DNA of 64,000 nucleotides. It comes from Antedon bifida (Eukaryota; Echinodermata; Crinoidea; Comatulida; Antedonidae). This document shows, one piece after another, positions 1 to 64,000 of the stretch (position 1 is the stretch's first letter; each line of letters starts with the position of its first letter). The notes below the pieces were generated by a model. That model was not told the DNA's origin. It did not search any database and saw nothing but the letters and a program-made list of their open reading frames with translations. Made by a program: the position numbers and the translations under genes. The DNA lies in assembly GCA_963402885.1 (NCBI GenBank), contig OY727102.1, positions 18,786,001 to 18,850,000 on the forward strand, read 5' to 3'.

Positions 1-8917
<8,917 letters not shown>

Positions 8918-10084
8918 AATTTAACATATAATGTACGTACTAAATAATGGTGGATGCACTAAACTGTAATATACTCTTTAGGCCTATTCAGAATTAGTAT
9001 TGGAAGTAGGTTTACATTGGAAAACTACAGTAAGTCAATTTGTTTTGCCCAACTCTGACATTTAGAACACTTCAGAAAAATTGAAACTAATTCTCGGGTA
9101 GGACTCGCACCCATGATGACCTCCAAATTATAAGCCTGGTGTTCATAAATTAATTGGTCAGATGTTTTGCCCTCTGACATTGAGAACACTTGAGAAATAT
9201 TGAAATGACTCGCACTCGGGTAGGGCTCGCACCCATGACCTCCAGATTATAAGCGTGGTGTTCATACCTCACTGTTTTAAAAGTAGCTTTGCGTCAGAGG
9301 GCTAAATATATTGGTCATATGTTTTGCCCTACATACTCGCTTCCTTGAGTCAAAGAAATCAATCTTGCCAGTAGGAAAATGTACAAAATGATGACGGAAA
9401 ATATATGGAATGATACAAAAGGTTTTCAATTTTAAATGAATGTAAAATATAATATTATATGGTACTTTTAGTAATAAATAATAATATTGTATTTTATGGT
9501 TATTTTCTTTTATTCTCATGTTGAGTTATGTCAGATAATTTAGTTTTTACTTTGAGTTGGAGAGACACACCCTTTGGCGATAGTTGTCTTTGACAGCTCT
9601 TGTCTCTCCACAGTGCTCCCTTTTATGTTTCACTGAAATGAATAAATAAATAACCCCCACCCACAAACAAACTAAAAACGCATTAATATGCACTTTGATG
9701 TCTCCATTCAGGTTTGTTTATCTATTAGTGTGATATTTCTTCATGGCCTTCACTTCAAAACTTCCAGGTCTCCCTGTCCAAGTCTGTCCCGGATCATGTA
9801 TATCATTTCCTGACTCTAAGCATGGAGCTATCCGGATTACAAGGAGTTGTCTATTGTTTATTCATGATCTTTTAATACTTAACTAATCCCTCATCTAGTC
9901 TGTAGTGGATTGTGTAATGAAAATGGTGATGATAATATGAAATTTAAGTAAAATGCCTACTATCAGCCTGCATAATTATGTCTACTTTTATAGAGGAAAA
10001 TAAAATAATATTTGCCCATAAGAAATCACTGCTGGTGAAATAAACCCCTATAACGAAATGGTTTCAACCAACATCTTTAATAAA
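8918..10084 (+). other. TGS1 3' flank and spacer before melanotransferrin
   Basis: Holds the likely TGS1 3'UTR (no clear AATAAA close to the stop) and two degenerate antisense tRNA-SINE fragments (9035-9260). The rest shows no exon. Confidence 0.5.
9035..9260 (-). mobile_element. tRNA-derived SINE, two degenerate antisense copies
   Basis: GGACTCGCACCCATGATGACC and GGGCTCGCACCCATGACC are antisense B-box-like segments, each followed by CTCCARATTATAAGC and TGGTGTTCAT. Each is preceded by TTTTGCCC...CTGACATT. The same layout, better preserved, is at 19395-19535. Confidence 0.6.
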
Positions 10085-10446
10085 GGGTCTTTCACACCTG
10101 TTCCGGCACGGTTCCGGTCCGGCGAATCGAACATCAATGTTTCGTTTTTACGACGCTCCACGCGGCTATGCGCCAATCGATATGCGCGTAGCCGCGTGAA
10201 AACGAAACATTGACGTTCGATTGGATTTTCCGGCGCCGGACCGGAACCGTGCCGGAACAGGTGTGAAGGGTCTTTCACACCTGTTCCGGCACGGTTCCGG
10301 TCCGGCGCCGGAAAATCCAATCGAACGTCAATGTTTCGTTTTCACGCGGCTACGCGCATATCGATTGGCGCATAGCCGCGTGAAAACGAAACATTGATGT
10401 TCGATTCGCCGGACCGGAACCGTGCCGGAACAGGTGTGAAAGGCCC
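10085..10446. mobile_element. Head-to-head pair of GGGTCTTTCACACC MITEs forming a ~360 bp palindrome
   Basis: Unit 1 (10085-10267) and unit 2 (10268-10446) are near-perfect reverse complements, and each has its own CTTTCACACCTGTTCCGG-type ends. The units are GC-rich (CCGGCGCCGGACCGG) in an AT-rich setting. A further GAAAGACCCTTTA just outside the right end mirrors TAAAGGGTCTTT at the left end. It ends about 195 bp before the melanotransferrin ATG, so it lies in the likely promoter or 5'UTR. Open frames across it are by-products of the GC-rich palindrome. Confidence 0.85.
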
Positions 10447-10641
10447 TTGAAAGACCCTTTAGTCCACAGAGAAATACACTACCAAAAAGGGGAGGAGTTT
10501 AATATCGTCTGACCACGCGTCTCCTCTCGCGATACTGCTGCTCTGATAAAAGCACGTGTAGTGTGTGGCCTGACATATTCTTGCATTTTTAATTGAACAC
10601 TCTCCAAGAGGTTTTTTAGTGATTGAGAACTGTCTCAAGGC

Positions 10642-10702
10642 ATGATGCAGCATTATTTGGTTATTTTGTTCTGTCTGGGTCTGATTCATGTAACTCAATC
10701 AG
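10642..10702 (+). CDS. MELTF: Melanotransferrin exon 1: signal peptide
   Basis: ATGATGCAG starts a short hydrophobic secretion signal ([17 protein letters not shown]) that ends at an AG|GTAAGG donor in phase 1. G at -3 gives an acceptable start context. A start here gives the expected length and joins in frame with exon 2 as V-T-W-C. Confidence 0.93.
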
Positions 10703-13700
10703 GTAAGGTTAATGTTTGTTTAATTCATTTTCAAATAAATATCTGCTAGGCATAGCCTAGGCCTAGGCACTGTAGAAAACAAGCCTTGCAAGTACCGAAC
10801 CGGCCCTGCTTATTATGGCCGGCCGGTATCACCACATGGCGGTCACTATTAGTATTAGTAGCTATATAAACGTGTTGGTTGTGCAGGTACGTATAGTTTT
10901 GAAGCATTTCTATTCTATTATTCTAGGCCTAGAATCTGCAGTATTTTCAGCACAATAAATAAAAAACATAAATAAATAAAAGATAAATTAAAAAAGTGAA
11001 TGTTGTGTCCTGTAAAATTATGTTTTGTGGAGATACAACAAAGATATTTTGTATGTTTCTTTTTCTTCTCCACTTTCTATTTCCTTTTTCTCTTTTCCTT
11101 TGGTTTTTCTGGAAGACATGGCCCGTGGATCTGCCTCTGCTGCTGCTCTCAAGATCATATTCATAAAATACTCAGTGTAATCATTCTACTTAACTGATTA
11201 GGCCTATATTGATAAAGTCAAAATGATCTTCAGCACGTAAGCCATTTTCTAAAAAAGCGATTATAACATAACATTTTATTGTCATGTTTTGATCATGTGA
11301 ACATTTTCACTAAACATAATAGATTAATGTACAGAATTAATCTGCAACATGTTGTACAATATACAAGTTTATCATCAGTGTGTGTTTAATTGTGTGATAC
11401 TTATGACAGTTTTGGTACACTCTACCCAGTACCATACATGCCGTTTACAGTACAGTATATCTGAAAGGTTTGAGAGATTATCATTAGCAGAATAATAATA
11501 CTAAATAACGATGTCACACGTACACTATATTTAACAAGAACTGATTGAAATAAAACCCAGTGCCATATTGAGGCTGAATTATTTGGTTGAGTGAATTTAT
11601 CCATACTTGATAATGCCTAATGGTCTAAATTTTCCTTGACCCTTCCTAAAAAGTCATTGGATAGCTTGTCTTTGGTTGACATTCAATGGACCATAGCAAG
11701 TTTAAGAGAGTAAGTGTACAATACAGTTGGAGTAAAAAATTGCTGAGTCACGATCGATCGAGTACAATATAGCTTTGCAACCCAATACCATGTATTTTCA
11801 AGCTCAATCAATTTAATTCATTGGTGGGTCTTAAACGCATCGAAGAACAGTTACGTCACAGTAGGGCAAACATTTGAACAATTAATGTAAATTTTTTGGC
11901 GCGAAAGTATATTATTCTCATCAGAAATAAAAAAACAAGGTGATAGATTATACATATTAGCAGAAATATAGCAATGTGATTTTTGGGTAGGCCTACACTA
12001 AACAAGACTAGTTAGTTTTGCAACCAAATGCCATGTATTTTTACATGCAAGTTTAATTCACTGGTGGGTCTCAAACTCATTAAAGTACAATTATCTCATT
12101 TGTTGAATAGTGCATACTATGTATAGTTACTTTAGTTTTTAGTGGCCATTTTTTTTTTTCATTTTTGAATAATGGAATTTTCCACCTTGTATTTGTTGAA
12201 TGATTTAACATTAAAATGATGCTTCAAAAATAAATGCTGTATAGTAAAAGTAAATTTCATTTTAATGTTTTTACAAAGTCCTTTTCAAAACCAATGTTTG
12301 TTTTTGTATTGTAATAATAAAGTGGATTTGTGCACATTAATAGTTTTGTTGTGTTTGGTACTTTCCGTTTCATCCATAATCCAAAGTTCTTGTTTCTAAT
12401 TCTTTAATATACTGATTCTCATGTCCTGTTCCATAAACGTATTGTAATGTAAAATAAACATTATGGTTGTATTTTTAAAATCCCTATCAATGTACTACAT
12501 CATGAATACATCATGAATATATAGTGCTTATATTTGATAGTGCAGGTTCCTCTAAAGATGTACTGCCTGCAGTGTAGATTGAAATATAATTGGTCGATGT
12601 AAGATGTATATTAAGCGAGTTCTTTTAGTGTACAGTAAGATTAAAGGCTTCAGTGTACTGTACATATCTGTACCGCTTAAGGCATTATTTTAGACTGCAT
12701 TAAATATCAACCAATCATTTTCAGTTCCTGCTGTGTCCCCGTGTGCAAGTTCTAGCTTCCCGTCCAGGCCCTACAGGGATGATGCAAAATTGGTATTGTG
12801 CTTTATAAAGAAATAAGAACAATGAGATCTACTGTATAGGATATTGATGTAATAGAGCAGTAAATTGAATAGACTTGTTGTTGGATGGTCATTTTGTGCA
12901 GACATTTTTTTATTTATTTTTTTTTTTATATTTAGGCAAATTGCCAAGGATTAACCATAAGCAAATTCATTCACTGAAGGTGGCAATGCTGTTCACAAGA
13001 CAAACAAACACATACGCTACATAAACAAAGTCTTATTACAAGTCTTTGGGAGTGGAGTTTGTAATAATAATTGTAATAAAAGTAATTTGTCATTAGGAAA
13101 AATCCTGACATATTATGACAGGGCTTGAACCCAGGACCCAAGCATCATAACCACAAATCCACAACTCCACTCACTGAAAGAATCCAGTTTTCTATTAGAT
13201 TTTAGTTCTTAGGATAACCTTTTTTAGTTTGCATTTGTTGCATTATAGACTTTAAAGCAACAAGTAATTACCATCATTACCATATTTTTATGTCACCATT
13301 GTAAAAACAATATGCCTGCATAAATGCATAGGCCTACTGTACTTGCCAATATATTATACAGTATTACTATTATTAATAAGAGAGAATTTGTGCACTGTTA
13401 GAAAATAGGCATTTTGTATACATTTAACTGTACTGACACATCTAAATAATCGGAATTGTACTGGGAATTGATATATGTAGTTCTTTGATAGTAAACCAGT
13501 TATGTAAATAAAACTTACGTTTGCAAGACAGTTTCGTCTAGCTGGGAATGTTTTAAACTTAAAATTATTTACAGTCTTTGATACAATATGGCAGCAAAAA
13601 TGGTGTCAAATTGATGATGGCTAAAGGTTAGATGTCTAGCCCTAAGCAGCGGGTACCCCACCAACTGGACGACGATAATTGTATGTAATAGCAACTACTC

Positions 13701-16700
13701 ACCAGTTGAATACATTATCATCCACGTACAATATTAAAAAATCCCAAAATTGCTATTACAATCACATTGAATAACTAACTAAAAAAGAACTGAGTGTGAT
13801 TTTATACTAGTTTGAACTGAAAATAAATCCTATTTTTAATGGTTTTTACTCATAAAAGTACCCTTACAGCAGAAGCTACAGTACTAGTCTACTGATGATA
13901 TGAGTACAGTATATCATTAAAATTATCTTTTTTTTTTATTTTAGCTAAATCCTTAAAAAAATACTGTACAGTGCTGTGTTTTAATTTTTTTTTTACCTTA
14001 TTAGTTAATTATATTTTCAATTAATTTGATTGTTGGTCTTTTTAGTTACATGGTGTACTATTTCAACAAATGAACAGGCAAAATGTGAAGGAATGAAAGC
14101 AGCTTTTGCAGACAAGAATCTCACACCAGCGTTGAATTGTGTACAAGAAACCGATATTGATGTAAGTTGTAATAAAGACACATTATTGATTTGTGATTCA
14201 AAGTTTCATGTTTTTGGTTGACAATACATCTTTAAAATTTCTTTCCAAATTGTCGAACAGTACCTTGATAAAAGTTTTGCCGATGTTTGTCGGTGTAATT
14301 TTAAACTACTTCGTGATTCTCTAAAGCAAAAGTTTTTTGTTAAAACGGCTTTTGCAGGCTAGAATCTGACAGAAAGTATAGTAACTGTATACATTGTCAT
14401 GTTTCTTATACTTTTCTACTAACAAACATGTTTACAATTTCAAGATTTTCTTTCATCCTTTGTGTGATTGTCGACGTTTGTCTGTGTAATTTTAAACAAC
14501 TTCCTTGATTCTGTAAATTGAAAGCCAAAGTTTTTTTTTAAATTTTAATCTGGGAGTGGCTTAATACACAGTTTAACAGGTGATGTAATTTCCATCCAAA
14601 CAGTTTTTCACTCTTGAGTGTTTGCCGCTACCTAGGCCCTCCTCTTATCATATTCATTGAGAGTGTACATGTGTACACAGTATGGGAGACAGATGATACT
14701 GTAGTCTATCTACTTTGCAAAATAAATACATTTTGCTAGATAATACTGTATTATTAATATAAGATAATACTGTATTATTAATATAAGATAATACTGTATT
14801 ATTAATATAAGATAATACTGTATTATTAATATAAGATAATACTGTATTATTAATATAAGATAATACTGTATTATTAATATAAGATAATACTGTTTTAAGT
14901 AAATAATTTTTCCGGTAAATTTTAAAAGGATATTCAATAATGGGTAACAAAACAATGATGTCATATATTTATTTATTACTTATCCAAGTGTGTAATTGAT
15001 TACATTTATAATTTGCTTAAATAGACTAGTCCAGATAGTCATATTTCCACTCTAATAAGATGCTGTAGGCATTTCGTGTTAAAAGCGAATAAACATGTGT
15101 TTTAGGGTAATTTTGGGGTGCTGAATTCAAATTTGCTGTTTACCCAGCTCAATTTTTAGATCTTCACCCTTAAAATGTGAAAACAAAATGGCCACCATTT
15201 CAGACTTATTTTGGCTTATAACTTGACTTTTAAGTGACGTAGCAAGTTAAAAATGGTGTCTATACCTATGTTTGTGATAGTGAAGATTCCAACTATATTG
15301 TTATTAAAGTTGCAAATATTCTTTTTCAGCCGCCATGTTGAAATCCAAGATGGCCGCCATTTTAAACGTATTTTGGCTTATAACTTGACTCTTAATTAAC
15401 ATAGCAAGTTAAAAATAGTTTCTATACCTATGTTTGTGATACTGAGGATTCCAAATATATTGTTATTAAAGTTGTAAATATTCTCCGAGATTCAAACCCA
15501 GAACCTTCTGCTTGATATGCAGGTGCGAGGCATATAGTTTACAATTTCAAAAAGGTGGGAGGCATATCTAAATGTGCTATTATGCTATATTATAGGCCTA
15601 ATAATCAATTATTTATATTTTTAAAATAGGCCTAGCGTATCGAAATAGATTCGTGTATATACTCATCATGTTATGTTGTTTATTTTTATGTAACGATTGT
15701 TTTTTTCATTCAAGTCATATCCTGTATAAAAGCTGGTATAAGTTGACTACAATGTTCAAATTGTTTGTTCATAATGATAATGAAAGAGTTGGTCAAAAAG
15801 ACGTCACAGAATTAATTCAATACAACAACAACGTATTTATATCAAAACATTTCTCGGAATAGAAATAGATTGTAAAATTGGTAAAAAAACAAACATGTTA
15901 AATGTATACAAACAACAATTGATAAAGACATCAGTATAATATATAAATTGAGAAAACTGCTAAAAAGTAGTGTATAATTTATTTTTTTTATGCATTGATA
16001 TTACCATATGTGACCCGATCTGGCAAAACCCTACTTTTGTTGGAAATATTCATTTTGTATTTTTTTATATATTTGGATTATTTGAATCATAAGCTTTGTA
16101 GTGGTGTTTATTTCATAAAAATTGAGTAAATATTTAAAAAGTTATTACATTTTAAAAACTTACAAATCATTCAATTAGTTTACGAGAAAATCGCGTTTGA
16201 AGTTTGCAATGAAATTCTTTTTGATACGCGCTGAAAACTCACTCCGTAGCAACGCGGTATTTTGGTCTAAGGCACAATGACGTCATACCAGGAAGTGTGT
16301 GCGATATAATAGCAGCGTGCACATCATAGTCAATTTGACTGATTTCAGACGCCGTTTTAACCTATTTAGTCACTCGAATTAACTATTTTGCACTATTGAA
16401 AAACAGCATATTAACGTCAAGCTTATTTTAACTGGTTTCGGAGGTGTTTACGATATCAACAGCGAAAAACCAAGCAGGCCTAGCTAGGCCTATTCAGATT
16501 TTCGCCGTCATCGCCTGTACCCTACTGATGGGTGTTCATCAGGCCGTGTATGGCAGCGGTGCATCGACATTGGGGCTGGCGTTAGTAGTAAACTAGCCTA
16601 GACAAGTTTGGCGCCTTGCAGAGTCACAGCTTGCTAGCTACTTACATTGTATTGACGATTTAATACATTTGTTTGTTTTATAACTTGGAAGATTCGCTGT

Positions 16701-19700
16701 AATGTTTGGACTTGAATCCAATGAGTTTAAAAAACATTTAAGATGGAAGGACTGGACAATAAATTAAATAAATAATTAAGAGCCGATTGGATATATAAAA
16801 TGTATAAAGAAAATTATTTATTGACAATAAAGCTAGGCCCAGTAGTAGTAGGCCTACAACCATAATAAAATTAAGGCCTATAGCCCAAAAAAATATAGAA
16901 AATACAATTGAATTTATGACGTGAATTGTTTTTGACTTGTCTATTTTACTATGGAATAAACAAATACAGGCTACAGCTATTGCAGAACACTTTACTTTGA
17001 ATATTAAAATCGTTTTTATTCCAATTTACGACATGCTGTGTGTAAAATGAAAATAACCTCACAAAAATGTAAACAACTTTTTATTTCCGCGCGTAGAGCG
17101 TATAACATCTAGCGCGTTGACCAATAACGTTTGTTATTGCGATGATGCGCCATATGATAGCAACACACGCAGTTCGCTGTTCCAGAAACTTCGAAGAACC
17201 GAATTTTCTGAAATTATGTCATAGTAAATCAAAGTTTTCATTGGTTCCTTCTTCAAACTCCGCCCTAAAACTTCCATATTTGGAATGTCAAATGGATGAG
17301 CTTTATTTTGATGTGTGACCTTTCAACATTGTGCAGCGAACTGGCGATCAAAATGTCGTCAAACTCTGCAACTTTCAACTGAATTTACGCAAAATGTTAG
17401 CGTAGATCGTGAATAAATTGTTAGGCTTGAGGAAAATACATGTTTTTAAAACTCTCTTTTTTCATAATTTTAATTAAATTTCGGGAGTTTAAATCAGGTA
17501 GACGTATTCTTAAATAGTGAAATATTTCGAAAATGCAAAAACATGTAATCTGCCAGGGTAGTCGATTTGGACGTATTTTGACTGATTACGTGAATTTTGA
17601 ATTGCCGACAAAGAGAGGGTTTTGCGAGATCGGGTCACATATATTAATGATTGTTGTAAAATTTGTGGTAACACTTATAAAAGTACAGTACAAAATGTTT
17701 ACAAAAAAAAGGTACTGTAATTTATAAAATTATCAATAGTGTAAGATGATAGCATTAGCCATAGTAGTAAATGATACTGGATACCAGAGGAAGTAGAGGT
17801 TTCGTTTTGAGGTTTTTTCATCTACAGTATTATATATAATAAAGAAATGATAAAATGATGCCTCGCATTTTTTGATGATGGTAAAAGGATGCCTCGCATA
17901 AATTTCTGACTTGCCTTGCTTGCCTTCCCTGCCTCGCTGCCTCGCACTGTTAATACCCATTCGATTGTATAGTCTCTCGGCATGGTATGGTTACTATATC
18001 TAGATATTAATGCTACTAAATTTGTCGCGTAATTTTACGTATCTCCTCCGAAACCGCTGAATGGTACGTGCTCACATTTGGCACACTAATGTTTCTTAAT
18101 GGGCCGCACACGATCGGCTATATCACTTTCATGAATTTTAAGGATAAACACTAAAAAGTGCAAAAAATAATAGTAAATTGATTTCTCAGCGGCCATGTTT
18201 GGCAAGTTGTTACGTTGCGCATCAACTACGCAATCTCCTCTGTGTGTACCGCCATGGTCGGATCTACAAATACCATGCCAGGCCGCCAAATTAAAACAGT
18301 GTTTAGTCTCGGCAGCCGGTCAACCGTATCAACTGGTCGCGTCGTTGAAGTTTTAATTAATTACACCTATCCTTTGAACAGAATTAATTGCATAAATCAC
18401 GGCGAGCTCAAGTGAGTAAAACTCATTTTGGGCATATCCTAGGCCTGTTGTGCATGTAGTTCTCTGTGACATGGGGACCTGTGAACACCTGCACATAGCC
18501 GGCCTAGCCCATTGAACAATTATTACGCAATAAACATTAAGCTATATATGCTTTGCAATTAGTGGTAATATGTAGGCCTACTGTACACACATAAATATAA
18601 GTTTAATTTATAGTATAATAATTAGATATCAAATTAATAGTTTTCATACAATAATATCGTGGATTTATATAGCGCCTAATGTTGTGAAACATTATTACCC
18701 CAGTAATTTTTTTGGATCAAACGTGTATGGAAACATCCAAAATTGAATGACACATGAAATAAATAATGTCATATTGCAGTTTTTGGTATAACAAGTGAGC
18801 ATCTTCATCTGCAATCAAAGTTGCTATTTCATTGCCAGAATTTTACCGGTTTGGTGACCAAGTCAACAATTTTTTTGGCTTATATTATAATGCTGTTTCC
18901 AAGATTCATCGAGCATAAAGGACATTATATTGTGCCAACAAGGATGAAGAACCATTAGTTAAAGATACTACATATCTACTGTATTCAAAGGGTTTGGGTA
19001 ATTTTCTAACTTGCCATCACTACCGGTGACCGGTAAACAAGCTTTGTTCTTATGTCATCCACACCAGCATTTGTTATAAATCTTTATGAATTTGAAATAA
19101 TTTGAAATGGTGAATAAATTGATAATTGGTACTTAATTACAGTATTTAAATTTCTACAACAAGCAGTATTTAACTTCCTTGGCAAAAAATTTCAGGAAAT
19201 GGAATCGAAACTTTGAATGCAGATGGAGCATTAAATCTATTAGGGACCTACTATTACTTTGCCATCATTAAAAAAATATTTTAAGACAGAAGAAGCAATA
19301 TAGTGGAAAAATCTGTAGTTAAAGAAAACACTGGGGAGCAAATGGCAACATCTTCAATGGCATTTCGAATGAGAAACGATCTGTACTTGTAATTAGATGT
19401 TTTGCCCTACTCTGAAGTAATTTGTACTTTATACTAAGTACATTTGAGAATACTTGCGAAAAAATTCGCAAGTAGTTCTCGGGTGGGACTCGAACCTACG
19501 ACCTCCAGATCACTAACCTGGCGTTCATCTGTATAAAAGTTATCTTTCAAGTACAGGGAAGCATTGCAGCTGTTGATGTCAGCTGATTATTATACTGATA
19601 ATGATTCTACCTTTGAATTAACTAACTCTGTCTACACTAACAAACTAGTTTGACAAAAAAGTGTCATGTGCCCAATGGTTGTGGTATGCCCAAATATGGT

Positions 19701-22700
19701 AGTGATATGACATCATGATGTCCATTATATAGGCACATCACATTTTTTGTCACATCAAGTTTGATAGTGTTGACAAGGCTTAAGCAATGTCCACATATGA
19801 TTCAGATATATAAAATTGTGCAGAATAAAATGATTTAATGATTAAGATATTTTATTTTCAAAATTTGTCTTGTTTCTGCATTGCAGCTGTTTCTGATTAT
19901 ACTGATAATAATTCTACCTTGATACAACCAATTAGTGTCCACATATCTCAGATACCAATGTACATAAAATCATACACAAATAATAAAATGATTTATTTAG
20001 AATGTCCAACTGAAAAGAACTTTACAAATTTAAACCATATTATTTTTTGAAAATAAATACCAAATATATATAGCGCCCTTAACATGTTTAAAGGCGTTTT
20101 ACATGATGATAAAACAAGCATGTTGGAATATAAAGACAGAACAGACTACAAAATATACATTGGTAGATTTACAACAAGTTTTCATATTTACAGAAATTTT
20201 GTAAGTACAGTGCAAACGATAACATTTTTAGGTTCCTTATTTTAAAATACCTGGATCTTTGATATAACAAACTAGCAATACGGGTTTTGAGGAATACTGT
20301 TGTAACATCCTTTTAGAGTTTTGCGTTAGAAACAGCTCTCATTAGAAACAGGATGATTTGTTTATGGCTTTTCACGTTAAGTGCATATGGCATATATCCA
20401 ATATAGGAAAAACTAATATAAACAACATTCCTGAAGCCCTTGTTGACATCATTTCAGCTACAACAGTACAACATCCGTTAGCCATAACAAAATTAATTAA
20501 ATAAAAGAAAATAATCCTCTTCTGTGTATAATATTGTTGGCTATCTTCCCAGTTTAAAAAAGGGACTTTTCTACTGTTGTCCAGTTTGATTTGCTATCCT
20601 GTATAGTTATTAGTAGGAAACAGTTTGTGTAATTTGGATAATTTCCCAGTCCAGTAATTTGGATAATTTCCCAGTCAAAAATTAGAAGAAAACAAAGGCG
20701 TGAATGATTATAATGGTTTCTAGACAAATTTTAGTAGACCCGATGGGATACTTATGAAATAAACATTATTTACTGTAAATCATGTTCTGAATAATTTATA
20801 ATATTTATAATTTTAAAAAACTAATACTTTTGGAAACAGTTTTGTATAAAGTTTAATTTTACTACTTTTCTAAATAGATTTGAAGAAAAGGGGATTTTTG
20901 CTTTATTGTGTCCAGCTATTATTACACAATCATGATGTAACACTCTGACCATCAGGCCAACAACCCTTTATTTCTCCCTACTCCATCTATTAACATTCCT
21001 AGTGGTTTCTTCCTGTCTCTAGCTACTCTTTATTCACTTTCCTATAACCCACATCCTTAATCAATGACTGTTTCCTCATCATCAAGGAATGTTCCCTAAT
21101 TCTAAATAGTCCCCTCCCAGTACATGCATATTAATTAAGACCGTTTGTTACTTAATATGGATGTACTAGTAAGAAGAAGAGATAGATTGGAACTTTGTAG
21201 AATTTATAATTGTTATTATTGATGTGTTATAGCCAGAGCAGTCTGTATTACATTGAATATTGAGTAAAAAACTGTTTATGGACAAACCATATTTGCTGTT
21301 TGTATATTTAATTTATATTCTGTGACTGCGTGACATCCTCCCACAAGAGACTATATCGTAACAAGTAACGTACAATCAATCACAACGTATACAGAACTAT
21401 GTTTTGCAAGCACACCACATGTCTGATCATACAGCCTTTGAATGTTGAATGGATTTGATCCATGCGACTTGTGCTAATTTATAACTAATGTACATGTAGA
21501 CAACCAGGGACAAAGAAATGATTGGTTGTGGCTAGCCCATAGCAATTTTACTTAACACATGACATCCCATGCTTGGTCGTTGTAGTACTGTACTAAATCT
21601 TATTAAAGCATTATGAGATAACTACAGTAATAATGGTTTAGTATTGTATAGTGAGCATCTTGACCACACAGTTATTTAATAAAACTTTTTATTTGACTAA
21701 TTTTAGGATTGTTTAAAGAGGATTCATAGGGATGATGCACACTTGATCACATTGGATGGTGGTGACATTTACAGAGCTGGTGTTGAATACAACGTACAGA
21801 CTGTTATGGCTGAACAATATAGTGATGGTATTTTATATTCGTTATAATTTGATTTATAATATCATAGTTGACCTCAGTTAGCCACTTAGATAGAAGTTAA
21901 TATATTGTAATCATAATGCAGTGTGCCAAAAAGGAAATTCATAATTAATTATTAACTTAATTTAAATAAAATTCTTTTTAATCAAATAATTATTAATATT
22001 ATGGTTTGATATAGTTTGTTTTAAATTCAATTGGTTTCTCTAGATTTTGTTTTAAGCTTTGTTTCCATATCAGTGATTTTAAATGAACAATTAGTATTAC
22101 TCGATAGGCTCTTGAAATTAACATTAATTGTTTGCGGTTATTTATTTTTTTTGCGGTAAACTTTATGTTTGTAATTTGTTACTAATTTAAATATTTAAAA
22201 AAAAATTATATTAGTAGATTGCTAATATAATTTTTTTTTAAATATTGTCTGTGATCATCATTATCCAAAATTTAAAAAAATCAGTAATTATATTAATTAA
22301 TCTAAAAAATTGAGAAATTCATTAAATAATAGTACAGTACTGTATGTTGTTAAATTCCTGCTTTTTTGTTTTTTTCTACAAATTACTATGTTTAAATTTG
22401 TATAGGCCATTTTTTGTTTGTATCGCAGGTTTATATATTGGAATATTGATAACAATACTGTACTACATTAATGAATTCTCTTTCAAAGGTTTGGGTTACT
22501 ATGCAGTGGCTGTTGCCAAAAAGAGTGACACAAGCGTGAACATAAACTCTCTGAAAGGAAAAAGATCGTGTCACACAGGGGTCAAAAAGACGGCTGGATG
22601 GAACGTTCCTGTTGGATACTTGCTTGGGGAAGGTTTGATGGATGTAGTGGACTGTAACAGCGATATCAGATCAGCTGGCGAATTTTTTAGTCAGAGCTGT

Positions 22701-25700
22701 GCCCCAGGTAACACCTTTTAGGTTTACTGTATAATAATGTATGATTGTTTAAAAGCTCTGTCTACATTATGAAACAAGTGTGCCCAAATTTGGTAGTGGT
22801 ATGCCCAAATATGGTAGTATATGCCCAAATATGGTAGTGATATGCCCAAATCTAGTAGTTATATGCCCAAATCTGGTAGTGATATTCCCAAATCTGGTAG
22901 TGATATGCCCAAATCTGGTAGTGATATGACATCATCATGTCCATATATGGGCACTTCACTTCATTATTTTGTCACATAAAGTTTGATAGTGTAAACAAGG
23001 CTTTAGTGAATGTTTCGATAAAATATAGATAGATAGCATATAAATACCTCAGACGAAATACAATTTTTAAACGCATACGAATTCATTACATTCATTACAC
23101 GGTTTTACTCCAATCTCTCTCCATATGATTTACCCAGAACGCAATTTGAAACTATTTATACATGATTGAGTAAACAATTTCTATACAAACTGGACTCATT
23201 ACATTCATTACACGGTTTTACTCTAATCTTACTTCATATGATTTACCCAGAACGCAATTTGAAACTATTTATTCATGATCGAGTAAACAATTTCTATACA
23301 AACTCATTACATTCAATACACGGTTTTACTCCAATTTCTTCATATGTTTTATTCAGAATGCAATTTGAAACTATTCATGATTGAGGGGGCCGAATTATCA
23401 TTCTGATCCTTCAGTCTCTTGACCCAAGGTCAACTTGAAAGGCGAGCATCGCCTATGTAATGAGATTTAATGCATATACTTTTAAGAGAAGTAAAGCATG
23501 ACAGAAAAACAAAGTTTTACCACAAAAAAAAAGGTTTTGAACAAACACAAAAGAAATATACATGTGTCTGCATATGTATTAGTTTGGAATTATGAAATGT
23601 AGAATTTCCATTGTCTTCTAAAGTTGCTTTATAGCTTGCAAATCCGGTTCCATGGTTTATACATTCATAATCAAAACATGAGACTACTTTTAAAACTACT
23701 CATTACAAATTCGATATTCTATATCAAATGTTTTATCTTGTTAAGAAGAGTATCATGATATTTTATTAATCAATAATTTAACATTTAATTATTTGCTTTT
23801 TTTAGGTGCTCTTTCGTCAAAGTACAACCCAAATAATGATAACCCAGCATCTCTTTGTAAATCATGCATTGGGGTTGGCGATTTAAAATGTGACCGATCC
23901 TCCAGTGAACCATACTACAATTACCATGGTGCATTTAGGTATAATTATTATTTGTTTTGTAAGCTTTCCATGCTATTTTACTATATAACCAGCATGTGAG
24001 GAGTGCTAGATGGGGACTGGCTCCCATCACCCTTGGGGTACGTGGCTAACCAGTGTGGTGTGAACAGCTTATGATTTGGTTATCTTAAGATCTGTCTACA
24101 CTATCAAACTAGTTTGAAAAAAAATGTGTGATGCTCAAATACGGTAGTGATATGACATCATCATGTCTGTATATGGGCACATCACATTTTTTTGGCACAA
24201 GTTTGATAGTGTAGACAGAGCTTTAAAAACCATATCTAAGATGGTTCCTTTTTGTTTTTTTAAAGCTAATCAATTTTTGTAAAATACTACTCTTTTAAAA
24301 TACAGTTTTAAAAATAGAAGCGCCCCCTAAAAAAAGCCTTTTAGCCACTGCAGATTTTTGAAGCCCCAGACATTCTTTTTTCTATTAAGATGTTTGGCTG
24401 AAGATGGTGGTGATGTTGCCTTCGTAAAACACCTGACTGTTCCAGCTTTCACAGATGGCACAAGTACTCTAGCCTGGGCACAGAGTCTCCGATCTGAAGA
24501 CTATGTTCTCCTGTGTCCTGATGGAACCAGGAAACCCATAGAAGAGTTTGCAACCTGCAACCTTGCTTGGGTAATTTAAGCCTTGTCTAAACTATCAAAC
24601 TGTGATGTGCCCATATATGGACATGATGATGTCATATCACTACCATTTTCGGGCACATCACACTCTTTTTTGTCAAACTAGTTTGATAGTGTAGACAGAG
24701 CTTCAGATATAATCTGTTGTAGTTAAAATGTCATTAATTTGATAGCTATGAATCGTAATTCTTGGCTATAAAACTACACCAGTTATAAGCTGTAAAAATA
24801 GTTCTACTCCGACAAAATTGTTTTTATAGGCCAAACATCTGACCAATTAACTTGACTCCCTGATGCAATTAAAGCTACAGTACTTGGAAGTAGTTATTAA
24901 AATTATTTTCAAAGTCAAAATAAAACTTTAATCCCTCATGGGGAAACCAGATGCTTGCAATTTAAGACATACATATATTAAAATACAATAAAATAGGCTT
25001 GTAAAATAGTAATTGTATAATTTTTCAAAACTTGATACCATTTTGTAGACAAAATGGACTTTGTGTGTATGTTTCTGGAAACAATTTTTTACAGTAGTTA
25101 ATAATTAACAACATTGTAAACCAGTTTATTGATTACCTGTGGAATTCACTGCGATCTGATTCATTGGTGATCGGAGAGCATTATTTGTTAATGCCTTTAT
25201 TATCTCAATAGGCAATAATTCGTTTTTTTATTTTACACATGAGAATGAGTGCAATTTTCATTGCTACAACCAATCACAAAGCGAGTCTGAAAACAATTTC
25301 AAATGCCTTGCTTAAACTCTGTCTACAAACTACAAAAATCAAATCATTATGTCCATATATGGGCACATCACATAAAGTTTGATAGTGTAGACAGAGCTTA
25401 ACAAAAATGGGTTTTGTACATTCTTGCTGGAAATGCTGTAGTGCCTTGTTCTTGAAAACATCCCTTCAGTGAATTTAATGGTTTTGGTTTTTACTTTACA
25501 GGTACCAGGTCATGCTGTTGTCACCTCTTCCTCTGCTACTATGGATGAGATCACTACATACCGTAAACTTTTAACTGATGCTCAGGTAATGGAACAATCC
25601 TATTTGTAACGTGCAATAAATCCTACACCCGTAATACATTTTAAATGCATTTTTAACATTGGAAATCAATAAACCATAAGTTATGTTTTAATGACAATAG

Positions 25701-28700
25701 TAGTTAAAAGAGTCCTGTTTTCAAATCACGATTTTATCACATCAGAAAATCATCACCATTACTCAAGCCCTATGCAGGTCTCTGTACCCTCCTGGAATTG
25801 ATAAGCTATTTGCTTGCTATGGATGCAAGTAAAATAAAGGAAGGTATGTTGCATTTAACATGTCTATATGGAAAACATTTCACAAAAGTAAAAAGTTTAG
25901 AAACAAGGTTAAAAGCAAGAAACAACATTGATCACAACATTCTGTCAATCAGATCATAGAAAGTTCTCGGCCGAAAATGTGCATCCAGAATTTGTTGATC
26001 TCCATGTGAGATCTTTATTAACTGACTGTTTGGTGATAAGCAGTCAAGTTCTCCATTTAATAAATTTTTAAAACTGTATCCACACAATAGTCCTAGTCTC
26101 AAAATAATCGTTAAAAAAAGGTAAATTCCCTTTGGTGAAACATCGGATATATTAAAGTTTGAATCGTAGCCAATATAATCAAGGTGAAATAATAAAGATT
26201 GTTTGAAGATTCCTGTTTTGGAAAACCTGATTTGTCTGCCACATGTTTTAAATCTCAAATTGGCCAAAATAATCAGGTAGTTGAAGTTCTGCCAATGTAC
26301 AAAAAAAAATGTAGGACTGTAGTAGTAAAGTTGCAAAATTAGATTTTATTGTTCCTTACAGAGATTCCTTGCAAGGTATTGCGTCCATACAGCATTAATA
26401 AACAAAGATGATATTAAAATGTTACTTGCAAGATTCAATTTTTTTGGGCCTTACAAAAATGTTTTGCATTTAAACAAAATGTAACATAAAAAATGTACTG
26501 AACTATTGTTATTGGTGCATATGGAAATTCATTGTAGACTGCTTTCTTTCAAATACAAAAAAATGCCATCGACTCTCTCAATTTAACTTGGGCTCGCTTA
26601 ATATTAGTTTTCCAGGAATTCTCAATGTCTTTTTAATGCTAAAAAAGAATTTGAAACCCTTTGTACCTAAAGAAACGTCCAGTTTTTGTGAGAGTTTCTG
26701 GTGTTTAGAAAGGCGAGTGAACTGTAATATTATTAAACTAAATGTATTAAGGTTGCAAGATGATTTTATTTGAACATGAAATATTGAATTATTTTTAGGT
26801 ATTTTTTGCTGCTGATGACAATCCAGCGTTTGGAATGTTTGAATCAGATGCATACCAAGGAACAGATCTGATTTTTAAAGACAGCACCGAAATGTTAAAG
26901 AACACAGAAAGCACTAATTATGAGGAATATCTTGGTGAAGCATATCTGCTTACTATCAGAGGCAAGTTTATGAATAACTTTAAATGTATTGTTACTAATT
27001 TGTAATTAGTTTTTAATAAAGAAATTAATTTATATACTATAGTCCATGTCAAATTTAGTATTTATTTGCAGTACTCCTTGTTTTGTAGTTCTAGTTGGAT
27101 CGTAGGGTTGTAGCAGATGAGACACAGTATAGTACTTGTTGTGTTATGATACACAGCCATATCTCCCGGTGGTGCCAATCTCCCGGTGGTGCCTATCTCC
27201 CAGTGGTTCCAATCTCCCGGTGGTGCCTATCTCCCGGTGGTGCCTATCTCCCGGTGGTGCCTATCTCCCGGTGGTGCCTATCTCCCGGTGGTTCCTATCT
27301 CCCGGTGGTGCCTATCTCCCGGTGGTGCCTATCTCCCGGTGGTGCCTATCTCCCGGTGGTGCCTATCTCCCGGTGGTGCCTTATATTATTAATATTAAAC
27401 TAACAAGATTTTATTAAATATTGGTATAAATGATTTTCTTGATTTACCCACAGGCCTTACAGCATGTCCAGTTGGCACTGCTCGTTTTTGCGTCATATCT
27501 GATGCGGAGTATAACAAATGTCAAGCCATGAGGAGTAATTTTACCAGCGAGAACTTAAAGCCGGATGTTTCATGTGCTAGGGCTGACAATCATGACCAGT
27601 GTATGAAAATGATAAAAGGTATAAACATATTAGTTGATTCAAAGCATAGCATAAAATGTCTAGGACCTTTTTTTCTGTCTATGAATAAAATGTCTTTCAC
27701 ACCGGCTTAGGAAATGAAATCGCATCTCAATTATTCGCTCAAATAATTTTACACCATATGCATGTAGCCGCGTCATGAAAACAAAAAGGTACTAATGCTG
27801 TAGACGTAATCTGACGCACGAACCTGAACTGAAGCCAGACTGGAGCAAGTGTGAAAGACCCTCAATGCTAGTTCTGTTCTTACCCTAGTTAATTTCAAAG
27901 TATGCGTCATTCGCCAATGCTTCAACAAGTGCATGGATTGATTACAAATTTGAAATAAAAATGATCATCATAATGAAAAACGTTTATATGCGAGACATAA
28001 TTATGCATTGCTATTCCTCAACGTTAAGAATGTTTTGTACGAGTACTGTAAAGTTTGTTTGGGGCAGTAAAATAGTGTGTGATATAGTAAATAAAAATAC
28101 ACAAATAAAACACACATTTCTATTCAGTTGACATTCAAATACAGTTTATCTAAAAAAGAAACGCATACTACAGAATCTTAAAAAGAAATCCAGTGGGCTT
28201 GATTTTGAGATGGGCTTTTATTCGAGGTTAATTTTGAAAGCCAAAAAGGGGACTTCTTTTAGAGATTATGGTATATTTATTGATTACTTTTAGATGGGCA
28301 AGCAGACCTTGTTACCCTAGATGCAGGAGATATTGTCACTGGCGGCAATATGTACGATTTACAACCAGTTGCTGGAGAGGACTATGGTACAGGTGACAAG
28401 TCTGCCACATACTGGGCTGTCGCTGTAGCCAAGAAAAGCACCACGTTTGGATTTAACGATCTGAAAGGGCGTAAATCTTGTCATACTGGGATAATGAAGA
28501 CGTCCGGTTGGATTGTGCCGGTTGGAACACTCGTTGATCAAGGAGAGATTTCGGTTGCGGATGATGATTGTGATGTCCCTGCTGCTGTTGGTAAGCTAAA
28601 AAAATATTCCTTAAAAATGAACAAATTTAATTGTTATTGAAGTCCACTCTTACAAACAAGACAATACATGAGGCATACACAATGTTTAAAATGTGTGTCT

Positions 28701-31700
28701 GCAAAGGTTCACTAGAATTTTACTGGCTTAAATAACAATAATTACAATACATGAACATTTGAATCAGTGGCGAAACACAAAGGCCTGTAATATTCTTTAA
28801 TACATGAGAGACGTTTCTAGTAACACAATGCTTTTATTCTCTAGTTATTCGACATCATTGTTAACACAATCATTCGTGAGGTCTTCTATACTGAAGCCAT
28901 GTTTTAGAGGTCTGTTGCCTTATGGGTATCCTACATACTATAGAGGGCGACATCATAATATATGGTGCCATCATATAACATCCCTCTTCTTTAATTACTC
29001 ATAATGGTATACAAATATAATTAAACTGTGGGTCTCATTTATCAATCATATTACAATCATAATAAAACAATTATAAGTTTTATTTACAAATCTAATCTAT
29101 TTGGTTTCTTAATTTTTCTGCCACTGCTAGAGCATGATGATGGTTTGTGTTCTATAGTCTTGTAATGAGTAAGTGGTGTTTCTAGTATTATGTGTGTAAA
29201 GTGTTCGTTTGTTTTGCGGATGTGTGTTCGGTTTCTTCTTAGTGTTTTCTGGTTTTCTGTCAGTACTCTGTACGAATGTGGACTTGTTTTGTTTAGTATC
29301 TTCGCTGGGATCCACTGTGGGTTTTTGTCAGAGTGTCTGATTCTCACGCTTTCTCCTCTCTTTATTGGTTGAAGTGGTTTTGTATTTTCATCATGATATT
29401 GCTTCTGTTTGTCTTGTCGGTTTTTTAGTCGATTTCTTATTTCTTTTCTGGTTGGCATTTTTTCATTGTTTGTTGGAAGTTCTGTTTTTAGTCCTCTGTG
29501 AAATATCATCATTCCGGGTGAGGCAAGTTTTGAGTCGACTGGAGTTGCTCGCATGTATAGTAAAGCTTTATCAACATCTGTGTTGTTGTGCTGAGCTTTG
29601 ATGATGGTTGACTTCACTGTTTGAACCATTCGTTCGATGAATCCATTTCCTTCATGGTGGTGAGGACTTGTGGTTGTGTGTATGAATTTCCAATCTTTGC
29701 TAAACTGTTTGAATTGTTCACTGTTGAAGTGTGGTCCGTTGTCGGTAATCAATTCTTGAACCATCCCAAACTCTGAGAAGACATTTTTTATTATCGATAT
29801 AACTGTCTCACTGTTTGATTGGTCTGCCGGTATTTTTCTTATGATTGGATATTTGGTGTAATAATCTGCTATTAGGAGGTATTCTACTCTATTTATGTAG
29901 AATAGGTCAGCTGCGAGTATTTCCCATTCTTTGGTAGGGATTTTTCTCTTCAACATTGGTTCATGTTGTTGTTTGTGTTTGTGTTGTTGGCATGATGGGC
30001 ATGCTTTTATCATGTTTTCTATTTCCTCATTAATACTGGGCCAATGGATTGATGTTTTAGCCATCAGTTGACACTTGGTTATGCCTAAGTGGGATGTGTG
30101 TAGTTGTTTTAGGATGTCCTGTCTCATGACTTCTGGGATCACTACTCTGTTACCCTTTAGTATTATTCCGTTCTCTGTTGTGAGTTCATCCCTGTATGGG
30201 AAGTATGGTCTTATTGTCTTATGTACAGATTTTAGTTTGTCTGGCCAGCCTTGCTGTATTATACTTCCCAATTTTATGAGAGTTGGGTCTTCCTTGGTCT
30301 TCTGCCTTATTTCTTCTTCTTTGGACTCTGAGAAATATGACAGTTGTATCTTTACTTCTTCTTCAATTTGGCTGTCATTTATAGGGTTTAATCTAGACAT
30401 GGCATCTGCCAGGACCATTTCTTTGCCTGGTTTATACTTGATTGTCAGATCATATCCTTGTAGTCTCATTAGTAGTCTTTGTAGTCTTGGTGGTGCACAC
30501 ATTAGATTTTTTAGTTGGATCATCTCTAACGGTTTGTGGTCTGATTCCACAATGAATGAGTTTCCATACACATATGTGTGGAACTTCTCTACTGCGTATA
30601 CTACCGCCAGTAGTTCTCTTTCAATGTTCGCATATCTTTGTTCCGCTTCTGTTAATGCCTTTGATGTAAACGCAACAACTTTTTCGTCTTGTATGAGTGC
30701 TGCTCCCACTCCAATCAGGGATGCATCCACTTGTAGTTTCAACTTTTTGTTAGGTTGGAAATAGGTCAGTGTTGTCTGGTTACATATTGTTGACTTTATC
30801 TCTTCGAATGCTTTTTGTTGTGAGCCATTCCATTCAAATACATTATCTTTTTTCAGAAGTTCTCGGAGGGGTGCTGTTTTGTCTGACAGCTTGGGACAGA
30901 AGGGACTCATATACGTGGCGATGCCTAGGAAACTTTGTAACTCTTTAACATTCGTTGGTGGTTTTATTTTGCTGATGGCTTCAATGCGCTTTGGGTCAGC
31001 ATGTACTCCATCTTTATCATATATCATACCAAAGAAATTTATTTGCGGTCGCTTTATTTCACATTTCTCTGCATTGAATACAAGCCCATATTCTCTAGCG
31101 GTTTCCATCAGGTCCATTAAGTTTCGATCATGTTCTTCTTCTGTTTTCCCAAATACAGCAACGTCATCTGCGATGCCTGTGGCTCCGATGCATTTCTCCA
31201 ATATTTGATCCATCTTATGTTGAAAAACGTCTTGGCTGACATTCAGTCCAAATGGTAATCTTAGGAATCTGAATCTTCCAAACCCTGGAGTGTTAAATGT
31301 GGTAAGATAACTGGATTCTTTGTCAAGTCTTATGGACCAATATCCATGTCGTGCATCTAGTTTAGAGAAAAACTTTGCCCCACTAAATTTATGTGTTATC
31401 TCATCTAGGGTTGGTGTGTGATGGTATGTGCGTTTTATAGCTTTGTTTAAGTCCTTAGGATCTAAACATATCCGCCATCTCCCGTTTGGTTTCTGTGAGT
31501 AGGCCAAACTTGAAACCCAATCCACTGGTTTCTCTACTTTCTGTATGACATTTAATCTCATCATTTCATCCAACTCAGCCTTTATGTCATTTTTTATCGC
31601 TAATGGACATGACCTTGGTGCGTGTATGACAGGTGGTACCGTTTCGTCTGTAACTATTTTGTACGTACCCTCAAACTTGCCAATGCCTTCAAATCTGTCT

Positions 31701-34700
31701 GGATAGAGTCTTTTTATGTCCTCTACATCCTTGATTTTGTCATTTACTTCGACTGCACAGTTTATCTGTATTATCTTCAGAGTCTTTAGCGTCGGTAGTC
31801 CCATTATAGCTGGTCCCTGTACCTCTGCAATATAAAACTTTGCATTTGTGTGTAAGTTATTGAAGTAACATGGGATGTGTATGTAACCATAATGTTTGAT
31901 TTGTGCTCCGTTATACGCTGTGACTTTTACATTAGATTTGTTAACATATCTATCATTAGGTACATTATTGCTCATGTTTTTAGGAAACATAGCTCTATAC
32001 ATTCTCAGTGGTAATATATTACCCTCTGCACCTGTATCTACTTTTACTTTCAGAAAAGTTGGTTTGTTACGGTTTATTTCAATTTTGACATTTGTGAACA
32101 CTTCTGTGTCACCATCTTTAGCGTTTATCTGGCTTATTTTAATTGCTTCAAATGTAATATTAGATTCATCTTCACTGTCGCAATCGCTATCATTGCTTTT
32201 GTTTATACCATGCACGTTTCTCTTACTTCTGTTAGGTGCATTTATATATTTGCCCTTTTGTTTGTCATTACGTTTTGACCTACATGCTCTACTAAAATGA
32301 TTTTTCCTACCACAATTATTGCAGGACATGCCAAAAGCTGGACATTTACCATATTCATGTGATCTAGTGCATCTTGAGCATGGTTTACTTTTATCTCTAT
32401 CTTTGGTTCTATCATGTTTATAATTATTAGACATACCTAATTGATCTACCGCTACTTGGTGATCAGCTTTGAGCTCTTTCCCTAAGTTTCTCGACGCTTC
32501 TGATGCCTTACATATTTTCATGCACTTATCTAAATTTAAATCATCTTCTCTAAGCAATCGTTCACGCAATTGATTGTCCAACAGTCCACAAACAATTCTA
32601 TCCCTGATGAGGGATTCCTCAATTTCACCAAACTCACATGTCTTGCTCTTGTTCTTTAGGTCGGTCACATATTGGTCTATCTTCTCACCTGGTATCTGGT
32701 TTCGTGAAAAGAAAGTGTGTCGTTCAAATGTAATGTTTTTCTTGGGGTTGCAATATTCCTCAAATTTGTGCATAACTGTGTTTAATCTCATCTTCTCAGC
32801 TTCATTTTCAAATTTAAATGCGTTATATACATCTAAGCCTTGTTGCCCAATAGTATGGAGTAGTAATGACGTTTGCGTTTCACTTGGTTTTCGTGACATT
32901 CCACTGGCAATGTTATATAGTTCAAATCTCTGTTTGAATCTCTTCCAATTCTCTGATATGTTGCCTGTCGATATATTTAATGGTTCTGGCTGATTTAGGT
33001 TCGCCATGATCAATATTAATATCCGAATACAAAATCCAATTCAGTTCTCTCCGCACGTGTGTACTCTCAACAACACGTTTTACTAATCTATTCGTGCGGC
33101 GGCGTGTACGCTAGCCTATTTATTCTTCTAGCCTAGTATAGCTTATCGATTGACTTTATTATATATTTCAATCCTACCGTTGCCACCATGTAATATTCTT
33201 TAATACATGAGAGACGTTTCTAGTAACACAATGCTTTTATTCTCTAGTTATTCGACATCATTGTTAACACAATCATTCGTGAGGTCTTCTATACTGAAGC
33301 CATGTTTTAGAGGTCTGTTGCCTTATGGGTATCCTACATACTATAGAGGGCGACATCATAATATATGGTGCCATCATATAACAGGCCCAAGGCCCCTGGT
33401 TTTGGAACCCTAATTGGCCATCCAACGCTGGAGGCTGTGCGTTTTTAATATTTTTTGTCATATTTTAAAGTCTGTTTTTTCCTCTGGGCACTGCTAAGGG
33501 GCTCCTATAAGCTCCAGGGCCCCTAGGTTTAGCCAGTAAACAGTACAGTTTCGTTCTTCCCATGATCATAGCCGTTACACCACTGATTCAAATTTGTTGG
33601 ATGTTAGGCATTGAATAATATTTTGCACACCACAGTGGTGGTGCGAGCCAACTAGGCTTTAAATGCTTGAGCCATAATATAATTACTCTATTTTTAATAA
33701 ATGTCTGATTGAATGACATTTCCTTATTAGGTAATTACTTCTCTGCAAGCTGTGTTCCTGGCGCTAAAACTCCTACTTATGATCCAGACAGCACTAATCC
33801 TGATAGTTTGTGTGAACTGTGTATTGGCCAAGGTGATAACTTTTGTGTGCGCAATGACGCTGAACCATACAGTGGTTACACTGGCTCTTTTAGGTAAGCA
33901 GACCTCACAAGACTCACGATAATTGCGTAGTTTTGTGGTATGTCCCTGCTAATTGTTCCTGATTATTGTGGATATACAACAAAACTAGGCCCCTGGATGG
34001 GAAATATGTCGCACAATGCGCCAAGATTGTTTTAAATTGCATCCTCTAAGTTTGAATGTATTTAAAAAAAAAATTATACTACCATTTATGGTTTGGCCAT
34101 CCTTTTAAAAAGTCTTGTTACTACTCTTTTAAAAGTTGTTAACTTGGAGTTACTTTATTTTAAATATCTGGTATTATAGTAACATTTTATCTGGCGCTTA
34201 ATTCATAGGTGTTTAGTAGAAGATGCTGGAGAAGTAGCATTCGTGAAGCATGTCACGGTTGGTGACAACACCGATGGTAACAACATGGATTCTTGGGCTG
34301 CTGGATTAAATAAGGCAGATTATGAACTGCTTTGTCCAGACGGTACACGAAAGGGGATTGACGAGTGGATGAATTGCAACCTAGCTCGTGTTCCCTCGCA
34401 TGCTGTCATGACTTCCGGTTCCAAATCAACTGCGTTCAAAGAAGAATACTGGAACTTGCTCAGTAATGGACAGGTAGGTAAAAGTCACTGGAACTGAAAA
34501 TCATGGGTTGATCATCTTGTGATGTGCCCAAATATGGTAGTGATATACACAAATATAGTAGTGATATGCCCAAATATGGTAGTAATGACATCATGTTCAT
34601 ATATGGGCATATCACATTTTTTGTCATATAAAGTTTGATAGTGTAGACAGAGCTTAAGAATGCACAATTGTTGTTTTTAAGAATGTGATAATACAGTCCA

Positions 34701-35249
34701 ACTTAATTAAAAAATGGTATATAGCACCCACAGATGTTTGCCATAGAGATGTGGTGGGGGAATAGCCATGTTTTTACATTCTGCACTAACCATTAGAAAT
34801 GTCAAATCTAGAATTTTTTGTAAATGTGTGGTTGGTATCCAGAAATTGTTTTTTAAATGTTTTAGTGTACTATAGTTTGATACAAGTTATATATTGTTCT
34901 TCAAGCCTTTACTATTTCATTGTATGTTGAATTGAATCTAAATCTGAAAGATGTATACTGATGAAATTATTTAATTTTGCAGAGGCTGTTCGAAGATGAA
35001 ACCGGTTCAAGATTCAAGATATTCGACTCGGCCGACTACTCCGGCAAGGACTTGATATTTAAGGATTCAACCATCAAGTTGGTCGATGTTGGCGAGAAGG
35101 ATACCTATCAGGAATGGGCCGGGCAAGAATACTTGAAATCCTACGAAGCGGTCACCTGCATGTCTGTTGGTGGCTCCAGTCAGGCTGCGGCTAGCGCCGT
35201 CATAGTCATTTTGTCACTTGTGCTTGCCATCTTTGCGGGTGTATTCTAG
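10642..35249 (+). CDS. MELTF: Melanotransferrin-type GPI-anchored transferrin, 13 exons, complete
   Basis: An iron-binding transferrin, probably tethered outside the plasma membrane. Exons: 10642-10702, 14046-14161, 21707-21827, 22489-22707, 23806-23938, 24390-24570, 25502-25585, 26799-26961, 27454-27618, 28294-28590, 33731-33893, 34209-34473, 34983-35249. They sum to 2235 nt, 744 residues plus TAG; human melanotransferrin has 738. Residues 1-20 form a signal peptide. The N-lobe is about 21-360 and the C-lobe about 365-715. Iron ligands present: Asp76, Tyr103, Tyr212, His281 in the N-lobe and Asp424, Tyr454, Tyr563, His632 in the C-lobe. Anion-site Thr129/Thr479 are kept, but the usual Arg is Lys133 and Lys483. 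The tail [17 protein letters not shown] is small residues followed by a hydrophobic end with no cytoplasmic part, as in a GPI signal. The segment [20 protein letters not shown] and the closing [20 protein letters not shown]...LIFKDST match melanotransferrin more closely than serotransferrin. Confidence 0.95.
11767..12095. repeat. Diverged direct repeat pair, about 90 bp
   Basis: Positions 11767-11856 and 12005-12095 share TTTGCAACC, ATGCCATGTATTTT-like and TTTAATTCAYTGGTGGGTCT segments, with about 240 bp between the starts. Confidence 0.7.
12905..13190 (-). mobile_element. tRNA-derived SINE, antisense
   Basis: GGGCTTGAACCCAGGACCC (about 13122-13140) is an antisense RNA polymerase III B box, followed by CATAACCACAAATCCACAAC like an antisense tRNA 5' half. 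The other end is a T-rich run at 12907-12930, that is, a poly(A) tail on the minus strand. The tail-side motif (CAAATTGCCAAGGATTAACC) resembles that at about 59985. Confidence 0.65.
14046..14161 (+). CDS. MELTF: Melanotransferrin exon 2: start of N-lobe
   Basis: [20 protein letters not shown] is the classic transferrin N-lobe opening (WC-x-S/T-x-x-E-x-x-KC). TTTTTAG acceptor and GAT|GTAAGT donor, phase 0 at the 3' end. Confidence 0.96.
14739..14893. repeat. Tandem array, 24 bp unit x about 6.5
   Basis: Unit GATAATACTGTATTATTAAT(ATAA), essentially perfect over six copies. Each unit contains the short palindrome AATACTGTATT. The unit length is a multiple of three, so long but meaningless frames exist on the minus strand. 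Confidence 0.97.
15208..15485. repeat. Two-copy direct repeat, period about 160 bp
   Basis: Copies at about 15208-15327 and 15369-15485 share TTTTGGCTTATAACTTGACT, CTATACCTATGTTTGTGATA and ATATTGTTATTAAAGTTG. A short antisense tRNA-like piece (ATTCAAACCCAGAACC) follows at about 15490. Confidence 0.85.
16009..17639. mobile_element. Non-autonomous DNA transposon, 1.63 kb, TGTGACCCGATC inverted ends
   Basis: The left end TGTGACCCGATCTGGCAAAA and the right end TTTTGCGAGATCGGGTCACA are inverted repeats of about 24 bp with one or two mismatches, flanked by TA on both sides. The interior contains subregions of raised GC (16180-16330, 17080-17170) but no frame resembling a transposase. Length and end structure suggest an internally deleted or always non-coding family. 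Confidence 0.8.
19395..19535 (-). mobile_element. tRNA-derived SINE, antisense
   Basis: GGGACTCGAACCTACGACC is an antisense B box. Reading the minus strand, CCAGG-TTAGTGA-TCTGG forms an anticodon-like stem-loop, then GGTTCGAGTCC. The tail side contains GCGAAAAAATTCGC, a small hairpin, and TTTTGCCCTACTCTGAAG. Confidence 0.7.
19621..19782 (+). mobile_element. AAGCTCTGTC MITE, copy 2
   Basis: CTCTGTCTACACTAACAAAC to TTTGATAGTGTTGACAAGGC, followed by TTAA. It has an extra GTGCCCAATGG/TGCCCAAATATGG unit. Confidence 0.9.
20632..20680. repeat. Short tandem duplication, 23 bp
   Basis: TAATTTGGATAATTTCCCAG occurs twice in a row with a short linker. Confidence 0.8.
21707..21827 (+). CDS. MELTF: Melanotransferrin exon 3: Asp iron ligand
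   Basis: [20 protein letters not shown] carries the N-lobe Asp ligand (Asp76, in TLD-x-G). It continues [20 protein letters not shown] and leaves in phase 1. Confidence 0.95.
22190..22246. repeat. AT-rich inverted repeat, about 25 bp arms
   Basis: AATATTTAAAAAAAAATTAT and its complement surround a loop of about 7 bases (TAGATTG). It lies in melanotransferrin intron 3. Confidence 0.8.
22489..22707 (+). CDS. MELTF: Melanotransferrin exon 4: first Tyr ligand and anion site
   Basis: [10 protein letters not shown] holds Tyr103. [17 protein letters not shown] is the anion-binding helix start, with Thr129 kept and Lys133 where most transferrins have Arg. FSQSCAPG at the end precedes a CAG|GTAACA donor. 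Confidence 0.96.
22753..23003 (+). mobile_element. AAGCTCTGTC MITE, copy 3, internally expanded
   Basis: Usual ends (AAGCTCTGTCTACATTATG and TTTGATAGTGTAAACAAGGC), but the internal TGCCCAAATMTGGTAGTGATA unit is present about seven times, taking the element to about 250 bp. It starts 46 bp after exon 4. Confidence 0.93.
23091..23384. repeat. Tandem array, about 110 bp unit x 2.7
   Basis: Units starting at 23091, 23204 and 23312 share TTCATTACACGGTTTTACTC, CATATGATTTACCCAGAACG and GAGTAAACAATTTCTATAC. Confidence 0.92.
23806..23938 (+). CDS. MELTF: Melanotransferrin exon 5: Cys-rich segment and second Tyr ligand
   Basis: Encodes [16 protein letters not shown] and [10 protein letters not shown]. 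Tyr212 in NYHGAF is the equivalent of human transferrin Tyr188. TTTTTTTAG acceptor and TTTAG|GTATAA donor. Confidence 0.96.
24087..24223 (+). mobile_element. AAGCTCTGTC MITE, copy 4
   Basis: TTAAGATCTGTCTACACTATC to GATAGTGTAGACAGAGCTTT, upstream of exon 6 in the + orientation. Confidence 0.92.
24390..24570 (+). CDS. MELTF: Melanotransferrin exon 6: N-lobe VAFVKH block
   Basis: [18 protein letters not shown], then [19 protein letters not shown] and CNLAW, conserved transferrin blocks. MITE copies lie on both sides: copy 4 ends 166 bp upstream and copy 5 starts 7 bp after the exon. Confidence 0.96.
24578..24703 (-). mobile_element. AAGCTCTGTC MITE, copy 5, at a splice donor
   Basis: TTAAGCCTTGTCTAAACTATC to TAGTGTAGACAGAGCTT in the opposite orientation to copy 4. 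It begins 7 bp after the last base of exon 6, so the donor reads GTAATTTAAG with the MITE already entered. Confidence 0.93.
24905..25010 (-). repeat. Possible LINE 3'-end fragment, antisense
   Basis: AATAAAACTTTAATCCCTCATGG read on the minus strand resembles the short A/T-rich 3' end of a non-LTR element. No coding part adjoins it. Confidence 0.3.
25314..25399 (+). mobile_element. AAGCTCTGTC MITE, copy 6, shortened
   Basis: About 86 bp: AACTCTGTCTACAAAC, then TATGTCCATATATGGGCAC and GATAGTGTAGACAGAGCTT. Most of the left arm is missing. Confidence 0.85.
25502..25585 (+). CDS. MELTF: Melanotransferrin exon 7: His iron ligand
   Basis: An 84 nt, phase 0-0 exon. [10 protein letters not shown] supplies His281, the fourth N-lobe iron ligand. 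Confidence 0.95.
25586..26798 (+). other. Melanotransferrin intron 7: nothing recognised
   Basis: No known repeat family recognised. A 134-codon open frame lies on the minus strand (25932-26336) but resembles no protein I know. Confidence 0.4.
26799..26961 (+). CDS. MELTF: Melanotransferrin exon 8: end of N-lobe, GC donor
   Basis: [16 protein letters not shown], then [11 protein letters not shown] and [15 protein letters not shown] close the N-lobe. The only in-phase donor at the conserved position is AGAG|GCAAGT at 26962, a GC-AG intron with otherwise perfect consensus. Confidence 0.93.
27161..27381. repeat. Minisatellite, 17 bp unit x 13
   Basis: Exactly thirteen units of ATCTCCCGGTGGTGCCT with four or five single-base variants, in intron 8 immediately before the C-lobe. 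A 17 bp unit shifts frame each copy, so all three + frames stay open with the same 17-residue periodic peptide. That is an artefact of the array. Confidence 0.98.
27454..27618 (+). CDS. MELTF: Melanotransferrin exon 9: inter-lobe link and start of C-lobe
   Basis: [20 protein letters not shown] is the C-lobe opening, equivalent to exon 2. It ends [11 protein letters not shown] at an AAAG|GTATAA donor, phase 1. Confidence 0.95.
27687..27865. mobile_element. CTTTCACACC-family MITE, diverged
   Basis: Begins TGTCTTTCACACCGG and ends AGTGTGAAAGACCCTCA as inverted repeats. The inner TGTAGCCGCGTCATGAAAAC resembles the 10085-10446 units. About 180 bp, in intron 9. Confidence 0.75.
28294..28590 (+). 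CDS. MELTF: Melanotransferrin exon 10: C-lobe Asp/Tyr ligands and anion site
   Basis: [12 protein letters not shown] carries Asp424, [10 protein letters not shown] carries Tyr454, and [17 protein letters not shown] carries Thr479 and Lys483. In human melanotransferrin the C-lobe Asp is lost (recalled); here it is kept. Confidence 0.96.
28786..28980 (-). repeat. 3' LTR of the gypsy element
   Basis: 195 bp, TG...CA, same sequence by eye as 33189-33383. On the minus strand it is preceded by a purine tract (AAAGAAGAGGGA, 28981-28992), the expected polypurine primer. Confidence 0.97.
29084..33013 (-). CDS. Gag-pol polyprotein of the gypsy element (1309 codons)
   Basis: One continuous frame with domains in the usual Ty3/gypsy order: Gag; a CCHC knuckle [14 protein letters not shown] near residue 235; aspartic protease with VDTGAEGN near 325; reverse transcriptase with [13 protein letters not shown] and an IADD variant of the YxDD box near 617; RNase H with [12 protein letters not shown] near 765 and SDHKPLE; integrase with an H-H/CPSCQ zinc site near 1005 and a D, D, E triad in [16 protein letters not shown] and GFIERMV. 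No chromodomain is evident. Gag and Pol sharing one frame and the overall look suggest the Mag/K02A2.6-like group (inference). Looks whole. Confidence 0.96.
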   Translation of the reverse strand: MIMANLNQPEPLNISTGNISENWKRFKQRFELYNIASGMSRKPSETQTSLLLHTIGQQGLDVYNAFKFENEAEKMRLNTVMHKFEEYCNPKKNITFERHTFFSRNQIPGEKIDQYVTDLKNKSKTCEFGEIEESLIRDRIVCGLLDNQLRERLLREDDLNLDKCMKICKASEASRNLGKELKADHQVAVDQLGMSNNYKHDRTKDRDKSKPCSRCTRSHEYGKCPAFGMSCNNCGRKNHFSRACRSKRNDKQKGKYINAPNRSKRNVHGINKSNDSDCDSEDESNITFEAIKISQINAKDGDTEVFTNVKIEINRNKPTFLKVKVDTGAEGNILPLRMYRAMFPKNMSNNVPNDRYVNKSNVKVTAYNGAQIKHYGYIHIPCYFNNLHTNAKFYIAEVQGPAIMGLPTLKTLKIIQINCAVEVNDKIKDVEDIKRLYPDRFEGIGKFEGTYKIVTDETVPPVIHAPRSCPLAIKNDIKAELDEMMRLNVIQKVEKPVDWVSSLAYSQKPNGRWRICLDPKDLNKAIKRTYHHTPTLDEITHKFSGAKFFSKLDARHGYWSIRLDKESSYLTTFNTPGFGRFRFLRLPFGLNVSQDVFQHKMDQILEKCIGATGIADDVAVFGKTEEEHDRNLMDLMETAREYGLVFNAEKCEIKRPQINFFGMIYDKDGVHADPKRIEAISKIKPPTNVKELQSFLGIATYMSPFCPKLSDKTAPLRELLKKDNVFEWNGSQQKAFEEIKSTICNQTTLTYFQPNKKLKLQVDASLIGVGAALIQDEKVVAFTSKALTEAEQRYANIERELLAVVYAVEKFHTYVYGNSFIVESDHKPLEMIQLKNLMCAPPRLQRLLMRLQGYDLTIKYKPGKEMVLADAMSRLNPINDSQIEEEVKIQLSYFSESKEEEIRQKTKEDPTLIKLGSIIQQGWPDKLKSVHKTIRPYFPYRDELTTENGIILKGNRVVIPEVMRQDILKQLHTSHLGITKCQLMAKTSIHWPSINEEIENMIKACPSCQQHKHKQQHEPMLKRKIPTKEWEILAADLFYINRVEYLLIADYYTKYPIIRKIPADQSNSETVISIIKNVFSEFGMVQELITDNGPHFNSEQFKQFSKDWKFIHTTTSPHHHEGNGFIERMVQTVKSTIIKAQHNNTDVDKALLYMRATPVDSKLASPGMMIFHRGLKTELPTNNEKMPTRKEIRNRLKNRQDKQKQYHDENTKPLQPIKRGESVRIRHSDKNPQWIPAKILNKTSPHSYRVLTENQKTLRRNRTHIRKTNEHFTHIILETPLTHYKTIEHKPSSCSSSGRKIKKPNRLDL
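33189..33383 (-). repeat. 5' LTR of the gypsy element
   Basis: 195 bp, TG...CA. Reading the minus strand, TGGTGGCAACGG follows at once, a position and TGG start typical of a tRNA primer-binding site; the tRNA is not identified. Confidence 0.96.
33731..33893 (+). CDS. MELTF: Melanotransferrin exon 11: C-lobe Cys block, Tyr563
   Basis: [29 protein letters not shown] and [10 protein letters not shown], with Tyr563 as second Tyr ligand. It follows the 5.1 kb intron that holds the gypsy element. Confidence 0.95.
34209..34473 (+). CDS. MELTF: Melanotransferrin exon 12: C-lobe His ligand
   Basis: [34 protein letters not shown] and [14 protein letters not shown], with His632 as the C-lobe ligand. 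Donor CAG|GTAGGT, phase 0. Confidence 0.96.
34518..34655 (+). mobile_element. AAGCTCTGTC MITE, copy 7, left end missing
   Basis: Starts within TGTGATGTGCCCAAATATGG, has three internal repeat units, and ends GATAGTGTAGACAGAGCTT. Lies 45 bp after exon 12. Confidence 0.88.
34983..35249 (+). CDS. MELTF: Melanotransferrin exon 13: C terminus with GPI-like tail
   Basis: [30 protein letters not shown] and a Ser/Gly/Ala-rich spacer lead into a run of about 18 hydrophobic residues ending LAIFAGVF, then TAG 35247-35249. The small-residue site plus terminal hydrophobic segment fits a GPI attachment signal. Confidence 0.95.
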   Translation, partial: RLFEDETGSRFKIFDSADYSGKDLIFKDSTIKLVDVGEKDTYQEWAGQEYLKSYEAVTCMSVGGSSQAAASAVIVILSLVLAIFAGVF

Positions 35250-35606
35250 TAACCATTAAAAAATACAATCTTGCAGTAGGCTATGTGTCATCAATGTGAA
35301 GCAATTTCAATGTCATTTAGTCATGGTAGCGTTTATTTCCAACCATGTAATGCGTCAACTATCAAGGTTCCAATGGATGTATTCACCATTCGCACTTGAG
35401 CTTAATAGAGAAACACTTTAAAGTTTAACAATTCTCTTCTAAGTGAATAGCACCATATAGAAATATATCTAGGAATTTAAATATGTATTGACTTAAAGTG
35501 ATATATCTCTCTTAAATACTATGTATTTCACTTAACAGCCATAACTAGTAAGTTGCTATATGCAGCTAGTTCAATATTGTTATATTCAGGGCAGTTGACT
35601 AGTTTA

Positions 35607-35764
35607 AAGCTCTGTCTACACAATCAAACTAGTTTGACAAAAGAGTGTGATGTTCCCAAATAGGGTAGTGATATGCCCAAATATGGTAGTGATATGACAT
35701 CATATCCATATATGTGCACATCACTTTTTTTATCACATAAAGATTGATAGTGTAGACAGAGCTT
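35607..35764 (+). mobile_element. AAGCTCTGTC MITE, copy 8
   Basis: AAGCTCTGTCTACACAATC to GATAGTGTAGACAGAGCTT with two internal TGGTAGTGATATG units, about 360 bp after the melanotransferrin stop and possibly inside its 3'UTR. Confidence 0.93.
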
Positions 35765-36175
35765 AAGTTGCATTGAAACTGCTTCACATGGTATACTAAA
35801 GCCTTGTTTAGACCTACTTTTGCAGCAGAGTTTGTTTCTTGTTTTGATTACTCTAGTTTTCCACAAATTTATATTATTAACCAACTTTTACCCAGATTAC
35901 CTTGATCATTGTGATAGAAATTTGCATCTTACTAACTCTTAAGTTTGAAAGTTGTGTTAGTATTGAAATGTCCACATCGTCTAATAATTAATATCGTTAT
36001 TGTACCAAAAATGTTATGATTGAATATAAATTGTAACTGTTGATGAAAATTAACGAATATCTACTAATTATACATGTTTGGTTAATTTGGTATTTAATAG
36101 TAATTAATTATTGATGTTAGGCACACAGTATAATGGACCTAATCGGTGATGGTATTATCTAGTGTATTTCGTGCC

Positions 36176-36255
36176 TAGCTTACCTGGATAAACCGACAAT
36201 AGTCCTTTCTCAATTTTCGAGGAGAAAGGGCTATTGGGCTTAACCAGGTAAGCTA
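36176..36255. repeat. 80 bp hairpin-forming inverted repeat
   Basis: The left arm TAGCTTACCTGGATAAACCG...CCTTTCTC and right arm GAGAAAGGGC...AACCAGGTAAGCTA pair over about 35 bp with a few mismatches around a loop of about 10 bases. It could be a small palindromic transposon or a transcribed hairpin. Confidence 0.85.
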
Positions 36256-37869
36256 CTGTAGCACTTATAGACTAACACCACTGTTGGTTTGTGTAATTTC
36301 TAAGCAAACATAGATCATCTCATCCCATTTAAAATGTTTACCCTTACAAGAGCTAGCATTAAACAACTGTATTTGTATTATCAATGATTTTTGACATTGT
36401 TATATTAGTGTCATTGTAAACCAGTTCCAACTGTTTATAATGTTAAAACCATATACCATATAAGGTAACATTGATTTTGTCCATTATAGTGTTTCATGTG
36501 ATTTTACTCAGATACCACCGATAAAAGTTAAAATAGTTTCTTTTTAGTCTTTAAAAAATAATGGTCAAGTCTTGCCTGTCATGAACTTAATCAACAACAA
36601 AACCAAAAAGGGTTAATTTTTAATTGTAGAAATTAACATTTTTATTTTTATTTATTTCTGGTTATTTAATGTATTTAGCTTTACACGTGTATGTCTGACA
36701 CTACAGTACTATTATAAATTTGTTGATATGAGTAATTTGAATTCTTTGCAAAGAGGACTAGAACCAAGTTTTTATGTCTTCAAAGTTATAATTCATGGAT
36801 CTACCACTGCATTGAACCATAAAGTAATATTATTACTCCGTAATTGAAAAAAAAAAATGTGCCCAAGTGTTAAAAATAGATTTCCACTCTATCTCCTCTA
36901 ACATCATTTTTTTTCCGGTGAAAACCAACAAATTTCTTGACGACAAGAAAAATATATTTATATTTCATGCACAGTGTGGCATAGTATAGCAATATTTTAT
37001 AAAAGTTACACATTTTGAATAAACTGAAATCTAGGCCGTTTCTAGACTTTTATGTTATAAAACACACTACAGTATTATGCTTTTAAATTGGATTCTATTT
37101 TTTTTGTACTAAACATTTTTTATAGAGAAATTTATATTTTTATCAATTTTATATCTGTTACCCAGTGAGGTAAAGTGTAAATATATATGTATAAAATAGT
37201 TTTTTACCAATTTGGTTTAAAAAGAATTAGCAATGCAACTCACGAAAGCTTACAAGAAATGTATTTTCAAATGTGTTGGTTTCACCTTTTTGACCAATAG
37301 TAGGTTACCAACTTTTTTGTTTATTGTTTTTTTTGCAAAGAAAAGCTGTGCCGTAGAATACTAGCTGTATTAATTTTTTTTTTTATTGTTCTTTATAAAA
37401 GGCAATAATTGGTTTTGTACAAAGATTAAGTTTATGAATGAGGGTTTTTTTTAATATATGTATGCTCGCGTACAATGTGACGTAGCATAGGGGTCGCTCG
37501 CGTCCAGAGTGACGTAGCGATACGCGCTCTGGCAAGACAATAAAATTTACTGTGACCTAAATGTTTTTTGTTAGTTTTATTTGTGTATCAGTCACACATT
37601 GTTTGCAGGTGAAATTTATTACAAGCTGCAGCAAATAAGTATTTTGGATTTGAAGTCCAAACACATAATTTCTTCATTATGGTCATTTATTGACCATTCT
37701 TTCTGTCCTCATGATGATTGATGCTATTATTTTTTGTAGCAGTTGTTTTCTATTATTACAGTGTTTATTGTGGATCGATCTTGGATAATCTGTACAACCC
37801 TTTGAAATAATGGACTATTCCACACTATACAAAATTCAATCTGTCATTTCAGATATAAATAAACAAGTG

Positions 37870-37973
37870 GATGGAGACAGGCTAGTTACGGAGGAGAGAG
37901 TGTGGTGAAACAAAACGTGTTAGTATGCTAGGCCTAGAGCCAAGCTGAAATCGGGATGGTGTAAACAATTGAA
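37870..37973 (+). other. Possible noncoding first exon of PDE10A
   Basis: A stretch ending CAATTGAA|GTAAGT at 37974 offers a strong donor upstream of the TTTTCAG acceptor at 38611. There is no independent sign of its 5' end, so it is a candidate only. Confidence 0.3.
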
Positions 37974-38611
37974 GTAAGTTTATTTATAATATTTAGCTGA
38001 CAATAAACATGAAATTAGTATATCAGAGAAATGGTTGTTTAGGTTAATCTCCGACTGATGAATGAGTGAGCCGTCTCGACGGCCACATTGTACTACACAC
38101 AGTAAAAATTACAAATCACTGCATGCTGTGTATACCACCACTATTTTAGTAGGTAGACATAGGCCTATGTTTTTAAGTCTAGATACTTTAGGATAACCTA
38201 GAGACTAGTGTTAAGCCTAGATACATTTTAATATTTAGGCCTAGCCTAGGCCTTGCGCATTTTTAAATTGGCACAAGGATTTTATTGCGCAAGTAACTTG
38301 CCCAATTTTAATTTGCGCAGGAATTTCTTGCGCCAGTTGTGACTGCAAGAGGATCGTGGCATCTCGTGAAGTTTTTGTGGCTAGCTGGCTACTGTTCTGT
38401 AGTCCTGAATTGCCTGTTAAATTTTTGTCTCTTTACTTATTAAAGCATAGCCAAAATCAGTTTATTCTTTATATTTGTATACATTTTATTCTGTTAAGTT
38501 ATTAATAAATAATATTACTTGCATTAATTATAATGTAAGAATTATTAGTAAGGTTATCGTGCTTTGGTAATACTTTGCACAACAAATTCATATTTAAATT
38601 CTTCTTTTCAG

Positions 38612-38930
38612 GACATGCTTTACATGATGATTCAAGGAAACATATTATTTATACTTATCTCGGAATAAAAACTTAACAAAAGAAAGGGTAAACAAGACAG
38701 TTTGAGCATGTCGAGCCCGGCACGTCAAGTTGGGACCCGTAGACTTCCTCCGCTCCCTCTGAACAGGCGGGTTCAGAGCCCGTACCAACCGTACAGAAGC
38801 AGCAGCGGTTTCTTAAATACCAACTCGCCGTCCTCTCCTTATCCAGCTGTTGGCAATAGACCTCAGTTTTTCCATTCTGGTGGTGGCAGTAATGGAACAA
38901 ATAATTCAGGAAATCAGATGGTTGTAACAG
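38612..38930 (+). CDS. PDE10A: PDE10A exon with start codon and Ser/Pro-rich N terminus
   Basis: CTTTTCAG acceptor at 38610-38611, 96 nt of 5'UTR, ATG at 38708 with A at -3, and an ACAG|GTATAT donor. Encodes [20 protein letters not shown], then Tyr/Pro/Ser- and Gly/Asn-rich sequence, probably disordered. An upstream ORF precedes the start. Confidence 0.82.
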
Positions 38931-41900
38931 GTATATTGGTTTTAGTTTATTTGCTTACCTTAAGTGATGCTTAGTTTTTATGTGCCCGTCATAGGTTTGT
39001 TTAAAAAAGTGTTGAGTGTTGGGCTTGAAACAATTTGATGAATTCCATGTGTTTATGATACGTATGCCAAAGAAAGAAGCTCTACTGAAGGTATTAAACC
39101 GAGATTTACACAACAGTTTTTTTACAGTGCCTACTGGTTTTATGTTTATTAAGGTTGTTGCCATATTTAAATAACTCTTTAACATTAACAATCAGCAGAG
39201 CACTTAAAAATAAAAAATGAGATTAAAACGAAAGAAGTATTGGCAGATTAAATTACAAACAAACAACTAAAAATGAATTACCACTAAAAAGATGTGTTTC
39301 AAAAGGGTTTTGAAAACTTTGATGGAATGTACTCATTAATAATTGGGAAGGTTTGTACCACAGTTTTGGTGCTGCAACTGAAAATGCTCAATTATCACCA
39401 TGTACGGAAAAGTGGTACAGAAAGTATTTTAATGTACTGCAAGATCTCGTACAGACTACTAGAGATCTATGTTTAAAGTTGAAAACATGATGGTGATCTA
39501 TAAAACGTTTTTTTAAAGTCAAAAACTAAAATTAAACATGTATTGTCCCCCAAAAACATGAAAAATGAAGATTTATTACATCAGAATAAGTTATTTTGTA
39601 GTTTTAATAAAGTTACTGTAATCACTTCCATAGACAAAAAAAAACCCAAAAAAATATTCTACAGTGTATAACATTTTCGATCTTTAAATTGCATGGAGGT
39701 ATAATTAAATTGTTTCTGAACAATCATAGCTAACATGCACTCATCCAATTTTTAATTTGTGGTAATTGCATTTTGCACAGTATGGGAAATTAACAAACAG
39801 TTATAAAATGGTATACATTAATTAAATGTAGTTGAATGTTGTATTGGAAATATTTATATTTGAAAGTTGAAAGAATGATTTTGTCACCAACCTTGCATGG
39901 CAGAAATTTCTCAAAATGTTTTAAGTCTGTTTCTAGTTAATTATGCGGTAAAAATAATATGGCAGTATTCAAAAGCAAATTCAAGACATAAATTACATAC
40001 TTTAATGTTTAGTTGATTCATCGTATATTAAATCATAAATCATACAAATGATATCTCTAGATATGCACAAATACATTTAATGTTCTTGATTTTGTCTCAT
40101 ATTCCAAATATGCAGAATTCTCAACTTAAATAGAAAATTACAGTTATTATTTTTTTACTCATCATGATTCTGCATAGATTGTTTAGCTTGACACAAAAAA
40201 AAAATTTTGAACTCAAATGCATTTGTTTATACCAAAGTGTACAGAACATTGTTATTGCAATAGATAACAAATAAATTAAAATGTATAGTATGTAGTGATT
40301 CATTTGTTAATTTTTAAAGCTCTGTCTACAGTACACTAGTAAACTACAGTTGTTTGACAAAAAAAGTGTGATGTGCCCAAATAAGGTAGTGATATGACAT
40401 CATCATGTCCATATATAGGCACATCATATTTTTTTTGTCACATAAAGTTTGATAGTGTAGGCATGGCTTTAAAGAATTGGTGTCAGTTATCAGAATGGTA
40501 GCATCAATCAATGTCAATGACCTATTAAAATATAAGTACAATAATTAAATTTAAAAAAATGCATAACATGGTAATATCTTAAGATTGATTTGACAGAACC
40601 AAGTCAGATGGTTATTGAAGCATTAACATATTTCTCAATACAACTATTTGCAATTAATTCAATGCTAGCTCATATTACAATACTGCCATAATGTTTCCAT
40701 ACAAATAAACCCCACTTGCTGCAGGGATGTCGCCATGGAGAGTGCAAACAAATGTGAGCTTAAATCAGTGCATACATACACACTATCAAAGGCATGATTA
40801 AGTAGCTAGAAGCTCACAATATTATGTTTGAAAGACCTAATACAAACAGCCTTAAGGTTTTGTATTATGACCTATTTGTTGCAAATATATTTAAATTCAA
40901 TGTTAATTCATTTCTTGTTCAATTATTTATACAGTAACTACAAATTTAACATTAGCCTACAGTATTTTCGCGCCGCTCCTTTAGGCAGTTATTCAAGAGC
41001 ACAGAAGCATTAGGAAACAGTTACCATGCGGTAGCTTATAGTTTACTACGGCTGAAAAAATGGGTATTTGGAAACTTAGCCTAGGCGTGGGCACACCCCA
41101 AAGCACGTCTGGAAAAAAAAGTCATATCAAGTATTGTACAAACTGCCCGGCTCCATCTGAAAGATGAGGCAAAAGTACAGTTGTGTCTTTCCACAAAACT
41201 TTAAGCAATGTAGCAAACTTATATACCAAACAGTTCCGCTGTCTCTCTATCCTGAAGAGAGATGGCCTGCATTTATTAAACAATCCTTTATTTTGGTATT
41301 CTGTATCCCAAATTTCTATGATTTCTAAATAAATTTTAGGATTATCTTCAGAGAAAACCCTTATCACTATCCCCCCTCTGACAGAACAACTTGGTAAATT
41401 TGACCGAAAACAAGTAAAATTACTATAGTAGAAGAACCCACTTCTTTAGTACTAATTGTAATTTGTGAATGAACAAAAGGCCAACAAAACAAAAACATAG
41501 TATCAGAATAATATAATTTATTTGTTTTATTTCAATTTCAGGTCAATCTACTACAATTGGTCCGAGTAGTTCCAGACAGTATCTAATGGCACCGTCATTT
41601 AACCATCACTCGCACCACAACCCCCACACACTTGTGCATACTGACTCTATGGAAGGTTACATCCCTCCTTCAGGTAAGGAATTGAATTAATATAATAATA
41701 ACTAACAAATAATAATAATAGTTCATTCTTATATAGCGCATATAAGCAAGCTCTCTCAATGCACTGTAATAACTTAAAATAGAGAAGTGGCAATAATTAA
41801 AATTAATGAAAAAATTGTTTGAAAATAAAAGACATCAACTGGGTCTTGAAAGAGTTTAGAGTTACGTGTAATACACTGTCTGATTGAAATTATTAGGGAA

Positions 41901-44900
41901 TTCCACAGAGTTGGAGCTGCCACAGTCACAGAAGGCAATATGTATAGTTATTTTGATCTATATCCTGTAGAACCGGCTGCAGAAAGACAGCAAAAAAAAA
42001 ATTAAGCAGCTACAGTACAGTAAGACATTTTAGACGCATAGCTGAATTTCATAATGCTGATAGCCGCTACAACAAAATTGAATATTGTCATGATCAACTG
42101 TGCTGATAAAACAGTACTACTGTGATAGTTGTACAGTATTTAATAATAATAATAACTATATAATGTTGAGCTTTGTTTTATTATTTATTTTAATTATGAT
42201 CTGTAAAGGATTACTACAGTATAATAGCCCTTCACTATTTTACACACATCCGAATAATTATGTAGTTTTGATAGATTCACAAATTTAATTTTAACATTTT
42301 TTTAGGGATTCGAATACTGTAAACATTGCTGAAGTAGTAAAAAATGGTGGCTAAAAAAAGAGGAGGTGAAACAAGTGTACTGGGCCTACTCTATAAAAAA
42401 AATCGTTTTAGAATTGAATATTTTAAAAACCAAATTATAATTGAATGTGTTTCTGCACTATATAGCCAACAAACACAAAGTGCTCATTACAGCTAGTTTT
42501 AATCATTTCTGTTATCAAGTTTCTATGGTAACGTACTGTAATTTGATGCCTTATTTGTGACATCATAATTAGAAAGCATTTTGATCACAAAAACAAGTAT
42601 TCTGAAATGTTCAATTAAATTAATATAAATATGTGATATTATTATATAAGAATTCCTAAGAAAAATTAAATAAAATGAAGAATTGTATGGGTGCTTCAGG
42701 CCTTGTCTTTTGAAAATCATAGGTGTGCTACAAATTGCACTCCTCAATACATTCAGTGGTGCTGTTTGTATTTCGTGTGTAACTTATACTTATAGCTCTG
42801 TCTACACTATCAAACTTTATGTGACAACAAAATTTGATGTGCCGATATATGGACATGATGATGTCATATCACTACCATATTTGGGCACATCACACTTTTT
42901 TTTGTCAAACTAGTTTGATAGTGTAGACAGAGCTTTACGTGATGTAAATAAGCACACAATTGGTATGGGAATTAATCTTGTTGTATATGAATAAGCATGC
43001 GAATAACAATTAAAAATTAACAATTTCATAATTTTGTAGAATCTTGTTTCACCATTAAGGTACTCAGCTGTACCCTGCTGTATGTCAAATTTGATCATAC
43101 TTTCACATGACACAAAGAATTGTGTATTCAAGATTCCATCAGGTGGCTGTAATTTCAATATTGTATAGTTATATAAATACAAAGTACTCCATTTATGACA
43201 CCGGGAAATGACAGACAGTCTATCAATTCTCTTCTATTATCAATTAATGTATAATTGCTGGAAATTTCTCCACTTCAAATAATAATAGTGATTTCCTTTG
43301 TAAATTGAGACTGTATAGATTGCAGTAATGTGGCGCCTGCGTTTTGGAAATTACCTACTATTGAATTTAGATAATGTTTCATATATAAATTGTAAAGTAA
43401 ATGTGCTATGTTGATTTAAAAGTTGTTAGTGAAAAATGTTAAATCATCTACTATATTGAAGTACTGTTAGTTCACAATATTCACCAATGACAATGAATTA
43501 AGAAAAAAAACCAATGTAGGTTTTTGGAAGAATTCGCCCACCCAAGATTTTAAATGTCAAAACTTTTGGAAATTGCCTCTTATTATATTTATATAAAAAA
43601 GTACATATTTTTGTTTTTGGTCTGCTGCTGTGTGTTTGTATTAATAAAATCTAGAGTAGTGGAGCTGTAGCTTTTGTGGTTGACTTCCAATCCTGACCTA
43701 CAGTAGTGCCAGGGAGTACAGTACCGTGTTCCAGGGAGTGTAACTCTTTCAACTACACTCCCTAAGCCTCAAATGAGACTTACAGTAGTTTTATAAGCAT
43801 GAACAATTATTAAGTAGTTTATCCATCCTGTAATTGGCAAGTTACTCACTGGGCATGAAATTAAAAAAATCAAAAAAATCTATAATTTATTCTCCATAAA
43901 AATAACTAAACTTATGTTTTCTTACAGAACAACCATTGATGAGAGAACAAGTAAAAACATACTTGAATGACAACCCAGACTTTGTAGAAGAATATGTTTT
44001 AAATAATATAAATCAGTCACAACTGGAGAAGTGGACTGCAAAGTATTTAACAAAACATGACAATTCGCATCATCATGTTGATCATAACACAGTAAATGGA
44101 ACAGGTACGTCGTTAATAGCTTTCCAATATAAATAATTAAATTGCAGTCTAATCATACTATTATAATACCCATTTTGCATCTCCTAGTAAATCTCCAGAG
44201 TTTGCACACACCAGACTAATAATGTTGATTACTCCAGGGTTCAAAACACTCCTTATCATTCTATTTGATGATCAGTGTTCTTCTAAGGATTTTTTGTAGA
44301 AATATGTAGATGTTCTATTCCATGTTTTTATTACAGACAATATCTCACTTGAAACTTGAAACATGAAACTTATTGTGTGTTGGTATATATTACATAGGCT
44401 AATTTGCCTCTTGTGACCCACAGTCAGTTATGCTTCAAAGCCCAGAATGGTACTACTATAAGGTCCTTTTTTGACCAATACTTGTCCAATTTTCCTTCAA
44501 AAACGTTTACAGATGGTGTGTTTACTCACTGATTGTATAAAGAAAAACTGAACTGATAAAAAACATAACAAATGTGTGACTATTAAAATATGTGTTTGTC
44601 TTCGGGTTCAAATTTCATTTGGTTAAAATATAAAAAGCCTCAGATTACAATTACATCGTAGCATTGATGAAATATGTTTTCAGCGATCTCCTCTGTTATG
44701 TACTGTACATTAAGTGGATCTCCTTCAGAGAAAAGAGTTTTTCTGATGGTCATAGAAAATTGATTTTCTTGCCATTAGTGTTTCAGAAAACACTTTAGCG
44801 TATGTCTTGACATCTACCCAATTACTTCACATGTTTAAATTAACCACTCAATATTTGTCAATCACTCCATTGGTCAATGATTTGTCTTAATTTGAAGACC

Positions 44901-47900
44901 TAATGGCTTCTGGTTGATCGAGACTGTTATTTTATAAAATGCACTTTTTACTCTTTAATAATTCAATAATTCTATAAAAGATACTGTAGATTCACTTAAC
45001 AATTATTCTACTGACTGACAGTAAACTATATTCAATATACTGTTTAAACCTGTTTATTATTATTTAGGAAGCTTTTCTGGGTAATCATAAACTAATAATA
45101 GTACAGTGAAAAAACAATGTTATTAAGTATTGACAAATGTAATTACAGTACTGTAGTATTTTGATATGATCCCAACTGAATGTTAAGACTTTTTGGACAT
45201 TGCGAAAAATTCTGACTTTTAGAAAGTAGAATGTACATTTATAAAGTAAACAATTGAGACAAAAATTGTACTAGTATTTCATTTTATATTGATAGACAGT
45301 AACCCTTTGACCTGCCGTAACTGTCAAGTCTTTTGTAAACTTCTCTCTCAACTTTGATATTTAATCTCGAGGGGTTTTTACCTCTGGGCCATGGTCTTAC
45401 AATATGGTTAACACAGTTAACATCAGCAAATAACCTTTGCTTCTAGTTGCCATGGCTTTCTAAACAGTCCATTCTCAAGGTTTTTTTTTAAAGCTTTTGT
45501 ATCCAACACTAGGCTGCACTTTCACTTTATAAAACTTAAAATGAAATTGGTCACATTAATTTAACTAAATAATTGTTATTAATTTTGTTAAACATCTGTT
45601 TTGCCAATCTATATTATGGAAAAATATCTGCAAAATAATTATAATAGAAATTTATATTTCATATTTTTATAATTCAATATTTTCACAAATTTTAATCAGT
45701 TGGATATTAATATTATGTCTGTATTTGTTTTAAACAAAAATATTATTCTTTGGCAGTTTATTCTTAAGTTTATAAACTATAATAATATCAGTATACAGTA
45801 GTACAGTTAAATGTTGGTACTTTGTTTTTTGGCACGATAGCGTGCAGGCGACTTGTTTTTGTTGACAGAAATTATCTCAGTGTTAATATTGGAATTAGAT
45901 TGATAATTGTTACATTTGTTTTCTTTTTAGGAGATTTCCACACCAAAAGATCAATGAGATGGATGGTAAGTTGTTTGGCCTTGGTTTTCATTTCTTTATT
46001 TGAATTCAAAACATTATAACATTTAAAAAAAAACAGTACAGGAATGAATTTAGGGTAGCACAAAAAAGTAACCAATGGTGAAACTTATTTTCATTGTGGC
46101 CCTTAAGGATGAAATAGGTACAGAATATAGTTACACTACAGAATATAAAATTAAAAAATTACAATTAATTATAACATAATGACCTACAGAACTGTATACC
46201 AGTACCTATGAATATTTCCTCAACTCTGCAATAACAGTAAATATGTGTTGCTTAAAATCTTTAATTTTAAATTTGTTTATTGTGGCATCCTAAAAAGTTA
46301 TAAATATAAAAAAGGAGAGATTTGTAATTTATTGTTGAAATTTTATTACCAAAATGTTTTACAATTTAGAAGCATTAACCTAGAGTGTTGTCATGGTATT
46401 CTAGACAATATCATAGTAGTATTAAACTTATTACATCTGAGCCAGATTACTAATTGTTGCCTAGCAACGTCTAATCACAAATATTCTCTTTCTATTAGCA
46501 TTGGTGTTCAAGTTTGTTATTTGACTCGTGGCCTATTAATTCTCACGCGCGACCCTCGGACACTCATTATTCCGTCGGCTCTAATAAATTGTTAATAAGT
46601 CCTCTGTTAATTCACGAAAAGCAAACAGCCTTTACTCGTTAAAAATCATAAAATATTCATGAAATATGTATTCAAGATGAAAGGTTATAATTATTTTACA
46701 TCTGCCAAGCTTTTCGAGATAAAGTCAACATTTTCTGACGCAATTTTGATCAATTAACCACGGATGTGTTGTTATTGTGTGCAGTGAATGTGCCATTGTT
46801 AAAGTTATTAAAACTGATAAAGAATACAGTATGTCAGTCTTGTCCTCATTGTCATTGATAATTTACTATTTTTGAAATTATTGTATTATTTTATAACAAA
46901 AATATACAAATTAAATAACAAATGATAGTTCTGCATAATAAGAATATAAATACAGTAAACAAAGTATATTTGTTTTATAAAATATGAATCAGTACTGTTC
47001 AAATTGTTTATTTATCTGCAACTTCCATATTAAATCGAAATTATCGAAAGCAAAGGATGCAAGCCAGGGCCATGTAAAAATGTGGGACTCGTGTTTAATT
47101 ATAGCAGTTATATGGCACTATTTTTATTTTATTTTTTATTTATTAAACTTTATCACTGCACACATAAACACATAACATAAAGGCAGCGAAAAGAAAGGGA
47201 TGAACAGGTGACAAGCACCTCTATCCACTTCCCCCCTTAAAATACACATAACAGTAACAAAAATACATACTGTACATACAAACATGCCTACTGAACTATT
47301 GATGCCTGTTCACATCAGCACACGATTGAAAAATAAATGTAGTTGACGTCATTGTAATAGTCAATGTTATTGTGTTAGTTGACACCATTTTACACAGGAA
47401 AGAGTAAATAGTATATAGTATATTACAGTTGTAATTTGTCCAACATGCCAACGTTATGAGATAGTCAAATCTTCATGTGATCATGTGATGCTCTTTCAAC
47501 CAATTGCTAGATGGTATGTTAGAACCATAATTATAATATATATTCGGCAATTTGAAAATGATAGTAAGTAATATGATTATGTATGTATTAACAAAATAAG
47601 AAAAATGCTTTAGCAAATTTCTGTAATTACCTTGTTTTTGTTTTAAAATTTCATAAGATACATGAGAAGAAAACTCTTTGAAAAAAAAGAATGTTTACTC
47701 CAACAAATATTTAGAAGAGAGACATTGTGGTTATGAATTTTTTTTTTCAGAGTCCCGATAAAAGAGATCGACGGAAGGTTTTGTTTGAGCTGACACAAGA
47801 TCTTCAGCAACAGCCACATAAAGTGTTCGTACTTCACGAGCTGGCAGAATGCGTTGCGGCGCTCATCAACGCAGACAGTTATCGACTTTACCTTGTGAAT

Positions 47901-50900
47901 GAAACAGAAATGGTGCGTAGTTAATATTTTTTAGATCTTGCTAAACCAGGACACGACATCCAATACTAATTTGTAATATGCCTAATGTTTTTGTAATTGA
48001 CAAAAACATTATAGGACAGTATGCTAAAGCCTTTTGAAAAGCAAAACGTGATTCCAAATACATAGTAGTCTAGACATAGGATTGGCAAAGTTCAGTTTTT
48101 GTACAAATTGAATAGTATGTCTAACAAAATTACCACCTGGTCGTCAAAAACAAATTTCTATTTTTGCAACTACAGTTTTTTTTTACATTTCTGATCAGTA
48201 CCTTTAAATGTCACTTGTACAATTTGTACAATTTACTTGGAAATGTCACATTTGTCTTTATCTTGTGGTGATATACAGCCACAAGCATAGCATCTACTTC
48301 CCTTATTCATAAATAATGGTTTTGAGGTCAAAATGTTGTATCAATTTTGTATGTAATGTGGTTGGTAATTTCTTCCATTAAGGATAATGTGTGTGTTTTT
48401 ATCAATTCTAATGTGCACCATAAGATATTATATTTAATGGCATGTATTTTAACTTTTATATAATGATGGCGCCTAGAAATGTTATCTGCATTATTGTCTC
48501 CAACTTTTTCAAAAAATGGAAACGCCAAATTAATACAAATTTAAATTTTTATTTCAGGAATTATATGAATACAAACCAGGAGAAAGTTGGTAAGTGTTTT
48601 TTTCTTTTAACTTAAAATACATTTCAAGATGAAAAATCATGATAGTAAATGTTATATATACAGTCATTTGGTAAATTATTATCTAGTTCATAAATAGGTA
48701 AAATGTTTACATGACTGTTAAGGTAAGATGATGTCATAAAGTATTAGAAATCTGAGAAAATTACATTTGCTGATATTTTTTACTGATATAATAAATACAG
48801 TCCATTTCTCTATTAGTACACTACGTGTGGGCATGCTACTTTTTGCACAATTATAATAATTATAATAGGGAATGATTATGAGTTGATTTTTATGAATCAG
48901 TTGCTATTTTTAATTAAAATTATAATAATAATTGAATTGCAGTTATTTATTTCTTTACATACCACTACTGTATACTGAAGTAAATTTTAATCATTTTTAA
49001 TCAAATGCTTTGGCATATTTAATAAAAATATTGCTTGAATTTGGCCTTGGGGCAGCTAGACTGCACGCATTACAAATGAACTAGTGTCAATATTATCAAA
49101 AAGAATGATCAGACACCACCACACAAATCAGATGTCTGTATCAATTTCTTAAATGAAATATTGTCTCTCTTTTTTTTAAATTTTGTATCAATATGAAATT
49201 GTATTCACTTTGACCAAAAACTGTATTAAAAAAAACTTGCCTGAAAAAAATGTAATTTACAGCTGTCAGACAATGGTTTTTGGTTTTTATAAATGAAATA
49301 AGTATTTTTTTGGTTTTTTTCTACAGAAGTAAATAACTTTATTAAAACTGCAAAATGGCATATTCATTCATTTTTCATGTTTTTGGGGGATAATACATCT
49401 TTAAATAAATATGTTTATATATCTTTATAGTTGTTAATAAATCCATATCCGTTTCATATTTATTTCAGGCCTGACACTTCCTCCTCTCAAAGATGGTCTA
49501 TTGAAAAGGGTAAAACATTTGCTGGCTTTGTAGCGTATTCACAGAGCGCAGTTTGTACAAATGATTTAGCTGCTATGGTAAGTAGATTGTCTTATTGACA
49601 TTTCTCTTTCTAATAGACCATAAATGATTCTTAGAAGTTCAATCCTAGTTCAAATTTGTTTGCTGGATATTGTTTACTGCATAGAGGTTGGCATTAATGA
49701 TTCTTTATTTTCATCTAGAACCAATGCTGAAAAGATAAACGGTTGCACCACAATTAAACTTACAGTAACAACAGACTTACTTTTTATATAGATTGTGAAA
49801 TCTTTTGACGCGAATAAATAATTAATTTATTGAAGTTCACTTTTGCAAAAGTGGCAGCACACATGATATGAGTGGTAAAATTCTTAAAATGTACCAAATA
49901 TCTTATTAAAAACATTCGACCAAACAAATATCTTGAGCTAAAAAATAAAACATAAATAAAAAAATAAATGCAACAATGAAAATTTACTGAGTAATGTCTT
50001 AAAAATAAATTGAATAAAACATCTTGATCTATCTCAATCAATTAAAAATCAACTTTATTATAAATTAAATATTGAGGTATGCTTGCACTTCTATACTTGG
50101 GAAATACACTTTTGTTATTGATCATAAAATACAATATAGTCACCCCTTTTCCCTGATTTTATGAATAACTAACATTATATGAAGCATTGTACTATTAAAC
50201 TAGTTTGACAAAAAATGTGTGACATGCCCAAATATGGTAGTGATATGCTTAAATATGGTAGTGATATGACATCATCATGTCCATATATAGGCACATCACA
50301 TTTTTTTAAACATAAAGTTTGATAGTGTAGACAGAGTTTACAGTAGCTACTGTGAGAGATTATACTTCCAATTTCCATCAAATTTAGTATCTGGTTTTCT
50401 GCATTTAATTGCTGTCAGTGTCACAGTGTGTAATTACTAATCATGTCCATATAACCTTCCATTAATGCTATCAAAAAATAAGAAAATGTAGCCTCCTAAA
50501 GATACGATGAGAAATTAATCTTCAGTAATGAGTCCATTATTTGGATGGACACTGTGTAATGAATGTTCAATGTAATCATGTTTTTTACCCTTAACACTTT
50601 ATTATTAATCAAGCTTTATACATTAACTTTAGCATACGCAGTATCCAGAAGGCCTTGCTCTTAAGGACACAACAATCAAAGCCGCTCTAGGCCTACCCAT
50701 TTTTCATGCTAATAACAATGTATCTGGTAAGTACGTTCGTTCGTTAATCAATTTTATGAATCTTAACTATAATTTTCTTACTAGGTCATTCATAAAGTAA
50801 TTATTCAAATTATCTGATATCCAATTGCTAATTCAGAGACTTCAAAATTGAGTTTTTGTTGATTAAATTCTAACGGTAGTCCTGTAAAACCTTCAAATTA

Positions 50901-53900
50901 TTATTATCAGACCAAGCTAAAATAAGAAAATAAAATTCAATATCAGGACCAAATAAAGTATAAGGTGAGGTGTGAAATAACGAGCGCAATTGCAATTCTA
51001 AATATATGACTCTTTCCATAATCTGGTGGCGCTATTTTGTCAGTACCGAACCGATCGGTGAGTCATTTTCAACATTTAAAAAAAAGCAATATTCTACCCT
51101 CAGAATGAGGTGACCTTAAGGCCAAATTGAATTGCATTAAGCGCCATCAAGTTGACATTAGAAAGATTTGGATTCGTTTATCAAGATGGCATTAAAAAAC
51201 CCCTTAATTTCGAACTGATGTTCACGAAATCTAACCAGCTTCCATCTTTAAATTAATTCATATTCATATTAGCCATTTTTTGATTATTTAGGGGTTTTAT
51301 TTAAAAAGAAGATTGTCATTTGTCTTGTACACATAGAGTAGAGTTAATATAACTATTGTCATATCTTCTATTGTATTGTAAATCTTTTGAGTATTTACAT
51401 AGCAATTCTGGGTTTAAAATTGCTATGCTATGATATCAATCATCATCATGAGTTCTTTAATGTATTTTTTATTCCCATTGGCAGTAAATCAACACTTCTA
51501 TTTATATAGCTTTTTCTTGGAAGCATTGCTACAAATTGTTAATATGTTTTTAGTATAAATAATCATATATTTTCACAATATAATTATCTTTGACAGTGGA
51601 AGAAAGTTGTATTTTTTTTCCATAATTTATTGACTACATTCACAGTAAAGCTTTGTCTACACTATCAAACTAGTTTGACAAAAAAAGGTGCGATGTGCCC
51701 AAATATGGTAGTAATATGCTTAAATATGGTAGTGATATGCTTAAATATTGTAGTGATATGCTTAAATATTGTAGTGATATGACATCATCACATCCATATA
51801 TGGGCACATCACATTTTTTGTCATATAAAGTTTGATAGTGTAGACAGAGCTTTAAGCAATATATTAAACCCAGAGTTGCTGATTAAACTTACATAATTGC
51901 TTGCTTGCTATTTTCCAAAGCTTTTTTTTAAACATTCTTAACAATATCCCGACTAACCGTCCTTGTCTTAACATCAGGATTTCCAGGCATATACATGTTT
52001 GGAGCTGCTATGGGTATTTATGCAACATTATATCAACACATATTAACACAATCATATCCTACACACAGCTCCTCACATGTACTGTGTTTCTTCTCTATTC
52101 TCATCTTGGTGTTTCACAACCACCTGGATTCATTTGCATAAATATATTGGCAAACTCCACCTGTACTTAAAAAACATATAGCTTTAGCATATCATTATTA
52201 TTTTTTATTTTGAATTCATTAATTCATATCAGCTGCTGAAAATATTATTAAATAGTCATTTCTTTTAGTATTTAACTTTTGTTTTTCATTGATGATTTAA
52301 ATAATATGTTAAACTTATTTAATATTATTTAACATTATTGTAAGAAGATGCTCAAAATCTATTTTGATTTGAACCTTTTATATTATTTATATTATTATGT
52401 AGTTTCAATATACATGGTATTCAACTATAAGCCTAATGATTTAAGGATATTAAATAGTATTCCATAAATATATATACCTTCACTAATATCTCTAGTATTG
52501 TGGCTATTACTGCAGTTTTTTATGTGTACTGTAGTAATTTTGTGGTTTTTCACTTATTGTGGCACGCTCATTGTGTATAGTATACTTTATGCACATCTCT
52601 AGTAATTGTGGCACACTGGTGAATGTTTAGTTGTTCCATCTCTAGTAATTGTGGCACACTGGTGAATGTTTAGTTGTTCCATCTCTAGTAATTGTGGCAC
52701 ACTGGTGAATGTTTAGTTGTTCCATCTCTAGTAATTGTTGTACTGAGTAGTTTGTATCTCCATAATTTAGACCAACTTTTCACAGTGTTTTTGCAGTTTC
52801 GTGCACATTTATAATAGGTTTTTCACACTGTTGTATAGTAGTGTCAACACACACATTTATAGTAGATTTGGCCATGCTGTAAATTAGTTTAGCCTACATC
52901 ACTTTCAATTTAACATTGTTCTTTCCACATTCTTAAAATAGTTTTGCACACATCATAATACGTTTAGTTAGTATTTTAATACAGGCTAGGTTTTTGGCAC
53001 TTAATCTGTAGTAGACCATTAACTGATATGCCTGTACAGTATTGTGTGGATCAATGACGCTGGCCTAATAAAACACTTTTAAATAAACTGCATTTTGTTT
53101 CCCGGAGAAGTGTGAAAAACTGGGAAAATCAATGTTAAGCTTGGTGACAACTTAAAAATATGGGAGTTTCTTGCTAAAACGGAAGTGTTGCCATTATTTA
53201 TTTGTTTTCATATACTTGTGTTGGTTTCAATTGCTTTTGAATTCAATTTTTAGTTTATCTTGTGTGTTGTACCTCATTTATACTGTTACTAGACAATATA
53301 CTGAATGCAAATTTGGAATACTGTATAATATCTCCTTGCCAAAATTCCCATCATCTCTTTGTAATCTATAGCACTGTCTACACTATCACACTTTATGTGA
53401 CAACATAATTAGATGTGCCCATATATGGACAGGATGATGTTAAATCGCTACCATATTTGGGTACATGACAATTTTTTTGTCAAACTAATTTGCTAGTGTA
53501 GACAGAGCTTAAGTTTTTTTCTATTTATTGATTCAATGATACATTTGTATTAGTCTTTTTGTGTGATGTTCGTTGCAGGTGTCCTAGAATTCCATAAAAA
53601 GAACAACCATCCTGGTTTTACAGAATCAGAGGAAGAGGTAAATTAAAGACGTATTGTCACCTAAAATATTGTCAGTGGCAATAAAAGTAATGATTTTAGA
53701 ATATGTTAGAAAATTAGAATAATCTTATATTATTATTATATAACAATTTCTTTTTACAGAATTATCTGTTATTCACAGCATAGAAAAACAAAAATAATAA
53801 ATATATTAACATATATAAAAATAAATAATCAAATAATTGTAGACTTCAACAAGGTAGTTAATATTAACCAGGGATCTGGTCACCCATCAGAAGTTGGCAA

Positions 53901-56900
53901 ATTAAAATTGATGTTCATAAAAAATTTGTTCAGAACATATAAATATTGATATTCTTTGGTATTTCCCATATTTTAATGATAAAGGGTACAGATTAATTTA
54001 TATTTTCTTATTAAATGTAGAATTTAATTGAGACAGGACTAGGAGATGGCTTTGAAAATTATGATATTTCTTCCTTTTTAGATTGCAAGCAACTTTTTAG
54101 TATGGGGAAGCCTTGCTTACTACTATGCAGAGGTAGGAATACATTATTGTAATGTAATATATAACTTAACGTCTATAACAATTTTCTCATCTCACTTGTG
54201 CCATTGTATTTTTTTGTGTATTTTTTTTTATTTACACTTCTCTTTTAATATTTATGTTTTATATTTTGTTTACCCATCATTATATTAAGCTCTGTCTACA
54301 CTATCAAAGTTTATGTGACAAAAAATGTGATGTGCCCATATATGGTACTTTATTGTGTTTTGATCCTATGATTTTATGTCAGAATAAAGAAATAAATAAA
54401 TGTGACAATATAATATGGACATGATGATGTCATATCACTACCATATTTGGGCACATCATATTTTGTCAAACTAGTTTGATAGTGTAGACAGAGCTTTAAA
54501 CACTTGTATACAACATTTGACCTAAAATCTGGAAACTATAAAAAAAACAGTGTAGAGGTGGGGAACGAAGAAGCTCATCCCAACTTCACCACATGAGCGC
54601 ACAATGAATTGACCTAGTTAGGTCGTCGCAAATCAAAAGCTGGTTGGGAAGGAACAGGGTAGGGGTGGGGAGGGTGACATACATCAAACATTCACAGTGA
54701 GAAGTTGAATGGTCTCCTAGCAACAAATACTAGTGTGACACAGTCTTGTTAATTATTGTTTTTTTTTTATTTTTATTTCACACAAATGTAATACTTTAAT
54801 GATTTGCTGAAACGACATGTTGCTATAAAAGTTTTTTTTTCTAATTAATATAGTACGACAAGACATAAAAACACATTAAATAATCATTATACTGACTTTT
54901 AAATGTCAAGCTTTTAGTGCATTCTACAAAGGTTGATATGAATTTATTTAAAAATAGCAGTTAAATGAGGTTTGAGATGATCTCTGACGTTGACATTGTT
55001 GCTTTAAGGTAGTTGATACCTCATCATGTAAAGCTCAAATATGATAGTGATGTGCCCAAATAATGGTAGTGATATGTCAAAATGTGGTAGCGATATGACA
55101 TATCCATATTTGGGCAAATCACATTTTTTTGTCACATCAAGTTTGATAGTGTAAACAGAGCTTAACTGGTGCTACAAATATAAGAATAAACATATATTAT
55201 AATATAACAATATGTATTATTGCTCATGCCAACTTTAGTTTTATGAAATGCCAAGAAAAACATAACTTAAAGATATATCGTCCCCCTGATAAAATAATTT
55301 TATATAACATAATAGTTATTCACTTTGACCAAAAATTGGAAAAATAAAAAACATTAATATTTACCTGAAAAAACTGTAATTTTAGTAAAAAATAGTCAAA
55401 ATTTTGTCAATGGTTTTTTGTTAAATGCAACCATTTATTTTTTTTTTTCTACGCAAATAATAATTTTACTGAAACTGCAAAATGGCCTATTCAAAATATG
55501 TTTTATGTTTTTGATGGTCAAACTACATCTTTAACCATTATCTGTCGTAATTACGATTCTTCACATTTTTATTGATTTAAAACAGCAATGCAGTCCAGTT
55601 CAGAGGCTATTGATAATGAAGTTGCACATTTCCTTCCAATGTGCCATATAAATTTGATTCAATAAAAACAATTTTGTGTCAAAAAAATGCGAAAATTATG
55701 TAACATAAAAAAAATTCACATAAAAACAAATTTACATCAATAAATAAAAGCAACTGGCATTTATGATGTATATGTCTTAGACAGTTTGCATACAGTTTGA
55801 CAGCATCTGCAGTTACATAGCTTAATAAAAATCGATCGTGTATTTAGTTTGATTTTAAAAATGAAAGATATAAACTTGTGTTTAAAAATACATTACCCAC
55901 CCCCTATGATTGACGCTGGTGATTTGTTATTAGCAAAATAAAATCGTTTATTAAAAGTTTGATATTAAACATGAAAGGTATGAACATGTGTTACATACCC
56001 AACCCCCTAGGATCGACGTCAGTGAATTATTACAGAACGCACACAGATAGGCATCGTCAGAAATTGCATAGCATAATAAAATCGTGTATTAAAAGTTTGA
56101 TTTTCAAACATGAAAGATACAAAAATATTTTAAATTTTCAAAAATATCTCTAATTGTAAACATAAATTTATATATAAATCCAAAGGAAAATTACTGAAAA
56201 AAATGACAATGCTGTCGGTATCAGTGGCTGAATCTTATGCATTTTCGTCTGTCCACGACAGTGTGTGTGAACTAGTACACCGTGGGAAACCCCCTACTCG
56301 TCTCGAAAGATGTACTAGGTTATTTAAAGTGCACACGAGCAATATGCATACACTGGACCTACGGTTTATAGTCCTTATCCGAGAAGACTTGTTCTACCAC
56401 CAGAACAATGGAGCAAGTGAGCCTTGAACCCTTGCCATGTTATGGCTATGGATTACGGTTCCACTGTCTTAACCGCTCGGCCACTCACTCAGTGCAAGTA
56501 AGAGTACTTGGACAAACTTGATGTAAATTTATATATATATTTGTTGCTTTTATGTTATTTTATTTCTCTAATGTTCTATCCATCATTGTATCCTCACATT
56601 ATATTTTATATCCTTACTTCACTACTTTTTTTTCTTTTTTTATGTACCTATCAATGTTGTTTGGTGAATATTTGTCTATAGCACGTTAGTTCTTCAAACT
56701 ATGAGAATGAGGTAAGTTCTCGCACTACACTATTAAAGAATTACAGTAGAACCTCTATTAAGTGGACACCTTCGAGACTCGACAAAGTGTCCCCTCATTT
56801 GGGGTGTCCTCTAAACAGGGTTGGCTTCAATGTTTTTCTGTGCATATAAATCAAGGCTTTTTCAATCGCTCCTGTTTTAACTTTGTTTTTTAACCTCCGC

Positions 56901-59900
56901 AAGGACCAAGTAAATCTCAATCTGATATATTGCCCCTCATTTGTAAAACTAGAAAGTGTCCCCTTAATAGAGGTGTCCCAAAGAAGGTATTCTACTGTAG
57001 AATAGCTATTCACTATTGGACAAATAGTACTACTGTATGAGTTAAATAGTACTATGAGTTAAATAGTACTATGAGTTAAATAGTACTATGAGTTAAATAG
57101 TACTATGAGTTAAATAGTTCTATGAGTCAAATAGTACTATGAGTCAAATAGTACTATGAGTTAAATAGTACTATGAGTTATAACATACCAGAGTGTGTCC
57201 TTTGCCATTTGATTGGTTATTTATGTGTCACATGTCGTTCAATATTAGCTCTACTGAACGGAAAAGTTAAGTTATATCAGTGCAATTTTTCGTTATGCTA
57301 AGAATTCCTGTCTATCCTAAAAGTCTAGTCCTGTGCCTAGACCTATGTAGTAGTGTTGTTGAAATTTTTATCAGTAGGTGTGTTTATAAAACAAATAATA
57401 AATGTTTTGTATTTGTTGAATATTTCAACTCATTAAGATTCATTATTATAGTTCCTGAGGATTTATGCAAAGATGTTGACAACATCGTTGTCTTGTAAAT
57501 GATATGTTGTCATAAACCATTTATCTACATGTAATTCCTAATGGTGATTTATTTCCTCACAAACAAGTTTAACAGCAGAGCGTGGGGGTTGATTGCAGAC
57601 AAATGCCATTTTCCCCAGGCTAACACTCGACTTCGGTATATAATATCCTCCAATTCTCCTAATTTTGCACATGAATACAATTCTATTCACTTATTGAATT
57701 TCACTGAAAATTACAGTGTTGTCATAATATACAGCAAGAACGCATACAATACTACACAGACAGAAAGGCCTAAACAACCAAATCATAATCCAGACTCCAT
57801 GCGTAAAACAAACGTAAAAGAATACACTATATACATAACCATGTTTTAGGTGAAATTTCTATACCATAAGCTAGAGTACTATAACTATACGTTTTATATC
57901 TTATTACTATACAGGTACAGTATATTCATTTTTAAAAGAATATTTTTTAACTCAAAACAACAAACTTGAGAGCTTTCGACCAACGACCTAACTGTGTCAT
58001 GATAATTTATTATGCGCATTTGGGGAAGTAGAGACTTGCTTCTTCCAACACAGTTTTTGTGATTTCTAGGTCCAGAAAACGAACGACATCGATTGACATG
58101 ACCTTAAATTTGTTCCTAGGTCATAATTTGTTACAAATCGAATGCTCCCAAATATATTCACTGTGTCACAGACCCCAATATAAAGTTTAATATTTTTTAA
58201 AGAAATAAATGTTAATAAGTGACAAATCTTTGTAAATTTGAATAAAATGATTATTTATTTTATAATCAAATACTTTCATATTATATAGCCAACATTGTTA
58301 TTGTTCCTTTTCAATATGATACTGTAAAACAAAGGCTAATTACTGAAAATAATGACAATGCTGTGGGTATCAGTGGCTGGATCTCAATGGAGATACAAAA
58401 TAAAGTAAGCAAAATGCTAAATCAAAACGATAAAGTAAAACAGCCAGAAAAATTAGCAGAGCTTTCGGGCAACACTAGCCCTTCATCAGTGCAAGGATAT
58501 ATATATAGTTATAAATCTTGATTTTAAATATTAATGTACAGTAGAGGCTTATTCTAGCCTCGGGGTACAATGAAAGTACATTATCATTCATGAAATGCAT
58601 TACCTTTGCCGAATTAATTCCTTGTTAGGGGTTTTAATGAGAATATTATGAAACATGAATGTAATAATTACTACTTTGGTAAATTGAGATTACCTTTCTT
58701 GATATTAAAAAAAAATCTGAACTATTCAATCAATTGTACAGATGACTTTAATAATATTAGTAAAAAGATAAATATTTTTGCACATGTGGCGTTTCATACG
58801 TATTGAGCTTGTATTTTCAAACAAAAATTGAAACGTCGACTGGTGGACTATACATTGGGGGCAAGTCTAAAGAAAACAAGAAAAAAAATAAAAAAAACAA
58901 AAATGACAAATAATTTGGAAAATGAACAGTAGTTTATCTATGTACAAGCTCACCCTGAGGTCCCAACCTGGATTTAAGCCCACCCTCAGACATATTTTTA
59001 TATTTATTTAAGGCAAGCCAAGATATTGTAGAGCATTGTAATTTCCCTTATATTGGATAATAAAAGGAATCTGTATTTGTTAGCCCATCATAAGACAACA
59101 CAACCTGCGCGACTACAAAATATATCTATACCTTTAAGTAGTTATTGCTAATGATTGTATTGATCTATATGAACAAGATCATGCTATACTTTATTACTGT
59201 AATTAAATTCAAATTCTCTGATTGAAGGTAGCTTTCTTGAAATGAATTACTCCTATTTTAGGGAATTAATTTGTTTTAGATATTTTAATGGCAACGTTAT
59301 GAGATTGGAAGTAGTTATAAGTATTATAGATGGACATTATCTTTTGCTAATTTGAAAACATTGATTTTCTTACACATTTGTTTGTATAGATAGTTATAAT
59401 GATAACTCATATACATACAGTATGTTGATGAAACTGATTAAGTTGATGTCCGTTCTTGGAAGTTGATCAGTTAGTATTTGTTCCTTTCATTGTAAAAGTT
59501 CTATTTGATAATTCTATATTGCATGCTCAGTTCAGAGAATTTAACTTATCAATTTTAATTAGTCGTTTATTACGTGTTTCAATAGCACAGCAAACATGTA
59601 CTTATCTTACAATGACGTGCAAGTTGTAGGGTTTTTTTGTTTTAAATTTGTTTTGATGTATTAAATGAGAGTAATAAACACTTGAACATCTAATTTTTTT
59701 TTCATTACTAGTAATTCTATTTTATTATAAGACCCCTGTGTTTTAAATTTTATCTTTGAATCTAAAATGAAATTATTGTATCTATAATCTAAAATAGCAC
59801 AATCTATTTCATCATTTTTTGTAATTTTTTTAAAATTATTATAATTTCTTTATTATATTATTTTTTAATTTTAGATTTATCAAAACATGACACGGCAAAG

Positions 59901-62900
59901 AAAACTCAACGATTTCATAATGAACGTTACGAAGTAAGTGGAGTAATAATTAATTTTGATTTATATTTTGATTGATTACATTGGCATATTGCCAAGTATT
60001 GCAAATAGCAAATGTAATCACTGTAGTCTCATCCAATCTGAACATTACTACAATAACACAGGATTCGAACCAAGTTTCTGAACCACAGGGGCAGCCCCCC
60101 ACCCTTAAATTTTGCAATTTGTAATCCAAAAGATAGGACATCAAATTAAGCCCCTTCATTACACCATTTTTAGGCCCTGAGCCCCCTATTTCAAAATCCT
60201 GGATCCGCCACTGAACCACCTAGTTGAACTGTACACTGGCTTCTACCACCCAAACCATGGATCCTCAAACTCTTGCCGATATTATGTCTATGGTTTATGA
60301 TTCTACAAAAACATTGTCAACCTGGTTGTCTAAAGCTCTGTCTACACTATCAAACTAGTTTGACAAAAAAGTGTGATGTGCCCAAATATGGTACTGATGA
60401 CATCATCATGTCCCTATATGGGCAATCACATTTTTTTGTCACATATAGTTTAATGGTGTAGACAGAGCTTTAAACATCTAAATAGCAGCCTAAATCATCT
60501 ATAAAGAGTGTATTTAAAGTGTATATATCTTTGAAATGTAAAGTTATATAATAAATAAAAAGATATGGAAGAATCAAAGACGTGTGGGCATTTAAACTGC
60601 ATAAAATATGCACTGGCGTCAATTAACCAAGAGGAAAATTAATCACATTATTGATTGAAAAATATAATCAAGCGCTGATTAAGAAATGAAATTTGTGAAA
60701 CTTAATCATATCAAAGTCTATGGTTTGATTAGTTGTGTTTAATATTCAAAAATAATTTAATTGTTCGTTACCAAGGTTATGCTTAGTATCCAAGAGTTTA
60801 TATTTTGATAACCAAATGCTTGATGTCAATTGTGTTTTTTTATATTGAATGATTTTCCCCCTCATTAATATTTCATATAGATCGATATTTCAAGATATAA
60901 TAAGTATGGACAGTGTCATTATGAAAATAATGGTAAGCTACATATTTCATAACCTGGTAGCTATTACATTCATGTGTCAACCGACATAATCATTTTCATT
61001 TTACTTACAATGACACTTAGAATACTACTACAAATTTAAAATTCCTCACATATTACTTTTTGCTCAACTACATACAAGTAGATACAGTACCTGTAAAATA
61101 TAGACACCTTTTAGATACAAAAAATTGTTCCCTTATTTTACATGTGTCCCCTGAATAAGCATTGACTAAAGTGTCAAAAAATATTACTTATTGAATGTTT
61201 TATTGGAAAGTCCTTAATAGTGGTTCTACTGTATATTAAATACATACCATCTTTTTATGCCATAAAAAGACTATGTACCCAATCTTAAATTCAACGTTTT
61301 AAAAGGTCAGGCAACATCCTAAAATGACACCAAACTTGATGTTTTTCGAAAAATATATTTCTTCAAAGAAGGCTGTTTGCTAAAATACTACTATTTCTAT
61401 ATTTCTTGTTGTGATGAGGGTTGATAGCGAGGGACTGAATGGTTAAAAAGACCTTATATTTTGTTTTTCCTTGCCCTAGCTATTTTCCCATCCGTGATTC
61501 CCTACTGATATGCCTTATAAAAATAAAATCTCTTAGAATTGTATGGTACATGCATATGTGCCACTTCGGCAGCCATATATTTAATAAATGATATTTGAAT
61601 TGATTTGATCACTTTATTTCAGAATAAATATTCCATATATACTGTACAACAAAAAAACAAAATAATAATACATATGATATATAAGATATGATAACATCTT
61701 TATATTTTAGAATTTTGCTCAGCGTCTTGTAAGTGCGGACAGGGCATCTCTTTTTCTGGTGGACAACAAAAGCAAAGAGTTATATGCCAGGATATTTGAT
61801 GTAGGTGATGGCCAAGGGAGCCAAGTTGTTACGAAAGATCACAAAGAGATACGGTAAATAAAATGGACCATGTTCGATTGGGGACTTTTTCAATTCAGTA
61901 TTTAGTTAATGGAGTATTTCAAGCTACTGTTGTTAGAACAATCTCAAACTTTTATATTCTCTAGTACTTATACAGGGAAGTACAATGTTCAAACCTCCCA
62001 AGTCACCAGGGAGATGTCCCAGATGTCTCCTGAACTCCATGCTATATGTGATAACCAAAATACTGTTGTTTTTTTACGATCATATACATTACAGCATGTC
62101 AGTTTGAATCGATGATGTCTCAGGTTGTGTAGTAATGGATGTCAATATGTTAATGAGAATATGTCACTTTCTTGATGGTTTACCTGCAATATCCATACCA
62201 TATTATCTTCAGTCAGTTAGCTTTATGTCATCAATTTTAATACCTGATCTATAATCCTTATAATTATCTGAAACTTGATATATCAGTGATGGATTGCACT
62301 GTCAGAATAATTTATGAATCATAAAGTAAACACAGTGAGATAACATGAAGAACAAAAAGAGAGGGCTTAGCTGTAAATAATTCCACTTTCCTCACCATAA
62401 AAAGATGTATTGTTCCCCTAAGAAATACTTTAGATTAATTTTAATTTAGATATAAATATTAAAGGCAATAGGTTTTGTTACATTTATTTTGTCTTTTTTT
62501 TTGGTTTAAAGTGAAATTATTTTATTTTTTGGGACAAAAGTGAATTACTTTATTAAAACAACAAAATAGTATATTGTTCAAAGTTTGATTTATTCATCTT
62601 TATTTGTTTTTTTGTTTTGCTGAAAAATACATCTTTAAAGTTCTTTTTAATTCTGAAATAAACCTTTAATTTATCATTTTGCCATTTAAAGCTCTGCCTA
62701 CACTATCAAGCTTTATGTGACAACAAAATGTGATGTGGCCATATATGGACACGATGTCATATCACTACCATATTTGGACACATCACACTGTTTTTGTTAA
62801 ACTAGTTTGATAGTGTAGACACAGCTTAAGATATAATTGCTTGTATTCTGTAGGTTTCCGATTGGTAAAGGAGTAGCTGGACACGTAGCCACATCTGGAG

Positions 62901-63795
62901 AGATCCTCAACATCCCTGATGCCTATCTTGACGATAGGTTTAATAGACAAGTTGATATACAGACAGGTTACGTTACAAAGTCTCTACTCTGTATGCCAAT
63001 TAAGATAAGAGGACAGTAAGTACAACATGGCTTAAAGCTATGTCTACACTATCAAACTAGTGTGATGTGCCCAAATATGGTAGTGATATTCCTAAATGGT
63101 AGTGATATGACATTATCATGTCTATATATGGGTACATCACATTTTTTTGTCACATAAAGTTTGATTGTGTAGACAATGCTTATACCATAAGATCTTTGTT
63201 TAAGTTTGGATGGATTATTCGAACTGTCGCTTGTCATTGGTCAATTCAAAGTCGTTTCTGTGACGTCTGACGTTTGTTCTATGTTTCCTTCTGGATTTTG
63301 AATCCCTTCCTGATCGGTATACAAACATTTTGAATACAAATAAGGATTCGACCTTAAAATTAATTATCATCTATATATAAATTTACGTAAGGGAAAAATG
63401 GGGATATGGCGATAGCAAATAGAAAAATTTCTACTTTATAGATCTAATTTTTCATAGAGCTTAATTGTTCAACTCAATGCACACGCACTGAATGTGTCAA
63501 TATCATATTATGAAATATAAATATCATTTTGTTTCTAAAGCATTATCGGTGTAGTGCAGATGGTGAATAAAAAGAGTGGCGCATTTACTCGAGCAGACGA
63601 ACAAGCTTTTGAAACGTTTGCGGTTTACTGTGGCCTGGCCTTGCATCACGCCAAACTGTATGATAAGATACGCAGATCAGAGCAAAAACACCGCGTAGCC
63701 TTAGAGATCTTAAGCTACCATCGCCAGTGTTCAGAAGAGGAGTTCACCAAGCTAATAAATATGCAAGTACCTGATCCTGTGCCAGACCTTGCAAG
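38612..63795 (+). CDS. PDE10A: PDE10A-type cyclic nucleotide phosphodiesterase, 5' part, 16 coding exons
   Basis: A dual-specificity cAMP/cGMP phosphodiesterase of the GAF family. ATG at 38708. Coding segments: 38708-38930, 41542-41673, 43928-44104, 45931-45965, 47751-47912, 48558-48589, 49469-49577, 50633-50726, 53579-53637, 54082-54132, 56682-56711, 59875-59933, 60881-60932, 61711-61853, 62854-63015, 63541-63795. They give 591 codons plus 2 nt, all in phase. Residues 1-118 are Ser/Pro/Asn/His-rich with no clear counterpart. Residues about 119-165 match the N-terminal helix of human PDE10A ([16 protein letters not shown] against VKAYLSLHPQVLDEFV, recalled). GAF-A spans about 190-357 and GAF-B about 370-550, with [16 protein letters not shown] and the NKFDE-type signature N-K-x4-F-x3-D-E in [12 protein letters not shown]. 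The last residues ([16 protein letters not shown]) enter the linker to the catalytic domain, which is outside the window. GAF-A lacks the NKFDE signature. Confidence 0.94.
38615..38668 (+). promoter_or_regulatory. Upstream ORF of 17 codons in PDE10A 5'UTR
   Basis: ATG at 38615 (with two further in-frame ATGs at codons 4 and 5) runs to TAA at 38666-38668, 39 nt before the main ATG. Such a uORF commonly lowers translation of the main frame; that effect is inferred. Confidence 0.55.
39534..39640. mobile_element. Partial MITE, TATTGTCCCC family
   Basis: ATGTATTGTCCCCCAAAAAC, then ATGAAAAATGAA and GTAGTTTTAATAAAGTTACT, matching the reverse complement of the right half of the copy near 49405. Confidence 0.65.
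40317..40469 (+). mobile_element. AAGCTCTGTC MITE, copy 9
   Basis: AAGCTCTGTCTACAGTACAC to GATAGTGTAGGCATGGCTT, in PDE10A intron 1; slightly more diverged than average. Confidence 0.9.
41542..41673 (+). CDS. PDE10A: PDE10A exon 2: low-complexity N-terminal region
   Basis: TTTCAG acceptor and TTCAG|GTAAGG donor, phase 1 on both sides. Ser-, His- and Asn-rich ([20 protein letters not shown]). The assignment rests on phase, splice sites and codon quality. Confidence 0.75.
41700..41990. repeat. Dispersed repeat with ATATAGCGCATAT core
   Basis: AATAATAATA microsatellite, then TTCTTATATAGCGCATATAAG and CTCTCAATGCACTGTAATAAC. Further on are GTCTTGAAAGAGTTTAG and GGAATTCCACAGAGTTGGAGC, a layout resembling the repeat at 4137-4330. 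Confidence 0.5.
42793..42935 (-). mobile_element. AAGCTCTGTC MITE, copy 10
   Basis: TAGCTCTGTCTACACTATC to GATAGTGTAGACAGAGCTTTA in reverse orientation, close to the apparent consensus; flanked by TA. Confidence 0.94.
43928..44104 (+). CDS. PDE10A: PDE10A exon 3: conserved N-terminal helix
   Basis: [20 protein letters not shown] and [14 protein letters not shown] match the segment before GAF-A in PDE10A and, more distantly, PDE11A. A His-rich tail follows. Confidence 0.92.
44105..45930 (+). other. PDE10A intron 3: nothing recognised
   Basis: AT-rich sequence without a clear repeat family or exon. Confidence 0.4.
45931..45965 (+). CDS. PDE10A: PDE10A exon 4 (35 nt)
   Basis: Encodes [12 protein letters not shown] between CTTTTTAG and ATG|GTAAGT. 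Too short to recognise alone; it restores phase 0 between exon 3 (phase 1) and exon 5 (phase 0), which supports it. Confidence 0.75.
45966..47750 (+). other. PDE10A intron 4: mostly unrecognised
   Basis: A segment at about 46065-46105 (ACTTATTTTCATTGTGGCCC) resembles the last bases of the window (ACTTATTTCCATTGTGG), pointing to a shared dispersed repeat. About 47100-47290 has a repeat-like look with an A/T-rich side and CTTCCCCCCTTAAAATAC. Confidence 0.4.
47751..47912 (+). CDS. PDE10A: PDE10A exon 5: start of GAF-A
   Basis: [40 protein letters not shown] and LVNETEM fit the first helix and strands of a GAF domain. Confidence 0.93.
48558..48589 (+). CDS. PDE10A: PDE10A exon 6 (32 nt), GAF-A
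   Basis: [11 protein letters not shown] between ATTTCAG and GTTG|GTAAGT; phase 0 in, 2 out, continuous with neighbours. Confidence 0.85.
49150..49405. mobile_element. MITE, TATTGTCCCC family
   Basis: Right end TTGGGGGATAATACATCTTTAAA at about 49383-49405. The interior (CACTTTGACCAAAAACTGTA, CTGCAAAATGGCATATTCA) is shared with 55267-55534. The left end is eroded. Confidence 0.7.
49469..49577 (+). CDS. PDE10A: PDE10A exon 7, GAF-A
   Basis: [20 protein letters not shown] and [10 protein letters not shown] cover the GAF-A segment where the ligand lid lies. Confidence 0.92.
50189..50338 (+). mobile_element. AAGCTCTGTC MITE, copy 11
   Basis: Left end eroded (TGTACTATTAAACTAGTTTG), two internal units, right end GATAGTGTAGACAGAGTTTA. 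Confidence 0.9.
50633..50726 (+). CDS. PDE10A: PDE10A exon 8, GAF-A
   Basis: [20 protein letters not shown], then [12 protein letters not shown], equal to the SVLCLPIV strand in human. TTTAG acceptor and TCTG|GTAAGT donor. Confidence 0.92.
51648..51852 (+). mobile_element. AAGCTCTGTC MITE, copy 12, internally expanded
   Basis: AAGCTTTGTCTACACTATC to GATAGTGTAGACAGAGCTTTAA with four tandem TATGCTTAAATATNGTAGTGA units; about 205 bp. Confidence 0.93.
52595..52738. repeat. Tandem array, 43 bp unit x 3.3
   Basis: Unit begins ATCTCTAGTAATTGTGGCAC and ends TTTAGTTGTTCC; three copies are near-identical, followed by a partial fourth. A related single unit lies just upstream. Confidence 0.96.
53370..53510 (-). 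mobile_element. AAGCTCTGTC MITE, copy 13
   Basis: TAGCACTGTCTACACTATC to CTAGTGTAGACAGAGCTTAA; ends 68 bp before exon 9. Confidence 0.92.
53579..53637 (+). CDS. PDE10A: PDE10A exon 9, GAF-A
   Basis: [19 protein letters not shown]. The GF-x-E-x-EE part occupies the NKFDE place but lacks the signature. Confidence 0.92.
54082..54132 (+). CDS. PDE10A: PDE10A exon 10, end of GAF-A
   Basis: [17 protein letters not shown], 17 codons, phase 0 on both sides; aligns with human ATANLAWASVAIHQVQ (recalled). Confidence 0.92.
54287..54496 (-). mobile_element. AAGCTCTGTC MITE, copy 14, with nested insert
   Basis: AAGCTCTGTCTACACTATC to GATAGTGTAGACAGAGCTTTAA. About 68 bp (54346-54413: TACTTTATTGTGTTTTGATC ... 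AATAAATAAATGTGACAAT) sits in the middle of the element at CCATATATGG. The same insert is in copy 19. Confidence 0.92.
55031..55163 (+). mobile_element. AAGCTCTGTC MITE, copy 15, left arm shortened
   Basis: AAGCTC joins directly to AAATATGATAGTGATGTGCC; right end GATAGTGTAAACAGAGCTTAA. Confidence 0.88.
55267..55534. mobile_element. MITE, TATTGTCCCC family, complete-looking
   Basis: TTAAAGATATATCGTCCCCC at the left and GGTCAAACTACATCTTTAA at the right are inverted repeats bounded by TTAA. About 268 bp; serves as reference for the family. Confidence 0.8.
55820..56130. repeat. Degenerate tandem triplication, about 135 bp unit
   Basis: Three units each contain AATAAAATCG, GTATTAAAAGTTTGATTTT-like and ATGAAAGRTA segments; the first two also share ACCCAMCCCCTA. 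Confidence 0.75.
56200..56492 (-). mobile_element. tRNA-Ser/Leu-like SINE, antisense
   Basis: On the minus strand the head (about 56488 down to 56410) reads GTGGCCGAGCGGTTAAGACA, a near-perfect class II tRNA A box. A GTGGA-ACCGTAA-TCCAT anticodon-like stem-loop and GGGTTCAAGGC B box follow. The body contains CTTCTCGGATAAGGACTATA, a motif I recall from SINEs of several marine invertebrates. The tail side shares ATGACAATGCTGTSGGTATC with about 58352, suggesting another copy there. Confidence 0.8.
56682..56711 (+). CDS. PDE10A: PDE10A putative 30 nt microexon in the GAF-A/GAF-B linker
   Basis: Encodes [10 protein letters not shown] between GTCTATAG and GAG|GTAAGT. Phase 0 on both sides and length a multiple of three, so it can be skipped without loss of frame. 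Human PDE10A has no matching residues: exons 10 and 12 joined directly give a linker of the human length. The donor is perfect consensus and the acceptor has a T-rich tract 30-50 bp upstream. It could be an alternative exon or a chance splice-site pair. Confidence 0.55.
56744..56997. mobile_element. pogo/Tigger-like MITE, 254 bp
   Basis: Ends CAGTAGAACCTCTATTAAG and GGTATTCTACTG, internally AAGTGTCCCCTTAATAGAGG, flanked by TA on both sides, as in the pogo group of Tc1/mariner. It begins 33 bp after the PDE10A microexon. Confidence 0.85.
57021..57182. repeat. Tandem array, 17 bp unit x about 9
   Basis: Unit TAGTACTATGAGTTAAA with few variants (GAGTCAAA, TAGTTCTA). It follows the pogo-like MITE directly. 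Confidence 0.97.
57183..59874 (+). other. PDE10A intron 11 remainder: mostly unrecognised
   Basis: No exon recognised. Around 58352-58510 a repeat fragment shares sequence with the SINE at 56200 and contains a hammerhead-like core on the minus strand. A 102-codon frame at 57541-57849 shows no family resemblance. Confidence 0.4.
58463..58495 (-). ncRNA. Hammerhead-ribozyme-like core, probably a retroelement fossil
   Basis: On the minus strand CTGATGA is followed by a GGGC-TAGTGTT-GCCC stem-loop and GAAA, the conserved order of a hammerhead catalytic core. An AGC/GCT pairing could serve as a minimal stem III. No convincing stem I is seen, so activity is doubtful. Such cores are known in Penelope-like elements. 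Confidence 0.35.
59875..59933 (+). CDS. PDE10A: PDE10A exon 12, connecting helix
   Basis: [19 protein letters not shown] matches human GLAKQTELNDFLLDVSK (recalled), the long helix between the GAF domains. Confidence 0.93.
59985..60260 (-). mobile_element. tRNA-derived SINE, antisense, interrupted by a hAT-like MITE
   Basis: CAGGATTCGAACCAAGTTTC is an antisense B box. The tail-side GGCATATTGCCAAGTATTGC resembles that of 12905-13190. The 60086-60213 insertion splits it after GAACCAC. Confidence 0.6.
60086..60213. mobile_element. hAT-like MITE nested in a SINE
   Basis: CAGGGGCAGCC to GGATCCGCCACTG. The host sequence CTGAACCAC is repeated on both sides, including an 8 bp duplication as expected for hAT. 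Same family as 3720-3822. Confidence 0.8.
60333..60470 (+). mobile_element. AAGCTCTGTC MITE, copy 16
   Basis: AAGCTCTGTCTACACTATC to ATGGTGTAGACAGAGCTTTAA, close to the apparent consensus. Confidence 0.94.
60881..60932 (+). CDS. PDE10A: PDE10A exon 13, start of GAF-B
   Basis: [18 protein letters not shown], phase 2 in and 0 out; aligns with human KTYFDNIVAIDSLLEHIM. Confidence 0.92.
61085..61236. mobile_element. Degenerate pogo-like MITE
   Basis: ACAGTACCTGTAAAATATAG at the left, TGTGTCCCCTGAATAAGC inside and CCTTAATAGTGGTTCTACTG at the right, an eroded relative of 56744-56997. Confidence 0.6.
61711..61853 (+). CDS. PDE10A: PDE10A exon 14, GAF-B
   Basis: [32 protein letters not shown] and KDHKEIR are close to the human GAF-B strands. 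Confidence 0.95.
62399..62640. mobile_element. MITE, TATTGTCCCC family
   Basis: AAAAGATGTATTGTTCCCC to GAAAAATACATCTTTAAAG, about 240 bp; inner GAATTACTTTATTAAAAC is shared with the other copies. Confidence 0.8.
62689..62826 (-). mobile_element. AAGCTCTGTC MITE, copy 17
   Basis: AAGCTCTGCCTACACTATC to GATAGTGTAGACACAGCTTAA. Only 27 bp separate it from exon 15, so it abuts the acceptor and its pyrimidine tract. Confidence 0.94.
62854..63015 (+). CDS. PDE10A: PDE10A exon 15, GAF-B ligand-pocket region
   Basis: [34 protein letters not shown] and [11 protein letters not shown]. Flanked by MITE copy 17 (ending 27 bp upstream) and copy 18 (starting 19 bp downstream) in opposite orientations. Confidence 0.96.
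63035..63181 (+). mobile_element. AAGCTCTGTC MITE, copy 18
   Basis: AAGCTATGTCTACACTATC to GATTGTGTAGACAATGCTTA, starting 19 bp after exon 15. Confidence 0.93.
63541..63795 (+). CDS. PDE10A: PDE10A exon 16, end of GAF-B and linker
   Basis: [20 protein letters not shown] holds the NKFDE-type signature. [20 protein letters not shown] and [16 protein letters not shown] lead to the catalytic domain. Donor GCAAG|GTATAA at 63796; MITE copy 19 starts 14 bp later. Confidence 0.95.
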
Positions 63796-63809
63796 GTATA
63801 ACCTGACTT

Positions 63810-64000
63810 AAGCTCTGTCTACATTATCAAACTAGTGTTATGTGCCCAAATATGATAGTGATATGCCCAAATATGGTAGTGATATGTTATCATCATGTCC
63901 ATATTATATTGTCACATTTATTTATTTCTTTATTCTGACATAAAATCATAGGATAAAAACACAATAAAGTACCAAGATGGCAAACTTATTTCCATTGTGG
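63810..64000 (+). mobile_element. AAGCTCTGTC MITE, copy 19, with nested insert, cut by window end
   Basis: TTAAGCTCTGTCTACATTATC, two internal units, then at about 63907 the insert TATATTGTCACATTTATTTA ... AACACAATAAAGTACC, the reverse complement of the insert in copy 14. It continues with CAAACTTATTTCCATTGTGG to the window edge. Confidence 0.9.

Follow-up and report, generated by a model that had tools for sequence, protein, structure and literature searches.

A gene resembling PDE10A extends across part of the 64,000-nucleotide stretch of Antedon bifida DNA analysed here (the window), which lies on contig C15 of the searched genome (315.6 Mb, 27 contigs). Its exons run from 43.9 kb to the end of the window and, in sequence extended past that end, reach about 71 kb. 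On the evidence of sequence, the gene is PDE10A-like, with exons for a putative GAF-A, an inter-domain linker, GAF-B and the catalytic region. Human PDE10A served as the reference; its residues 222-258 are what we take to span the end of GAF-A and the linker toward GAF-B, and all human residue numbers below refer to an assumed sequence of this protein. Among solved structures, GAF-B finds its best match in human PDE10A (2zmf, E 7.9e-65), followed by PDE5A (1.6e-59), and the catalytic exons, which begin just past the window at C15:18852361, match human residues 484-741 in order at the same place as matches to PF00233 (PDEase_I). The GAF-A exons match the human sequence weakly, an incomplete fragment scoring 22.0 bits against the Pfam GAF cut-off of 22.4, and the exon map is partial, with human residues of about 120-144 and 456-483 lacking placed exons. 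More PDEase_I exons are found on the same strand at C15:19217792-19221020, some 0.37 Mb beyond the window, and probably belong to another PDE gene.

Two exons on the plus strand frame the intron considered here. The upstream exon (54082..54132) encodes 17 residues covering the end of GAF-A and the start of the linker; it has the acceptor TTTTTAG and the donor GCAGAG/GTAGGA (the slash marks the exon boundary), ends in phase 0, and aligns without gaps to human residues 222-238, with the alignment extending one codon into the intron. The downstream exon (59875..59933), with the acceptor ATTTTAG/ATTTATC and the donor ACGAA/GTAAGT, encodes linker sequence that aligns ungapped to human residues 239-258, and the junction is again in phase 0. 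Because these ungapped matches cover adjoining human residues, the two exons are read as consecutive, and their boundaries delimit an intron of 5742 nt on the plus strand (54133..59874). When nothing is inserted between them, the linker has the human length and is gap-free relative to the assumed human sequence. To our knowledge, human PDE10A carries no residues at the point where the candidate exon described below would insert, and the human splice variants that we know of differ at the protein ends, not in the GAF linker. The first-pass annotation had named the gene PDE10A, had joined the flanking exons in phase into a linker gapless against the human protein, and had placed the insertion point between GAF-A and GAF-B. 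The identity is borne out by the 2zmf match and the catalytic exons past the window, the joining stands when set against the assumed human sequence, and the insertion point holds at the sequence level.

Within this intron lies a candidate cassette microexon of 30 nt (56682..56711, plus strand), which is in phase 0 on both sides and ends at the donor GAG/GTAAGT. In the window sequence, its letters read CACGTTAGTTCTTCAAACTATGAGAATGAG, its 5' flank ends ...TTTGTCTATAG, and GTAAGT follows; the translation comprises ten residues, mostly polar and free of stops. Sequence and translation alike confirm the stop-free 30 nt stretch, the AG before it, the donor after it and the phase that had initially been noted. 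Its splice sites were compared with 18 donors and 17 acceptors mapped in the same gene, whose exon ends were placed by eye, using a generic donor matrix and an acceptor matrix built from the gene's own 17 mapped acceptors. The candidate donor scores 11.94, higher than 16 of the 18 mapped donors; two of the 18 have its strength, and within the 5742 nt intron it is the sole donor of such strength. The candidate acceptor scores 3.98 and falls inside the range of the gene, as 6 of the 17 mapped acceptors, each left out in turn, score lower.

The chance expectation for such a configuration was derived from 20 arbitrarily chosen 10 kb pieces of the same genome, together 200 kb and read on both strands (400 kb in all), with any true exons left in. 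Pairs were counted when an AG and a donor lay 9-60 nt apart, at a multiple of three and without an intervening stop. With donors scoring at least 11.9, this null contains 14 pairs that involve 7 donors, two of which belong to copies of a single sequence, equivalent to 0.20 pairs per 5742 nt intron, and the window contains four pairs on the plus strand, candidate included, and one on the minus strand. Counts of this size on donor, length and frame speak for a chance pseudo-exon, in which an AG in the intron stands by accident 30 nt and in frame before a good donor, and the two are left unspliced or are spliced as noise; the probability of this reading is substantial, if somewhat below even. The same reading draws support from the behaviour of weaker sites: when both are relaxed to the third-worst mapped site, the intron holds 9 sense and 3 antisense pairs against 8.9 expected, so that splice signals of ordinary quality are uninformative here. 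It also accords with the lack of any match between the ten-residue insert and the rest of the gene, a comparison in which so short a query has low power. When donor and acceptor must both equal or exceed those of the candidate, 2 null pairs remain (0.029 per intron), and the window contains only the candidate. Donor, length and open frame together constitute weak evidence beyond chance.

The acceptor-side architecture says more than donor, length and frame. An AG scan places an AG-free zone of 175 nt directly against the candidate acceptor (56505..56679, plus strand). In 20 other loci, 17 of the 19,703 AGs have a zone of at least 175 nt before them, and the zones of the gene's 17 mapped acceptors measure 17-99 nt. 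The host intron is itself AG-poor: the candidate's zone is the second longest of 273 within it, the longest run being 188 nt. Sequence and AG scan further define a distal polypyrimidine tract at -70 to -41 (56612..56641, plus strand), the best 25 nt of which are 92% C/T. An equal or better tract within the AG-free zone is present at 22 of 19,229 null AGs, and the tracts of the mapped acceptors reach 80% pyrimidine at most, zones shorter than 25 nt scoring 0 by construction. Upstream of the tract, the motif CTAAT (56568..56572, plus strand), the sole CTRAY match in the upstream 180 nt, resembles a branch site with its branch A at -111. The 30 nt that follow it are 70% pyrimidine, a combination found at 95 of 19,229 null AGs and at none of the 17 mapped acceptors. 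The motif at -111 carries little weight because none of the 17 mapped acceptors has CTRAY in its own zone. No TGC (the UGC motif) occurs within 100 nt upstream of the candidate acceptor.

The combination of these features tells against a pseudo-exon. A zone of at least 100 nt by itself occurs at 158 of 19,229 null AGs; together with a tract and branch-motif score at least as high as the candidate's, it occurs at one. A zone of at least 60 nt with a tract of at least 0.76 is found at 5 of the gene's 17 mapped acceptors and at the candidate. Among the 278 null pairs that pass a donor threshold of at least 7 and the frame requirement, a single one shows this zone and tract, and the window has one such pair on the plus strand and none on the minus strand. 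Raising the donor threshold to at least 9.5 empties the null and leaves the candidate alone on both window strands, a result that speaks against a chance origin. Under looser settings (donor at least 7, zone at least 20, tract at least 0.6), 35 null pairs appear, or 0.50 per intron, along with 10 on the plus and 5 on the minus strand of the window. Since the acceptor features were picked after the sequence had been read, the acceptor-side figures overstate the case.

An exon that is real may also be constitutive, in which case the crinoid PDE10A linker would simply be ten residues longer. The rank of the donor above 16 of 18 mapped donors would suit such an exon, and no sequence feature proves skipping; however, the skip form already gives a gapless linker of human length, and the 175 nt zone is unlike those of the gene's mapped acceptors, which makes constitutive use improbable. 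Even less probable is a splicing decoy, whose sites would bind splicing factors and affect the removal of the long intron without producing a stable exon. The pairing of a strong donor with a middling acceptor inside a 5.7 kb intron is what a decoy might look like, but a decoy has no need of an open, in-frame stretch of 30 nt.

Copies of the gene, and origins of the exon by copying, were considered and set aside. The genome search turned up neither a retrocopy nor a paralogue from which the spliced product could be read: the joined protein has five matches, comprising four of its own exons and a weak match on C8 (E 0.58). A transposon origin of the candidate exon was set aside in view of repeat matches that cover mainly 56742-56795 and 53 bases from 56490, not the exon, although the repeat search skips very common words and cannot prove the exon unique. 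The dispersed repeat at 56742..56795 (plus strand; TACAGTAGAACCTCTATTAAGTGGACACC...) starts 31 nt past the candidate, outside the exon, and has at least 48 other matches genome-wide, 82-93% identical; it may represent the terminus of a small transposon. Duplication of a neighbouring exon likewise finds no support: when 19 exon peptides were compared with the gene sequence from 43 kb onward, past the window end, the catalytic exons 68899 and 70035 alone matched each other (E 6.6e-10), and the other non-self matches had E values of 0.018 or worse. The similar exon ends ...YYYAE and ...NYENE, noticed by eye, are too short to carry meaning. At about 57040-57180, the same intron contains a short tandem array with units of about 17 nt (AGTTAAATAGTACTATG), recognised by eye, and an element of the AAGCTCTGTCTACACTATCAAA... 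type with inverted ends recurs in introns at about 54288-54498, 55000-55165 and 60333-60475 (by eye).

Elsewhere in the genome, a profile search finds an eMIC domain (PF15230) at C7:33483632-33483772, where it scores 27.7 bits and the cut-off is 27 (peptide QWSPIRKRRDSPSFLDARRITR); a 47-residue peptide cut from this locus scores 34.3 bits against the same profile. The genome therefore appears to encode a neural microexon factor of the SRRM3/4 type.

Contig C27 (15,844 bases) is the mitochondrial genome. It carries COX1, and its other genes were recognised by eye in a translation with table 9 (echinoderm); ND1 and ND2 are encoded on the other strand from COX1, and an ND4L-like frame is located between ND4 and ND5. 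T makes up 46.7% of the COX1 strand and C 11.4%. A composition rich in T and poor in C (44.9% T, 12% C) is called crinoid-specific in mitochondrial genomes in the available excerpt of one study, the reference list of which includes a title on a unique nad4L rearrangement within crinoids (PMC7748595). These mitochondrial features indicate that the host is probably a crinoid.

The first-pass interpretation finds partial support. The existence of the 30 nt exon is given about even odds on the sequence features described above, and the layout of its splice signals lends plausibility to a real cassette exon, probably a regulated one. The specific proposal that 56682-56711 is an optional exon of crinoid PDE10A, spliced via a distant branch point, is assigned a probability of roughly 0.42. 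This proposal is favoured by the open frame, the phase 0 on both sides, the gapless skip form and the strong donor, by the 175 nt zone with its 92% C/T tract and CTAAT at -111, by the finding of no other copy of the exon and of flanking repeats that stop short of it, and by the eMIC splicing domain encoded in the genome. Against it stand the AG-poor intron with its other AG-free run of 188 nt, the 0.50 null pairs per intron under loose thresholds, the lack of UGC near the acceptor, the insert without a match in the gene, and the post hoc choice of acceptor features. The prior is low because real microexons are rare in any given intron; for an exon this short it is of the order of 1% per intron. 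Combined with the donor rank (2 of 18), the 0.2 pairs that chance puts into each intron and an acceptor likelihood ratio of about 80 (5/17 versus 1/278), this prior leads to a rough estimate of about 0.3 for a real exon. It was raised to about 0.4 because long AG-free zones are described for eMIC exons and accompany cassette splicing in human.

If used, the candidate would be an ordinary kind of splice variant. Skipping would yield a PDE10A enzyme of normal length, and inclusion would place ten mostly polar residues after the final GAF-A helix and before the helix of the linker that leads toward GAF-B. The GAF-A/GAF-B linker is a long helix in PDE2A and its relatives, and its role in coupling comes from structures of tandem-GAF phosphodiesterases. 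The distal tract and the AG-free zone may make inclusion dependent on a tissue-specific splicing factor. The insert, which is poor in helix formers, could break the GAF-coupling helix and create a hinge; were it helical instead, ten residues at 100 degrees each would add 1000 degrees, a net turn of -80 degrees, and shift 3 heptad positions. A linker helix broken or turned in this way might weaken or loosen the allosteric coupling of the GAF domains, or re-phase it. The linker helix is absent among the matches listed in a literature search on PDE10A and tandem GAF, which is not proof of its absence from print. Should the exon be real, it would provide a natural pair of enzymes differing by ten GAF-linker residues only, a test of whether the linker transmits ligand binding in PDE10A, and regulated short exons would be shown in the cAMP/cGMP pathway of a crinoid; should it be a pseudo-exon, the candidate is ordinary intron sequence. 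Crinoids are sister to the whole of the remaining extant echinoderms, according to the portion available of a published account (PMC11336682).

The same gene contains a second putative switch past the window. Two tandem catalytic exons of 112 nt each, located at C15:18854899-18855010 and 18856035-18856146 (4.9 kb and 6.0 kb beyond the window), are alternative versions of human residues 652-689, with 18 of 38 residues identical. Differences between them fall on the three codon positions as 13, 10 and 27, the third position prevailing. The frame is kept when exactly one of the two is used and is broken by both or neither, so the exons are very likely to be mutually exclusive. In human numbering, both versions retain D at 664, L at 665 and F at 686 and have V at 679 and F at 683 in common, whereas position 668 is either S or I and position 675 either Q or H. 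These positions presumably line the PDE10A pocket, with 664 as a metal ligand. The pair very likely consists of mutually exclusive exons that swap pocket residues, and it is a better-supported splice switch of the gene than the 30 nt candidate. That one crinoid PDE10A harbours two independent switches, namely a regulated 30 nt linker cassette and a catalytic pair that swaps pocket residues with the metal ligand kept, is a more doubtful proposition; if both were true, up to four enzymes would result, combining two allosteric couplings with two substrate pockets. Among literature matches for PDE10A and mutually exclusive exons, only an autism title was found, and for duplicated or mutually exclusive catalytic exons of phosphodiesterases none was found by title, neither result being proof of absence from print.

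In comparison with known systems, the crinoid gene resembles human PDE10A in its putative GAF-A exons and in its linker, GAF-B and catalytic exons, with 2zmf as the best solved relative of its GAF-B. It differs at the insertion point, where the human protein, as we assume its sequence, is without residues. Among the matches listed in literature searches, a microexon is absent from those on PDE10A or GAF and from those on echinoderms, sea urchins or crinoids, which is not proof of absence from print. A term search of the main text of a paper on srrm3 mutant zebrafish found no mention of pde10a or GAF (PMC13281805).

Neural microexons dependent on the eMIC domain offer a second comparison. In the available part of one study, fly eMIC exons are described as having extended AG exclusion zones, a UGC motif close to a 3' splice site that is itself very weak, and tracts rich in CU; mammals are said to share the features of the fly exons with two exceptions, the weakness of the 5' splice site and the strength of the downstream branch site (PMC8797185). 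The candidate is alike in being very short and in frame, with a long AG-free zone and a pyrimidine-rich tract. Its donor is not weak, which is compatible with this class in that a weak donor is described for flies, not for mammals, in the same excerpt; the upstream 5' splice site, which is strong in eMIC microexons, is GAG/GTAGGA here. In contrast to eMIC microexons, the candidate has no UGC near its acceptor, its tract is mostly T instead of alternating UCUC (by eye), and its acceptor appears middling (3.98) instead of extremely weak. With 30 nt, it also lies just above the 3-27 nt by which microexons are defined in the portion available of another source (PMC7935315). A neural eMIC programme for the candidate is possible, and the signature UGC motif gives it no support.

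Cassette exons with distant branch points form the third comparison. In the excerpt available of a study of human exons with an AG-free zone of at least 100 nt, 68 of 235 are cassette exons against 47 expected (PMC1431707). The candidate shares with the exons of that excerpt a zone of at least 100 nt, and its distal tract, preceded by a putative branch-site motif, would fit them as well; it differs in that its branch point is a motif match and its alternative splicing is putative. Judged from these signals, the distant-branch-point cassette exon appears to be the nearest known counterpart of the candidate's layout.
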